Part shown: one piece after another, positions 1 through 64,000 of the stretch | Layout: every line of letters starts with the position of its first letter | Numbering within the stretch: position 1 is the stretch's first letter | DNA from: Thiogranum sp. | GTDB lineage: Bacteria; Pseudomonadota; Gammaproteobacteria; DSM-19610 | NCBI GenBank assembly: GCA_030148775.1 | Contig: JASBST010000108.1 | Location: 62,001 to 126,000, forward strand | DNA: 64,000 nucleotides | Reading direction: 5' to 3' | Position numbers and translations under genes: made by a program | The notes under the pieces: model-generated | Databases searched by the model: none | What the model was told of the DNA's origin: nothing | The model's input: the letters and a program-made list of their open reading frames with translations, nothing else

Positions 1-42
1 CGAATCAGCGATAATTGCCGCTATACGCAAAATCGCTGTGTT

Positions 43-115
43 CACTGAGGGGCGCTGCAGCGGGGCAATCCCGTCAGGCTCAGAGAAACCAGCGCTATCA
101 AAACAACGGCGCTCA
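43..115 (+). promoter_or_regulatory. SAH riboswitch in the ahcY leader
   Basis: This matches the S-adenosylhomocysteine (ahcY-motif) riboswitch by eye. Stem P1 pairs CTGAG (45-49) with CTCAG (79-83). P2 pairs CGGG (61-64) with CCCG (70-73) around a short loop. The conserved block GTCAGGCTCAG follows. The 3' element AACGGCGCTCA (105-115) can form the pseudoknot with GGGCGC near 50-55, allowing one G-U pair. A Shine-Dalgarno GGGAG lies just downstream before the ahcY ATG. In known members SAH binding raises expression of SAH hydrolase. That function is from the family; the pairing is seen here. Confidence 0.9.
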
Positions 116-140
116 TCTTTGCACTAACGGGAGATGAACC

Positions 141-1559
141 ATGAACGCTGTTTTGGATTCCACTAACGATTTCAAAGTTGCCGACCTCAATCTGGCCGAC
201 TGGGGCCGTAAGGAAATTGCCATCGCCGAGAGCGAGATGCCCGGCCTGATGGCGCTGCGCGAGGAGTTCGGCACACAGCAACCCCTGAAAGGCGCCCGCA
301 TCACCGGCAGCCTACACATGACCATCCAGACCGCGGTACTGATCGAAACGCTGGTAGCGCTCGGCGCCGAGGTCCGCTGGGCCTCGTGCAACATCTTCTC
401 GACGCAGGATCACGCCGCGGCCGCCATTGCCGCCGCCGGCATTCCGGTTTATGCCTGGAAAGGCGAAACCGTCGACGAGTATTGGTGGTGCACCGAACAG
501 GCTCTGACCTGGCCCGATGGCGGCATGCCCAATATGATTCTCGATGACGGCGGCGATGCCACGCTGTTGCTGCACAAAGGCGTCGAGTTCGAAAAAGCCG
601 GCGCCGTCCCCGAGGCCAAGGCAGGCGACAATGAAGAGTGGGTAGCCATTCTGGCGGTGCTGCGGCGTACGCTGGAAAGCAAGCCCGGCTTCTGGCAGAA
701 GATGGCGAACAGCGTCAAAGGCGTGACCGAAGAGACCACCACCGGAGTGCACCGCCTCTATCACATGCAGGAAAACGGCGAACTGCTGTTCCCGGCAATG
801 AACGTCAACGATTCAGTGACCAAATCGAAATTCGACAATCTTTATGGCTGCCGCGAATCGCTGATCGACGGCATCAAGCGCGCCACCGACGTCATGATCG
901 CCGGCAAGATCTGCGTGGTACTGGGCTATGGTGATGTCGGCAAGGGCTGCGCCCAGGCATACCGGGGTATGGGTGCCACCGTACTGGTCACCGAAATCGA
1001 TCCGATCTGCGCCCTGCAGGCCACCATGGAAGGCTATCGGGTGGTGACCATGGACGAAGCCGCCTCTGTGGGCGATATCTTCGTCACCACCACTGGCAAC
1101 GTCAACGTCATCAATCATGACCACATGCTGGCGATGAAAGATGAAGCCATTGTCTGCAATATCGGGCACTTTGACTCGGAAATCGATATCGCCTCGCTGG
1201 AGAAATATCAATGGGAAGAGATCAAACCGCAGGTCGACCATGTGATCTTCCCCGATGGCAAGAAAATCATCGTGCTTGCCAAGGGACGCCTGGTGAATCT
1301 TGGCTGCGCCACCGGACACCCGAGCTTCGTCATGTCGGCGTCGTTCACCAACCAGGTTATGGCGCAGATGGAGCTGTTCGGTAACGCCGGCAAATACGAG
1401 AACAAGGTTTACATACTGCCTAAGACTCTGGATGAGAAAGTCGCCCGCCTGCATCTGAAAAAGATCGGCGCGCAACTCACCACGCTAACCCAGGAGCAGG
1501 CCGCTTACCTCGGCATGAACGTGAACGGCCCCTATAAGCCGGAGCACTACCGCTACTAA
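141..1559 (+). CDS. ahcY: Adenosylhomocysteinase (SAH hydrolase)
   Basis: This cytosolic enzyme splits S-adenosylhomocysteine into adenosine and homocysteine and so relieves product inhibition of methyltransferases. The 472-residue product has the normal length of the long bacterial form. The substrate-binding N-terminal half carries [15 protein letters not shown] and the STQDHAAAA stretch. The NAD-binding Rossmann motif [10 protein letters not shown] lies at about residues 255-265. The C-terminus ends PYKPEHYRY, as is typical. The ATG at 141 has GGGAG about 7 nt upstream and follows the SAH riboswitch. metF follows in the same direction, so the two likely serve the methionine cycle together. 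Confidence 0.98.
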
Positions 1560-1612
1560 GCCGGTCAGCGGCAGGCCAATTTGGCGTGCCCCGGCGATCA
1601 ACCCTTTGAAGA

Positions 1613-1632
1613 GTTCCCGCTTCGGCGGGAAC
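1613..1632 (+). promoter_or_regulatory. UUCG-capped hairpin in the metF leader
   Basis: GTTCCCGC (1613-1620) and GCGGGAAC (1625-1632) form a perfect 8-bp stem closed by a TTCG tetraloop. Only 10 nt separate it from the metF ATG and there is no T-run after it, so it does not look like a plain intrinsic terminator. No clear Shine-Dalgarno lies between stem and start. It may affect metF translation or protect a processed mRNA end; that is inference. Confidence 0.6.
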
Positions 1633-1642
1633 GGCGCCCTAT

Positions 1643-2497
1643 ATGGAATCACAAAAACAACATCCGCGAGTCTACAGCTTCGAGTTTTTTCCGCCCAAGA
1701 CCGACGAGGGCGCGAAAAAACTACGTCTAACGCGTGAACGCCTGGCGGCGCTGCACCCCCGCTTCTTTTCCGTGACTTTCGGCGCCGGCGGCTCGACGCG
1801 GGAGCGCACCTTCGATACCGTGTGCGAAATTCAGCGCGACTCGGGCATCGAAGCGGCGCCGCACCTTTCCTGTGTTGCCTCCACCCGGGAGAACATCCGC
1901 GAGATTCTCAAGCTGTATCAATCGCAGAACATCCGTCACATCGTGGCGTTGCGCGGCGATTTGCCATCGGGCATGGGACGGCCCGGCGAATTCCGTTATG
2001 CCAACGAGCTGGTCGCCTTCATCCGTGAGGAGAGCGGCGACCATTTCCATATCGAAGTGGCCGCCTATCACGAGTTCCACCCCCAGGCGCCGAGTGCGAC
2101 CAAAGACCTGGACAACTTCCAGCGTAAGGTGGAGGCCGGGGCCGATAGCGCCATCACGCAATATTTTTTCAATGCCGATGCTTATTTCGACTTTGTTTAC
2201 GAATGCGAAAAGCGAGGCCTGAGTCTTCCGATCGTGCCCGGCATCATGCCGATCACCAACTACACGCAGCTGGCGCGGTTTTCCGACATGTGCGGCGCCG
2301 AAATTCCACGCTGGATCCGCAAACGACTGGAGGCCTATGCCGACGATCGGGACGCCATCCGCGCATTCGGCGAGGAGGTGGTTACGCGGCTGTGCGCCAC
2401 GCTGCTGGAGGCCGGCGCACCCGGCCTGCATTTCTACACCATGAATCAGGCGGGATCGACTACAGCCATCTGGAACAACCTTGGCCTGGACTCCTAG
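1643..2497 (+). CDS. metF: Methylenetetrahydrofolate reductase
   Basis: The flavoenzyme reduces 5,10-methylene-THF to 5-methyl-THF, the methyl donor for methionine synthase. The protein has 284 residues, normal for bacterial MetF. The N-terminal SFEFFPPKT motif carries the conserved Glu of the active site. SVTFGAGGST follows, then the HLSC and ALRGDLP segments that bind FAD, and the C-terminal region with PGIMPITNY. ahcY lies 83 nt upstream, a common pairing for SAH/methionine recycling. The ATG at 1643 gives the full N-terminus but has no obvious Shine-Dalgarno because a UUCG hairpin occupies the site. Confidence 0.97.
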   Translation: MESQKQHPRVYSFEFFPPKTDEGAKKLRLTRERLAALHPRFFSVTFGAGGSTRERTFDTVCEIQRDSGIEAAPHLSCVASTRENIREILKLYQSQNIRHIVALRGDLPSGMGRPGEFRYANELVAFIREESGDHFHIEVAAYHEFHPQAPSATKDLDNFQRKVEAGADSAITQYFFNADAYFDFVYECEKRGLSLPIVPGIMPITNYTQLARFSDMCGAEIPRWIRKRLEAYADDRDAIRAFGEEVVTRLCATLLEAGAPGLHFYTMNQAGSTTAIWNNLGLDS

Positions 2498-2539
2498 CGC
2501 GCCTGGCGGGAGTGGACCACATCACACAGTTTGCGGCCG

Positions 2540-3889
2540 ATGAACAATGCTGAGCTGGTAAAACGCGATCTTTCTGTCGTCTGGCATCCCTGCACCAAGA
2601 TGAAAGACCACGAGTGGCTGCCGATGATTCCCATCCGGCGGGCCGAGGGAATATGGCTGGAAGACTACGACGGCAGACGCTATCTGGACGCGGTCAGCTC
2701 CTGGTGGGTCAATTTGTTCGGGCATGCGCACCCCTACATCAACGCTGCCGTGCAACAACAGGCGCAGACCCTGGAACATGTGATGCTGGCCGGCTTCACC
2801 CACCAAGCGGTGGTGGAACTGTCAGAAAGACTCGTCCGACTCACCCCCGCCGGCCTGGAGCGCTGCTTCTACGCCGACAACGGTTCGGCGGCCGTGGAAG
2901 TTGCCCTGAAAATGAGCTTTCATTATTGGCGCAATAACGGGCGCGCCGGAAAGACCAAGTTCATCACGCTGGAGAACAGTTACCACGGCGAAACCCTGGG
3001 TGCGCTCGCAGTCGGCAACGTTCAACTTTACAAGGACACTTACGCGCCCCTGCTGATGCAGACAATCAGCGTGCCTTCACCCGATTGTTTTTATCGCCAA
3101 CCGGGCGAAAGCTGCGCGTCCTACAGCGAGCGCATGTTTCAACCCATGCGCGAGGCGCTGGAGCGGCACGCGGAGGAGGTCTGCGCCGTGATTGTCGAGC
3201 CGCTGGTCCAGTGTGCCGGTGGCATGCGCATGTACGACCCTGTGTACCTCAAGTTGTTGCGTGCCGCCTGCGATGAATTCGGCGTGCACCTGATCGCCGA
3301 CGAGATCGCTGTCGGCTTTGGCCGCACCGGCACCCTGTTCGCCTGCGAACAGGCCGCGGTCAGCCCGGACTTCCTCTGCCTGTCGAAGGGCCTGACGGGT
3401 GGCTATCTGCCGCTGTCGGTGGTACTGACCGGGGACAACATCTATCAGGCATTCTACGACGACTACGGTTCGCTGAGAGCCTTTCTCCATTCGCATAGTT
3501 ATACCGGTAACGCCCTGGCCTGCAGCGCGGCGCTGGCAACATTGGACCTCTTCGAACAGAACGACACACTGGCCGCCAATCGCTCGCTGGCCGCGGCCAT
3601 GGCCGCGGCGACCGCCGATCTCGGCGACCACCCGCAGGTGGCGGAGGTCCGACAAACCGGTATGATATTGGCAATTGAAATGGTCAAAAACAAGCTTGAG
3701 CGGACGCCTTATCCCTGGCAGGAGCGCCGCGGCCTACGCGTCTATGAGCACGGCCTGGCCAACGGCATGCTGTTGCGCCCGCTGGGTAATGTGGTGTATT
3801 TCATGCCGCCTTATATCATCGAACCCGACCAGATTGCGATGATGGCCGATGTCGCCCGGCAAGGCATCGACAAAGCTGTCGCCGACTGA
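2540..3889 (+). CDS. bioA: Adenosylmethionine-8-amino-7-oxononanoate aminotransferase
   Basis: This PLP enzyme of biotin synthesis converts KAPA to DAPA using S-adenosylmethionine as amino donor. Family signs are WHPCTKMKDHE near the N-terminus, the LDAVSSWWVNLFGHAHP segment, the ADNGSAAVEVALKM segment, and the PLP-lysine region LCLSKGLTGGYLPLS. About 449 residues is normal. I chose the ATG at 2540; an in-frame TTG at 2531 would add three residues. No other bio genes are nearby, so bioA is detached from the rest of the pathway. Its TGA overlaps the rsmE ATG by one base. Confidence 0.96.
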   Translation: MNNAELVKRDLSVVWHPCTKMKDHEWLPMIPIRRAEGIWLEDYDGRRYLDAVSSWWVNLFGHAHPYINAAVQQQAQTLEHVMLAGFTHQAVVELSERLVRLTPAGLERCFYADNGSAAVEVALKMSFHYWRNNGRAGKTKFITLENSYHGETLGALAVGNVQLYKDTYAPLLMQTISVPSPDCFYRQPGESCASYSERMFQPMREALERHAEEVCAVIVEPLVQCAGGMRMYDPVYLKLLRAACDEFGVHLIADEIAVGFGRTGTLFACEQAAVSPDFLCLSKGLTGGYLPLSVVLTGDNIYQAFYDDYGSLRAFLHSHSYTGNALACSAALATLDLFEQNDTLAANRSLAAAMAAATADLGDHPQVAEVRQTGMILAIEMVKNKLERTPYPWQERRGLRVYEHGLANGMLLRPLGNVVYFMPPYIIEPDQIAMMADVARQGIDKAVAD

Positions 3890-4617
3890 TGCGCGCACTG
3901 CGCCTGTATACTTCCCAACCCCTGACGATTGCCCAGAGCGTGGTTCTCGAGACCGCGCCCAGCCACCATCTTTTGAAGGTGTTGCGCGCCCGCAGCGGAG
4001 ACGCGGTGATCCTGTTTAACGGCGACGGACATGAGTACCAGGCAACCCTGGAGGACCGGGAAGGAAAACGGGCGCGCCTCACGGTTTCCCGGAAACAGTC
4101 ACCGGCACGGGAATCCCACTTGCACATCAGCCTGGGTCAGGGCATTTCCCGCGGCGAACGCATGGACCTGGTGATGCAAAAAGCCGTGGAGCTTGGTGTC
4201 AACGAAATTACGCCACTGTGGACGGCACGCTCGCAGGTGCAACTAAAGGGCGAGCGATTGGAAAAACGTCTGTTGCACTGGAAGGGCATTGTAATCGCCG
4301 CGTGCGAACAGTCGGGGCGCCTGCATTTGCCCTTACTGCGCCCCCCGGCCGAGTTCGATGACTGGCCGCAGCCGTCAACGCAGGCCTTGCGGCTTATGCT
4401 GCATCCGGACGCCGATCGCACCTTACCCATGTTGGACCGGCCGACGCATGTGCAGGTGCTGTTGGGGCCGGAAGGAGGTTTCGATGCAGCGGAAATAGAG
4501 CGTGCACAGGCGGCCGGATTCCTGCCGGTGCGCCTCGGCCCGCGCGTCTTGCGCACCGAAACGGCGACACTGGCGACGCTGACCGCCCTGCAGACGCTGT
4601 GGGGGGATTTCGCCTAG
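3889..4617 (+). CDS. rsmE: 16S rRNA (uracil1498-N3)-methyltransferase
   Basis: A SPOUT-fold enzyme that methylates U1498 of 16S rRNA using SAM. The 242-residue protein starts with an RNA-binding PUA-like domain. The C-terminal SPOUT knot contains the signature LGPEGGFDAAEIERA and the SAM-binding tail LGPRVLRTETATLA. The start codon overlaps the bioA stop (TGATG), so translational coupling is likely. In Pseudomonas the rsmE gene also lies between bioA and the chp locus. The 3' end overlaps the convergent chpC by 4 nt. Confidence 0.97.
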   Translation: MRALRLYTSQPLTIAQSVVLETAPSHHLLKVLRARSGDAVILFNGDGHEYQATLEDREGKRARLTVSRKQSPARESHLHISLGQGISRGERMDLVMQKAVELGVNEITPLWTARSQVQLKGERLEKRLLHWKGIVIAACEQSGRLHLPLLRPPAEFDDWPQPSTQALRLMLHPDADRTLPMLDRPTHVQVLLGPEGGFDAAEIERAQAAGFLPVRLGPRVLRTETATLATLTALQTLWGDFA

Positions 4618-5090
4618 CGTCCCAACTCGATCCAGCCGGTCTCGATCAGCGCCTGAATGATTTCCAGGTCGGGAATTAATGCCTCTTCACTACCGATCTG
4701 GATACAGTCGGCGACGCTGTCGGGAAGATTTCTGGTCGACACCAATGATTCGCCCAGCGCGTCGTCATCCGCGGCAAAAAGACGCGGTATACCCGTAGTC
4801 ACCATCGCGAAGAAGGACAGGGTGGAATCCGAACGCACGCTATTGAGAATGGAAATACGCGCGCCCTGTTGGTTCTGCCGCAGACCGAATCCGCATATCG
4901 TCTCCATCGACACCACCGGCAGATCCTGATCCCGCCAGCGCAAAGAGCCCAAAAGCCATTCGGGCCCGTTCTCGATCAGGTCCAACGGCTGGAAATTGAC
5001 CACTTCCGCGATGGCCACATTCGGCACCAGCAGGTTGACCCCGTCCAGGGGCACCCAAAGGCTGCGAACAGATTCGACGACGGCATTCAT
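4614..5090 (-). CDS. chpC: CheW-like adaptor ChpC of the pilus chemosensory system
   Basis: A single CheW domain of 158 residues. CheW proteins bridge a receptor and the CheA-type kinase at the membrane. The fold is seen in the N-terminal VPLDGVNLLVPN strand, the WLLGSLRWRDQDLPVV segment matching the CheW GxxxxRGxxxPV region, and the C-terminal strands. It is the last gene of the pilGHIJK-chpABC operon, 19 nt after chpB. In P. aeruginosa ChpC is thought to link extra receptors to ChpA. The name rests on order and domain; chpD and chpE are absent. Confidence 0.87.
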   Translation of the reverse strand: MNAVVESVRSLWVPLDGVNLLVPNVAIAEVVNFQPLDLIENGPEWLLGSLRWRDQDLPVVSMETICGFGLRQNQQGARISILNSVRSDSTLSFFAMVTTGIPRLFAADDDALGESLVSTRNLPDSVADCIQIGSEEALIPDLEIIQALIETGWIELGR

Positions 5091-5109
5091 AGCGCTACCT
5101 CAATCCTTG

Positions 5110-6087
5110 TTAGTTGATACGGGCCGGCGCCGGCTGACAGCGTTTTGCCAGCGCCAGCGCAAGTTCTTCCGGTGAACCACTGCGTTCGACTTTACAGTAC
5201 TTGCGCGCCGCTTCCGGCAAATTGGAAATCACACAACTTTGCGCACTTTGGGCCCAGATGAAACCGCCTTTCAGACTGATGTCCTGACACCCGTCCACTC
5301 CATCCTTACCCAGACCGCTGAATAGTATGGCACCGCAATAGCTACCGAAGACGCCGGCAACCGAGCGCAGCAAGTCGTCGATATCCGGTCGTTGCGCCGA
5401 CTTCCAGCCGGCCTCGCAACGACGCACCGTTCCCTTTCCATCCAGCTCGATCCGGGCATCGGCCGGCACCAGCCAAACCTGTCCCGGCTCGAGGGTGTGC
5501 GAATCTGTCATCAGCGCAACCGGCCAGCGGCTGCAGCGGTCCAACTGTTCGACCAGAAGGTCCTGCAGCGATTCCGAAATATGCTGAGCGAGCAAGATGG
5601 TCAACGGCAGATCGCACGGCAACGCCTGCAGAAAACGGACTATAGCCTTCGGCCCGCCGATGGACGCTCCAAGCACCACCACCCAATGCGGGGTGGAGTC
5701 GGTAGTCTGTCGATCGGAAACCAGGTGGAGTTCCGGCCGGCGCGCCGTATTCGGCGGCACGGGCATTGCGGTCCGGTTGGCAAGGCTTTGTAATTTCCCC
5801 ACCAGGCGGCGGTGCCAGATCATACTGCTGCCCACCCCGCCGGCATTCAACAGCACCGGCACGGGCGAATCGCGCAAGATACTCTCCACCTGCCGACGCT
5901 CGGGCTGTACTTCCATATCGATCAGCAGCACATCGGCGTCGCACCAATCCACCGGCAGCGGCAGCTCGAAGCCACGATCGACCACCACCTCCATACCCGC
6001 ATCCTCGAGCAAGGCGCGAAATTCACCGCGCTCGCAATCGCGAGCCATCAAGGCGACGCGCAGCGTCTCCTGGGGACTCTCACCCAT
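5110..6087 (-). CDS. chpB: CheB-type methylesterase ChpB with a degenerate receiver
   Basis: This protein should demethylate (or deamidate) glutamates on the receptor PilJ, opposing PilK. The C-terminal catalytic domain keeps all three CheB elements: Ser in GASIGGP, His in LLAQHIS, and Asp in GLGKDGVDG. The N-terminal 130 or so residues resemble a receiver (LRVALMARDCE, VLLIDMEV) but the acidic pocket is poor: the usual DD pair near residue 15 is RD. Control by phosphorylation may therefore be altered. It overlaps chpA by 8 nt and precedes chpC. The length, 325 residues, fits Pseudomonas ChpB. Confidence 0.9.
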   Translation of the reverse strand: MGESPQETLRVALMARDCERGEFRALLEDAGMEVVVDRGFELPLPVDWCDADVLLIDMEVQPERRQVESILRDSPVPVLLNAGGVGSSMIWHRRLVGKLQSLANRTAMPVPPNTARRPELHLVSDRQTTDSTPHWVVVLGASIGGPKAIVRFLQALPCDLPLTILLAQHISESLQDLLVEQLDRCSRWPVALMTDSHTLEPGQVWLVPADARIELDGKGTVRRCEAGWKSAQRPDIDDLLRSVAGVFGSYCGAILFSGLGKDGVDGCQDISLKGGFIWAQSAQSCVISNLPEAARKYCKVERSGSPEELALALAKRCQPAPARIN

Positions 6088-9000
6088 TCGATCCGGTTTC
6101 CTCTAACAAGGCCTGGATGTTCTCCAACAATTCGCTTTCCTGGAACGGCTTGCCCAGATAACGATTCACGCCGATCTGCATCGCGCGCTGGCGGTGTTTG
6201 TCTCCGGTGCGCGACGTGATCATGATAATCGGTATATTCCGCAGCCTGGCTTCGTTGCGCACGTGAGTGGCCAACTCGAACCCGTCCATACGCGGCATTT
6301 CGATATCCAGCAACATTATATCAGGGATATGGTCCTGCAGCTTGGATACCGCATCCACACCATCCTTGGCGGCGATGACATTCATATCGTTGCGCTCCAG
6401 GATGCGCGTGGTGACCTTACGCACGGTGATTGAATCGTCCACCACCATGACGGTCATCCCCTGTCCCCGGGCCGCGGGACGGCCCCCGAGGTGATTCACC
6501 TGGTCGCTCATGGAAGCGGCGCCGCCGCGCAATAGCGCGGCCACATCGAGAATCATGACAACGCGCCCATCACCGAGAATGGTCGCACCGGAGACGCCCG
6601 GCACCGTGCTGATCTGCGGCCCCACCGACTTGACGACGATTTCGCGACTGCCCAGCAGGTTTTCCACGTGGAATGCCACGCAATGTTCGCCAAAGCGTGC
6701 CAACAATACCGGCAGCCGTTTCGGTCCGCTGTCCAGATGCGGGATTCCGGTCACCAGGACAGACCCCAGGTGCCGGACTTCGTATTCGTATTGGCCGTAG
6801 GCGAAGCGCGTATCAGGGTCGTCGTAGTGGGCCCTGAGGTCCTCGCGCCGCATGCGCACAATGCCTTCGATACTCGACAGGGGTATAGCGTAGGTATCGT
6901 CGCCGACTTCGACAAGCAGGGCCTGATTCAAGGCCAGAGTAAACGGCAAGCGGACGGTAAAGGTCGTCCCCTTGCCCTGAATCGAGTCGATATGAAGCGA
7001 CCCACCCAGCTGCTTGACTTCGCTGTTGACGACATCCATGCCCACGCCGCGGCCCGCCACCTGGGTGACTTGCTCCGCGGTGCTGAAGCCGGTTTCGAGA
7101 ATGAACTGCAAAACTTCGTTGTCTGTCAGCTCGGAATTGGTTTCCATCATGCCGCGCTGAATCGCCTTGCGGCGAATCGCATCCAGGTTGATACCGGCGC
7201 CATCGTCGGCAATGCGCAACACCACGTCGGATGATTCACGCTCAAGTGTTATCCGTATGGTGCCACTCTCCGGCTTGCCGCTCGCCCGCCGTTGTGCCGG
7301 CGTTTCGATACCATGGGAGATCGCATTGCGCAGCATGTGCTCCAACGGAGCGACGATACGATCGACCACGGTACGGTCCATCTCACCTTCCGCGCCGGAC
7401 AATTCGAGCTCGGCTTTCTTGTTCAGCTCCTGCGCGGTCTGGCGTACGATGCGACGCATGCGCGCGGCCAACCCCAGAAACGGCACTATGCGCGTACGCA
7501 TCAGGCCTTCCTGCAGCTCGGTGTTCACACGCGACTGCTGCAATAGCAGGGTTTCGGATTCACGCGTAATGTTTTCCAGCATATTCTGAATGCTGCTCAA
7601 ATCGCTCACACTTTCCATCAACGAGCGCGACAACTGCTGCATATGGGAATAACGATCCATTTCCAGCGGATCGAAATCCTCTCCGGCGGAGCCTTCGTCC
7701 ATAATCTCGCCTTCGCGTTCGTAGCGATACAGGACCTGCGCCTCGGTTTCAATTTCCAGCTTGCGCAATTGCTCGCGCACACGAGCGACCGTCTGCTCCA
7801 TTTCCACCAGGTTGAACCCGTAGGCACCGATCTGCTGCTCCAGTCGCGAGCGATAGATGCTGACCTCGCCGGCGTAGTTCACCATATTGTCGAGTAGCTC
7901 CGCTTTTACGCGAATCAACTCCTGACTGCTGCGCGAGCGGCTGCGGCGTTCGGCGAACTCATTGTCCGCCGCCAGGGCGACAGCTTCGGATGACTTGGCG
8001 CCGGGCGCCTTTTGCGCAACCGGCTTCTCTTCAACTTCCTGCCCGGCACGCAACTTGTCGAGCTTGGCGATAATATCGCTGGCGGCTTCCAGCGCAGCCC
8101 GGTTACTGACCTTGTCCACCATGTCGGCCAGCCTGTCCTGCGTGCTTTCGAGCACCATGAAGAGACTGTCGGACGCCGCCACCGCGCCGTCGGCGACTCT
8201 GACCATCAGCGATTCCACGGCGTGCGCCAGATCACCGATTTCGGTGATATCCGCCATACGCGCGCCGCCCTTCAATGTATGCAACTCCCGCTGCAACTCC
8301 GCAATCAACTCCTGATCGTCGCGCGCCCGTTTCCAGTTCTGCAGCGTCTGCTCGCAATGACCGACGATATCGCCGGCCTCTTCAATGAACACGCCCAGAA
8401 GTTCCGGATCCACCTCGACGTACGGATCCGCTTGGGCGTCATCGCCGCCCCTATCGACAGAGTCCGCCGGAACCTCCTCCACCAGATCCGCGGCGTCCGC
8501 CGCGGCGGGTACAGCCTCGCGCAGCGCCTCCAGACGATTCACCAGCTCCGCGGCCGGCTGCAGGACCTGTCGGGCACGCACCTGGTCCAGCATCTGCGCC
8601 AGGCAATCGTGGGCCTGCTGTACGCCTTCAATATACTCGACACCAGCAGCGGCACCCGCCCCGTCCATCGCGCTCAGCAGCGACTCCACGGCGTGCGCCA
8701 CATCGCCGATAGCGGGCAGATCCGCCATACGCGCGCCGCCTTTTAACGTATGCAGAGCGCGCTGCAATGCCGCCAGGGCCGCGGAATCGCCCTGCGACTC
8801 GCGCCACGACTGCAACGCGCCATCCGCGGATTCAAGATTTTCCGCGGCTTCTTCGAGAAAGACCTGCAACAATTCATCATCGTGGCCGGCATAGGGATCG
8901 GCCGGCTCCGCGACCAAATCGACGGCTTGCGCGAGCGCAGGCTGCGGCAGCGGCTGCTCAAACGGCTCAGGTTCCGCTAGCGGCGACATATCGTCGCCAC

Positions 9001-12000
9001 TGTCCGGCGCGAACACGGTTTCCGGGGTCTCGGCGACAACTTCGTCGTCCGGCGCATGCTCGGCATTTGTGCTGCCGGTGCGCAAGGCGCCGTTGGCGCT
9101 GGCGGTCGCAAACTCGGCGGCGACTTTTTGCATCACATCGCCGAAGTCCTGCGGTACGACCTTCTCCAGCGGCAGCCGGCTGAGCGTGCTTTCTATGATC
9201 CTGATGGTGTCGTCGAGCAGGGTGCAAACCTCGGCCGGCATGGGGAGCTTATTGACCATCAGGGTCTTAAGCAGCTTCTCCATGCCGCCGGCGAGCTGCG
9301 CGATCTCGTCGCTGTCGGCCATATGGGCGCTGCCATGCAACGTGTGCAGCGCGCGCACCAGCGGCTCATCGACCTGACTATCCCCCGCCGTGACGCGGGC
9401 CAGGCATTGACGGATGACCTCCAGGTGGGCATGAGACTCGGTATTGAAAATATCATAGAGGAGCGGGTCCATGACCGCGTCGGAGTAAACCGTCTGGCTG
9501 TCTTCTTCGTTCTCCGATACGTCGCTCGCGGCAACCTCCGACACCGTGATCTCAGCGGTAGCCGGGGGTGTCGCCCAGTCATCGACTTGCGCCGGCATCA
9601 TCATCCCGTCGGTCGTTTCGCTGGCCGGGTCGACAAACGCGATCTCGGGTTGAACCGCATCGGCGTCGAAGACCTCTCCGCGGCTGATCGCGTCGGCATG
9701 TCGCATAAGCGGCTCGATCGGCTGCCCGACCGGACTGCCGTCCTTGATTTGCGCCACCAGAACGGGAAGCGCCGTCGCCGCACTCTGCAACAACGCCTGC
9801 AATGCCGGTGTAACAGCAACCGAGCCATCGATGACCCGGTTCAGCATATTCTCGAATGCCCAGGCAAACTCGCCGATGCGCATCGCGCCGACCAGACGAC
9901 CGCTGCCCTTGAGCGTATGCCAGGAGCGACGCATCATCGCCAGGGCGTCGGCGTCGTCGCTATTGGCCAACCAGACCGGCAGTTGCGCGCTGATACTGGC
10001 GAGCTCTTCCTCAGCCTCCTCGATGAAAATCTCGAGGATTTCTTCATCGACGTCGGCGCCGATCACGGCAAGCTCTGACTCATTGTCGTTCGCCGCAGTG
10101 ACCTCATCCATAGCGGTCTCTGCGCTGCTGTCGCCAATCTCTTCCCAGTTCAGGGGTTCGTTCGCCACGGGTTCCGGCGGAGCAGGCTCGGCCGTCGCCA
10201 TTACCATTTCTGAAGAGTCGGCTGGATTTTCCTCGACCAGCGGCTGGTGTGACACCGCCTCGTCGGCCGCGACGGCCGGCGTCTCGTCGACAGGCGCTTG
10301 CGGCTCGGAGTCGGCCGGTTCGGGTATGGGTTGCTGCGACGCATAACCCAGTTTCTCGATGCCTTGTTCGGCCACATCCATCGCAGGACCACCATAGAGC
10401 TTCTGTTCCTGCCTGCTTTCCAGGAAATACTCCAGCCCGCAGACCGCGTCGGCCAGGGCGTCCAACTCGTCCTGGGAAGCGCGCTTGCCGCCCTCAATCA
10501 GCTCAATGCTGATGTAGCGCGTAATCGCGCTCACCAAGGCAGCCGGTCGTTCTTCGCCAAGCAACAGCATGCCGCCTTTGACCTGATTGAACCACTGCGG
10601 TACTTCGCCGATCAGCGAGATATCATGATCCGATTCGGTATAACCGATGATTGCGTCCTTGGCCCGCACGAGATCGGCAATCGCCTCCTTGATCGCGACC
10701 TCCATGACCTGATTGTATTCGCTTTCGGCCAGCTGCTCGGCGGCCGGTTTATCCGCACTCGACGGCGCTCGCGCAGTGCCCATCGCATCCACCGAGGACT
10801 CCACCAGCAACAACGTACTGGCGACATCCATCAACGCGGTATCCGCCGCTGCGGCGTCCGTTTCGAGGCAGTCGCGCAGATCCGCCGCTTTTTCGAGCAC
10901 CGCTTTGCGCGCGGCGCCCAGACCCAACATCCCAAGCGTATCGCTCAGCCGCTGCAACGCGTCCATCAGCGACGGAATACCCTCAGTGTCGCTACAGCCG
11001 TTGCGCAGCACGATATCGAGGTTATCCTTCAGCCGCGCGAGTTCCTCTTTAAGCGCCACCGCGACGGTTTCGTACAAGTCAGAGTTGCGGCCGGACAGGC
11101 TTTCGCGTGCCGAGGAGATTTCGCTTTCATCGGGCAGCAATTCGCGCAACCGATACGTTTCCTGTATCTCGGCGATACGGGGACTGACGCTGGGTGAAAC
11201 CTGCGCACAATAGAACAGAAGGTTCTTAAGCAACTCCTCGTGCGGCGTTTCGATAAGTGCCGCTTCCCCTTCATCGATAAGCCGCTTGATTTCCCGATCC
11301 ACCTGTCCCAGGATCCGCTTGAGGGCCACGTTGCCCTCCATGCCGCCATCGATCAGGGCATCGAGCATTCCGGCGCACACCCACCACAGACGGACGGTAG
11401 TAGGGTGCCCGCCCAGCGCAAACAGGGATTCGACGGTTTCACGCAGGATCTGCTGCGCGTTATGCGGGTTTTTGTCCCTTAACCAGCCGAGCAGACCGCG
11501 CTGGAACCGGTGACGCAATTCGCGCACCTTGCTCATCATATCCGGCTCGGCGGCAACATTCTGTACGGATGCCGGCAGCGGAGAACCCAGATCGGGCGAA
11601 AACATGGTGTTCTCGGACAGCAGGCCCGCCCCGCGAACCGCGCGCAGATCATTCAACAGCGGCAACAATACCAACGGGATATCCCGATAGCCGGCGACCA
11701 GGCGGTCCAGATAATCCGGCAGCTGCAGGATCGCACGCATGAGCACTTCGCAAGCATCATCGCGCTGTGCCACACTTCCTGCCAGCATCGCCCGTGAGGT
11801 CTGTTCCATCTCCTCGGCGAGCAGGGCGGCCCCATAAAGCTCGACCATCTGCAGCGTTCCGTAGACCTGGTGCAAACGGTTCGCAAGCGTATCCAGATGC
11901 CCGGTCTGCTGTGCGTCGTCGACATGGGACTCCAGCGCCTGACGGGCCTCCTTCAAGGTTTCGTCGAGTTCCTTTTTTACCCACGTCAGAGTGCTGCTAT

Positions 12001-12016
12001 CGATGACTTGGTTCAT
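6080..12016 (-). CDS. chpA: Hybrid chemotaxis-type histidine kinase ChpA (PilL)
   Basis: The central kinase of the Chp/Pil system; it passes phosphate to PilG and PilH to steer pilus extension and retraction. The 1978 residues hold an N-terminal FimL/HPt-like helical part (LHQVYGTLQM, no phospho-His). Four HPt domains follow, with histidines at about 700 (HTLKGSGR), 891 (HTLHGSA), 1089 and 1246 (both HTLKGGARMAD). A dimerisation region follows near 1310-1480, then an HATPase (N-box near 1559, later DDGAGIN and GRGVGMDVV). A CheW-like domain comes next, and a C-terminal receiver with Asp1904 (LLDIEMPRMDG). Long acidic Ala/Pro/Glu linkers join the HPt units. P. aeruginosa ChpA is longer (about 2470), with more Xpt domains. 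AGGAAA precedes the ATG. Confidence 0.95.
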   Translation of the reverse strand: MNQVIDSSTLTWVKKELDETLKEARQALESHVDDAQQTGHLDTLANRLHQVYGTLQMVELYGAALLAEEMEQTSRAMLAGSVAQRDDACEVLMRAILQLPDYLDRLVAGYRDIPLVLLPLLNDLRAVRGAGLLSENTMFSPDLGSPLPASVQNVAAEPDMMSKVRELRHRFQRGLLGWLRDKNPHNAQQILRETVESLFALGGHPTTVRLWWVCAGMLDALIDGGMEGNVALKRILGQVDREIKRLIDEGEAALIETPHEELLKNLLFYCAQVSPSVSPRIAEIQETYRLRELLPDESEISSARESLSGRNSDLYETVAVALKEELARLKDNLDIVLRNGCSDTEGIPSLMDALQRLSDTLGMLGLGAARKAVLEKAADLRDCLETDAAAADTALMDVASTLLLVESSVDAMGTARAPSSADKPAAEQLAESEYNQVMEVAIKEAIADLVRAKDAIIGYTESDHDISLIGEVPQWFNQVKGGMLLLGEERPAALVSAITRYISIELIEGGKRASQDELDALADAVCGLEYFLESRQEQKLYGGPAMDVAEQGIEKLGYASQQPIPEPADSEPQAPVDETPAVAADEAVSHQPLVEENPADSSEMVMATAEPAPPEPVANEPLNWEEIGDSSAETAMDEVTAANDNESELAVIGADVDEEILEIFIEEAEEELASISAQLPVWLANSDDADALAMMRRSWHTLKGSGRLVGAMRIGEFAWAFENMLNRVIDGSVAVTPALQALLQSAATALPVLVAQIKDGSPVGQPIEPLMRHADAISRGEVFDADAVQPEIAFVDPASETTDGMMMPAQVDDWATPPATAEITVSEVAASDVSENEEDSQTVYSDAVMDPLLYDIFNTESHAHLEVIRQCLARVTAGDSQVDEPLVRALHTLHGSAHMADSDEIAQLAGGMEKLLKTLMVNKLPMPAEVCTLLDDTIRIIESTLSRLPLEKVVPQDFGDVMQKVAAEFATASANGALRTGSTNAEHAPDDEVVAETPETVFAPDSGDDMSPLAEPEPFEQPLPQPALAQAVDLVAEPADPYAGHDDELLQVFLEEAAENLESADGALQSWRESQGDSAALAALQRALHTLKGGARMADLPAIGDVAHAVESLLSAMDGAGAAAGVEYIEGVQQAHDCLAQMLDQVRARQVLQPAAELVNRLEALREAVPAAADAADLVEEVPADSVDRGGDDAQADPYVEVDPELLGVFIEEAGDIVGHCEQTLQNWKRARDDQELIAELQRELHTLKGGARMADITEIGDLAHAVESLMVRVADGAVAASDSLFMVLESTQDRLADMVDKVSNRAALEAASDIIAKLDKLRAGQEVEEKPVAQKAPGAKSSEAVALAADNEFAERRSRSRSSQELIRVKAELLDNMVNYAGEVSIYRSRLEQQIGAYGFNLVEMEQTVARVREQLRKLEIETEAQVLYRYEREGEIMDEGSAGEDFDPLEMDRYSHMQQLSRSLMESVSDLSSIQNMLENITRESETLLLQQSRVNTELQEGLMRTRIVPFLGLAARMRRIVRQTAQELNKKAELELSGAEGEMDRTVVDRIVAPLEHMLRNAISHGIETPAQRRASGKPESGTIRITLERESSDVVLRIADDGAGINLDAIRRKAIQRGMMETNSELTDNEVLQFILETGFSTAEQVTQVAGRGVGMDVVNSEVKQLGGSLHIDSIQGKGTTFTVRLPFTLALNQALLVEVGDDTYAIPLSSIEGIVRMRREDLRAHYDDPDTRFAYGQYEYEVRHLGSVLVTGIPHLDSGPKRLPVLLARFGEHCVAFHVENLLGSREIVVKSVGPQISTVPGVSGATILGDGRVVMILDVAALLRGGAASMSDQVNHLGGRPAARGQGMTVMVVDDSITVRKVTTRILERNDMNVIAAKDGVDAVSKLQDHIPDIMLLDIEMPRMDGFELATHVRNEARLRNIPIIMITSRTGDKHRQRAMQIGVNRYLGKPFQESELLENIQALLEETGSNG

Positions 12017-12051
12017 AGTGTTTCCTTTCGTCCCGCAACGGATGCGATACG

Positions 12052-12933
12052 TCAGTTGGTACGCCGATAAACCAGCGAATCGGGGTATCGCACTTTTTCC
12101 ATGTTAGAATTAGGCCAGTCCAGCAGCTCACCCGGTCCCAGAATCATTACCCCGCCGGGTCGCAGATTCTCCGCCAGCGAATCCGCCATCTCCAGACGGG
12201 TTTGTCTGTCATAGTAGATCAGCAGATTCTGGCAGTAGATCAGATCCACGCTCTGCTGCTCCTGCGCGACCTGGTCGCTGAGACTCCGGGAGCTGAAACT
12301 CACGCGCTCGCGGATACCCTCGGCTACCTGAAAATGCGTATCAGAAACCTTCTTACAGTACCGGTACTGGAACGCCACCGGTATATCCCGAAGGCGTCGC
12401 CGCAGATACCTGCCTGTACACGCGCTCTGCACCGCGGGTTGGCTGATGTCGGTCCCCACCACCCGCCATGAGACCGGAACAGGCGATCCATCGATGCTGT
12501 CGTCGATCAACATGGCGAGGCTGTAAGCCTCCTCGCCGGTCGCGCAGCCAACACTCCAGACTGTCAGCTCGTCACCGCGTTCCAGCACGTCCGGCAACAA
12601 ACAGGAACCGACAAACCGCATCGACGACTCATGCCTGAAAAAACAGGTCTCGTGCACTGTAAGCCGGTCGATCAACAACAGCCACTCGGTGTCTTGCGCT
12701 CCGTGAATCAGCCGCTCGTAGTATTCACGTACATCCTGGCAGTTTGTTGCCCGCATCCGAGCCCGCAAGCCGCTCAGAAGAAACGAACGTCGCTCGGGTG
12801 CGATGAACAATCCGGCCTTCTGCTTCAGCAGACGCGACCATGCGGCAAACTGCTCATCGTCGATTTCCGTGGCGAACCCGACCGAGAGGCTGGCCCGCTG
12901 AAAATCCCGCGCATAACCGGCGACGTCACTCAT
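12052..12933 (-). CDS. pilK: CheR-type receptor methyltransferase PilK
   Basis: A SAM-dependent methyltransferase that should methylate glutamates on the PilJ receptor. The N-terminal helical domain is followed by the Rossmann part with VWSVGCATGEEAYSLAML, the SAM-binding signature of CheR. Later come GTDIS and the DLIYCQNLLIYYD segment. I chose the ATG at 12933, beginning MSDVAGYARDF. An open frame runs upstream to 13038 but would overlap pilJ by 86 nt and adds Arg-rich non-family sequence. The product is 293 residues. It sits between pilJ and chpA as in Pseudomonas. Confidence 0.92.
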   Translation of the reverse strand: MSDVAGYARDFQRASLSVGFATEIDDEQFAAWSRLLKQKAGLFIAPERRSFLLSGLRARMRATNCQDVREYYERLIHGAQDTEWLLLIDRLTVHETCFFRHESSMRFVGSCLLPDVLERGDELTVWSVGCATGEEAYSLAMLIDDSIDGSPVPVSWRVVGTDISQPAVQSACTGRYLRRRLRDIPVAFQYRYCKKVSDTHFQVAEGIRERVSFSSRSLSDQVAQEQQSVDLIYCQNLLIYYDRQTRLEMADSLAENLRPGGVMILGPGELLDWPNSNMEKVRYPDSLVYRRTN

Positions 12934-12952
12934 ACGCTCAGCTCTCTGCGCG

Positions 12953-14974
12953 TTACTCCGGCAACTTGAAGCCGGCAACCGAATTCCCCATCTCGTCAGC
13001 CAGTGCCGCGAGATTACCGATAGAGGCCGCCGTCTCATTGGTACCGGCTGAGGTCTGCGTGGTGATTTCCTGGATGATATGCATAGTCTCGGAAATATTC
13101 GCCGCCGCCTTGGACTGCTGGCGCGCAGAGGACGAAATATTCTGGATAAGACCCGAGAGATCTTCCGACACGTTCACGATCTCATCCAGTGCCTCTCCGG
13201 ATTCCTCCGCCAGGCGGGCACCGTTGACCACACCCGCGGTACTCTGTTCCATCGAAATCACCGCTTCGTTGGTGTCGGTCTGGATGGTTTTCACCAACGC
13301 CTCGATCTGTTTGGTCGCATTGGACGAGCGTTCGGCCAGTCGCTGCACTTCGTCGGCAACCACCGCGAAACCGCGGCCAGCTTCGCCCGCCATCGCCGCC
13401 TGAATCGCAGCGTTCAACGCCAGTATATTGGTTTGCTCGGCGATATCGTTGATCAGCTCGACGATGTCACCGATCTCCTGCGAACTTTCACCCAGACGCT
13501 TGATGCGCTTGGAGGTCTCCTGGATAGTCTCGCGGATTCTATCCATACCTTCGATGTTGCGCCTTACCGTGTCGCCGCCTTTTTTGGCGAACTCCACCGA
13601 ACGCAGGGCCTTGTCGGCGGTCTCCTCGGAGTGGCGTGACACCTCGTCGATGGACACGGCCATTTCGTTGATGGCGGTGGTTACCGACGTGATCTCTTCG
13701 GCCTGATGCATGCTGGCCTCGGTGAGATGCTGGGCGGTTTCCTGCGTCTGCTTGGCCGCGGACGACACCTGCCCGGAGGTCTCGTTAATGGTGGTGACCA
13801 TGTCGCGCAGCGCGTCGATGGTATAGTTGACGGAGTCCGCGATTGCACCGGTGAAGTCTTCGGTCACCGTCGCGTAGGTAGTCAGATCACCGTCTGCGAG
13901 GTTGCCCATTTCGTCCAGCAACCGCAGAATCGCCTCCTGGTTGTTTTTGTTTTCCATCTCAGCGATCTTTCGACGGTTGCCCTGATCGCGATACACCTGC
14001 ATACCCAGAAGAAACAGCACCAACAAGCTGATGCCGCCGAACATATAGGCCATTTCCGGCTGTATGGCGCGCAGGTCGGCGGCGAGCGAGTAGGCGTTCT
14101 GCAGGCGCAGGGATGCCGCGAACAGCTCGTCGGACTGAGAGGAAATATTACGCGCGGCACGCTGCACTTCCAGCAGGTCATCCGACATATCCAGGAGCTC
14201 CTCGACATTGTCGGAGACGGTCTTGAAGAGCATGGAGGTCTCGAACAGTTTGGCCTGAACCTCGTCGTTCTTGATCATGCCGATGGTGTCGTTGCCGCGC
14301 ACCATACCGTCCAGAACGGTGCCATATTCCTGGACGTCTTCGGAAAAACGCTCAATCGCCATTTCCACGTTTTCGCCGTTCAACGCCAGGTTGACGTTGT
14401 TGACGATACGCTGGCTCAGCATGAGCTGGCGGGTGGCCAGATTGATGGTGTTGCGATCGGCCTTGGTGTCCAGAAGAATATTGACGATCTCTTCGTCGTA
14501 GGCCTGCAGCTTGGGTATAACCTCGTTGATGACGCCGCCGATCTCAGCCACCGCCACGGCTACGGTCTCTTTCGATCCCAGGACGAAATCCACGCTCTTG
14601 CGGAAGCCGGACCAGTTTTTCTCCAGGGCCGTCAAGTCATCGTTCACCGTACCGGCACTGGGAGGAAGCCCGGTCGCCACGTTGCCGTTACGTTCCCGCG
14701 ATAACGCCTCTTCGAAGCGGTCGCGATACAGGGTCAGCTGATCGAAGGCCGGAGTCACGCCGTTGGAAGCCTCAAGCGCATACTTCGCCACCTGCTGCGA
14801 CAAGACCTGCTGTTCACTGGTATAACCGATGTATTCCTTGTCGTGATCGGCCTGAATGCCCACATACCAGAACACGCCAACCATGGAACTCAATGACAGC
14901 AGCAACGCCGCAATCAAGTACATCGTCCGTTTATGTGAGCCCACCTTGGCGTGGGGTTGCTTTGCTGTACTCAT
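12953..14974 (-). CDS. pilJ: Type IV pilus methyl-accepting receptor PilJ
   Basis: An inner-membrane chemoreceptor that feeds the ChpA kinase. TM1 is at about residues 17-37 and TM2 at about 308-327. The periplasmic part between them is the helical PilJ-type sensor with two four-helix repeats. A HAMP-like region follows. The cytoplasmic coiled coil contains the hairpin tip [19 protein letters not shown] then [21 protein letters not shown]; Met replaces the more usual Ala/Arg in this stretch, as in other PilJ proteins. The 673-residue length is normal. The ATG at 14974 has AGGAG 8 nt upstream. Confidence 0.95.
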
Positions 14975-15048
14975 GTCAAGTCTCCTGACCTAATCGACTG
15001 CTTCTTCCCGGATGTTTTCACCAACTTAAGTCTTTGCTGCCCGCCGCA

Positions 15049-15591
15049 TCACACCGCGGCTTTCAAGAATTGTGGCGCCTCGGCAAGCCGATGCATGCTG
15101 AACACGCCCCAATGCTCGTTCCCTGCCCGAAATCCGTGCACCATGTATTCGTGCACACGCTCGTCGGTACCCGGCAACTCGTCGCACTGCTGCTCCTCGC
15201 GAAAATGTCGCAGACCGAGAACGGCGTCGACGACCAGCCCGGAGTAGACGCCCTGGTGGTTCACCACGAGGATACGGCTGCGGCGGTTGAGCGAAGGCGC
15301 CCGATCGTGCAAATAGCCCTGCAGGTCCAGAATCGGCATCAGATTGCCGCGCACGTTGGCGATCCCGCAGACCCATTGCTTGGTACGCGGAACCTGCGAA
15401 AGGGCGGGTGGAGTCAGTATTTCGGAAACCTCTCCCAGAGGCGCCACCAGCTGCAGGTCTCCCAGCCGGAAACCGATACCGATCCATTCGTCTTCCGACT
15501 GCTTCTGCTGCGGCAACCCATGCGCATTCGCCAGGCACAGCGTCTCCAGACGGGCGAGTTGCTGCAGCGGGGAAAGAGGCTGAGCGGACAT
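15049..15591 (-). CDS. pilI: CheW-like adaptor PilI
   Basis: This 180-residue CheW-domain protein couples the PilJ receptor to the ChpA kinase. The CheW fold begins near residue 37 (IGIGFRLGDLQLVAPL) and includes the marker VCGIANVRGNLMPILDL, which aligns with GxxNxRGxxxPV of CheW. It lies between pilH and pilJ, as in Pseudomonas. AAGGAT lies close to the ATG. An overlapping frame at 15026-15538 is a shadow. Confidence 0.93.
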   Translation of the reverse strand: MSAQPLSPLQQLARLETLCLANAHGLPQQKQSEDEWIGIGFRLGDLQLVAPLGEVSEILTPPALSQVPRTKQWVCGIANVRGNLMPILDLQGYLHDRAPSLNRRSRILVVNHQGVYSGLVVDAVLGLRHFREEQQCDELPGTDERVHEYMVHGFRAGNEHWGVFSMHRLAEAPQFLKAAV

Positions 15592-15605
15592 ATCCTTTTA
15601 TCCTC

Positions 15606-15974
15606 TTATACCAGTTCCAAAGCGCTATTGATCTTTTCCATCAGGACTTTTTCCGATACCGGCTTGGTCAGAAAGTCTCTGGCGCCCTGACGCAAACCCC
15701 AGACGCGATCGGTTTCCTGATCCTTCGTTGTGACGATGATCACCGGAATCTCCTTGGTCTGCGCATCCTTGGTCAGCTGTCGGGTCGCCTGAAAGCCGTT
15801 GAGTCCGGGCATCACCACATCCATGAGAATCAGATCGGGCTTCATCTCCCGGGCCCGTTCGATGCCTTCGGTGCCGTTTTCAGCGGTCTCCACCTCGAAG
15901 CCATTCTTTTCCAGGAAGCCTTTCAGGACGTGCGCTTCTGTCGGCGAATCATCAACGATCAATATCTGTGCCAT
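15606..15974 (-). CDS. pilH: CheY-like response regulator PilH
   Basis: A stand-alone receiver of 122 residues. The acidic pocket is D8-D9, the phosphorylated Asp is D52 (LILMDVVMP), and the conserved Lys is K104 (FLTKPVS). In Pseudomonas PilH opposes PilG and is linked to PilU-dependent retraction and phosphate drain. The ATG at 15974 (MAQILIVDD) is preferred over the open frame from 16013, because GAGGTAAG lies just upstream and family members begin there. Confidence 0.95.
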   Translation of the reverse strand: MAQILIVDDSPTEAHVLKGFLEKNGFEVETAENGTEGIERAREMKPDLILMDVVMPGLNGFQATRQLTKDAQTKEIPVIIVTTKDQETDRVWGLRQGARDFLTKPVSEKVLMEKINSALELV

Positions 15975-16040
15975 CGGTCTTACCTCTTGTTTGATTACTG
16001 CGCCCAGTGACAAACCTTGTTACTGGATTTACCTGTTACA

Positions 16041-16517
16041 CTAGTCCTGTGTCTGCACATGCTTGCGGATAGCGCTCAGCAGCTCATCCTTGGTGAAGGG
16101 TTTGGTCAGGTATTGATCAGAACCCACGATGCGCCCGCGCGCACGGTCAAAAAGACCGTCTTTGCTGGAAAGCATGATTACCGGGGTATCTTTGAAAACC
16201 TGATTATTCTTGATCAGCGCGCAAGTCTGGTAGCCGTCCAGACGCGGCATCATGATGTCGACAAAAATGATGTCCGGTTTTTCGTCGGCGATTTTCGCCA
16301 GGGCCTCGAAACCGTCGGTGGCGGTCACCACGTTGCACCCTTCTTTTTTCAGCAGACTCTCGGCGGTACGACGTATCGTCTTCGAATCGTCGATCACCAT
16401 GACTTTTAGACTGCCCACTTCCGACACCGGCGCACTCTCCGCAGCTTCGCTGGCCTTGTCCGCAGGCTCTAATTCTCCGATTTCTTCTGGATCTACAATG
16501 GTTTGCATACGGCTCAT
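16041..16517 (-). CDS. pilG: CheY-like response regulator PilG
   Basis: First gene of the pil-chp operon. This receiver is the main output for pilus extension and, in Pseudomonas, for CyaB cAMP synthesis. The acidic pocket lies at D43-D44 (VMVIDDSKTIRR), the phospho-acceptor is D87 (IIFVDIMMPRLDG), and the conserved Lys is K139 (YLTKPFTKDE). The receiver is almost identical to Pseudomonas PilG as I remember it. Here an acidic N-terminal tail of about 35 residues precedes it; the Pseudomonas protein has about eight. An in-frame Met at residue 4 is an alternative start. Confidence 0.95.
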   Translation of the reverse strand: MSRMQTIVDPEEIGELEPADKASEAAESAPVSEVGSLKVMVIDDSKTIRRTAESLLKKEGCNVVTATDGFEALAKIADEKPDIIFVDIMMPRLDGYQTCALIKNNQVFKDTPVIMLSSKDGLFDRARGRIVGSDQYLTKPFTKDELLSAIRKHVQTQD

Positions 16518-16659
16518 ACCTGACCCAATTGTGCTATCCTAGTTTGCGCCCTGCCCACCGGACACGGCTGTCGCCGCGTGGTCGGCGCAGAATTCGAGCG
16601 CCCGATTCGGCCGCCGTATGTACGCTACAATGGCGACTACAGGCTTCTATCGTCCGTTC

Positions 16660-16678
16660 AACAGTAAACTTTACAGTT
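16660..16678. repeat. 19-bp near-perfect palindrome in the pilG-gshB divergent region
   Basis: AACAGTAAACTTTACAGTT: eight of nine base pairs match around a central C, with the core GTAAA/TTTAC exact. It lies 50 nt upstream of gshB and 143 nt upstream of pilG. Such symmetry suggests a dimeric repressor or activator site. I do not recognise the regulator. Confidence 0.45.
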
Positions 16679-16693
16679 ATGAAATTGTTCACA
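16678..16693 (+). promoter_or_regulatory. CRP/Vfr-like binding site between pilG and gshB
   Basis: TATGA-AATTGT-TCACA matches the CRP consensus TGTGA-N6-TCACA at nine of ten defined bases. It lies 35 nt before the gshB ATG and 161 nt before the pilG start, in the 210-nt divergent region. In Pseudomonas, Vfr (the cAMP-binding CRP homologue) acts with the Chp system through cAMP, which makes the site plausible. The match is seen; binding and direction of control are inference. Confidence 0.5.
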
Positions 16694-16727
16694 TTCTGTG
16701 CCGTATGATGCGGCCTGAGGGGAACGC

Positions 16728-17687
16728 ATGAGCATCACTCTCGGCATCGTCATGGACCCGATCCCGTCGATCAAAGTCCACAAGGACAGCAGCTTCGCCA
16801 TGCTACTGGCGGCACAGGCACGGGGGTGGGAGCTGTCCTACATGCAGCAGAGCGATCTCTATCTGCGCGATGGCGTGGCCTACGGGCGACAGCGCCCGCT
16901 GCAGGTCTGGGATCGGCCGCGGGACTGGTTCCGCCTCGGTGGCGACGTCGAGCGGCCGCTGGCGGACCTGAACGTCATCCTGATGCGCAAGGATCCGCCG
17001 CTGACGCTGGAATATCTCTACACCACCTACATCCTGGAACAGGCCGAGTCGGCCGGCGCCCTGGTGGTCAATCGACCTCAGGCGCTGCGTAACAGCAACG
17101 AGAAGCTTTTCACCGCCAAATTTCCACAATGTTGCGCGCCCACGCTGGTCAGCCGCGAGAGTCCGCGCCTGCGCGCCTTTGCCGAGGAACACGGGGACAT
17201 CATCCTGAAACCGCTCGACGCCATGGGCGGCAGCTCGGTGTTCCGGGTGCGCCAGGGCGACCCCAATATCAGTGTCATCCTGGAAACACTCACCGAACTG
17301 GGCCAGCGTAGCGCCATGGCACAGCGCTTCATTCCCGAGATCAGCGCCGGCGACAAACGCATCCTGATGATCGACGGCGAACCGGTCCCCTACGCGCTGG
17401 CGAGAATTCCCGCTGCGGGCGAAACCCGCGGCAATCTGGCCGCCGGCGGGCGCGGGGAAGGCGTCGAATTGAGCCAACGCGACCGCTGGATCTGCGCCCA
17501 GGTCGGGCCCGAACTGAGATCCCGGGGCCTGTTGTTCGTCGGTCTGGACGTCATTGGCGATTATCTGACCGAAATCAATGTCACCAGCCCGACCTGCATC
17601 CGTGAGCTGGACCGGCTCTACTGGCTGGATATCGCCGGCCAGCTGATGGACTGCATCGAGGCGAAATTGGCGCCCGCGATACCGTGA
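16728..17687 (+). CDS. gshB: Glutathione synthetase
   Basis: An ATP-grasp enzyme that joins gamma-glutamylcysteine and glycine. The 319-residue protein has the family N-terminus IVMDPIPSIKVHKDS, the LRKDPP-like segment LMRKDPPLTLEYLY, the ATP-grasp stretch ILKPLDAMGGSSVFR and the C-terminal TEINVTSPTCIRELD. GAGGGG precedes the ATG by about 7 nt. It is divergent from pilG, the same arrangement as in Pseudomonas. Its stop overlaps the apbE GTG start by 4 nt. Confidence 0.97.
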   Translation: MSITLGIVMDPIPSIKVHKDSSFAMLLAAQARGWELSYMQQSDLYLRDGVAYGRQRPLQVWDRPRDWFRLGGDVERPLADLNVILMRKDPPLTLEYLYTTYILEQAESAGALVVNRPQALRNSNEKLFTAKFPQCCAPTLVSRESPRLRAFAEEHGDIILKPLDAMGGSSVFRVRQGDPNISVILETLTELGQRSAMAQRFIPEISAGDKRILMIDGEPVPYALARIPAAGETRGNLAAGGRGEGVELSQRDRWICAQVGPELRSRGLLFVGLDVIGDYLTEINVTSPTCIRELDRLYWLDIAGQLMDCIEAKLAPAIP

Positions 17688-18742
17688 GCCGTCGGCACTT
17701 GCGCCTCGTCGCGGTGGCCCTGGCCACGCTGCTGTTCGCCGCCTGCGACTCCGCCCCGCCAGGCGTCTACCGGGAGCAACTGTTCGCATTTGGCACCCTG
17801 GTCGACATCAGCCTGTATGGGGTCGAACCGCAAGCGGCGCGGCAGGCCGTGGCCGCGGTGGACGCGCTCTTCCAGCAGCAAAATCGGGACTGGCACGCCT
17901 GGCAGCGCGGCGAACTCGATTCGCTGAATCAGGCGATCGCGGCCGGCAAAAGCTTTCGTCCCGATGCATCGGTCGTGCAACTGGTCCGTCTCGGCCAGCG
18001 CTTCGAGCGCCTCAGCCACGGGCTGTTCAATCCGGCCATCGGTCATCTGCTTAAACTATGGGGTTTTCAAAAGGACGAACCCGGTCCGGAACCGCCGGAT
18101 CCGGCCGCCGTCAAACACTGGCTGCGAGCGGCACCGAGCACGCTCCAATTGCAAATCGACGAGGGGCGGATCAGCAGCAGCAACCCGGCGGTGAAGCTGG
18201 ATTTCGGCGGCTTCGCCAAGGGCTATTCAGTGGCCAGCGCGGTGGAGCTGTTATCCCGGCGCGGTATCCATAATCTGATCGTCAACGCCGGCGGCGACCT
18301 CTGCTTGCGTGGCCGGCACGGCGACCGGCCCTGGCGCATCGGCATCCGCGCACCGGACGGCAACGGTGTGCTGGCGAGCCTGGATCTGGAGGGCGCCGCC
18401 TGCGTGTTCACGTCGGGCGACTACGAACGCTACTTCGTCTACCAGGGCAAACGTTATGCCCACATACTCGACCCGCGCACCGGTGAGCCGGCCCGCGGCG
18501 TACACTCGGTGACAGTAGTCGCCGATGACGCCGCCCTGGCCGATGCCGCCGCAACGGCGTTGTTTGTCGCCGGTGTGCCCGATTGGCGGCAGATCGCCCG
18601 TGACATGTCCGTGCGCGAAGTCCTGCTGATGGACGCCGCCGGCGTGGCACACGTCACCGCGACACTGAAGCCCCTGGTGCATTTCCAGCATCCGCCAGCG
18701 GCTATCGAAACCGTCCAGCTCGATAACCCACCGCGGCCCTGA
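17684..18742 (+). CDS. apbE: FAD:protein FMN transferase (ApbE), lipoprotein
   Basis: ApbE flavinylates periplasmic or membrane proteins such as NqrB/C and RnfD/G by linking FMN to Thr in a D-x-x-T-S/A motif. A signal peptide ends in the lipobox LFAAC (Cys near residue 22), so the enzyme should be membrane anchored. Family blocks seen are the FGTLVDISLYG start, KLDFGGFAKGYSV, VNAGGDLCLRG, and HILDPRTGEPA. The start is GTG at 17684, overlapping gshB by 4 nt (GTGA). In Pseudomonas no apbE sits between gshB and tonB3, so this is an insertion or a lineage-specific order. Confidence 0.94.
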   Translation: MSRRHLRLVAVALATLLFAACDSAPPGVYREQLFAFGTLVDISLYGVEPQAARQAVAAVDALFQQQNRDWHAWQRGELDSLNQAIAAGKSFRPDASVVQLVRLGQRFERLSHGLFNPAIGHLLKLWGFQKDEPGPEPPDPAAVKHWLRAAPSTLQLQIDEGRISSSNPAVKLDFGGFAKGYSVASAVELLSRRGIHNLIVNAGGDLCLRGRHGDRPWRIGIRAPDGNGVLASLDLEGAACVFTSGDYERYFVYQGKRYAHILDPRTGEPARGVHSVTVVADDAALADAAATALFVAGVPDWRQIARDMSVREVLLMDAAGVAHVTATLKPLVHFQHPPAAIETVQLDNPPRP

Positions 18743-18789
18743 TCGCGTTATACTATGGGCGTAATCAACACTCCGCTTTCAGGCTATGG

Positions 18790-19662
18790 ATGCTTAAGCA
18801 GGCCCATTTCATGAACACCTCGAGCACAGTTGTTTACCCGAGCCCGGGTGCGGACCGCCTGGCATTGACCCTGTTTATCGCCACGGCGCTGCACGCGTTG
18901 CTGATTCTCGGTGTCAGCTTCGATGTTTTCGACACCAAATCCGACGACACCCTGCTGCCGACGCTCGACATCACGGTGGTCAATACGCCACAGGCCAAAC
19001 CCGCGGAAAACGCCGATTATCTGGCCGCCACCAGCCACGACGGCGCCGGCAATACCGAGGAAAAAATTCAACCTCAGCAACAGGCCGTGGAGCAGGCGCC
19101 ACCGCCCACACCGGCAGCCGCCAGGCCACCGGCGCCGACCCAGGTGCTGACAGCCAAGGTCGCGCGGGAAAAAACGCGCAAACTTCCGCCGGCCGAGGAC
19201 CCCAAGCCCGACTCCGTGAGCGCCGAGGAGCTGATCAACCGCAGCATGGAAATGTTGGCACTGAATCGTGAAATCAACCAGAACCTGCGGGTCTATTCAA
19301 AGGCGCCGAAGAGCAAATTCATTTCCGCACGCACCAAAGAATTCAAATATGCCAGCTACATGCGCGACTGGGTGGCGAAAGTCGAGCGGGTCGGCGACCT
19401 CAACTACCCGGATGAAGCGCGCCGCAGGAACCTCTCGGGCAAGCTGATTGTCCAGGTAGCCATCTATCCGGACGGCTCGGTACGGGAAATCACCATACGC
19501 AAGCCCTCCGGACACAAGATCCTCGACGACGCCGCGGTACGGATCGTCAAACTGGCGGCACCTTTCGCGCCATTTCCGCAGGACATAAAAAAGGATACGG
19601 ACATCATGTATATCACCCGCACCTGGGTATTCACCAGCGGCAACCGGCTGCAAAGTGATTGA
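18790..19662 (+). CDS. tonB: TonB-type energy transducer
   Basis: TonB passes proton-motive energy from ExbB/ExbD to outer-membrane proteins. One TM segment lies near residues 20-42, with a His inside (IATALHALL) as in the TonB SHLS motif. A Pro/Ala/Gln-rich spacer with PPPTPAAARPPAPT follows, and a TonB C-terminal domain (YPDEARRRNLSGKLIVQV, PDGSVREITIRK). The 290-residue gene lies between gshB-apbE and yqgE, the position of Pseudomonas tonB3 (PA0406), which is needed for twitching motility. The ATG at 18790 is used; an ATG at 18811 is equally possible. Confidence 0.9.
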   Translation: MLKQAHFMNTSSTVVYPSPGADRLALTLFIATALHALLILGVSFDVFDTKSDDTLLPTLDITVVNTPQAKPAENADYLAATSHDGAGNTEEKIQPQQQAVEQAPPPTPAAARPPAPTQVLTAKVAREKTRKLPPAEDPKPDSVSAEELINRSMEMLALNREINQNLRVYSKAPKSKFISARTKEFKYASYMRDWVAKVERVGDLNYPDEARRRNLSGKLIVQVAIYPDGSVREITIRKPSGHKILDDAAVRIVKLAAPFAPFPQDIKKDTDIMYITRTWVFTSGNRLQSD

Positions 19663-19720
19663 GAGCCGCCGGGCGCCACGGCGCTTGTGAAATTCCGGCA
19701 GCTCGCAGATACTATAAATT

Positions 19721-20284
19721 ATGGTAGAGACGCAGTACCTGACCAACCAGTTCCTCATCGCCATGCCCGGGCTTGAGGATCCCAATTTTTATCATTCCGT
19801 CACCTATATCTGTGAGCACAATGCCGAGGGCGCCCTCGGCCTGGTGGTCAACCGGCCGCTGGATATGCGTCTGGGCGAGATCCTGCAGCATATCCACCTG
19901 GACAATGCGCTACCGGAGGCACGCCAGATGTCCGTTCACCTCGGCGGACCGGTGCAGCAGGATCGCGGCTTTGTGCTGCACGAGCCGTTAGGCGAATGGG
20001 AAGCCACTCTGAAGGTCACCGACCGTATCGGCATCACCTCGTCGATCGATATTCTGCACGCCATCGCCCGTAACGAAGGACCGGAACGCGCCCTTATCAC
20101 TCTCGGCTACGCCGGCTGGGGCGCCGGCCAGCTGGAGCAGGAAATGGCCAGCAACACCTGGCTGAACGGCCCGGCCGACCCGGAAATCCTGTTCCGCACG
20201 CCCGATGACGAGCGCTGGCGCGCCGCGGCCGCCTCGCTGGGCGTCAATCTGGATCTGCTCTCGGGGGATGCCGGCCACGCCTGA
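19721..20284 (+). CDS. yqgE: YqgE/AlgH family protein (UPF0301)
   Basis: A 187-residue cytosolic protein of unknown biochemical role. The family N-terminus is clear ([21 protein letters not shown]), as are GLVVNRPLD, the [16 protein letters not shown] segment and the [13 protein letters not shown] block. In Pseudomonas the homologue AlgH was first linked to alginate control; the mechanism is unclear. Its TGA overlaps the ruvX ATG by one base. Confidence 0.95.
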
Positions 20285-20715
20285 TGGCGAAACAACAACA
20301 GCAATCGGCAAACCACGGCGCCACCACGCTGCTCGGGTTCGATTATGGGCGCAAGCGCATCGGCGTCGCTGTCGGCCAGAGGCTGACAGCCACCGCCACG
20401 GCGCTTGGCACAGTCCGGGCGCGCGACGGCAAACCGGACTGGCCGGCGATCAGCCGCCTGATCACCGAATGGAAACCGGGCGCGCTGGTCGTAGGAATCC
20501 CGTATCATATGGACGGGAGCGAACAAAAGATGACACATGCGGCACAGCGCTTCTGTCGCCAGCTGGAGGGACGCTACGGCCTGCCCGTGCATTATGCCGA
20601 GGAGCGCCTGAGTTCCTACGCGGTGGAAAGCTCCGCGCACGGCCGTCACGAGGTGGATTCGCTGGCGGCCCAGCTCATCCTACAGGACTGGCTACAACAA
20701 CACGCACAACAATGA
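20284..20715 (+). CDS. ruvX: RuvX/YqgF family Holliday junction resolvase-like nuclease
   Basis: An RNase H-like fold protein of 143 residues. YqgF homologues have been linked to 16S rRNA 5'-end processing and to Holliday junction cleavage. The first catalytic Asp lies in [33 protein letters not shown] and [12 protein letters not shown] hold other conserved positions, and the last acidic residue lies in [14 protein letters not shown]. It overlaps yqgE by one base and pyrR by four. Confidence 0.94.
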
Positions 20716-21212
20716 CCGACACCCACGACATACTGGCCCTGATCGACGACATGGCCGACCAGCTGCGCCGGCGCCTGCCGATCGATGCACGCACCGTCAT
20801 GGTCGGAATTCACACCGGCGGCGTATGGATCGCCAGGATTCTGCATGAAAAACTGGACATCCAGGAGCCACTCGGCGTGCTGGATATCTCCTTTTATCGG
20901 GATGACTTTACCCGGATCGGAATTAACCCGCAGGTCAGGCCGTCGCACCTCCCATTCAGTCTCGATGGTCGTCATATCATCCTGATCGATGATGTGCTGC
21001 ATACCGGGCGCACCATTCGCGCGGCAATGAATGAGCTGTTCGATTATGGCCGCCCCGCGTCTATCACGCTGGCGGTGCTGATCAAGCGCGACGGACGCGA
21101 GCTGCCGATCGAGGCGAATGTGGTGGCGCTTTCGATGTCGCTCGGCGCCAATGAACAGGTCAAGCTATGTGGCCCCGAGCCGCTGGCACTCGAGGTCAGA
21201 AACGTTACATGA
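20712..21212 (+). CDS. pyrR: PyrR bifunctional pyrimidine regulator / uracil phosphoribosyltransferase
   Basis: A type I phosphoribosyltransferase of 166 residues. The PRPP-binding loop is clear in [19 protein letters not shown], and [10 protein letters not shown] forms the pyrophosphate loop. PyrR proteins use UMP or UTP to control pyr genes by RNA binding in Gram-positives; in Pseudomonas PyrR lies before pyrB and has been proposed to control it. The ATG at 20712 overlaps the ruvX stop (ATGA). The longer frame from 20205 runs through ruvX and is not credible. I found no attenuator between pyrR and pyrB because they overlap. Confidence 0.92.
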
Positions 21213-22189
21213 GCCGGACCAACCTGCAGATCGGAGACGACGGCAAGCTGCGCCATTTTCTCTCTACCGAAGGACTGACCCACGGACTGTTGAACGAAAT
21301 CCTCGACACGGCGGAATCCTTCGCCGGTGTCACCGAGCAATCGGTGAAAAAAGTCCCGCTGCTGCGGGGCCGCACCATTGTGAACCTGTTCTTCGAGGCC
21401 AGCACACGCACGCGCACGACCTTTGAACTGGCGGCAAAGCGATTGTCGGCCGACGTTCTCAATATCAATGTCGATGCTTCGGCGACGGTCAAGGGCGAGA
21501 CGCTGCTCGACACGCTGCGCAATCTCGAAGCGATGCACGTGGATATGTTCGTGGTGCGCCATTGCGACAGCGGCACCGCCCATTTCATCGCCCGCCACGT
21601 ACAGCCCCACGTCAGCGTGATCAATGCCGGCGACGGGCGGCACGCCCATCCCACGCAGGCGATGCTGGACATGTTCACCATTCGCCGCGAGAAAGGCGCC
21701 GACTTCGGACGCCTGCGCGTGGCCATCGTCGGCGACATCGCACACTCGCGCGTGGCGCGCTCACAGATTCACGCTCTGAACCTGCTCAATACCAGCGAGG
21801 TGCGCATCGTCGCACCGCGCACCCTGTTGCCGTTCGATGTCGAATCCCTGGGCGTCAAGGTCTATCACGATCTGCGCGACGGCCTGCGCGACGTCGACGT
21901 GGTCATCATGCTGCGCCTGCAAAACGAACGTATGAAAGGCGCGATGCTTCCCAGCGAGCATGAGTACTTCCAGCTCTACGGCCTGACCGAGGAGAAGCTC
22001 TCCATGGCCAGCCCGGACGTCACCGTGATGCATCCCGGCCCGATCAATCGCGGCGTGGAAATCGACTCGCAGGTCGCCGATGGTTCACGTTCGGTGATCC
22101 TGCAGCAGGTCACCTATGGCATCGCCGTGCGCATGGCGGTCATGTCGATGGCGATGCAACAACGGCCTTCGCAGGAAAACCATGGCTAA
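21209..22189 (+). CDS. pyrB: Aspartate carbamoyltransferase catalytic chain
   Basis: Condenses carbamoyl phosphate with aspartate in UMP synthesis. The 326-residue protein has the carbamoyl-phosphate motif [13 protein letters not shown], the VVRHCDSG and [14 protein letters not shown] blocks, [11 protein letters not shown] and [13 protein letters not shown]. The ATG at 21209 overlaps the pyrR stop by 4 nt. The N-terminus before the catalytic core is slightly long, as in the Pseudomonas class A enzymes, which form dodecamers with a DHOase-like partner. That partner follows directly. Confidence 0.97.
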
Positions 22190-23468
22190 ACCACGCATCA
22201 AAATCAGCGGCGGGCACCTGATCGATCCGCACAACCGCATGGACGCGGTACTCGACGTTTGTGTCGCGCAGGGCAGGGTCGCCGCGATCGGCGAAGGCAG
22301 CGCCGATTTCACCTACGACATCGAAATCGACGCCGCGGGACTGTGCGTCATACCGGGCGTCATCGACTTGTGCGCCCGGCTGCGCGAACCGGGCCTGGAG
22401 TACAAGGCCAGTATCGACAGCGAGTGTCGTGCCGCCGCCGCCAGCGGCATCACCACCCTGTGCTGTCCTCCGGATACCAATCCCGTCATCGACACACCCG
22501 CCGTGATCGAAATGATTCACCACCGAGCCCGCCAGGTGGGCGCGGCCCGCGTTGTCGGCTTGGGCGCCCTGACTCACCATTTGGATGGCGTACATCTCAG
22601 CGAGATGGCCGCCCTCAAACAAGCGGGTTGTATCGGTGTCAGCAACGCCTTGGCGCCACTGGCGTCGACATTGATCGAGCGTCGCGCCTTCGAATATGCC
22701 GCCACTTTCGACCTTACAGTCTATCTGCACGCCGACGATGCCGCGCTGTCGGCTAACGGCTGTCTGCACGAAGGCCGGGTTTCCACCCGCCTTGGCCTGC
22801 CGGGAATCCCGGAGGCGGCCGAGACCGTGGCCGTTGCCCGCGACCTCGCCCTGATCCAACAGACCGGGGTGCGCGCGCACTTCGGACGCCTGACCACGCA
22901 GCGCGCGGTACGAATGGTGGCGCGGGCACAGTACGACGGCGTGCCCGTGACGGCCGATGCCGCCATTCCCTATCTCTATTTAACCGATCTGGACGCACTG
23001 GACTTCGGTGCCGATTATCATTTCATTCCGCCGTTGCGCACCCAGGAAGACCGCGCCGGTCTGCTCGAGGGCCTACGCGGCGGCGCCCTGTCGGCGATTT
23101 GCTCCGATCACCAGCCCCACGAAGCCGACGCCAAGCTGGCGCCGTTTCCGGCCACCCAGGCGGGTGCCTCCGGTCTCGATTCACTGCTGCCCCTGACGCT
23201 GAAGCTGGCGCACGACCAACACCTGCCCTTGGCCGATGCGATCGCGCGCCTGACCAGCGGTCCGGCGCGGATTCTTAATCTGCCCTACGGTGAGTTGGGA
23301 ATAGGCCGGGCGGCGGATATTTGTATTTTCGCCCCCGACGCCGCCTGGCGGCTCAATGCCGCCAGTATGCACAGCCAGGGAAAGAACACGCCCTTTCGCG
23401 GCTGGGAAATGCCGGCCAAAGTGCGCTATACCCTGCGCGATGGCACCATCATTCATACGAGCGACTGA
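22182..23468 (+). CDS. pyrC': Dihydroorotase-like protein PyrC', probably non-catalytic
   Basis: A 428-residue protein with the class I dihydroorotase fold. The metal-binding D-x-H-x-H of active enzymes is D62-L-C64-A-R66 here, so both histidines are lost in an otherwise normal LREPG context. The late SDHQPH motif (D309) is retained. In Pseudomonas the protein at this place (PyrC', also called PyrX) is inactive and needed for ATCase assembly. The start overlaps pyrB by 8 nt, which suggests coupled expression of two subunits. I infer a structural role. A real dihydroorotase must be encoded elsewhere. Confidence 0.92.
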
Positions 23469-23470
23469 AC

Positions 23471-24355
23471 TTGCGACACCCCGCGCACCGCCAGACTATC
23501 GAGCTAGAGAACGCCCGCGTCCTGTCGCATCAGGCCTGCGAAGGCGATCAGCATATCCTGCGCCTGGAGGCCCCGGGGTGCGCCGCCGACGCCCTCCCCG
23601 GCCAGTTCGTCCATCTCAGTTGCGATCCGCAGCTGGCCATGCGGCGGCCGCTGTCGATCATGCGCGTCGATGCCGCCGCGGGCTGGGTGGAACTCCTGTA
23701 CAAAGCGCTGGGGCATGGCACCCGTCTGCTGGCTCAGCGCCGGCCCGGTGAGTCGCTAAGCCTGCTCGGTCCTATCGGTAAACCGTTTCAGCCCGACCCC
23801 CAGCGTCCGCGCACGCTGCTGCTTGGGGGGGGAGTCGGCATGCCGCCGATGATTTTCCTGGCCGACAGCCTGCGCCGCAACGCCGATTTCAAGCCGCTGG
23901 TCTTGCTGGGATCGGAGGTTCCCTTCCCTTTTACCCGCCAACCGTCGCGCATTCTGCTCGACGGCATGCCCGACGGCGTTATCGGCAGCATGCCGCTACT
24001 GGAAGACTGGGGTATTGCCTGCCGCCTGAGCAGCCTGCAAGGCTACCCAGGCTGTTACCAAGGCTATATTACCGATCTGGCGCGGATCTGGCTGGACACC
24101 CTGGACACCGACCAGCGCCGACAGGTCAGTCTGTACGCCTGCGGACCGCATCCCATGCTGCACGCAGTGGCGCAACTGGGGGCGGACTATGGACTCCCCT
24201 GCCAGGTCTCGCTGGAGGAATATATGGCCTGCGCGGTCGGCGGCTGTGCCGGCTGCGTCGTGCAGGTAAGCGCACAGGACGGTCCGGCCATGAAACGGGT
24301 GTGCGTCGACGGACCGGTATTCGACGCCTATTCTGTTTTCACTCCGGCTACCTGA
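23471..24355 (+). CDS. pyrK: PyrK-type dihydroorotate dehydrogenase electron-transfer subunit
   Basis: A flavin and iron-sulfur protein of the ferredoxin reductase family. The FAD site has RRPLSIMRV near residues 58-66. The nucleotide-binding part has LLLGGGVGMPPMIFLA near 117-131. The C-terminus carries four cysteines for a 2Fe-2S cluster at about C254, C259, C262 and C278, the PyrK pattern. PyrK passes electrons from class 1B PyrD to NAD+. I start it at TTG 23471, 2 nt after the pyrC' stop; the only longer frame runs inside pyrC' and the first ATG is too late. No pyrD is in the window, so its partner is unknown. Confidence 0.85.
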   Translation: MRHPAHRQTIELENARVLSHQACEGDQHILRLEAPGCAADALPGQFVHLSCDPQLAMRRPLSIMRVDAAAGWVELLYKALGHGTRLLAQRRPGESLSLLGPIGKPFQPDPQRPRTLLLGGGVGMPPMIFLADSLRRNADFKPLVLLGSEVPFPFTRQPSRILLDGMPDGVIGSMPLLEDWGIACRLSSLQGYPGCYQGYITDLARIWLDTLDTDQRRQVSLYACGPHPMLHAVAQLGADYGLPCQVSLEEYMACAVGGCAGCVVQVSAQDGPAMKRVCVDGPVFDAYSVFTPAT

Positions 24356-24373
24356 CCGGACGCCGGACGACAC

Positions 24374-25489
24374 TCACGGCGTCTCCACCAGCGTTACGCC
24401 CTGAAGCGCGTTACCGGCATCGACCTCGTTGTCTTTCAGTTTGATCATCAGGCGCACTTCGTTGGCCGAATCGGCGTAATGGATGGCGTCTTCCTGAGTG
24501 ATTTCGCCGTCGCGATAGAGCTCGTAAAGCGCCTGGTCGAAGGTCTTCATGCCCTGCTGGTTGGAGCGTTTCATCAGATCCTTGATCTTGTGGATCTCGC
24601 CCTTGCGTATCAGATCCGCCATCAGCGGCGTATTGATCAGCACTTCGACCACCACCCGCCGGCCCTTGCCGTCCGGCGTCGGCACCAGTTGCTGCGCGAC
24701 GATCGCCTTCAGGTTCAGCGACAAATCCATCAACAACTGATCGCGGCGATCTTCGGGAAAGAAGTTGATCATGCGGTCCATCGCCTGGTTGGCGTTGTTG
24801 GCGTGCAGCGTGGCAAGACACAGATGGCCGGTTTCGGAGAAAACAATGGCGTGATCCATGGTTTCCCGGGTACGGATCTCGCCGATCAGAATGACGTCCG
24901 GAGCCTGGCGCAGAGTGTTTTTCAGCGCCACATCGAAAGACTCGGTATCGATACCGACTTCGCGCTGGGTGACGATACAACCCGCGTGCTGGTAGACGAA
25001 CTCGATCGGATCCTCGATGGTGATAATGTGTCCGGTGCTGTTGTGGTTGCGATAACCGATCATCGATGCCAACGAGGTGGATTTACCGGTGCCGGTGGCG
25101 CCGACGAAGATGATCAGTCCGCGCTTGGTCATCGCCAGGTTCTTGATGATCGGCGGCAAATTGAGCGAATCGACGGTTGGAATCTGAGTTTCGATTCGGC
25201 GCAGCACCATACCGCAGTGATTACGCTGGTAAAACGCGCTGACGCGAAAGCGCCCCACGCCCGTCGCGCTGATCGCGAAGTTGCATTCGTGTTCTTTTTC
25301 GAACGTCTTGCGCTGATCGGCCGTCATCACCCCGAACACGGTCTCGCGCACCTGCTCGGGGGTCAAGGAAGACTGCGTAACCGGCTTGATGCGGCCGTTG
25401 ACTTTCATGCTCGGCGGCATGCCCGCGGTAATAAACAGATCGGATGCGCCCTTGTGGACCATCATTTTCAGTAGCGAATTAAAATCCAT
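24374..25489 (-). CDS. pilU: Twitching motility ATPase PilU
   Basis: A hexameric secretion ATPase that assists PilT in pilus retraction. The 371-residue protein has Walker A VGATGTGKSTSLASM, the Asp box IITIEDPIEFVYQH, Walker B VILIGEIRTRETM and the His box FSETGHLCLATLHANN. It starts MDFNSLLKMMVHKGASDL, typical of PilU. It lies 13 nt after pilT on the same strand. Its 3' end faces pyrK across an 18-nt gap with no terminator visible. Confidence 0.96.
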   Translation of the reverse strand: MDFNSLLKMMVHKGASDLFITAGMPPSMKVNGRIKPVTQSSLTPEQVRETVFGVMTADQRKTFEKEHECNFAISATGVGRFRVSAFYQRNHCGMVLRRIETQIPTVDSLNLPPIIKNLAMTKRGLIIFVGATGTGKSTSLASMIGYRNHNSTGHIITIEDPIEFVYQHAGCIVTQREVGIDTESFDVALKNTLRQAPDVILIGEIRTRETMDHAIVFSETGHLCLATLHANNANQAMDRMINFFPEDRRDQLLMDLSLNLKAIVAQQLVPTPDGKGRRVVVEVLINTPLMADLIRKGEIHKIKDLMKRSNQQGMKTFDQALYELYRDGEITQEDAIHYADSANEVRLMIKLKDNEVDAGNALQGVTLVETP

Positions 25490-25502
25490 CCCGGCTCCCC
25501 GC

Positions 25503-26540
25503 TCAGCGGAACAATTCTTTATTCATGGCTTTGGCTCTGGCGTCGATGCGATTGACCAGACCACGTCCGACCAGATCCTGCAGGTTCTGGTCCAGCGTCT
25601 GCATGCCGACGGCCTGCCTGGTCTGGATCGCCGAATACATCTGTGCCACCTTGTCCTCGCGGATAAGGTTACGGATAGCCGGCGTTCCGATCATGATTTC
25701 GTGCGCCGCGATTCTCCCGCCACCGGTTTTTTTCAACAACGTCTGGGAAATGACCGCGCGCAACGACTCCGACAGCATGGAGCGCACCATGGTCTTCTCG
25801 GCCGCGGGGAACACGTCGATGATACGGTCGATGGTCTTGGCCGCCGAGCTGGTGTGCAACGTGCCGAACACCAAGTGACCGGTTTCGGCGGCGGTCAGCG
25901 CCAGCCGTATGGTTTCCAGATCACGCATTTCGCCCACCAGAATGATATCGGGATCTTCGCGCAGCGCCGAGCGCAAGGCTTCGTTGAAACCATGGGTATC
26001 ACGATGGACCTCACGCTGATTGACCAGACACTTCTTGCTCTCGTGCACGAACTCAATCGGGTCCTCTATGGTCAGGATGTGCTCGAAGCGCTCGTTATTG
26101 ACATGATCCATCATTGCCGCCAGCGTGGTGGACTTGCCCGAGCCGGTCGGACCGGTGACCAGCACGATGCCGCGCGGCTGATCGGCGATATCCTTGAAGA
26201 TCTTCGGACAGCCGAGTTCTTCCAGCGTCAGTATGGTGGAGGGGATGGTACGAAAAACGCCACCGGCACCGCGGTTGTGGTTGAAAGCGTTGACGCGGAA
26301 GCGCGCGAGATTGGGGATCTCAAAAGAGAAATCGGTTTCCAGGAACTCTTCGTAATCCTTGCGCTGCTTGTCGTTCATGATGTCGTAAATGAGGCCATGA
26401 ACGGTTTTGTGATCCAGTGCCGGCACATTGATGCGGCGGATGTCGCCGTCGACCCGGATCATCGGCGGCAGGCCGGCCGATATATGCAGGTCGGAGGCGT
26501 TGTTTTTCACGCTGAAGGCGAGTAACTCGGCAATATCCAT
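25503..26540 (-). CDS. pilT: Type IV pilus retraction ATPase PilT
   Basis: The main motor for pilus depolymerisation, acting at the inner membrane. The 345-residue protein has Walker A TGPTGSGKSTTLAAM, the Asp box LTIEDPIEFVHES, Walker B IILVGEMRDLETI, the His box AETGHLVFGTLHTSSA and the retraction-specific AIRNLIRE near residue 270. It leads the pilT-pilU pair. Divergent proC lies 211 nt away. In Pseudomonas a yggS-type gene sits between pilT and proC; it is missing here. Confidence 0.97.
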   Translation of the reverse strand: MDIAELLAFSVKNNASDLHISAGLPPMIRVDGDIRRINVPALDHKTVHGLIYDIMNDKQRKDYEEFLETDFSFEIPNLARFRVNAFNHNRGAGGVFRTIPSTILTLEELGCPKIFKDIADQPRGIVLVTGPTGSGKSTTLAAMMDHVNNERFEHILTIEDPIEFVHESKKCLVNQREVHRDTHGFNEALRSALREDPDIILVGEMRDLETIRLALTAAETGHLVFGTLHTSSAAKTIDRIIDVFPAAEKTMVRSMLSESLRAVISQTLLKKTGGGRIAAHEIMIGTPAIRNLIREDKVAQMYSAIQTRQAVGMQTLDQNLQDLVGRGLVNRIDARAKAMNKELFR

Positions 26541-26664
26541 GCGCTTTCCCTTTTATCGTATTACGGCTTTCCATATCGTCAGCTGGGCCCGGAACTTGAC
26601 CGCCGGACACGCCGTCGGCCGACATTTGAGCGCATTCCGGACGTCAACGCAAAAAGCCGGCTCA

Positions 26665-26682
26665 GCGGCCGACTCCGGCCGC
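26665..26682. repeat. 7-bp inverted repeat between pilT and proC
   Basis: GCGGCCG and CGGCCGC flank ACTC. Read on the minus strand it is followed 6 nt later by a further GCCGGC and then a run of five T, so it loosely resembles a terminator, yet no minus-strand gene ends here. The rest of the 211-nt divergent region (26541-26751) holds no gene I can support. Confidence 0.3.
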
Positions 26683-26751
26683 GCCAGTCGCTGACCGGAC
26701 AGCACCACGACGGCTTGTGCCGGCTGTTTGGGTTCCTGTATTGTCTGCGCC

Positions 26752-27579
26752 ATGAACGAGATACGTGTAGCTTTCATCGGCGCGGGCAACATGGCCCGGA
26801 GCCTGATCGGCGGTCTTATCGCCGACGGCTGGGACCCGGCCCGAATCAGCGTCGCCGATCCGGACCGGGAGCAGCTCAATGCGGTGGCGCAGCTGTTTCA
26901 GGTACACACCGAGACTGACAATCAACAGGTTAGCGGACAGAGCGATGTCGTCGTCCTGGCGGTCAAGCCGCAGATCATGAACGCAGTGGCCAGCGCCATC
27001 AGCGCGCAGATCCAGGCCAGGCAACCGCTGGTGATCTCGGTCGCCGCCGGCATCCGCGGACAGGATCTGCAGCGCTGGCTGGGCGGCCGCTGCGCGTTGG
27101 TGCGTTGCATGCCGAACACCCAGGCCCTGGTGCAGAGCGGCGCTACCGCCCTGTACGCCAACGACGCCGTTTCGCGCGAACAAAAAGATCTGGCCGAAAG
27201 TATTCTGCGTGCTGTCGGTCTGGCACTGTGGGTCGACGACGAGGCCCTGATGGACGCCGTCACCGCGCTGTCGGGCAGCGGACCGGCGTACTTCTTTCTG
27301 GTCATCGAAGCCCTGGAGGAGACCGCCCGGACGCTCGGACTGGATGCGAAATCAGCCCGCCTGCTGGCGGTCCAGACCGCTTTCGGAGCCGCCAAAATGG
27401 CGCTGGAAAGCAGCGAGGACGCCGCCAGCCTGCGACGCCGGGTGACGTACCCCGGCGGCACCACGGAAGCCGCGTTGGAGGTGCTGGAGAGCGGCGGACT
27501 CAGAGATCTTTTCCAAAACGCCCTGACCGCCGCATGCGAGCGCTCCAAGGCGCTGGCCAAACAATTCGGAGCCGACTGA
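26752..27579 (+). CDS. proC: Pyrroline-5-carboxylate reductase
   Basis: Catalyses the last step of proline synthesis, NAD(P)H reduction of P5C. The N-terminal Rossmann motif is AFIGAGNMARSLIGG. The VLAVKPQ and VRCMPNTQALV blocks and the C-terminal signature near DAVTALSGSGPAYFF and RRRVTYPGGTTEAAL are clear. 275 residues is normal. The ATG at 26752 is preferred to a TTG at 26728 because MNEIRVAFIG matches the family start. It overlaps yggT by one base. Confidence 0.97.
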   Translation: MNEIRVAFIGAGNMARSLIGGLIADGWDPARISVADPDREQLNAVAQLFQVHTETDNQQVSGQSDVVVLAVKPQIMNAVASAISAQIQARQPLVISVAAGIRGQDLQRWLGGRCALVRCMPNTQALVQSGATALYANDAVSREQKDLAESILRAVGLALWVDDEALMDAVTALSGSGPAYFFLVIEALEETARTLGLDAKSARLLAVQTAFGAAKMALESSEDAASLRRRVTYPGGTTEAALEVLESGGLRDLFQNALTAACERSKALAKQFGAD

Positions 27580-28145
27580 TGGGCAGCAGCTACCTGACTA
27601 CACCGATCGAATTTCTCATCAACACACTGTTCGGACTTTATATCCTCGCGGTCATGTTGAGGTTTCTCCTGGCCGCCGTGCGGGCCGATTTCTACAATCC
27701 GGTCAGCCAGTTTCTGGTCAAAATCACCAATCCGCCGCTGCGACCGATGCGGCGCGTGCTGCCCAGTGTAGGCAAGCTCGATACCAGCGCGCTGGTCCTG
27801 ATGCTGCTGCTGCAGATGCTGTCTTTCACCATCATCGTTCTGCTGCGCGGCGGTCAACCGGCGTTCGGCACACTGCTCATGCTGTCCGTGACCGAACTGA
27901 TCGGCCTGTTCCTCAATGTGCTACTGTTCTCCATACTAATCCAGGTCGTGATCAGCTGGATCAACCCGGGCACTTACAATCCTGCCATCTCGCTGTTGTA
28001 CAGCCTCACCGAGCCGGTGCTGCGTCCGTGCCGGCGGTTGCTACCCCCCATGTCGGGCATCGATCTGTCGCCTTTGGTCGCGCTGATCGGTATCCAGCTG
28101 GTAAAAATGCTGCTGCTGCCGCCGCTATACACGCTGGCCGGCTGA
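27579..28145 (+). CDS. yggT: YggT family membrane protein
   Basis: A 188-residue inner-membrane protein with two YggT repeats, each with two hydrophobic segments. The repeat marker appears as YNPVSQFLVKITNPPLRPMRRVLP and, in the second copy, as YNPAISLLYSLTEPVLRPCRRLLPP. The function is not settled; relatives act in osmotic tolerance and in plastid cytochrome b6 maturation. The ATG at 27579 overlaps the proC stop. A longer frame from 27105 is a shadow of proC. Confidence 0.92.
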   Translation: MGSSYLTTPIEFLINTLFGLYILAVMLRFLLAAVRADFYNPVSQFLVKITNPPLRPMRRVLPSVGKLDTSALVLMLLLQMLSFTIIVLLRGGQPAFGTLLMLSVTELIGLFLNVLLFSILIQVVISWINPGTYNPAISLLYSLTEPVLRPCRRLLPPMSGIDLSPLVALIGIQLVKMLLLPPLYTLAG

Positions 28146-28192
28146 ACGCCGCCTGAGCGCTGATATCGCCTGCACGGACCCCACTCGTAACA

Positions 28193-28328
28193 GACGGATT
28201 CTGATACAAAAGCCGTCCCCGGGCGGGTATCCCGCGGCAGTCGCACCGCGTCCTCCACAAGCCCGGGCGATAGCTCCGTCACCGCGACCCCCGGAGCTAA
28301 GCCTCTAATTTTCTGACTAAAGATCAGA
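28193..28328 (+). other. Unidentified structured leader upstream of the dynamin-like gene
   Basis: The longest gap in the window (28146-28412) holds no credible ORF but several stems in a row. GACGG (28193-28197) pairs with CCGTC (28213-28217). GCGGG (28223-28227) pairs with CCCGC (28231-28235) around TAT. AGCTCCG (28272-28278) pairs with CGGAGCT (28292-28298). TCTGA (28312-28316) pairs with TCAGA (28324-28328). The last part reads GGAGCTAAGCCTCTAATTTT, which faintly recalls the GCAAAGCC-CUAA core of GEMM riboswitches, but the first core element is missing. I cannot name an RNA class. Confidence 0.35.
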
Positions 28329-28412
28329 CCTCGCCGGCCGCTACGGGAGGAGGCGCGCCGAGCGGGCAGCCGTTGATTTTGCTGGCAGAATTACAGACCG
28401 GGATACCATTGC

Positions 28413-30407
28413 ATGAAGCAAGACCAGTTTGACCAGAGCCTCCAGTCGTACAGTTTGTGGCGTGACGATCTGATCCACACCGTGGAACAATACCAGTCCT
28501 GGCTGGAGGCCAACGACATGGCTTCGCCGGAACAGGAGTTCCGCATTTTCGAGACCATCGACGCGCTGCGCAAGGACCGCCTGACGCTGGCATTCGTGGC
28601 CGAATTTTCGCGCGGAAAAACCGAACTCATCAATGCCCTGTTCTTCTCCCACTACGGCCAGCGCCTGTTGCCCTCGGAGGCCGGCCGCACCACGATGTGC
28701 CCGACGGAATTATTCTACGATACGGACAGCGACAGCGCCTACATCCACCTGCTCCCGATTGAAACCCGCCTGCAGGAACAGAGCATCGCCGATTACAAGC
28801 ACGAGCCCATCCATTGGACCCAAATCGCGCTGGACGCCGGCGATACCGCCCAGGTCACCGAGGCGTTGCACGAGGTGATCCGTACCCGTCAGGTTCCGCT
28901 GGCGCAGGCGCGCGAACTGGGGCTGTACGATGAACAGAGCGACCCCTACTTCCGCGCTCACGGCAGTGCACCGGCGCAGGTGGAAATCCCTCACTGGCGC
29001 CACGCGCTGATCAGCTTCCCCCATCCGCTGCTGAAACAGGGGCTGGTTATCCTCGATACCCCGGGCCTGAACGCCATCGGTAACGAACCGGAACTCACGC
29101 TGAACATGTTGCCATCGGCGCAGGCCGTGCTGTTCCTGTTGGCAGCCGACACCGGTGTCACCCGCAGCGACATGGAGATGTGGGAGCACCACGTTCGTGC
29201 CGCCCACGCGCGCAGCGGAGACAATCTGGTGATCGCACTGAACAAGATCGATACCCTGTGGGACGAACTCAAGGAACCGAGCCGGGTCAACGCCAGTATC
29301 GAAACACAATGCAACAGCGCGGCCGAACAACTGCACGTAGACCGTGGCCGGGTGTTTCCCCTATCCGCTCAAAAAGGTCTGTTGGCAAAAATCCGCGACG
29401 ATGAACGTCTGCTGCGCGACAGCCGCCTGGGCGAGCTGGAAGCCTATCTGGCCGAAACCATCCTGCCGCGCAAACGGGACATCATGCGCGAGAATCTGAT
29501 AGCTCACATCGGCGCCATGATCGACGAAAATCTCGCCCTGTTGGAGGGTCGCAAACGCGACGCCGACAAGCAGTTGAGCGAATTGCGTTCGCTACGCGGG
29601 AAGAACGCCGATGTGATCGTCCACTTGATGTCAAAATCGCGCGAGGAGCAGGCGGCATATCTGCGCAATGTCGAAAGCTTTCAGAACAGCCGCCGGCTGC
29701 TGCAGACCCAGGCACGCAACATGCTCGAAGCCCTGAGCATCGACAACCTGGATCGGCTGATCAACAAAACCCGCGAGAACATGACCCACAGCTGGACCAC
29801 CACCGGCATGAAACGTGGTATGGAGACCTTCTTCGACGGTGCGCGCGACGCCATGGAGCAGGTCAGCGGCCACGCCGAACAGACGCGCATGCTGATCCGC
29901 GCCACCTACAAGAAGTTTCATGAAGAGCATGGACTGCCGCAGATCACGCCCAAGCAGTTCGACACCACCGATTACTCCTCTGAACTCGAGCGCCTGTATC
30001 AGGAGGCCGAGGCCTTCAGACGCAGCCCTGTCACCACTATGACTGAGCAGTCGTTCGTCATCAAGAAGTTCTTCATTTCGCTGGTCAGCCACGCCCGTAG
30101 CCTGTTCTTCAAGGCCAACCAGGACGCCAACGCATGGCTCAAGGAAGTGATGAATCCGCTGGTGCGCCAGATCAATGAACACAAGGCGACCATGGAGAAG
30201 CGTCTCGATACCCTGCGCCGCATCAGCGAATCACGAGACACCCTGGACAGCCGTATCAAGGAGCTGGAGGTCGGCCTGCGGCACACTCGCGGTCAACTGG
30301 ACGAGCTGCAACAGCTGCGTCATGCACTGCACAATAATGGCAACGGCCGCAAGGCCTCGCTGCCGGCCGAAGATAGCAGGCGCGATACCGCCGGGATCGC
30401 TGTCTGA
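28413..30407 (+). CDS. Bacterial dynamin-like GTPase family protein
   Basis: A 664-residue large GTPase. The P-loop is AEFSRGKT (K69, T70), where Ala replaces the first Gly of GxxxxGK. G3 is DTPGLNAIG near residue 214 and G4 is ALNKIDTL near 277. After the GTPase domain the protein is mostly helical with heptad-like stretches near residues 365-410 and 590-645, as in dynamin stalks. No TM segment is obvious, so membrane contact may be through a paddle region. Bacterial relatives remodel or protect membranes; the role here is unknown. The gene stands after a 267-nt structured gap. Confidence 0.85.
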   Translation: MKQDQFDQSLQSYSLWRDDLIHTVEQYQSWLEANDMASPEQEFRIFETIDALRKDRLTLAFVAEFSRGKTELINALFFSHYGQRLLPSEAGRTTMCPTELFYDTDSDSAYIHLLPIETRLQEQSIADYKHEPIHWTQIALDAGDTAQVTEALHEVIRTRQVPLAQARELGLYDEQSDPYFRAHGSAPAQVEIPHWRHALISFPHPLLKQGLVILDTPGLNAIGNEPELTLNMLPSAQAVLFLLAADTGVTRSDMEMWEHHVRAAHARSGDNLVIALNKIDTLWDELKEPSRVNASIETQCNSAAEQLHVDRGRVFPLSAQKGLLAKIRDDERLLRDSRLGELEAYLAETILPRKRDIMRENLIAHIGAMIDENLALLEGRKRDADKQLSELRSLRGKNADVIVHLMSKSREEQAAYLRNVESFQNSRRLLQTQARNMLEALSIDNLDRLINKTRENMTHSWTTTGMKRGMETFFDGARDAMEQVSGHAEQTRMLIRATYKKFHEEHGLPQITPKQFDTTDYSSELERLYQEAEAFRRSPVTTMTEQSFVIKKFFISLVSHARSLFFKANQDANAWLKEVMNPLVRQINEHKATMEKRLDTLRRISESRDTLDSRIKELEVGLRHTRGQLDELQQLRHALHNNGNGRKASLPAEDSRRDTAGIAV

Positions 30408-30546
30408 AGACGGCGATGGCCGCAGTTACCGTCGCTCGGCGGCGGTGTTTTTCCGTCTCCCGCGACACGTTCGGCTATACCTCCGCTGCCACGATGGTCT
30501 ATAGTGAATGAGTAGAACATCTGTTGCGAATAAAAGGAGAAACCGG

Positions 30547-30993
30547 ATGTATAACAAAAACACTATACCCTTCCTCTTTTTCCTGCTGGTGGTACTAAGC
30601 TCCGCCGCGGTGGCGGAAAACTCGCAGGACTTCGGCGACTATGTGGTGCATTTCAACGCGCTGAATACCAGTTATCTGCCGCCGGATACGACGCGGGAGT
30701 ACGACATCAAACGCAGCAAGAACCGCGGCATGGTAAATATCACCGTGTTGTCGAAAACTCTCGGCACCGCGGGCAAGCCGGTCGCCGCCCGCGTCAGCGC
30801 GGTGGCCAGCAATCTCACCGGCCAGAAACGCACTATCGGTCTGCGCGAAATTCACGAAGGACCGGCCATCTATTACATCGGCGATTTCCCGATTACCAAT
30901 GAGGGAACGCTGCGTTTTCGCGTCAGCGTAACGCCGGAGGGGCAGAAGGATACCTACGAGGTTCTGTTCAAACAGCAGTTTTTTACCGAATGA
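30547..30993 (+). CDS. DUF4426 exported protein
   Basis: A 148-residue protein with a signal peptide (about residues 1-22, cleavage after SSAAVA). The mature part begins ENSQDFGDYVVHFNALNTSYLPP, the DUF4426 start, and ends in a beta-rich stretch. In Pseudomonas a DUF4426 gene lies downstream of proC-yggT (with met genes between), so the order is partly kept. Function is unknown. The ATG at 30547 is preferred to the upstream frame at 30508 because AAGGAG lies 9 nt before it and the signal peptide begins there. The 3' end overlaps the convergent membrane gene by 11 nt. Confidence 0.88.
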   Translation: MYNKNTIPFLFFLLVVLSSAAVAENSQDFGDYVVHFNALNTSYLPPDTTREYDIKRSKNRGMVNITVLSKTLGTAGKPVAARVSAVASNLTGQKRTIGLREIHEGPAIYYIGDFPITNEGTLRFRVSVTPEGQKDTYEVLFKQQFFTE

Positions 30994-31663
30994 TCTGCCA
31001 CAGGGTGTAAATACCGAACCCCATGACTAACAGACCGGCCAGTTGACGCACGCGCGCATTGCGCGTGTGCGCCGACAGCCGGTCTGCCATCACACCCATA
31101 GCCAGCAGATTGGGCAATGTACCCAAACCGAAGCTAAGCAGCAGGGCGGCGCCATAGAACGGGTCGGCGCTGGCAATGGACCATACCAGCACGCTGTACA
31201 CCAGGCCGCAGGGCAACCAACCCCAGACCAACCCGAGCGCAAAGGCGCCGCTGATCGAGCGCAGCGGCAAAAAGCGTCGTCCCAGGGGCTCGATATACCG
31301 CCATAGGTGGGCGCCACCGCGTTCCAACCACACCAGTCCTCGCCACCAGCCGGCGAGATACAGGCCGAGCATCACCATGAACGCCGCGGCCAGCACTTGC
31401 AGCCCGAGCTGAATCTGGTGCACGCCGCTCCAGTGTGCGGCCAACCAGCCTATACCGCCCAGCAAAGCGCCCGCCAGGGTATAGCTGGAAATGCGCGCCA
31501 GATTATAGGCCAGCAATAGCGGCCAGCGCGCACCGCGCCGGCCGGCGTCCTGCGGCAGGCGCAAAGACAGCGCGGCCACGATTCCGCCGCACATGCCGAC
31601 GCAGTGCACACCGCCCAACAAACCGACCAGAAAGGCCGCCAGCAAGGAAACGTCACTGGGCAT
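30983..31663 (-). CDS. DsbD_2/TauE-SafE-like membrane protein
   Basis: A 226-residue integral membrane protein with about six TM segments. The N-terminal GLLGGVHCVGMCGGIVAAL motif and the WGWLPCGLVYSVLVW motif each carry Cys and Gly typical of the PF13386 (DsbD_2, UreH-like) family. Members occur in cbb3 oxidase assembly loci and are proposed to handle copper or other metals, or reducing power. No ccoGIS genes are near here. It starts inside the end of ampG (11-nt overlap), so the two are probably co-transcribed. Confidence 0.82.
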   Translation of the reverse strand: MPSDVSLLAAFLVGLLGGVHCVGMCGGIVAALSLRLPQDAGRRGARWPLLLAYNLARISSYTLAGALLGGIGWLAAHWSGVHQIQLGLQVLAAAFMVMLGLYLAGWWRGLVWLERGGAHLWRYIEPLGRRFLPLRSISGAFALGLVWGWLPCGLVYSVLVWSIASADPFYGAALLLSFGLGTLPNLLAMGVMADRLSAHTRNARVRQLAGLLVMGFGIYTLWQIIR

Positions 31664-32876
31664 CGTCTTGCCGTTGCAACCAGGGGCGAAAACGTCTCAA
31701 CAACACCAGGCCCGGCACGGCCAACAACGCGCAGGCAGCGAAGAACACCGTCCAACCGAGCCACTCCGCCAGATAACCGGTCGGCGCGGCGACGATCACC
31801 CGCGGCACACCCATCAGACTGCTGAGCAATGCGTATTGCGTGGCGGTGAATTTCTTGTTCGTCAGGCTTGCCATAAAAGCAACAAAGGCCGCGGTCCCCA
31901 TCCCGGCGCTGAGATTCTCGAACGCTATCACGCCGGCCAGCCAGGGCAGGCTGTAACCGATTTGGGCCAGCGCTGCAAAACCGGCGGTTGAAACCGCCTG
32001 CAGAATACCGAAACCCCACAGCGCGCGGTAGATACCGGTGCGGAGAATCAGAATTCCGCCCAGGATACTGCCGATTATGGTGGCCCAGAAACCGAACAGC
32101 TTGACCACCGCGCCGATTTCCGTCTTGCTGAAACCCAACTGCAGGTAGAAGGGAGTCGTCATATGGCTGGCCATCGTGTCGCCCACTTTGTACAACAGGA
32201 TGAACAACAGGATCAGCATCGCATCGGGGCGGCGGAAATATTCCGCAAAGGGCTGGACGACCGCTTGCTGCAGGCTGGTGGGCAATGTCGTATGAATATC
32301 GGGTTCCGGCGCCAGCACAGTCGTGACGATTCCCACCAGCATCGTCAGCGCCATCAGCTGGTAGACCAGCGGGAAACCGACCAGATCGGCCAGAATCAAC
32401 CCCCCTCCCGATGCCAACAACATGCCCACCCGATAGCCGTTGACATAAAATGAGGCTCCCAGGCCCAATTCTCGGTCACTGAGGGCCTCGCGCCGATAGG
32501 CATCGATGACAATGTCCTGGCTGGCGGAAAAAAACGTCAGCAACCAGGCGGCGAGCGCCACCACCAGCGGACTGGCCGCCGGCTGCGTCCACCCCAGAGC
32601 GGCGATACTCGCCATCAGCAGCAGCTGTACCATCACCAGCCAGCCGCGCCGTCTGCCGAAAAACGGCAGGCTGTAGCGGTCGACCAGCGGCGCCCAGAGA
32701 AATTTGAGCGTATAGGGCAACCCCACCAGAGCGAACAAACCGATGGTACCCAGATCGACGTTTTCCTCGGTCATCCACGCCTGCAGTACCGAACCGGTCA
32801 GCAGCAACGGCAGGCCGGAAGAAAACCCCATCAACAGGGCGACCAACATGCGCCCCGACAGCAGACTTCGCAGCAT
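31653..32876 (-). CDS. ampG: MFS muropeptide permease AmpG
   Basis: An inner-membrane carrier that imports GlcNAc-anhydroMurNAc peptides for cell-wall recycling. The protein has about 12 TM segments. AmpG markers are LLMGFSSGLPLLLTGSVLQAWM at the start, KFLWAPLVDRY, FSASQDIVIDAYRRE and the late GMGTAAFVAFMASLTNKKFTATQYALLSS region. I use the ATG at 32876; a GTG at 32885 would add three residues. No beta-lactamase or ampR gene is adjacent. It is preceded by xth on the same strand. Confidence 0.92.
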   Translation of the reverse strand: MLRSLLSGRMLVALLMGFSSGLPLLLTGSVLQAWMTEENVDLGTIGLFALVGLPYTLKFLWAPLVDRYSLPFFGRRRGWLVMVQLLLMASIAALGWTQPAASPLVVALAAWLLTFFSASQDIVIDAYRREALSDRELGLGASFYVNGYRVGMLLASGGGLILADLVGFPLVYQLMALTMLVGIVTTVLAPEPDIHTTLPTSLQQAVVQPFAEYFRRPDAMLILLFILLYKVGDTMASHMTTPFYLQLGFSKTEIGAVVKLFGFWATIIGSILGGILILRTGIYRALWGFGILQAVSTAGFAALAQIGYSLPWLAGVIAFENLSAGMGTAAFVAFMASLTNKKFTATQYALLSSLMGVPRVIVAAPTGYLAEWLGWTVFFAACALLAVPGLVLLRRFRPWLQRQDDAQ

Positions 32877-32906
32877 CGCCGTCACGTCGAGACCCGCCTA
32901 CTTGAC

Positions 32907-33680
32907 CTAAAGCGGATAGTCATAGTCCATGATCAGCGGTGCATGGTCGGAAAAACGTTTGTTCTTGTAGATTCTGGCGGACTGGATATGTTTCGCCATA
33001 GCTGGAGTGACCACCTGATAGTCGATGCGCCAACCGACGTTTTTCTCCCAGGCCCGGCCGCGGTTTGACCACCAGGTATATTGTTCCGGACGCTGATCGA
33101 CGACCCGGAACGCGTCGACGAAACCGGCGGCGCCGAAAAGCTCATCCATCCAGGCGCGCTCCTGCGGCAGAAATCCCGAATTCTTCTGATTACTGCGCCA
33201 GTTCTTCAGGTCTATCTGACGATGGGCGATATTCCAGTCTCCACAGATCACATAGTCGCGGCGCTTGCGCCTGAGTTTGCGCAGATAGGGCATGAACCGG
33301 TCCATCATATCGAACTTGACCTGCTGGCGCGCCTCGCCCGAAGAGCCCGACTGGAGATACAGGGAAATCACGCTGAGCGTCCCGAACTGTACTTCCAGAT
33401 AGCGCCCCTCGGCGTCCACGTCCGGCCAGCCCAGACCGGTAACGACTTTGTCCGGCTTGCGGCGCGAGTAGATGGCGACCCCACTGTAGCCTTTTCTTTC
33501 GGCGTCATGGAAATAGGCATGAAACGAGCGCGGCCGATAGAGTTTGTCGGACAATTCGTCGAACCGGCAGCGGGTTTCCTGCAGGCAGACCACGTCTGCG
33601 CGCTGCCGGCTCATCCAGCTAAAAAACCCTTTGCGCGCCGCGGCGCGAATACCGTTTACGTTCAATGTGATAATGCGCAT
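32907..33680 (-). CDS. xth: Exodeoxyribonuclease III family nuclease
   Basis: A 257-residue AP endonuclease/3'-5' exonuclease of the ExoIII family. Catalytic residues are present: Asn7 (NVNGIRAA), the metal Glu in LQETR (about residue 36), Asp and Asn in GDWNIAH, and Asp-His in SDHAPL near the end. It is divergent from pyrE, exactly where Pseudomonas has crc. Crc is a relative that has lost these catalytic residues and serves in catabolite repression, so this protein looks like an active nuclease at the crc locus. Confidence 0.93.
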   Translation of the reverse strand: MRIITLNVNGIRAAARKGFFSWMSRQRADVVCLQETRCRFDELSDKLYRPRSFHAYFHDAERKGYSGVAIYSRRKPDKVVTGLGWPDVDAEGRYLEVQFGTLSVISLYLQSGSSGEARQQVKFDMMDRFMPYLRKLRRKRRDYVICGDWNIAHRQIDLKNWRSNQKNSGFLPQERAWMDELFGAAGFVDAFRVVDQRPEQYTWWSNRGRAWEKNVGWRIDYQVVTPAMAKHIQSARIYKNKRFSDHAPLIMDYDYPL

Positions 33681-33739
33681 GCGTTCTCCTGACTACGTAT
33701 CGCGTGTATCATACCGGAGCTTTAGTACGCGGGTGACGT

Positions 33740-34381
33740 ATGCAGCAATACAAGAAAGACTTCCTCCAATTCGCCATCGAGGCGGAGGTACTGCGTTTTG
33801 GCGAATTCACGCTGAAATCAGGCCGAACCAGCCCCTATTTCTTCAATGCCGGACTATTCAACAGCGGCCGTCAACTGGCCCGCCTGGGACGTTTTTATGC
33901 TCAGGCCATCGTCGATGCGAACATCGATTTCGATATGCTTTTCGGTCCCGCTTATAAAGGCATTCCCCTGGCCGCCGCCGCGGGTATCGCCCTCGCCGAT
34001 CACCACGACCGGGACGCGCCCTATTGCTTCAACCGCAAAGAAGCCAAGGACCACGGCGAGGGTGGCAGTCTGGTGGGGGCTGCGCTGGCCGGCCGGGTGC
34101 TGATTGTCGACGACGTGATCACCGCGGGCACGGCGATCCGCGAGTCGCTGGCGATGATCGCCGCCGCCGAGGCCAGGGCGGTCGGCGTGGTCATCGCGCT
34201 GGACCGGCAGGAGCGCGGCCAGGGCGAACGCTCGGCCATTCAGGAGGTGGAGCGCGATCTCGGACTGCGGGTGATCAGCATCGTGAATCTGTCGGAACTG
34301 CAGCAGTTCCTGCAGGCAGACGGTGGATATCAGGGGGTACTGGAAAGGATCGCCGCCTATCGCCGGCAATACGGCGTCTGA
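33740..34381 (+). CDS. pyrE: Orotate phosphoribosyltransferase
   Basis: Makes OMP from orotate and PRPP. The 213-residue protein has [17 protein letters not shown] at the start, [13 protein letters not shown], the [15 protein letters not shown] loop with conserved Lys and His, and the PRPP motif [17 protein letters not shown]. It is divergent from xth across only 59 nt, so their promoters must overlap or abut. The pyr genes at 20.7-24.4 kb are on the same strand but not in the same operon. Confidence 0.97.
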
Positions 34382-34389
34382 GCGGCGAC

Positions 34390-35145
34390 TCACCCCGCCA
34401 TCAGCTTGACCCCGATCACCAATGTCAGCAGCTCGAAGGCTCGTTTAATCCAGCGATTGCCCTTCTTGATCGCCAGGTGTGCCCCCATATATCCGCCGAG
34501 GAGGGAGCCGGCCAGGAGGGCGGGCACCCATTCCCAGCGGATCTCGGCCAGCAGGCCCAGGGTCAGCGCGCCGGTTCCGTTCCAAAAGATGCCGACCAGA
34601 ACCAAGGTATAGGCGACCGCACGCCGGTAGTCGAGGCCGAACCAGCGCACCAGCCACAAGGTCACGAACAGCCCGGTCCCGGAGGTCAACGAACCGTTCA
34701 GCACACCGATAACGAACAGCACCAGCCCGCCGACAGCGAAACCCGCGGAATCGCGGTGAATGACGACTTCGTCATGCCCCAAGCCGGGGTTGAGCCACGA
34801 GTATAATCCGAGACCGGCGGTGAGCACGCCCAGAGCGATTTCGGCATTGCGGCCCGGGATGTCGACGATCAGCAGTGCTCCCAGCAGCACTCCCGGCAAG
34901 CCGCTTACAAGTATAAACAGGGAAAGCTTTTTCTCCAGCCCGCCTTCGCTCAAGTGACGCACCGTGGCGCCGATACCCAAGGCGACACTGGCGACTTTGT
35001 GGGTAGCCAGCGCGACCACGAAGGGCAGCCCCAGAAAGATCAGTGCCGGCAGCTGGATAAGGCCGGCACCACCGCCGGAAAACGCCGAAAGCACGTTGGC
35101 CGCCAGTGAAATGATGAACAGCAGCAGTTGATCGATGAGCTCCAT
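34390..35145 (-). CDS. TSUP (TauE/SafE) family sulfite/organic anion permease
   Basis: A 251-residue membrane protein with about eight TM segments and the TSUP N-terminal pattern FSGGGAGLIQLPALIFLGLP followed by ATHKVASVALGIG. The second half repeats it as GVLNGSLTSGTGLFVTLWLVRWFGLDYRRA. TSUP members export sulfite, sulfonates or other anions; the substrate cannot be told. The ATG at 35145 is used; the TTG at 35154 would add three residues. It is convergent with pyrE (8 nt apart) and divergent from the DUF4124 gene. Confidence 0.87.
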   Translation of the reverse strand: MELIDQLLLFIISLAANVLSAFSGGGAGLIQLPALIFLGLPFVVALATHKVASVALGIGATVRHLSEGGLEKKLSLFILVSGLPGVLLGALLIVDIPGRNAEIALGVLTAGLGLYSWLNPGLGHDEVVIHRDSAGFAVGGLVLFVIGVLNGSLTSGTGLFVTLWLVRWFGLDYRRAVAYTLVLVGIFWNGTGALTLGLLAEIRWEWVPALLAGSLLGGYMGAHLAIKKGNRWIKRAFELLTLVIGVKLMAG

Positions 35146-35179
35146 CGCTGACAAAGTACCCTAGATCAATCGTGACGCC

Positions 35180-35506
35180 ATGAAAACACGCAATCTCTAC
35201 ACAAAGCTGGTCCTGGGCGCCCTGATCGCCGCCAGCGCCGCCGGCGCCCACGCCGGCAAACTCTATAAATGGGTGGATGAAAACGGCCGCGTACGTTACG
35301 GCGACAGCATTCCCCCGCAATATGCCGACAAGAGCAACCAAACGCTCAACGACCAGGGTGTGGTGGTGGATCGCAAACCGGCGGCAAAGACCCCCGAACA
35401 GTTGGCCGAAGAAGCGCGCCTCAAGGCAGCCGCCGAAGAGGCCGAACGTATTCGACGGGAGAAAGCCTATCAGGATCGCATCCTGCTGGACACCTTCACC
35501 AACTAA
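35180..35506 (+). CDS. DUF4124 domain protein, N-terminal part of a split gene
   Basis: A 108-residue exported protein. A signal peptide (about residues 1-25, ending AGAHA) precedes the DUF4124 motif KLYKWVDENGRVRYGDSIPP, then a charged coiled-coil-like stretch (PEQLAEEARLKAAAEEAERIRREKAYQDR). The frame stops at a TAA (35504-35506) after DTFTN, but the same frame reopens at once and reads DEMVMTRDGK. From memory, family members with this start run on through such a sequence. I infer that this is a truncated or interrupted gene, perhaps by one G-to-T change in a GAA codon. Confidence 0.8.
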   Translation: MKTRNLYTKLVLGALIAASAAGAHAGKLYKWVDENGRVRYGDSIPPQYADKSNQTLNDQGVVVDRKPAAKTPEQLAEEARLKAAAEEAERIRREKAYQDRILLDTFTN

Positions 35507-35818
35507 GACGAAATGGTCATGACCCGGGATGGCAAGATACAGGCCATCGAAGCGGTCATCCGCGTGACCAACGGCCGCAGCGGAAAACTCAAACAGCGGC
35601 TGGTGGAGCTGAAACGCCGCGCCGCCAATCTGGAGCGGGCCGGACGACAAGTACCGCAAAGCCTCATCGGCGAAATCGAAGACTCACGCCAACAGATCGA
35701 AAAAAACCGCGTCTATGTGGAAAACCGCCGCGCCGAGCAGGACAAGATTCGGGCCAAGTTCGAAGCCGACATCCGTCGCTTTCGCGAACTGAAAACCGCC
35801 GCGGCCGCCGGAAAATGA
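35507..35818 (+). pseudogene. C-terminal remnant of the split DUF4124 gene
   Basis: This stretch is in the same reading frame as the upstream DUF4124 gene and follows its TAA without any gap or shift. The sequence is a long charged helix, likely a coiled coil (LKQRLVELKRRAANLERAGRQ, then IGEIEDSRQQIEKN and EQDKIRAKFEADIRRFRELK). It has a possible ATG at 35513 but no Shine-Dalgarno. As a free-standing 101-residue protein it would lack a signal peptide, though its parent is exported. It is best read as the second half of one 212-residue protein. Confidence 0.75.
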
Positions 35819-35819
35819 A

Positions 35820-39268
<3,449 letters not shown>

Positions 39269-39310
39269 GGTTATTCCCGCTGCTGTATCGGTAATTCGCT
39301 GGATTCTTGT

Positions 39311-39766
39311 TCAGCTGCGTCCCGTATGGCCGAAACCACCCGCTCCCCGGGTACTATCGACAAAATCATCAACAACTTCAAACCCTATCCGCTGCACCGG
39401 CACGAACACCATCTGCGCGACCCGTTCCCCGGGTTCTATGGCGAAGGCGCGGGTACCACGGTTCCAGCAGGAGACGAACAGCTGCCCCTGATAGTCTGAA
39501 TCGATCAATCCCACCAGGTTGCCCAGCACAATCCCGTGTTTGTGCCCCAGCCCCGAACGAGGCAGCAGCACCGCGGACAGCGACGGATCGCCGATGTATA
39601 CCGCGATACCGGTAGGCAGCAACTCGGTCTCACCCGGATCCAGCGTGAGAGACTCGTCCAGGCAGGCCCGCAAATCCAGGCCGGCGGCCCCCTCGGTGGC
39701 GTACTCCGGCAGCGGCCAGGTGGTACCGATACGGCTATCGAGTATTTTCAGTTGTATGCTCTGCAT
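39311..39766 (-). CDS. dut: Deoxyuridine 5'-triphosphate nucleotidohydrolase
   Basis: A trimeric dUTPase of 151 residues that keeps uracil out of DNA and supplies dUMP. The five motifs are visible: [44 protein letters not shown], and the C-terminal arm [12 protein letters not shown]. It starts inside the end of coaBC with a 32-nt overlap, an arrangement seen in many gammaproteobacteria. Confidence 0.97.
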
Positions 39767-40976
39767 GGGACTCCGTAGTAGTTTGCCGGGCGCGGAAACG
39801 ATCGGCGATGCATTCGATCAGGCGTACCCCCAGGCGTGTCTTGGTATCCTGTTCCAGCATCGTCTGGCCGCCTTCCCACACCAGCAGCAGCGTATTTTCG
39901 TCACTGTCGAAACCCACACCGGGGCCGACCCGATTGGCGGCGACCATATCGATGCCCTTGCTCAGCCGCTTCTTATGCGCATGATGCTGAAGATTGTCGT
40001 CGGTTTCGGCGGCAAAGCCGACGCAAAAGGGTGGCCGCGGCATGGCAGCGACCGTCGCGAGAACATCCGCCGCCGGTTCCAGCGCCAGCGTCCGGCCGCC
40101 GGCCTGGCGTTTGAGCTTCTGCGCCGCCGTGGTCGCCGGACGGTAATCGGCCACTGCGGCGGCGGCGATGAAAATATCGCATGCGCGCGCCAGAGGCAGC
40201 GTCGCCTCGAGCATATCCTGCGCCGTTTCCACCCGGGTAAGCGCGACGCCGGCCGGCGCCGGCAGTGCCACCGGGCCGCTGACTAGCGCCACCTCGGCTC
40301 CGGCCTCGCGCGCGGCGACGGCCGCGGCATAACCCATTTTGCCGGAACTACGGTTGCTCAGGTATCGCACCGGATCGAGGGCTTCCCGCGTCGGCCCGGC
40401 GGTAACGACTACTTTGAGCCCCGCCAGCGCACCATTGCGAAAACTGTCGGTCAGCATCTGCACCAGAACGCCCGGTTCCAACATACGGCCCGGGCCGACA
40501 TCGCCGCAGGCCTGCTCGCCCTCGCCCGGCCCGCAGATACGCGCGCCGCGTCGACGCAGCAGCGCCAAATTGTCCTGCGTTGCCGGATTGCGCCACATGG
40601 CCTGGTTCATCGATGGCGCCAGCATCAGCGGCGCCTGGCTGGCCAGACAGATGGCGCCCAACAGGTCGTCCGCGCGCCCCTGGGCCAGACGCGCCAAGCG
40701 ATCGGCGGTGGCTGGCGCCACCAGGATACGATCAGCCCATCGCGCCAGATCGATGTGATCCATGCCACTGCGGTCGTCCGTCCAGTCCCGCCACACCGGC
40801 TCGGCGCTCAGCGCCTGGAACGTGCGCGCGCCGATAAACTCCGCCGCGCTCGCCGTCATAACCACCCGCACGCGCGCACCGGCCGCCCGCGCCAGCCGCA
40901 CCAGCTCGGCGCTTTTATACGCGGCGATACCCCCGCAAACGCCGACAAGAATGTGTTTTCCCGAAAGAAAATCCAT
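39735..40976 (-). CDS. coaBC: Bifunctional phosphopantothenoylcysteine decarboxylase/synthetase
   Basis: Makes 4'-phosphopantetheine from phosphopantothenate in two steps for coenzyme A. The N-terminal CoaC domain is a flavoprotein with [37 protein letters not shown] and PSMNQAMW. The C-terminal CoaB domain starts near residue 190 ([22 protein letters not shown]) and has SGKMGYA and the late [15 protein letters not shown]. 413 residues is normal. It is divergent from radC, 136 nt apart. coaD lies elsewhere in the window at 58.7 kb. Confidence 0.97.
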
Positions 40977-41112
40977 GTCCGGCAGTGTACCAGAAGCGTC
41001 GGCGACGGGAAGTGGGAAAAGTCTTTACAGGCGCGCCCGAGGCTCACATCATAAGGCCTGTTGCACGCCGCCGGTACGGCGGACGCTGCCACGCGGCACA
41101 AGGAGGTGCTGT

Positions 41113-41787
41113 ATGTCCATTCGGCAATGGCCGGAGACGGAACGTCCCCGGGAAAAACTGCTCACGCATGGCCCCGGAGCCCTGTCCGACGCCGAGCTGC
41201 TGGCGATCTTTCTACGCACTGGCAGCCGGGGCCGGACGGCCGTGGACCTGGCGCGCCAGTTGATACGGCAATTCGGTGGTCTGCGCGGACTGCTGCGGGC
41301 CGAACACCAGCAACTGGTGGCCACGCCTGGCCTGGGACCGGCCAAATATGCGCAGCTCCAGGCCGTGCTCGAACTCGCCAAACGCCACCAGGGCGAATCG
41401 CTGCGCTCCGGCACCCTCATCGACAACTCTGTTTTGGTTAAAGATTATCTCCAGTTGCGGCTGCGCGACCATAAACGGGAGGTGTTCGCCTGTCTGTTTC
41501 TCGACACCCGCCACCGCCTCATCCGTTATGAGGAGTTGTTCCACGGGACCCTCGACAGCGCCAGCGTCCATCCCCGTGAAGTACTGGTGCGCGCTCTAGC
41601 GCTGAACGCCGCCGCAGTCATCCTGGCCCACAATCACCCCTCCGGCGACGCCGAGCCGAGCGAGGCGGACAAGCGCATCACCCGACGCCTGCGCGATGCC
41701 CTGGGTCTGGTGGACATCCGGGTGCTGGACCACCTGGTCGTGGGTGACCCCGCCACCGTCTCCTTCGCCGAACGCGAATGGCTCTAA
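41113..41787 (+). CDS. radC: RadC/JAB1 family protein
   Basis: A 224-residue protein with an N-terminal helix-hairpin-helix part ([16 protein letters not shown]) and a C-terminal JAMM metalloprotease-like domain with [15 protein letters not shown]. RadC was once tied to DNA repair, but its true role is unclear. The start at 41113 has a perfect AAGGAGGTG upstream; the longer frame from 40762 is only a shadow. The order radC-coaBC with rpmB-rpmG nearby is the Pseudomonas and Escherichia arrangement. Confidence 0.95.
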
Positions 41788-41792
41788 GAGGG

Positions 41793-41827
41793 GGTAAAAA
41801 ATTTTATTTATAATTCAATTTATTACC
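41793..41827. other. AT-rich block upstream of the rpmB promoter
   Basis: About 35 nt of almost pure A/T, bounded by GGTAA (41793-41797) and TTACC (41823-41827), sits in a GC-rich chromosome between radC and rpmB. It ends some 45 nt before the predicted -35 box. It could be a distal UP-like element or a site for a nucleoid protein such as Fis, IHF or H-NS. There is no coding sequence in 41788-41959. Confidence 0.4.
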
Positions 41828-41872
41828 ATTAACCGCGGGATTTAGCCCAGCACCGCGCCCGGGGCTTTGTGG

Positions 41873-41901
41873 TTGCCTGCCGGGCGCCGCTCTGGTATAA
41901 A
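41873..41901 (+). promoter_or_regulatory. Sigma-70 promoter of rpmB-rpmG
   Basis: TTGCCT (41873-41878), a 17-nt spacer, and TATAAA (41896-41901) preceded by TG at 41893-41894 for an extended -10. Transcription would start near 41908, giving a leader of about 50 nt before the rpmB ATG. This is the best promoter match in the window. Confidence 0.75.
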
Positions 41902-41959
41902 GCGCGGTTCCCGCGGTCCGTTCACAGCGGTCCGAGACAGAATTTTGAGGATTTGAACC

Positions 41960-42196
41960 ATGTCCAGAGTGTGCCAGGTAACCGGCAAGCGCCCCGTAAC
42001 GGGCAACAACGTTTCCCACGCGCATAACAAAACCCGGCGGCGTTTTCTGCCCAATTTGCATTCGCACCGCTTCTGGGTGGAGAGCGAGAAGCGCTGGGTG
42101 AAATTGCGCGTTTCATCCAAGGGAATGCGCATTATCGACAAACAGGGCATCGACTCCGTGTTGGCCGATATCCGTGCCCGCGGCGAAAAACTCTAG
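41960..42196 (+). CDS. rpmB: 50S ribosomal protein L28
   Basis: The protein has 78 residues and the family start [23 protein letters not shown], with the basic [15 protein letters not shown] segment. It has only one cysteine in the usual zinc region, so it is the zinc-free form. It forms an operon with rpmG, 9 nt downstream, driven by the extended -10 promoter at 41873-41901. GAGG lies 9 nt before the ATG. Confidence 0.98.
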
Positions 42197-42205
42197 GAGA
42201 TCCGT

Positions 42206-42361
42206 ATGCGTGACAAGATCAAAATGGTTTCCAGCGCCGGCACCGGGCATTTCTATACGACCACCAAAAACAAGCGCACCACGCCCGACAAGCTGGAAAT
42301 GAAGAAATTCGATCCGGTGGTGCGCAAGCACGTGACTTACAAAGAAGGCAAAATCAAATAA
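42206..42361 (+). CDS. rpmG: 50S ribosomal protein L33
   Basis: A 51-residue protein, easily missed for its size. It begins [19 protein letters not shown] and ends [14 protein letters not shown], the L33 signature. There are no cysteines, so this is the C-minus, zinc-independent form. Shine-Dalgarno AGGAGA lies 6 nt upstream. It is followed by a strong terminator. Confidence 0.97.
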
Positions 42362-42376
42362 CAGCCACACCGCAAT

Positions 42377-42405
42377 AAAAAAGCCCGGCGACGCCGGGCT
42401 TTTTT
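42377..42405 (+). terminator. Intrinsic terminator after rpmG (bidirectional)
   Basis: AGCCCGGC (42382-42389) and GCCGGGCT (42393-42400) form an 8-bp stem with a GAC loop, followed by T6 on the plus strand and preceded by A6. By symmetry it can also stop minus-strand transcripts from the desaturase gene, whose stop is at 42424. Confidence 0.92.
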
Positions 42406-42423
42406 ATGCCACGGGTTCCGCGT

Positions 42424-43632
42424 TCAGGCGGGGACCGGCTGCAGACTATAACCTTTCAGGCGCCGCGCAAACTGTTGCAGGGCGTGCACCCCAGTGGCTT
42501 CGGCCTGCTGACACCACTCCTGCAACGCCTGCAGCAGGTGCTCATGGCTTGCCGCCGAACGGTTCCAGATCGCCTGCAGACGCTCGCGGTACTGATAGAC
42601 CGTGCGCAGATTGGCAAAGCGCTCCAAAACACCTTCCAGCCGCCCCCGACTACGCGCATCCAGAATCGCGGGATGACGCACCAGCAGGTGCCGAGCCCTA
42701 CGCAGGCGCCGGCGACAGGCCCCGTCATGGCAGCGATACTCCTGGCGCAATACCGGCAGCACCACCTCACGCGCATAATTTGACATCACATTCAAGCGGT
42801 TGGCGATTACCGCCCGCAGCGTATCCATATCCACGCGCTCCTTGCCGCTGTGGATATGCGCCTTCGGGGCCAGTTTCTTCACTCGCGCCAGACCCAACAG
42901 TTGCAGCAGGCGGATATAACCCCAGCCGAGATCGAACTCCCACCGTCGGCTGGAAAACTTGGCAGAACTGGCAAAAGCATGATGATTGTTATGCAATTCC
43001 TCGCCACCGATCAGCAATCCGAACCAGGCAATGTTGCGCGAGGCATCCGGCGTTTCGAAGTTCCGGTATCCCCACCAGTGCCCGAGACCGTTGATCACGC
43101 CCGCGGCCCAGAAGGGTATCCACAACATCTGCACGCCCCATAACGCGACACCGGCAAAACCGAACAACAGATAATCCACAATCAGCATGATTGAAACACC
43201 CAATAGCGGGTGGCGGCTGTAGAATGTGCGCTCTATCCAGTCATCGGGCGTATTGTGGCCGTAATCCGCCAGCGTTTCGCGGTTTCCGGCCTCGCGCCGA
43301 TACAGCTCGGCGCCTCGCCACAGCACCGTGGAAATCCCCCGGGTCTGCGGACTGTGCGGGTCGTCCGGCGTCTCGCATTTGGCGTGATGTTTACGATGGA
43401 TTGCAACCCACTGGCGCGTCACCATCCCCGTGGTCAACCATAACCAGAAACGAAAAAAGTGGCTCACGGCAGGGTGCAGATCCAGGGCCCGATGCGCCTG
43501 ATGTCGGTGCAGAAAAACAGTGACACTGACAATGGTAACGTGAGTCAATGCCAGCACGGTCAGAAGCCAGCCCCACCAAGGCAGACTGTAAAAGCCCGCA
43601 TACCAGGAAAAGCCCATGAACATTTGGTTCAT
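42424..43632 (-). CDS. desA: Fatty acid delta-9 desaturase, DesA type, with a transposase-like tail
   Basis: An inner-membrane di-iron enzyme that inserts a double bond into acyl chains. Three His boxes are present: H42-RHQA-H47, H79-RK-HH, and HNNHH near residue 205. Four hydrophobic stretches surround them. After about residue 270 the protein carries some 130 extra residues (DTLRAVIANRLNVMSNYA, then helices ending FARRLKGYSLQP) that resemble the C-terminal part of ISL3-family transposases. Pseudomonas DesA proteins appear to share such a tail, as I remember them. The ATG at 43632 has GAGGTG upstream; the frame to 43755 is not likely coding. Confidence 0.9.
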   Translation of the reverse strand: MNQMFMGFSWYAGFYSLPWWGWLLTVLALTHVTIVSVTVFLHRHQAHRALDLHPAVSHFFRFWLWLTTGMVTRQWVAIHRKHHAKCETPDDPHSPQTRGISTVLWRGAELYRREAGNRETLADYGHNTPDDWIERTFYSRHPLLGVSIMLIVDYLLFGFAGVALWGVQMLWIPFWAAGVINGLGHWWGYRNFETPDASRNIAWFGLLIGGEELHNNHHAFASSAKFSSRRWEFDLGWGYIRLLQLLGLARVKKLAPKAHIHSGKERVDMDTLRAVIANRLNVMSNYAREVVLPVLRQEYRCHDGACRRRLRRARHLLVRHPAILDARSRGRLEGVLERFANLRTVYQYRERLQAIWNRSAASHEHLLQALQEWCQQAEATGVHALQQFARRLKGYSLQPVPA

Positions 43633-43776
43633 CTTCACCTCAGATAATAAACATTGCGACAGTATTCTATCATTAAGAAACAGCGTTAACAGCGCGATAC
43701 ACAAACAGGGCTGTCTGACACCGCAACTGATGCAACCTGCTAAAATCGTTGCCACTGAGTCTCAACGCTGAAAAAC

Positions 43777-44985
43777 ATGAGTGACATTTTCATCGGCCGT
43801 CAGCCGATTTACGACCGCAAACTGAAGGTTTTCGGCTACGAACTGCTATTCCGTGCCGCATCGGAAAACCGTGCCGAATTCGTCGACGGCGATCAGGCGA
43901 CCACCGATGTTATTGTAAACACCTTTCTGGAGATCGGCCTCGATAACATTGTCGGCGAACATCTGGCATTCATTAACCTGACCCGCGCGTTTTTTGTCGG
44001 TGAGCACGCCATTTCCATGCCCCAGCACCGGGTGGTACTGGAATTACTGGAAGATATCGATGCCGACGCTGAAGTCGTCGCGGGCGTCAAACGACTGGCG
44101 GATTTGAATTACACCATCGCGCTTGACGATTTTATCTACCATGAGTCGCTGCGACCGCTGGTAAACCTTGCACATATTGTCAAAATCGATCTGACAAAAC
44201 TCGACCGGGACGGTATCCGCGAACATGTCAGACAACTGCGCCACTATCCCTTGCGATTGCTGGCGGAAAAAGTGGAAACCCAGGAGGAATACGATTTCTG
44301 TCAGTCGCTGGGCTTCGATTATTTTCAGGGCTATTTCTTTGCCCAGCCGAAAATCATCCGCGGACAACGCCTGCCGAACAACCGTCTGACCATTCTCAAA
44401 CTGCTCAGCCGGCTGCAGACTCCCAACATCACGCCGCAAGAGCTGGAGGACCTGATCTCGCAGGACGTGGCCTTCAGTTACCGTATCCTGCGATTCATCA
44501 ACTCGGCCTCGCTGGCGCTGCCACGCAAAGTCGAAACCATCCACCAGGCGGTGGTCTATCTCGGCCTGCAGACCATCCGCTCCTGGACCACGCTGCTGGC
44601 CATGTCCCAGGTCGACAACAAGCCGGCCGAACTCGTGATCACCGCAATCGTGCGGGGAAAAATGGCCGAGGGCATCGCCAAGGCCATTCAGGCCAAACAA
44701 CCCGAAACGTTTTTTACCGTAGGACTGTTTTCAGCGCTGGACGCGCTGATGGACAACACCATGGAGGAGATTCTCACCCAGCTGCCATTGGCCGACTACA
44801 TTGCCGAGGCGCTGCTGCACCGGCGGGGCCTGCACGGCGAGGTACTGGATTGTGTTCTTGCCTACGAACGCGGCCATTGGGAGAGTCTCGGCTGCAATCA
44901 GTTGGGCACGCATAAACTCCGTGACTGTTTCTTGGAAGCACTGCAGTGGTCCGCGCAAGTCAGCCAGCAGTTGATTCATAAATAA
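43777..44985 (+). CDS. EAL-HDOD signalling protein (YuxH/CdgJ class)
   Basis: A 402-residue cytosolic protein with an N-terminal EAL-like domain and a C-terminal HDOD domain. In the EAL part, YELLFR stands for the ExLxR motif, INLTRAF for the N motif, ALDDFIYHES for DDFGTG, VKIDLTKL and AEKVETQEEYD follow, and FQGYFFAQP closes it. Loop 6 is degenerate, so c-di-GMP hydrolysis is doubtful. HDOD (about 200-400) lacks the HD catalytic pair. Relatives such as CdgJ affect motility. It is divergent from desA across 144 nt, which hold no clear promoter by eye. Confidence 0.9.
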   Translation: MSDIFIGRQPIYDRKLKVFGYELLFRAASENRAEFVDGDQATTDVIVNTFLEIGLDNIVGEHLAFINLTRAFFVGEHAISMPQHRVVLELLEDIDADAEVVAGVKRLADLNYTIALDDFIYHESLRPLVNLAHIVKIDLTKLDRDGIREHVRQLRHYPLRLLAEKVETQEEYDFCQSLGFDYFQGYFFAQPKIIRGQRLPNNRLTILKLLSRLQTPNITPQELEDLISQDVAFSYRILRFINSASLALPRKVETIHQAVVYLGLQTIRSWTTLLAMSQVDNKPAELVITAIVRGKMAEGIAKAIQAKQPETFFTVGLFSALDALMDNTMEEILTQLPLADYIAEALLHRRGLHGEVLDCVLAYERGHWESLGCNQLGTHKLRDCFLEALQWSAQVSQQLIHK

Positions 44986-45054
44986 CGTGGCGCGAGTAGC
45001 CCCCGGCCACCGCCACCGATTTTTCGGTTGCACCCGGCCGATGTATCGGAAACA

Positions 45055-46584
45055 ATGCGGACAGTTCCCAACGCGCAGCGTCTTTTGAGCCAGACAAACG
45101 ATCCACGTCCGCTGGCCGCCATCGATCTGGGTTCCAACAGCTTTCACATGATCGTTGGCCGCCTGCAAAACAATCAGCTTCAGCTCATCGACCGGCTGCG
45201 CGAACCTGTGCGCCTCGCCGAAGGCCTGACCAAGCAGCACACACTCGAGCCGGGGGTTGCCGCCCGCGCGCTTGACTGCTTACAGCGCTTCGGACAACGG
45301 ATCCGCGATCTGCCTCCCGAGTGTGTGCGCGCCGTCGGCACCAACACCTTGCGCCGCGCTCACGCCGCGGGCGGATTTATCGATCAGGCCGAAGAAGCGC
45401 TAGGACACAGCATCGAGGTCATCTCAGGAATCGAGGAGGCGCGCCTGGTCTATCTCGGCGTCGCCCATAGCCTGGCCGACCCGGGCGGGCGCCAACTGGT
45501 GGTGGACATCGGCGGTGGCAGTACCGAGGTGATCATCGGCGAGGGATATCAGCCGATCAAACTCGAAAGCCTTTATATGGGCTGCGTCAGCATGAGTCAA
45601 CGGTTCTTCGCCGACGGCCATATTACCAAAGCCGCAATGAAAGAGGCCATTCTCGCCGCGCGCCTGGAATTACAAGCCAGCAAACAAGCATTCCGGCGCA
45701 CCGGCTGGACCATGGCCACCGGCTCCTCCGGCACTATCCGCACCGTTCGCGACGTCGTGCTCGAAGCCGGCTGGAGCGATAACGGCATCACTCCGGAGTC
45801 ATTGAAGAAGCTGCGCAGCGCGCTGGTGGACTTCGGTTCGGCGGACAAAATCGCCTTTGCCGCCGTCAGCGACGACCGCAGGCCGGTTTTTGCCGGTGGC
45901 GTGGCAATTCTGAGCGCCGTCTTCCATGCCCTCAAAATCGAACTGATGCTGCACTCGTCGGGCGCTTTACGCGAAGGATTGCTCTACGACCTGCTGGGAC
46001 GCCTGCAACACCAGGACATGCGCGAATCCACCGTGCTTTCGCTGTCGCAGCGTTATCACAGCGATATCGAACAGGTGCTGCGGGTCGAAGAAACCGCCCT
46101 CGCCCTGGCCGAGCAGCTCGCCGGCGACTGGCGGTTACCGGAGCCGCAGACGACCAAATGGCTGCACTGGGCCGCGCTGTCCCACGAGATCGGCCTGCTG
46201 ATAGCGCATAGTCAGTATCACAAGCACGGCGCCTATCTGATCAAGTACTCGGATCTGCCGGGATTTTCGTTACGTGATCAACTGTTTCTTTCCGTTCTAG
46301 TGCGCTGCCATCGGCGCAAATTCCGACCCTCCATGGTCGAAGCACTGCCCGAAGAGGTGCGTGACTATGCGGTTAAACTGTGCGTGATTTTGCGCCTGTC
46401 GGTACTGTTGCACCGCAGCCGTAGCGACAAACCGGCGCCAGAGATCGAAGCCCACGGCACAGATAAGACCTTGCGTTTGGTGTTCCCCCAGGACTGGCTG
46501 GTCGAACATCCGTTATCGCGGGCCGACTTGAAGGCCGAGCGCAAACAACTGGCCAATTTCGATATCGCGCTGGAATTTTCCTGA
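45055..46584 (+). CDS. ppx: Exopolyphosphatase / GppA family phosphatase
   Basis: Hydrolyses terminal phosphates of polyphosphate or pppGpp. The ASKHA fold shows in AAIDLGSNSFHMIVGRL (phosphate loop 1) and VVDIGGGSTEVIIG (loop 2), with IEVISGIEEARLVYLG between. A C-terminal HD-like helical region (residues 310-509) contains ALSHEIGLLIAHSQYHKHG. The ATG at 45055 is used; a TTG at 45028 would add nine residues. It is convergent with ppk, the polyphosphate-making enzyme, with 20 nt between. A perfect 14-bp palindrome (46591-46604) lies in that gap. Confidence 0.95.
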   Translation: MRTVPNAQRLLSQTNDPRPLAAIDLGSNSFHMIVGRLQNNQLQLIDRLREPVRLAEGLTKQHTLEPGVAARALDCLQRFGQRIRDLPPECVRAVGTNTLRRAHAAGGFIDQAEEALGHSIEVISGIEEARLVYLGVAHSLADPGGRQLVVDIGGGSTEVIIGEGYQPIKLESLYMGCVSMSQRFFADGHITKAAMKEAILAARLELQASKQAFRRTGWTMATGSSGTIRTVRDVVLEAGWSDNGITPESLKKLRSALVDFGSADKIAFAAVSDDRRPVFAGGVAILSAVFHALKIELMLHSSGALREGLLYDLLGRLQHQDMRESTVLSLSQRYHSDIEQVLRVEETALALAEQLAGDWRLPEPQTTKWLHWAALSHEIGLLIAHSQYHKHGAYLIKYSDLPGFSLRDQLFLSVLVRCHRRKFRPSMVEALPEEVRDYAVKLCVILRLSVLLHRSRSDKPAPEIEAHGTDKTLRLVFPQDWLVEHPLSRADLKAERKQLANFDIALEFS

Positions 46585-46604
46585 AACGACTCCGGCGCGC
46601 CGGA

Positions 46605-48671
46605 TTACTTTATCTTCGCCAGCAGACTTCGCTGAGCACACTTCACCCGCTGCTTGCCGGTTGGCCGGCAGCGCCGGTATTCGCCGTCTCGCTGCAACAC
46701 CCAGGCCTCGCGATTGTCCGCCAGATATAGCATCAGATCTTTGTAAATGCGTTTGCGCAACGCCTCGTTCTCGATCGGGAAAGCCGTCTCCACACGCTGG
46801 AAAAAGTTGCGGTCCATCCAATCGGCACTGGATAAATAAAGCTCGTAATCACCTTTATTGTGAAAATAAAAAACCCGCGTGTGTTCAAGAAAGCGCCCCA
46901 CAATAGACCGCACGTTGATATTGTCGGATACGCCGGGTATACCGGGGCGCAGGCAGCAGATACCGCGGATGATCAGGTCGATTTTTACACCGGCCTGCGA
47001 GGCACTGTATAAAGCGCGAATTGACTCGGCCTCGAGCAGCGCATTGCATTTTATAATAATACGGGCGGGTTTTCCGGCGCGTGCATTCTCGGCTTCACGT
47101 TCGATTTTCTCCAGCATTTTTTTGTGCAGCGTAAATGGCGCCTGTAGGATCTTTGACAACGCCTTCACTTTACCCAGGCTGGTCAACAACTGGAAAATAC
47201 GGTGCACGTCGGCACCCATGGCGGTGTCACAGGTCAGCAACCCGTAATCGGTATACAGGCGAGCGGTACGGGCGTGGTAATTTCCCGTACCCAGATGAAC
47301 ATAGTGGCGCAGCCGTTTGGATTCACGACGCGTGACCAGAAGCATCTTGGCGTGGGTCTTATAGCCGACCACACCATACACCACGTGGGCACCGGCCTCC
47401 TGAAGCCGGTTGGCGAGCTGAATGTTGGCCTCTTCGTCAAAACGCGCCCGCAGCTCGATGACGACCGTGACTTCCTTGCCGGCCCGCGCCGCCTCAACCC
47501 GCACCGTGACGATGGCCGAATCGGGCCCGGTTCGGTACAGCGTCTGCTTGATCGCCAGCACTCCGGAATCGGCCGCGGCCTGCTTGAGCAGATCGATCAC
47601 GGGCAGAAAGGAGTCAAACGGATGGTGCAACAGAATATCGCCGGCACGGATCGCCTCGAAGATATTCTGCTCGATGGCGATGCCCTGGGGTCGACTCGGG
47701 GTAAATGGCGGATACTTCAATTCGGGCATTTCTACCAGGTCGTAAATGGCCAACAGCCGGTTGAGATTGACCGGCCCGTTGTCGCGATACAGATCGTCGG
47801 GGCCAAGGCGAAACTTGCTCAGCAGAAAGTCTTCCATTTTGGATGAGCAGTTGTCCGCCACTTCAACACGTACGCAATCGCCGTAGCGGCGTGACAGCAA
47901 CTCCCCTTCGACGGCGTGCAAGAGGTCGTCGATTTCCTCTTCATCGACAAACAGATCGCTGTTGCGGGTGACCCGAAACTGGTAACAGCCGGTCACCTCC
48001 ATGCCCGGAAACAGATCGCTGACGTGCGCATGGATAATCGAAGACAGGAAGACAAAATCATAGGGCCCGGAACCGCAGTCCTCGGGCAGGCGGATCAACC
48101 TCGGCAGCGACCGCGGTGCCTGCACGATCGCCGTACCGCTGGAGCGCCCGAAAGCATCCTTGCCCTCCAGCGAGACGACGAAGTTCAAACTCTTATTGAG
48201 TATGCGCGGAAACGGGTGCGCCGGATCCAGTCCCAGCGGGCTGAGCACCGGCAACAATTCCTGGTTGAAAAACTCGTGCAGCCAGGCCTCGGCCTTCGCA
48301 TTCCAATGGGTGCGGCGAACGAAGCGGATGTTGACCTTCTCAAGCTCGGGAATCAACACATCGTTGAGCACCCGGTATTGCTCTTCGACCAGCTGATGCG
48401 CCTGCTCGCTGATCTGGCTCATGACCTCCGCGGGCGAGAAATTATCCGGCCCCGCCTGCACTGAGCCCGAAGCGATTTTCTGTTTCAGGCCGGCCACTCG
48501 TATTTCGAAGAACTCATCCAGATTGGTACTGGAGATACACAAAAACCGCAGCCGCTCGAGCAGCGGCGTATGCGGATCCTTGGCCTGTTCCAGCACCCGC
48601 CGATTGAACTGCAACAAACTGAGTTCGCGGTTGATGTAGAGTTCCGGCTGAGAGAGATTGATGCTGTCCAT
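46605..48671 (-). CDS. ppk: Polyphosphate kinase 1
   Basis: Makes polyphosphate from ATP by an autophosphorylated His intermediate. The 688-residue protein begins LYINRELSLLQFNRRVLEQA, the family N-terminus. Key segments are YRTGPDSAIV, VVIELRARFDEEANI, THAKMLLVTRRE, the active-site HLGTGNYH segment, and the second phospholipase D-like part with RGICCLRPGIPGVSDNI. I use the ATG at 48671 (MDSINLSQPE); the frame open to 48740 is not family-like. It faces ppx, a natural pair for polyphosphate turnover. Confidence 0.96.
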   Translation of the reverse strand: MDSINLSQPELYINRELSLLQFNRRVLEQAKDPHTPLLERLRFLCISSTNLDEFFEIRVAGLKQKIASGSVQAGPDNFSPAEVMSQISEQAHQLVEEQYRVLNDVLIPELEKVNIRFVRRTHWNAKAEAWLHEFFNQELLPVLSPLGLDPAHPFPRILNKSLNFVVSLEGKDAFGRSSGTAIVQAPRSLPRLIRLPEDCGSGPYDFVFLSSIIHAHVSDLFPGMEVTGCYQFRVTRNSDLFVDEEEIDDLLHAVEGELLSRRYGDCVRVEVADNCSSKMEDFLLSKFRLGPDDLYRDNGPVNLNRLLAIYDLVEMPELKYPPFTPSRPQGIAIEQNIFEAIRAGDILLHHPFDSFLPVIDLLKQAAADSGVLAIKQTLYRTGPDSAIVTVRVEAARAGKEVTVVIELRARFDEEANIQLANRLQEAGAHVVYGVVGYKTHAKMLLVTRRESKRLRHYVHLGTGNYHARTARLYTDYGLLTCDTAMGADVHRIFQLLTSLGKVKALSKILQAPFTLHKKMLEKIEREAENARAGKPARIIIKCNALLEAESIRALYSASQAGVKIDLIIRGICCLRPGIPGVSDNINVRSIVGRFLEHTRVFYFHNKGDYELYLSSADWMDRNFFQRVETAFPIENEALRKRIYKDLMLYLADNREAWVLQRDGEYRRCRPTGKQRVKCAQRSLLAKIK

Positions 48672-48758
48672 GGGTCCTGGGAGAAAGCCAAAAACCCAAC
48701 TATAACCGACTGACCCCGGTTTTATCCCGCTCACCGGCAAAAAAGGCCGAATCCGCGC

Positions 48759-50711
48759 TCAGCCGCGCTCCAGCGACAGACAGCCGAGCGCATCGCAAAC
48801 CACCGTCCAGCCGGCGCTGACATAGGTGGTGGAGACGCTGTCCACAATCAGCACAGGCCCGCGCCGCCGTCCCTGCCCCAGTCGGTGACGATCCCAGACC
48901 GGCACCGGGGCGTCAACGCCGACCAGTCTGGCCGTGTCTCGTGGTCGGCCGGCGACGCCGGGCACACCCGCCGCCGGCGCCCAGCGTTGCGCGTCGGCGG
49001 CGAGGGTGACACGTGCATTCACCAGCTCCAGTGCGGCCGTCAAGGTATGTCCGAAACGCTGTTGGTGGGCGCGCTGAAAGGCCTCCGCGGCCTGTCGCGG
49101 CGTTTCATAGTCGACATTCAGCGTATAACGCTGCCCGCGATAACGCAGATCCAGACTGAAGGCCTCACGGATATCGGCGCTCGTCACCCCCTCCGCCAGC
49201 AGTTCATTCCGTCCCCGCGCCGCGAGCTGTCGCAGCCGGCGGCGCAAATCCGCGTCGCTCTGGGTCTGTAGTGGCAGGCACAGCGATTGCGACAGCTCGC
49301 GACCCCGCGGCGCGACTATCATCCCCAGCGCCGAGAGCACACCGCCGTAAGCCGGCACCAAAGCGCGCGCCATGCCCAGTGCTTCGGCCAGCGCACACAC
49401 ATGCAGCCCACCGGCGCCGCCGAACGCCATCAGGCTGAAATCGGCCGGATCGAACCCACGCTCCACCGAAATGACCCGCAGCGCCTGCGCCATATGTTCG
49501 TTGGCCAGCGCTATGACGCCTTGCGCCGCCTGCTCGCCCGAGCACCCCATGGACGCCCCCAGCCGCGCAAGCGCCGCACGCGCCGCATCGACGTCCAACG
49601 ATACCTCGCCGCCGAGACGCAGCGACCGCGGCAGGCGCCCCAGCACCAGATTGGCATCGGTGACAGTGGCCATGGCGCCGCCGCGCCCGTAGCACGCTGG
49701 CCCCGGGTCGGCGCCGGCAGAGACCGGGCCGACCTGCAACATACCGCCTTCGTCCACCCGCGCCAGCGAACCGCCCCCGGCGCCGATGCTGTGGAGATCC
49801 ACCATGGGGACGGCGACCGGATAGCGGCCGACGCGCCCTTCCGAGGTCAGGCGCAGCCGGCCATCCAGCAAGGCCACATCGGTGGAGGTACCCCCCATAT
49901 CAAAAGTCAGCAGACGGTCACAGCCGGCGACCCTACCCACCGCCAGCGCACCCGCCAGTCCGCCCGCCGGTCCCGAGAGCAGCAGGTTGACGGCTCGCTG
50001 TCCCGCCAACCGGGCGTCAATGGTCAGCGCCGAGCTCTGCATCACATGCACCGGCGCCGGCGCCAGGGCGTCGCCGAGCCGCCGCAGATAGCCGTTCACC
50101 CGCGGGCCTACCCACGCGTTCAGCCAGGTGGCGATGCCACGCTCGTATTCACCTTGTTCGGGCAGAATCCGGGAGGAGCGCGAGACGAAAAGCCCGGCCG
50201 GCAGCGCCTGTTCGATACGGCGCTCGAAGCGCTCGTCTAGGTACGAATACAATAAATTGATCGCGACAGCCTCGGCACCGCACGCCTCTATCTCAGCGCC
50301 CAGGCGCTTCAACTCGGCATCGGTAAGCGGCTCCAGGATGCGTCCGTCCGCCGCCAAACGGCCGCCGACTTCAAAACACAGCTCCTCTGGCACCGGCGGC
50401 GGTTCGGCGACGGGCTGCAAATCGTAAAGTGCCGCGCGCGCCTGGCGTCCAATCGTCAGCAAATCCCGTAAACCGCGATTGCCGACGTAAGCTGTGCGCA
50501 CGCCGCGCCCTTCCAGCACGGCATTGGTGGCCACGGTGGTCCCGTGCACCAGGCGCAATTGTGCGGGGTCGAGCCCCAGCTCCGCGACCCCTTGGAGCAC
50601 GGCTCGTTCAGGCGCGTCGGGCGTGGACAACACCTTATGGACCCGCAGGCGCTGGCCGTCATAAAGGACAAAATCGGTGAACGTGCCCCCGGTATCGACA
50701 CCCAGCAGCAT
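48759..50711 (-). CDS. Hydantoinase/oxoprolinase family protein (HyuA)
   Basis: A 650-residue ATP-dependent amide hydrolase of the HyuA family. The N-terminus has the ATP-binding LLGVDTGGTFTDFVLYD. LVHGTTVATNAVLEGRG, DMGGTSTDVALLD and FGGAGGLHVCALAEALG are also typical. HyuA normally works with HyuB as N-methylhydantoinase, oxoprolinase or acetone carboxylase subunits, but no hyuB is adjacent, so the substrate cannot be told. Single-subunit members of this length exist in other gammaproteobacteria, as I remember them. It is 18 nt after the diguanylate cyclase gene, on the same strand. Confidence 0.88.
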   Translation of the reverse strand: MLLGVDTGGTFTDFVLYDGQRLRVHKVLSTPDAPERAVLQGVAELGLDPAQLRLVHGTTVATNAVLEGRGVRTAYVGNRGLRDLLTIGRQARAALYDLQPVAEPPPVPEELCFEVGGRLAADGRILEPLTDAELKRLGAEIEACGAEAVAINLLYSYLDERFERRIEQALPAGLFVSRSSRILPEQGEYERGIATWLNAWVGPRVNGYLRRLGDALAPAPVHVMQSSALTIDARLAGQRAVNLLLSGPAGGLAGALAVGRVAGCDRLLTFDMGGTSTDVALLDGRLRLTSEGRVGRYPVAVPMVDLHSIGAGGGSLARVDEGGMLQVGPVSAGADPGPACYGRGGAMATVTDANLVLGRLPRSLRLGGEVSLDVDAARAALARLGASMGCSGEQAAQGVIALANEHMAQALRVISVERGFDPADFSLMAFGGAGGLHVCALAEALGMARALVPAYGGVLSALGMIVAPRGRELSQSLCLPLQTQSDADLRRRLRQLAARGRNELLAEGVTSADIREAFSLDLRYRGQRYTLNVDYETPRQAAEAFQRAHQQRFGHTLTAALELVNARVTLAADAQRWAPAAGVPGVAGRPRDTARLVGVDAPVPVWDRHRLGQGRRRGPVLIVDSVSTTYVSAGWTVVCDALGCLSLERG

Positions 50712-50729
50712 ATTCAGCCTGCCGACGTC

Positions 50730-51794
50730 TTAACCCTCGACCACACAGTTCCGGCCGGCAGCCTTGGCACGATACATGGCCTGGTCGGCATGACTCAGCA
50801 ACGACTGCACGTCGTCACCTTCGACATACAGCGCAAGGCCTTGACTGAGCGACATATTCACCGCCACCCCCTGAACTTCGACCGGTTCGTCAGCAATACG
50901 CCGCCGGATGCGTTCGGCGACCTGACGGGCGGTATGCAGCGAAGTATTCTCCAGCAACACGACAAACTCTTCACCGCCGTAGCGGCCGACAAGATCGAAA
51001 TTGCGCAACGCCGACTTGATCCGTGCCGCCACCTCCTTCAACACCCGGTCGCCGATCAGGTGGCCGTGCTCATCGTTGACCACCTTGAAGTTATCCAGAT
51101 CCACCATGGTCACCACCAGGGGCTGACCGGTCTTGGCCGCCCTCTCCATCGCGCCTGCCATTTCCCTCAGGAGGCTGGTCCTGCTGGAAACCTCGGTCAG
51201 GGAGTCCTGTTCGAGCTGTTGGCGTAGTTGCTCGCGTTGCCGTTCGAGGCTCTTGAGCGAGCGGTCGAGGCCGTCCATACGGGCGCGATGATAGACCTCT
51301 GTCGCCAGCGAAACGTCCAGGCTGGAGAGCTTCACCACCAATTCGGTCAGCATTCGCCGCTGCTCGCGGCTGTCGAGGCGCTCCAGCACCACTTCCAGGA
51401 TCAGGCTCTGCATCAGGCCGACCGAGGCCACGTAAAGGCTCAACGGCAGGCCCACTCTGGCATGTGTCACGCCCAGGCGGGCCCGGCTCTCGAAATAGGT
51501 GGCATCCTGAAACCAGTCGCCGAAACCCTCAAGCACATTGATCTGACGCTCGCGCAGATGCGCGACGTCGAAACTCGACAGCAATTCCCGGGCGGGGCCA
51601 TGTCGGTCGAGCTGACTATAGAAACGATCAACGATGAGCGCCGAGGTTTCCCGATCCAACACCCGCTCGTGCAGCAGGCGTACCTGGTCCCGGGTGAATT
51701 CGTGCAATCCTATGAGGCTGAGTTGGGCGATACGCCAATCGATGTCGAACGCGAACTGGTCGCATAAAGGGGTGGCGGATTTCGCAGCCTGCAT
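50730..51794 (-). CDS. Globin-coupled sensor diguanylate cyclase
   Basis: A 354-residue cytosolic sensor enzyme. Residues 10-170 form a sensor globin domain of the HemAT/DosC type, with the likely heme-binding His111 in the LGVTHARVGLPLSLYV segment. A coiled coil (about 172-196, LKSLERQREQLRQQLEQDSLT) leads to a GGDEF domain with the active GGEEF at 273-277. The product-inhibition I-site R264-x-x-D267 sits five residues before it. So it should make c-di-GMP in response to O2 or NO. It is divergent from the Gld-like ABC genes across 87 nt. Confidence 0.93.
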   Translation of the reverse strand: MQAAKSATPLCDQFAFDIDWRIAQLSLIGLHEFTRDQVRLLHERVLDRETSALIVDRFYSQLDRHGPARELLSSFDVAHLRERQINVLEGFGDWFQDATYFESRARLGVTHARVGLPLSLYVASVGLMQSLILEVVLERLDSREQRRMLTELVVKLSSLDVSLATEVYHRARMDGLDRSLKSLERQREQLRQQLEQDSLTEVSSRTSLLREMAGAMERAAKTGQPLVVTMVDLDNFKVVNDEHGHLIGDRVLKEVAARIKSALRNFDLVGRYGGEEFVVLLENTSLHTARQVAERIRRRIADEPVEVQGVAVNMSLSQGLALYVEGDDVQSLLSHADQAMYRAKAAGRNCVVEG

Positions 51795-51881
51795 CAGGGA
51801 CTATCCAATTTTTCTATGCTTTCGGTTATGCTTAAGCGCCGGATAAGCCGGCGAGCGACTAAGATTTAACCATAGAAGCAG

Positions 51882-52832
51882 ATGGATACCAAAATTCTCA
51901 TCGCGGTGGACGAGCTTTGTCGTTACTACGGACATCATCTCGCCGTGGACGCCATCAGCTTCGAACTCGCGCAAGGCGAAGTCCTGGGCTTTCTCGGCCC
52001 GAACGGCGCCGGCAAGTCCACCACCATGCAAATGATTTCGGGCAATCTGGCACCGAGCGGCGGACGCATCGCGATCAACGGTATAGATCTCTTGGATCGG
52101 CCACGCCTTGCCAAGGCCGAAATCGGCTACCTGCCGGAACAACCGCCGGTCTATCCTGACCTGACCGTGCGCGAATACCTGGCTTACTGCGCCCGATTGC
52201 ATCGTGTCGGCAAAACGCACCGGGGCGGCGCCATCAGTCGGGCGCTGCGGCGCTGCGGGCTGCACGGCGTCGAAACCCGCTTGATCGGCAATCTGTCGAA
52301 GGGCTACCAGCAGCGGGTTGGCATCGCGCAGGCGATATTACACAATCCCGCCGTGGTCATTCTCGATGAACCCACCGTCGGACTGGATCCGAATCAGATC
52401 CGCGATATCCGCGAACTTATCCGTGAGTTAGGGCAATCTCACGGCATCATTCTTTCCACCCACATCCTTCCCGAGGTGCAGGCCACCTGCACCCGCGTGC
52501 AGATTATTCATCGCGGCCGGCTGGTTTTCGCCGAATCCATGCAGGCGTTGCAGCAGCGCCTGACCGGCAAGGCGCTCGTACTGGAAACCCAGAGCGCCGT
52601 CGACATAACCAAGTTGCAACAGATCGCCGGCGTATCCGCCGTGGAGCCGCTGGCCTCGCGACGCGCGCGCCTGCTGTTCGACGCCGACAATCCGGCCGCC
52701 GCGGTCGCCGCCTGCGTGGCCGCTCACGACTGGGGCCTGGTGGAACTGGCGCTGGACCGACAAAGCCTGGAACAGGTATTCGTCGAACTCACCTGCAATG
52801 AGGACGGCGCCGCGCAGGCGGCCGCTGCCTGA
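51882..52832 (+). CDS. ABC transporter ATP-binding protein, GldA-like
   Basis: A 316-residue ATPase. Walker A is GPNGAGKSTTMQM, the signature is LSKGYQQRVGIAQAIL, Walker B is VVILDEPTVGLDP and the H-loop lies in ILSTHILPEVQ. After about residue 215 a DUF4162-like extension follows. It is the first gene of a four-gene cassette with a permease, a GldG-like protein and a DUF4340 protein. The same set in Bacteroidetes is GldA-GldF-GldG, needed for gliding, but proteobacterial cassettes have no known role. Its stop overlaps the permease ATG by one base. Confidence 0.93.
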   Translation: MDTKILIAVDELCRYYGHHLAVDAISFELAQGEVLGFLGPNGAGKSTTMQMISGNLAPSGGRIAINGIDLLDRPRLAKAEIGYLPEQPPVYPDLTVREYLAYCARLHRVGKTHRGGAISRALRRCGLHGVETRLIGNLSKGYQQRVGIAQAILHNPAVVILDEPTVGLDPNQIRDIRELIRELGQSHGIILSTHILPEVQATCTRVQIIHRGRLVFAESMQALQQRLTGKALVLETQSAVDITKLQQIAGVSAVEPLASRRARLLFDADNPAAAVAACVAAHDWGLVELALDRQSLEQVFVELTCNEDGAAQAAAA

Positions 52833-53584
52833 TGCTGTTCGCCATCGCCAGCCGCGAGTTCCGAAATCTGTTCCTGTCGCCGCTGGCCTGGTCCATCATG
52901 GCGATTTTGCAAGTGATACTCGCCTACCTGTTCCTCTCCCAGGTCGATCGTTACATGGCCTTTCAAGCGCGCCTCGGCGGAATGGAAGGTGCGCCCGGTG
53001 TCACTGATTTCGTTGTTTCACCGTTGCTGCAAACGGTGGGTTTTGTTTTTCTATTGGTGGCACCGGCCATCACTATGCGCACCTTCAGTGACGAAAGACG
53101 CAACCGCACCCTCAGCCTGCTGATCTCGGCGCCCGTCAGCATGAGCGACATCGTTCTCGGCAAGTTTCTCGGCGTCTTCCTGTTTTTTCTCACCATGCTC
53201 GCGATGATCGCCGCCATGCCGTTGTCGCTGTACGCGGGCACTGAACTTGATACCGGAAAGCTCCTCGCCGGCCTGCTGGGACTGGCCTTGTTATTGACAA
53301 GTTTTGCCGCGGTCGGCGTGTTCATGTCAACGCTCACCGAACAGCCGGTGGTCGCCGCGATCAGCAGTTTCGGCATGCTGCTGCTGTTATGGATCATCGA
53401 TTGGAGCGGCGACAGTCATCAGGAAATGTCGGGGTTGCTGGCCTATCTTTCGCTGCAAAACCACCTGGGTTCGTTCATGAAGGGTCTCTTCAGCACCACC
53501 GACGTGGCCTACTATCTGTTGGTGAGTGCGTTGTTTCTGATACTGGCGATCAGGCGCCTGGACCAGCAACGACTGACCGGATAA
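52832..53584 (+). CDS. ABC-2 type permease, GldF-like
   Basis: A 250-residue membrane protein with six TM segments of the ABC-2 fold. It begins LFAIASREFRNLFLSPLAWSI. A middle motif PAITMRTFSDERRNRTLSLLISAPVSMSDIVLGKFLG is the family hallmark, including the E-R-x-x-x-T-L elbow. It forms the channel for the ATPase encoded upstream. The GldG-like gene starts 4 nt after its stop. Confidence 0.92.
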   Translation: MLFAIASREFRNLFLSPLAWSIMAILQVILAYLFLSQVDRYMAFQARLGGMEGAPGVTDFVVSPLLQTVGFVFLLVAPAITMRTFSDERRNRTLSLLISAPVSMSDIVLGKFLGVFLFFLTMLAMIAAMPLSLYAGTELDTGKLLAGLLGLALLLTSFAAVGVFMSTLTEQPVVAAISSFGMLLLLWIIDWSGDSHQEMSGLLAYLSLQNHLGSFMKGLFSTTDVAYYLLVSALFLILAIRRLDQQRLTG

Positions 53585-53588
53585 GCGC

Positions 53589-54962
53589 ATGCAGGTTACG
53601 CGACACACACGCCGTCAGTTGCAGCTGCAGAATCTGCTGTTTGTCGCGGGCCTGCTGGTGATGGCCGGCCTGCTGGCGTGGCTGAGCACCCGCTACAGCC
53701 TTGAAGCCGACTGGACCAAAGGCGGACGCAACACCCTGTCGCTGGACAGCCGCCAACTGCTGGACGAAATGCCCGATCCCATCCATATCACCGCCTTCGC
53801 CACCGAGGACGAACCGGTGCGCGGTCATATCCGCGATCTGGTCGGACGCTATCAACGCTACAAAGCCGATGTTGAATTGACGTTCGTCAACCCCGACGCG
53901 GAACCGGAGCGTACCCGGGAACTGGGCATCACCCTGAACGGCGAATTATTACTCGCCTACCAGGGGCGCAGCGAGAAATTGCAGAGCCTGAATGAACAAA
54001 GCCTCACCAATGCGCTGTTGCGCATCGCGCGGGCGCGTCAACGCAAGGTCGCTTTCCTGACCGGTCACGGCGAAGCCGACGCCAAGGGTAAAGGCAATCA
54101 TGATTACGGCCAGTTCGGCGAACTGCTGACACGCAAGGGCATAGAACTCGTAGGGCTCAGCCTGGCCGAGACGCCCACCATCGCGACGGACATCAATTTA
54201 CTGGTTATCGCCGCACCGCGGGTCGCCCTGTTGCCGGGTGAAGTACACCTGTTGAACAACTATGTAAAAGACGGCGGCAATCTTCTGTGGCTGACCGAAC
54301 CGGGCCGAAGCGCGGGCCTCGAGCCGCTGGCGGAAATGCTGGGTATCGAATTCCTGCCCGGTGTGGTGGTGGATGCCACGACCCGGCTGTTCGGCATCGA
54401 CAATCCCGCCTTCGCCATCATACCCAGTTACCCGATGCACCCGATCACCCGCGAACTCAATGGGCTGTCGTTGTTTCCACAGGCCGCCGCCATGGAGGTC
54501 GAGGCCCCGGACCACTGGCAGGCGCAACCGTTGCTGACCACGCTCGATCGCTCCTGGACGGAAATCGGCCCCATTACCGGTACGATAAAATTCGACCAAG
54601 ACAGCGACGAACGTCTGGGTCCACTGGATATCGCCTACGCGCTCACCCGCAGCCACGCCAGTCGCAACGGCACAGGCGATGACACGCAGGGCGAACAACG
54701 CGTTGTGGTCATTGGCGACAGCGATTTTCTGTCCAACACCTACCTCGGTAACGGAGCCAATGCCGACCTTGGCCTGAGCCTTTTCAACTGGCTCAATCAC
54801 GACGATCAATTCCTCGCCATCAGCGCGCGCACCGCCGGCGACGTCACGTTGGAGCTCAGCCGCGGCGTACAGGCGGTAATCGCCTTCGGCTTTCTGTTCG
54901 GCCTTCCGCTGTTACTGTTGACGAGCGGCACCCTTGTCTGGTGGCGGCGACGTAACCGATGA
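53589..54962 (+). CDS. GldG-like ABC-associated auxiliary protein
   Basis: A 457-residue protein with an N-terminal TM (about residues 17-34), a large periplasmic region and a C-terminal TM (about 427-450). It shows the Gldg/IFT52-like fold, with ADWTKGGRNTLSLDSRQLL, VAFLTGHGEAD and NNYVKDGGNLLWLTEPG. Such proteins accompany GldA/GldF ABC transporters and may bind a periplasmic cargo. Substrate is unknown. Its stop overlaps the start of the DUF4340 gene by 4 nt. Confidence 0.9.
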   Translation: MQVTRHTRRQLQLQNLLFVAGLLVMAGLLAWLSTRYSLEADWTKGGRNTLSLDSRQLLDEMPDPIHITAFATEDEPVRGHIRDLVGRYQRYKADVELTFVNPDAEPERTRELGITLNGELLLAYQGRSEKLQSLNEQSLTNALLRIARARQRKVAFLTGHGEADAKGKGNHDYGQFGELLTRKGIELVGLSLAETPTIATDINLLVIAAPRVALLPGEVHLLNNYVKDGGNLLWLTEPGRSAGLEPLAEMLGIEFLPGVVVDATTRLFGIDNPAFAIIPSYPMHPITRELNGLSLFPQAAAMEVEAPDHWQAQPLLTTLDRSWTEIGPITGTIKFDQDSDERLGPLDIAYALTRSHASRNGTGDDTQGEQRVVVIGDSDFLSNTYLGNGANADLGLSLFNWLNHDDQFLAISARTAGDVTLELSRGVQAVIAFGFLFGLPLLLLTSGTLVWWRRRNR

Positions 54963-55816
54963 GATCGCGCATTATCGTCAATCTGCTGCTGGTCGCCGGA
55001 ATTGTGCTGCTCGGCCTGATCGCGCGCTATGAACCGGGGTTGGAGAAGAAGGCGGAAACGGCACCGATCACCGCGCTGAAACCCGCACAGATACATCGCA
55101 TACATCTTAACCGCCCGATCCGCGACGATCTGGTGCTAAGACGCACCGACGCAGACGGCTGGGAAATCAAGGGGCCGGTACCGCTTCCCGGCGATGCGCA
55201 GAAAATCAGCATGCTGACGCGGCTGGCCGAACAGCGGCCGGCACGCAGTTATGCCGCGGCCGATATGGATCTGGAGGCGCTGCATCTCGACCCGCCGTAC
55301 GCCAGCGCCATACTCAACGACACGGCGATCGAATTCGGCAGCCTGGATCCGATCGATCAGCTACGCTATGTTCGCGTCAACGACGTCGTGTTCCTCATTC
55401 CCGCGACCTACCTGCCCTTGATCGAGGCCGGATTCACCGACTTCGTGCGCCTGCGCCTGTTTGACCAAAAGGCCAAAATCGCCGCTATTCACCTGCCACG
55501 GTTCAGCGTATCCCGGAGTGACGGCACCTGGCACACCGACCTGGCGCACCAGCCCGATAGCGCGACCCTGCAACAATTCGTCTCGCTCTGGGAAACGGCC
55601 GCCGCGCTGGGGGTCCAGCCGGCCGATCCCGAACAAGCGGGCGACGCGATCGGTATCAGGTTCCGGGGCGAAACCGATACGGTGCAACTGCAGATCGTCC
55701 AGCGCCAACCCGAGCTCATCCTCAGCCGGCCGGCCTGGGGCATTCAATACCGCATGGGCAACCGCAGCGAAGCCCTGTTAAGCCTCGACGCGGCCAGCGC
55801 CGACGTCAAGGACTGA
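54959..55816 (+). CDS. DUF4340 domain protein
   Basis: A 285-residue protein with one N-terminal TM (about residues 5-22) and a periplasmic region. The DUF4340 signs are the LKPAQIHRIHLNR start, LVLRRTDADGWEIKGP, and the later IHLPRFSVSRSDGTWHTD. DUF4340 proteins commonly end GldAFG-like cassettes; the function is unknown. ATGA overlap with the upstream gene suggests coupled translation. It is followed 8 nt later by mutM. Confidence 0.87.
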   Translation: MRSRIIVNLLLVAGIVLLGLIARYEPGLEKKAETAPITALKPAQIHRIHLNRPIRDDLVLRRTDADGWEIKGPVPLPGDAQKISMLTRLAEQRPARSYAAADMDLEALHLDPPYASAILNDTAIEFGSLDPIDQLRYVRVNDVVFLIPATYLPLIEAGFTDFVRLRLFDQKAKIAAIHLPRFSVSRSDGTWHTDLAHQPDSATLQQFVSLWETAAALGVQPADPEQAGDAIGIRFRGETDTVQLQIVQRQPELILSRPAWGIQYRMGNRSEALLSLDAASADVKD

Positions 55817-55824
55817 ATCAGCAC

Positions 55825-56640
55825 ATGCCGGAGCTACCGGAGGTGGAAACCACTCGCCGCGGCATTTCGCCGCACGTATGCGGTAAACGGGTCGAACGCC
55901 TGATCGTCCGCCAGCGCCAATTGCGCTGGCCGGTACCCGCCGCGCTGAGCCGGCGCCTTCCCGGTCGGCGCATCGACGACATGCGGCGGCGGGGCAAATA
56001 TCTGTTGCTGGCGCTCGACAGGGGGACGCTGATCATTCATCTCGGCATGTCCGGCAGCCTGCGGATTTTGCGGCGACAGGAAGGTCCCGGACCGCACGAC
56101 CATATCGACCTGCTGCTCGACGACAACAGTCGTCTGCGTTTCACCGATCCGCGCCGCTTCGGCGCCTGGTTGTGGACCGAGTCCGCCGCGCTCGCGCATC
56201 CGTTATTGGCGCAGCTCGGACCGGAACCGCTGGACCCTGACTTCAGCGCCGATTACTTACACACCCTATCGCAACAGCGTCGGACCGCGGTCAAAAACTT
56301 CATCATGAACAGTCGCGTGGTGGTCGGCGTGGGGAATATCTACGCCAACGAAGCGCTGTTCCGCGCCGGCATCCATCCCGCGCGTGCCGCCGGACGCATC
56401 AGCTGGACGCGCTACGAGGGACTGGTCAGCGCCATCAAAACGGTGCTCAACGAGGCGATTGAACAGGGTGGAACCACCCTGCGCGACTTTGTCGACGGCG
56501 AAGGCAGGCCCGGTTACTTCAGTCAGAGCCTGCAGGTCTACAATCGTGGCGGACAGGATTGCAGTCGCTGCGGGGCGAGCATCCGCGACACCCGCATCGG
56601 CCAGCGATCGAGCTACTTCTGCCCGCGCTGCCAGCGCTGA
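55825..56640 (+). CDS. mutM: Formamidopyrimidine-DNA glycosylase
   Basis: Removes 8-oxoguanine and FaPy lesions and cuts the abasic site. It begins MPELPEVET, giving the catalytic Pro and Glu after Met removal. The conserved Lys lies in RRRGKYLLLAL. The helix-two-turn-helix has GVGNIYANEALF, and the C-terminal zinc finger is C-x2-C-x16-C-x2-C (DCSRCGAS...FCPRCQ). The 271-residue length is normal. It sits 8 nt after the Gld-like cassette and is convergent with ggt, 3 nt apart. Confidence 0.97.
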   Translation: MPELPEVETTRRGISPHVCGKRVERLIVRQRQLRWPVPAALSRRLPGRRIDDMRRRGKYLLLALDRGTLIIHLGMSGSLRILRRQEGPGPHDHIDLLLDDNSRLRFTDPRRFGAWLWTESAALAHPLLAQLGPEPLDPDFSADYLHTLSQQRRTAVKNFIMNSRVVVGVGNIYANEALFRAGIHPARAAGRISWTRYEGLVSAIKTVLNEAIEQGGTTLRDFVDGEGRPGYFSQSLQVYNRGGQDCSRCGASIRDTRIGQRSSYFCPRCQR

Positions 56641-56643
56641 GCG

Positions 56644-58427
56644 TTACCTCAAGGCATCGCCGCAGCCCGGCCGGGCCGCCGGGCCAGTGGAAGCGAGGCA
56701 CGCTTGCGCCGGCACTTCGACGCCGGCCTTGCCGATGCCACGCGGGTCCGACGCCGCCTCCACCCGATTGTCTGCGTAACGCCAGAATATGGCCTGCATG
56801 TTGCCGTAATCGCGTGACAGCAATTGCAGCTTGTGGCCGCGCTGACGCAGACCGGCCAACACCTCGTCGCTGAACGCTTCCGGCTCGTATTGGATCACAT
56901 CGGGCAGATACTGGTGATGAAAACGCGGCCGGGCGACCCAGGAAGCTGCATCATGGCCCTGTTCGAAGTCGAGAATCCCGAGCAGCACAATGGTGATGAT
57001 GCGACTGCCGCCGGGCGTTCCCAGAATGGCCAGGCCGCGTTCACTTTCGACGAAAGTCGGACTCATACTGGAGAGCGGGCGTTTGCCGGGGGCGATGGCG
57101 TTGGCCTCGGCGCCAACCAGCCCATAGGCGTTGGGTACGCCCGGCTTGGCCGAGAAATCATCCATCTCATCGTTCAACAGCACCCCCGTGCCCGGCGCCG
57201 TAAACCCGGATCCGAAAGGATAGTTGATACTGAGCGTCGCCGACACACGGTTGCCGTCGGTGTCCAAAATGGAGAAATGGGTGGTATCCGGTCCTTCCAC
57301 AGCCGCCGCCGCGGCCGGCAGCGCGTCGCTGGGGGTGGCGCGGTCCAGCCGGATGGAGGCACGCAGACCGGCGGCATATCGGGGATCGGTCAGAAGCTTC
57401 GTCGGCGCGGCGACAAAATCCGGATCGCCCAGGTACTGTGCCCGATCGCGGTAGGCGCGCCGCATCGCCTCGGTAATCAGGTGGACTCGCGTGGCCGCGT
57501 CCAGATCCTGCAGCCGATAGCCTTCGAGTATGTGCAGCATCGTGGCCAGGGCGATGCCGCCGGACGATGGCGGCGCAGCCGACACCACCCGCAAATTGCG
57601 ATACTCGAAGCGTATCGGCTCGCGCTCAACCACGCGATAGCTCGACAGATCCTCTGGGGTCCAGATGCCCCCTGCGGCCCGCACGCCGCGCAACAGCCGC
57701 TCGGCCACTTCGCCGGCATAAAAACCGGCGCGGCCGCGCTCGGCCAGTGCGCGCAGTGTCGCCGCCAGATCCGGCTGTTGCAACTGGAAACCCACCGGCG
57801 GGACCAAGTTCCGGTGCAGGAAAGTCGCCGCGCTGGCGGCGTGCTCGCGCAGCACCTCGAGACGAAATTCCGCCATTCGCCGATAGTGCTCATCGATAGC
57901 AAAGCCCTTTTCAGCCAACTCGATGGCGGGGGCCAAGGATGCGGCTAAAGGCAGTCGCCCATAGTTTTCCGCCAGATGGACCAGGGCCGCGGGTTCGCCG
58001 GGTATCGCCGCCGCCAGGGCGCCGTCCATGGACAGACCCGGCACCACGTCTCCGGCCGCGTCCAGATAAAGATCGCGCCGCGCGCGCAACGGCGCCCGCT
58101 CGCGACCGTCCAGCATAATCTGACGACCGTCGCTGGCGCGGTGCAGCAACCAAAATCCGCCGCCACCGATACCCGAACTATAGGGTTCGACGACCGCCAG
58201 CGCGGCGCTGACCGCCACCGCGGCGTCGAAAGCGTTGCCGCCGGCATCGAGCACGCCAAGCCCGGCCGCGGTCGCCAACGGATGGGCGCTGGCGACCGCC
58301 TGCGCCGACGGCCCGCGAGTTGCCGGCGCATCGGCCTGCGCGAAACCCGGCGACAGAGTCCAGATCAGCGCCAACAAAAAACCCCCGAACGGGGGCTGGA
58401 AGAAATTGTGCGAAAAGATCGGCGCCA

Positions 58428-58428
<1 letters not shown>
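56644..58428 (-). CDS. ggt: Gamma-glutamyltransferase
   Basis: A periplasmic Ntn-hydrolase that removes the gamma-glutamyl group of glutathione. A signal peptide of about 30 residues ends near PGFAQA. The nucleophile Thr that follows self-cleavage is in GPDTTHFSILD, in the usual spacing before SINYPFGSGF. VLLNDEMDDF and KRPLSSMSPT are also typical. 594 residues is normal. The ATG at 58428 overlaps the ferredoxin stop by one base. The frame open to 58566 runs through the ferredoxin gene. An intrinsic terminator lies in its first codons, see 58376-58395. Confidence 0.94.
58376..58395 (-). terminator. Intrinsic terminator inside the 5' end of ggt
   Basis: Read on the minus strand, CCCCC-GTTC-GGGGG is followed by TTTTTT: a GC hairpin and T-run at about codons 12-18 of ggt. 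It would stop most transcripts from the ferredoxin gene just inside ggt. The same bases encode Q-P-P-F-G-G-F-L of the signal peptide. The structure is seen; its use is inference. Confidence 0.65.
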
Positions 58429-58739
<311 letters not shown>

Positions 58740-59219
58740 CTATCGCAAACGTTTATTGAATGCAGCCACTACCTTTTTATGGACAAATGACGTCACATCG
58801 CCGCCAAGTCCTGCAATTTCGCGCACAAGACTAGACGAAACATAGGCGTAATGCTCGTCCGGCGTCATGAACAGTGTTTCGATTTCAGGCGCCAGCTGGC
58901 GATTCATGCTGGCGAGTTGGAATTCGTACTCGAAATCGGAAACCGCGCGCAGGCCGCGCAAAATGACGCCGGCCCCGTGCGAGCGCATGAAGTCCACCAA
59001 CAGGCCCTCGAACCCTTCCACCCGCACCGCCGGGATTTCAGCCAACACTTCGCGCGCCAGCTCGATCCGCTCCTCCCAGGTGAACGCCGGCTGCTTCGAT
59101 CCGCTGCGGTGAATAGCCACCAGCACCTCGTCGAAACGCCGCGTGGCACGCTCGATGAGATCGGTGTGGCCGTTGGTGATGGGATCGAAGGTCCCGGGAT
59201 ACACTGCTATCTGCGTCAT
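58740..59219 (-). CDS. coaD: Phosphopantetheine adenylyltransferase
   Basis: Transfers AMP to 4'-phosphopantetheine, the fourth step of CoA synthesis. The 159-residue nucleotidyltransferase has [14 protein letters not shown], the T/HxGH-type site, then [19 protein letters not shown] and the C-terminal [13 protein letters not shown] motif. It lies between rsmD and ferredoxin, as in many gammaproteobacteria. Together with coaBC at 39.7 kb it gives two CoA steps in this window. Confidence 0.98.
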
Positions 59220-59299
59220 GGTCCGTCTTCAAGCATTGCCGTGTTGCGAAATCTACGCACAAAATCGGTTAGCCACAACCCCGGCCACGCTGCTTGGGC

Positions 59300-59872
59300 T
59301 CACTCGGCACGATAGCGATAAAGACGATAATCCACTGCCCCCGCCTGCTTATCCCGATAAAGATGCCAGGCGCTCGACGGCGGCGCAAAGTTTTGCGACC
59401 GCGGCTGTTCGACATAGACCAGCGAACCGGCTTTCAGTCGCCGCGCCTGGTCCAGCTGCTTGATCGCCATGCCGAGCAACGCCGGATGAGCGAAAGGGGG
59501 ATCCAGAAATACGATATCGAACAGGTCGTCTCCGCGCGCCAGACAAGCTGTCATATCCAGACAGGAAATTTCCACCTGACGCGCCGCGAGTGCCTTGCGG
59601 GTGGCCTGCAGCGCCTTGACGACATCAGGATCCTTATCGTTCATGAAGACGTGGGCCGCCCCGCGCGAAGCGGCCTCGAAGCCCAACGCCCCGCTACCGG
59701 CGAACAGATCGAGACAGCTGGCGCCGGGTAACACCGGCGCCAGCCAGTTAAACAGCGTTTCCCGCATCCGGTCCGAGGTCGGGCGCAGACCTGCCGCCGA
59801 AGGGAAGCTGAGCCGACGCCCACGCCACTGTCCGGCGATGATCCTGATCTGGTTGCCTGCCTGGTCGCTCAT
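59300..59872 (-). CDS. rsmD: 16S rRNA (guanine966-N2)-methyltransferase
   Basis: A SAM enzyme that methylates G966 of 16S rRNA. The SAM motif is LDLFAGSGALGFEAASRGA, the catalytic motif is DPPF (FLDPPFAHP), and the start is IRIIAGQWRGRRLSFP with RPTSDRMRETLFNWL. I use the ATG at 59872, giving 190 residues; a TTG at 59920 would add 16 residues that do not look conserved. It is usually beside ftsY and coaD, as here, although the surface protein and two M16 genes intervene. Confidence 0.95.
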   Translation of the reverse strand: MSDQAGNQIRIIAGQWRGRRLSFPSAAGLRPTSDRMRETLFNWLAPVLPGASCLDLFAGSGALGFEAASRGAAHVFMNDKDPDVVKALQATRKALAARQVEISCLDMTACLARGDDLFDIVFLDPPFAHPALLGMAIKQLDQARRLKAGSLVYVEQPRSQNFAPPSSAWHLYRDKQAGAVDYRLYRYRAE

Positions 59873-59901
59873 AAGCAGACCATGTTGCGTAGGCGCGAGC
59901 G

Positions 59902-60594
59902 TCAGGTCAACCGCGGGCAACTCGCAGCTTGCCCGCAGGCGACATCGTTACCTTTTCTCCGCGCCACCGGCCACATGCCGAGCAGGCCTGCGGCGAACAG
60001 CCAAAAGGCTGCCGGCAAAGGCACGCCGCTGACCGACGGCACCGTACCCGGCGTAGGCACGTCGAGCGCGATGAAATCGACACTGTTGTCATTGGTATCG
60101 ACCCGCGGATTCGAACGCGCAACACTACTGCCCGCGGGCGGATCGGGGGCCGCGGCACCCTCGCCTGCAAAAATGTCGCGGGAACCGAAACTGCCGTAGC
60201 CGAGCGCATCCAGAATACCTCCCGGATTGCGCAATACCACCGAATCGGGGCCATTCTGATAATCCACGTCCCCCACCATATCGGCGCCGGCGACCGAAGA
60301 CACACCGCCGCCGACATCATCGCCGACGACGAACACGCCATCGGCGGGGATGACGCCACTCAGCGCCAGACTGGCGTAGACGCTGCCGTTTTGTCCGTTC
60401 ACGCCTTCGAGCACCAGGCCTTCGACGCTCTCACCGGGGGTGCCGAACAGCTCGACGAAGGCGAGCCCGGCATCACTGCCGCTGGCATCGTAAAAAACTT
60501 CGGAGATTACCGTTGCGGCGACGGCTGGAGCCGCGCGAAAACCGAGGGCGGCACCCGTCAGGCACACCGCCAAGCACACAGACTGTCTTATCAT
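59902..60594 (-). CDS. Lamin-tail-like secreted protein with VPLPA-CTERM sorting signal
   Basis: A 230-residue exported protein. A signal peptide (about residues 1-26, ending AAPAVA) is followed by a lamin-tail-like domain (VISEVFYDASGSDAGLAFVELFG, LEGVNGQNG, GVFVVGDD). The C-terminus has VPLPAAFWLFAAGLLGMW followed by ARRK, a VPLPA-CTERM tripartite signal of motif, TM helix and basic tail. Such proteins are processed by exosortase-type systems. No exosortase gene is in the window. A strong AGGGAGGA precedes the ATG at 60594. Confidence 0.88.
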   Translation of the reverse strand: MIRQSVCLAVCLTGAALGFRAAPAVAATVISEVFYDASGSDAGLAFVELFGTPGESVEGLVLEGVNGQNGSVYASLALSGVIPADGVFVVGDDVGGGVSSVAGADMVGDVDYQNGPDSVVLRNPGGILDALGYGSFGSRDIFAGEGAAAPDPPAGSSVARSNPRVDTNDNSVDFIALDVPTPGTVPSVSGVPLPAAFWLFAAGLLGMWPVARRKGNDVACGQAASCPRLT

Positions 60595-60755
60595 GAGATT
60601 CCTCCCTGAATCCTCATTCCTGCACCGGCATACACCGGTGGCGGTTGCCACCCGTGCGCCGGTCAGACTCAGCTTAGCGCGGTGAGCGCGCGCTGCTCAG
60701 GGGGAGCTTCTGAAAAAACTGTCAGCCTCTTCTTAAAAGTCTGTAAGCCTTTTGC

Positions 60756-62102
60756 TCAAGGATGTTCCCGGCAGGCAGACCCGGCGGCTTTGGCACCGAC
60801 AACGACAGTGACCATATTCTTGACATTCACGCGTCTTTGAAAAGCGTCGCGAATCTGGTCGGCGGTGACCGCCTTCACCTTGTCCGGAAAGGTCGTCAGG
60901 TAATCCAGCGGCAGGTTGTAAAAACCGATCATGGCCAGATACTCGGTGATTTTCCGATTACTGGAAACAGCCAGCGGAAAGCCGCCGATGATATTGTCCT
61001 TGGCGGCCTGCAGTTCTTTGTCGGTAGGCCCCCGGTCGACAAATTTCTGCACCGTCTGGCGCAATACCGACAGCGCCTCGTCGCGCTTGTTGGTGCGTGT
61101 CTGGAAGCCGAGAGTAAAGGGTCCTTCGCGCTTCATCGGAACGAAATAGCTATAAGCGCTGTATGACAGACCGCGCTTTTGGCGTATTTCCTCGCTGATC
61201 CGCGATGTCAGTCCGCTGCCACCGAGAATATGGTTGCCTACATACAAAGCGAAATAGTCCGGGTCTCCGCGCCGCATGCCGGGCTCTCCCATCAACACAT
61301 GGCTTTGGCTGGAGGGGTGTTCGACGAATTCGGTGGTTGCCTGTTTCAGCGGCGCGACTTGCGGCAGCGCCGGCGCTTTGTCGCCCGACGGCAAGGCGCC
61401 GGAGATCTCCTCGGCCATGCTTTCAGCCCGTTTCCGGTCGATATCACCGACCATGACCAGCGTGGCGTTGGCGGCCACATAGTAACGCCGATAAAAGGCT
61501 TTCAGGTCTTTCACCCGCAATGCGGCGACACTGTCGGGATTGCCGTCGGGATTGTACGCATAGGGGTGGTCGCCATAGACGGCGCGGTAAAAGGCGTTCT
61601 CGGCAATTGACTCGGGTTGTTGTAGCTGGTATTCCAGTCCGGTCAACGTCAGCTGGCGTTCGCGCTTGAAGTCGGCGACGGGGAAATCCGGTTGCCCGAG
61701 CAAACTGCGAAACAGTTCCAGCGACGGCGCGAGCAACTTGGGATCGCTGAGACTGCGCAGCGACAACCAGGCCATGTCGCGTTCGGATCCCGAACCGAAC
61801 TGAGCGCCACGCTGCTCGAACCCCGCGGCGATGGCGTCGGCGTTCTTGCCGCCGGCGCCTTTGCCGAGCATGCTGTTGGTCAGCGCAGCTACGCCGTGCA
61901 ATTCGCCATCCCGAGCACTGCCGGCATCGAAAACCACACGCACATCAAGCATCGGCAGTTCGTGCGCGGCGACAAACAACACCTTGGCGCCGCCGGCGGT
62001 GGTCCAGCTCTGAATCTGGGGCAGTGCCTGCGCGCCACCGGCGAACAACAAAGCCAGTAGCGGCCAGGCTTGGACAAGCAACGAAATCTTTCTAGCGAAC
62101 AT
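60756..62102 (-). CDS. M16 family peptidase-like protein, probably non-catalytic subunit
   Basis: A 448-residue exported protein of the insulinase/PqqL fold. A signal peptide of about 25 residues ends near AQA. The usual zinc motif HxxEH is missing; the aligned place reads VAALTNSMLGKGAGG. The C-terminal half has the R/Y pair GLSYSAYSYF. So it probably partners the active M16 gene directly upstream (11-nt overlap). Such active/inactive pairs are common in gammaproteobacteria. I use the ATG at 62102 (MFARKISLL). Confidence 0.9.
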   Translation of the reverse strand: MFARKISLLVQAWPLLALLFAGGAQALPQIQSWTTAGGAKVLFVAAHELPMLDVRVVFDAGSARDGELHGVAALTNSMLGKGAGGKNADAIAAGFEQRGAQFGSGSERDMAWLSLRSLSDPKLLAPSLELFRSLLGQPDFPVADFKRERQLTLTGLEYQLQQPESIAENAFYRAVYGDHPYAYNPDGNPDSVAALRVKDLKAFYRRYYVAANATLVMVGDIDRKRAESMAEEISGALPSGDKAPALPQVAPLKQATTEFVEHPSSQSHVLMGEPGMRRGDPDYFALYVGNHILGGSGLTSRISEEIRQKRGLSYSAYSYFVPMKREGPFTLGFQTRTNKRDEALSVLRQTVQKFVDRGPTDKELQAAKDNIIGGFPLAVSSNRKITEYLAMIGFYNLPLDYLTTFPDKVKAVTADQIRDAFQRRVNVKNMVTVVVGAKAAGSACREHP

Positions 62103-63456
62103 GTCCGTCGACGCCTCCTTCGCGTGGCGGGTGTTTCGGATCAACGGGCTGGGGCGCGAGCTGGCCCACGGTCAGCCGGTCGTCAACAAGATATTTCCCG
62201 GCCACCGCCCGCACCTGTTCCGGTGTCACCGCGTCGATGCGGGAGAAATACTGTTCGGCATCCTTCCAGCTGAGACCGACGGTCTCGAGCATGCCGATCT
62301 GCATCGCCTGATAGAAGATCGAATCCTGCTCATAGATTTTGTCGGCCTTGATCTGTGCCTTGACACGCGCCAGCTCGGCGGCGCTGATCGGTTTGTCCTG
62401 CAACTCGCGGATCTGCTCCCGCAGGGCCTTTTCGAGATCCCCGACCGTGTGCCCGTTGGATGGAATACCGGAGAGTAAAAACAGCGTCTCCTTGCGGTCG
62501 AAAGCGTCATATCCCGCCCCCGCGCTGGCCGCGACCGCCTTCCCGCGCACCAGCCGGCTGGAAAGCCGCGCGCTGTCGCCGCCATCGAGTACGCTCGCCA
62601 GAACCTCCAGCGCGTAGGGCTCCCAATCCGTCTGCGCGGTCAGCACCACCGGCGCCTTGTAGCCCATCAGTAAAGAAGGCAGTTTGGCCGGTGCCTTGAC
62701 AACGATGCGCTTGGGTCCGTGCTGCGCAATCTCTCGCCGCGGCTTGGGCGCCACGATGTGGCTAGGTTCGAGCGGGCCGAAGTATTTCTTCGCCAACCGG
62801 TACACGGCCTGCGGGTCCACATCCCCGACCACGACCACGGTCGCATTGTCGGGTGCGTACCATTTGGCGTACCAATCGCGCAGATCCTCCACGCGCATGG
62901 ATTTCAGATCCCCCATCCAGCCGATCGTGGGAATACGATAAGGACTGCTGGCATAGGCGGTGGCGTTGACTTGTTCGTAAGTCAGCGCCTGTGGATTGTC
63001 GTCGGTGCGCATCCGCCGCTCCTCCATCACCACCTGCACTTCCTTTTTGAATTCCTTGGCGGGTAGTACCAGATTGCGCATGCGATCGGCCTCGAGCTCG
63101 AAGCTTACCGGCAGACGACTGGCCTCCATGGTCTGGAAATAAGCGGTATAATCGCGGCTGGTAAAGGCGTTCTCGCGACCGCCGTTTTCGGCGATAATCC
63201 GCGAAAACTCACCGGCCGGATGCGCCTTGGTGCCCTTGAACATCATATGCTCCAGCACATGCGACAGCCCCGTAATGCCGTCGTGCTCGTAACTGGAGCC
63301 CACCTTGTACCACACTTGAGACACCATCACCGGTGCCCGGTGATCTTCCTTGACAATCAACTTAAGGCCGTTGTCCAGCTTGAATTCGTGTACCTGCGAA
63401 CCGGCGTAGCTGGCGGCCGTGAACAGGCCGACGGCCAGCGCGAGCCATCCTCGCAT
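62092..63456 (-). CDS. M16 family zinc metallopeptidase, catalytic subunit
   Basis: A 454-residue exported peptidase. A signal peptide (MRGWLALAVGLFTAASYAG) is followed by the M16 core with the zinc motif H-V-L-E-H in GLSHVLEHMMFKGT, the distal Glu in the GGRENAFTSRDYTAYF region, and the R/Y part near the C-terminus. The ATG at 63456 has AAGGAG 8 nt upstream; the long frame up to 63969 is only the antisense of ftsY. It is the first gene of an operon with the inactive partner, and is divergent from ftsY. Confidence 0.93.
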   Translation of the reverse strand: MRGWLALAVGLFTAASYAGSQVHEFKLDNGLKLIVKEDHRAPVMVSQVWYKVGSSYEHDGITGLSHVLEHMMFKGTKAHPAGEFSRIIAENGGRENAFTSRDYTAYFQTMEASRLPVSFELEADRMRNLVLPAKEFKKEVQVVMEERRMRTDDNPQALTYEQVNATAYASSPYRIPTIGWMGDLKSMRVEDLRDWYAKWYAPDNATVVVVGDVDPQAVYRLAKKYFGPLEPSHIVAPKPRREIAQHGPKRIVVKAPAKLPSLLMGYKAPVVLTAQTDWEPYALEVLASVLDGGDSARLSSRLVRGKAVAASAGAGYDAFDRKETLFLLSGIPSNGHTVGDLEKALREQIRELQDKPISAAELARVKAQIKADKIYEQDSIFYQAMQIGMLETVGLSWKDAEQYFSRIDAVTPEQVRAVAGKYLVDDRLTVGQLAPQPVDPKHPPREGGVDGHVR

Positions 63457-63529
63457 TATCGACTCCTTCTGTTTTCGTACCCCGCGGTGGGGTGATAGGA
63501 TACGCAGACCTGTGTAGACAGCAACTGCG

Positions 63530-64000
63530 ATGTTTGGTTTCGGCAAAAAAAATTCATCGGTAAAGAGTGAGGGCGACGGCCCAGGGGAGGATACCGCAAA
63601 AAAACCGGGGCTGTTCGGTCGCCTCAAAGCCGGATTGGCAAAAACGCGGGCGGGCCTGGGTTCGGGCATCGCCGACCTGGTGGCCGGGCGCAGGCAAATC
63701 GACGACGAGCTGCTCGAGGAGCTGGAAACCCAGCTGTTGAGTGCCGATGTCGGCATCGAGGCGACCGAGACCATCATCCAGGACCTTACCCGGCGGGTGG
63801 CACGCAAGCAGCTCAACGACAGCGACGCCTTGATGGCGGCATTGCGCGAAGACATGCGCGCCATGCTCGAACCGGTCGATATACCGCTCACCATCCCCGC
63901 CGAGTCGCGGCCGTTCGTCCTCCTGATGGTGGGTATCAATGGCGCCGGCAAGACCACCACTATCGGCAAAATCGCCCGGCATCTGCAGGACCAGGGACTA
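63530..64000 (+). CDS. ftsY: Signal recognition particle receptor FtsY (partial, cut by window end)
   Basis: FtsY is the GTPase receptor that docks SRP-bound ribosomes at the membrane. The first 157 codons are present and the frame is open at the window end. It starts FGFGKKN. The N domain has FGRLKAGLAKTRAGLGSGIADLV and IDDELLEELETQLLSADVG, and the G domain starts with MVGINGAGKTTTIGKIA. The acidic A domain is very short here (about 20 residues). It is divergent from the M16 peptidases across 73 nt, an order also known in Pseudomonas. Confidence 0.95.
   Translation, partial: MFGFGKKNSSVKSEGDGPGEDTAKKPGLFGRLKAGLAKTRAGLGSGIADLVAGRRQIDDELLEELETQLLSADVGIEATETIIQDLTRRVARKQLNDSDALMAALREDMRAMLEPVDIPLTIPAESRPFVLLMVGINGAGKTTTIGKIARHLQDQGL

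Follow-up and report, generated by a model that had tools for sequence, protein, structure and literature searches.

A single in-frame TAA in a DUF4124 gene of Thiogranum sp., probably a recent nonsense mutation

A gene encoding a small, presumably envelope-located DUF4124 protein in Thiogranum sp., a marine sulphur-type bacterium, is interrupted by one in-frame TAA; the frame is intact on both sides of this stop and the relatives examined carry the gene in full-length form. We conclude that the stop is probably a recent nonsense mutation—a strain allele or a very young pseudogene—in a full-length, single-copy gene. A Glu codon would have changed to TAA in the lineage of this genome or in the strain population that was sequenced; the base is presumably real, the product would be truncated and its function may be lost or reduced. 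The gene lies in the window (the whole stretch of 64,000 nucleotides that was analysed), which is part of contig C108. Within the named collection, the source genome is closest to MAGs labelled Thiogranum and Thiohalobacter.

Translation of the window places the TAA at 35504-35506 within the frame 35180-35818, such that 108 residues precede the stop, 103 residues follow in the same frame and a TGA (35816-35818) ends the gene. The N-terminal half matches DUF4124 (PF13511) with 44.2 bits, above the Pfam gathering cut-off of 22 bits. These results confirm the original prediction, made from the letters of the DNA, of a DUF4124 gene split by a single in-frame TAA without a shift, and neither the translation nor the homologue alignment revealed a frameshift or multiple lesions. 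In the truncated open reading frame (ORF), the DUF4124 domain spans residues 17-74 (Pfam) and the probable signal peptide, judged by eye, spans about residues 1-25. Matches to the HmpF, Casc1_N and Kbp-5 families fell below their respective cut-offs and look like coiled-coil noise. The only match to the gene in its own genome was the gene itself, and thus no second copy was found.

Table 1 The interrupted DUF4124 gene, its parts and its immediate neighbours in the window
Feature	Position	Strand	Basis
TauE/SafE-type permease gene, divergent, upstream of the DUF4124 gene	34390..35154	-	
DUF4124 gene, full frame of 212 codons with one TAA inside	35180..35818	+	Translation, Pfam, homologues
Truncated ORF, 108 aa: probable signal peptide, DUF4124 domain, first long helix	35180..35506	+	
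In-frame TAA; Glu codon in 64 of 92 homologues at the same column	35504..35506	+	Alignment
Remaining in-phase frame, predicted helical C-terminal half	35507..35818	+	Translation, alignment, model
Possible restart ORF, 101 aa, ATG six bases past the stop, without a good ribosome-binding site	35513..35818	+	
argB, acetylglutamate kinase, convergent; true start perhaps downstream of the listed one	35820..36827	-	

The gene order around the stop is xthA, pyrE, a TauE-like permease gene, DUF4124, argB and algC (we assigned the names xthA, algC, dut and coaBC from the sequences, without a family search). Genomic context was counted for 77 of the 78 named loci with the gene, L090 having been missed in that search. 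An argB gene is close by at 36 of the 70 loci that have room for it, and the commonest single pattern, found at 19 loci, is xthA-pyrE-DUF4124 without a detected argB. Taken together, the neighbour patterns across the 77 loci indicate that the DUF4124 locus is conserved. Two large ORFs were noted on the same contig: one of 850 aa (window 36716-39268, minus strand), in which a long membrane-type N-terminal part precedes a phosphomannomutase-like (AlgC-type) part named by eye, and a very long one of 3417 aa outside the window near the contig end (G000:C108:9065-19318, minus strand).

A search of relatives found a match to the DUF4124 gene in 40 of 56 genomes, the source genome included, and no match outside the source genome contained a stop. 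Of the other 19 genomes in the family, 18 gave a match, in each case free of internal stops (G008, which is 82% complete, gave no match; G019, among the 18, is cut by a contig end). For the alignment, 107 loci gave 106 hits (L031, which had no hit in the alignment search, was dropped) and 92 distinct sequences, with 14 loci being exact duplicates. All 92 run continuously over the TAA column, without a stop anywhere in the match, and no sequence terminates at that column. Viral contigs were also scanned, and no relative turned up.

The residue at the stop column is Glu in 64 of the 92 homologues, Ala in 9, Asp in 6, Val in 4, Pro in 4, Ser in 2 and Gln, Ile and Thr in 1 each, and the column sits within the conserved stretch LLDTFTNEDEM. 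Glu is encoded by 44 GAA and 20 GAG codons, which makes GAA the commonest codon at this place (44/92), and all 17 of the nearest sequences have Glu. The stop is thus most simply explained by one base substitution in a codon for Glu, as originally proposed. The nearest named homologue, L033 (JASBSS010000024.1, from a Thiogranum/Thiohalobacter-type MAG), is a full-length DUF4124 (PF13511) protein that shares 85% protein identity, length, domain layout and gene order along the contig with the window gene, but has Glu at the column in place of the stop.

A model of L033 built from 44 sequences (mean pLDDT 85.3, pTM 0.59) comprises a short helix at the N terminus, a less confidently predicted part that contains strands, and three long helices at residues 71-104, 108-152 and 159-210, the last two of which fit the coiled-coil end that had been predicted. 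In this model the stop coincides with the beginning of the second long helix. Translation would be expected to end at residue 108; the resulting exported protein would retain its DUF4124 domain together with one long helix, the first, and lack both long helices of the C-terminal half. The L033 model had no fold match in the PDB at E ≤ 0.001. One subgroup of homologues (loci L043-L045, L047, L050-L052, L054-L059, L061, L062, L064 and L075) is longer, at about 316-344 residues against about 200-240, and the extension is probably C-terminal.

How old the stop may be was judged against the nearest relative in the relatives search, G005, at 86% identity. In the aligned frame, identity to this relative is 86% after the stop and 81% before it, and the differences are concentrated at third codon positions on both sides alike; the frame after the stop is therefore more than chance. 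The dN/dS relative to G005 is 0.117 before the stop and 0.112 after it, and the C-half dN values to two outgroups are similar for the window and G005 (0.176 versus 0.164, and 0.212 versus 0.213). With dS between the window and G005 near 0.7, a C half free of constraint over the whole branch would be expected to have gained tens of replacements, but the two C halves differ by only 17.5. Equal purifying selection on both halves suggests either that the stop arose long after the two species diverged or that it is not real. The absence of decay after the stop likewise points to a recent event. A pseudogene is marked by a frame that is disrupted relative to intact homologues, which we observed, and by loss of constraint after the stop, of which the dN/dS values give no sign; the gene is thus at most a very young pseudogene.

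Polarised changes on the window branch were 9 synonymous and 0 replacement in the N half and 3 and 4 in the C half; on the G005 branch they were 8 and 4 in the N half and 11 and 3 in the C half. These counts are too small to tell whether, on the branch leading to the window, selection past the stop was relaxed or maintained, and a one-sided exact value of about 0.02, calculated by hand and post hoc on 16 changes, was given little weight. An apparent excess of window-only replacements in the C half was not upheld: by hand count, the window has 6 unique residues there and its nearest relative 5, almost all of them at positions where relatives also differ from one another.

The main rival to a recent nonsense mutation is an assembly artefact, either a wrong consensus base or a strain chimera, in which case the cell would have a full-length gene. 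We consider this considerably less probable. The assembly consists of 111 contigs and is 86.7% complete with 2.28% contamination, and an error would predict the lack of decay that is seen on either side of the stop. The DUF4124 gene is also the only interrupted gene found across the roughly 122 kb of gene order shared with G005 (82.8% nucleotide identity). A first listing gave stops in 21 of 108 ORFs of the relative; 100 ORFs, holding 34,243 aligned codons, have third-position bias, and 14 of these bear stops. In 7 of the 14 the stops are confined to an N-terminal region that is weakly conserved or over-extended, 6 are shadows over longer open frames and 1 is the DUF4124 gene (this sorting is our own reading, and the remaining ORFs of the 21 were judged by eye to be in the wrong frame). 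Widespread gene interruption, through poor assembly or a changed code, was rejected, as 13 of the 14 stop-bearing ORFs are explained otherwise. Against a consensus error, few of all random base errors would create a stop, the gene has no frameshift or other mark of poor sequence, and young nonsense alleles are reported to be common in real bacterial genomes (PMC7918605), although the comparison of rates is ours.

It is unlikely that the gene still works, either through useful readthrough of the TAA or through a restart at the ATG six bases on that yields two polypeptides. Beyond the stop the frame stays open and under purifying selection, and in-frame ATGs occur at distances of 6 and 12 bases from it. 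However, the stop is absent from all relatives examined, and thus shows no sign of having been selected for; conservation between species at the same place, as expected of a recoded stop, was found in 0 of the 92 homologues. TAA is regarded as a tight stop, and it serves as a terminator in this genome: among the 79 conserved gene ends that passed the identity and end filters, TGA occurs at 47, TAA at 19 and TAG at 13. All 26 tRNA genes found in the 86.7% complete genome have sense anticodons, with no suppressor tRNA among them, though one may lie in the missing part of the genome. As for a restart, the ATG has a match of at most 4 bases to the anti-SD complement (the annotated start does no better) and the product would have no signal peptide. 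A leaky TAA or restart that gives mainly the short exported DUF4124 protein, together with a minor long or separate coiled-coil product, is very doubtful; if true, it would reduce the amount of full protein as a short-term measure. Least credible of all is the reading as two natural genes, one for a short DUF4124 protein and the other for an independent coiled-coil protein. Each ORF is open and can be listed by itself, but homologues that end at the stop, with the second half as its own gene, were looked for among the relatives, the family and the 92 aligned sequences and were not found, and we reject this reading within the homologues examined. Recent mutation or polymorphism and consensus error stay from the four options first offered, and stop readthrough found no positive evidence.

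Whether a recent nonsense mutation or an assembly error, this case would be an ordinary event. In-frame nonsense changes in bacteria are described as widespread and as mostly short-lived, at the level of polymorphism within populations (Belinky et al. 2021, PMC7918605). Literature searches on readthrough and on Thiogranum yielded no other paper drawn on here. The window gene resembles the stops of that study in having a single, young stop with purifying selection around it; the study as described kept stops common to at least two species, whereas the stop here is in a single genome. A characterised DUF4124 protein, TfpC of Neisseria gonorrhoeae, has a coiled coil at its C terminus and is reported to be needed to keep type IV pili; it has in common with the window gene the DUF4124 label, a signal sequence and a charged helical C terminus (PMC7593972). 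What links the two is the DUF4124 label and, according to the TfpC paper, the number of DUF4124 proteins that are true orthologues is not known (PMC7593972). Elsewhere in the window are two adjacent genes for PilT/PilU-family ATPases (24377-25489 and 25507-26540, minus strand), to which nothing ties the DUF4124 gene; their proteins are unusually conserved, being 98.7% and 99.1% identical to those of G005 against a regional nucleotide identity of about 83%.

Should the TAA prove to be an error, annotation as a full-length gene would be correct. If the base is real, it adds one more young nonsense allele, and suggests that loss of the C-terminal helices may be tolerated for a time.
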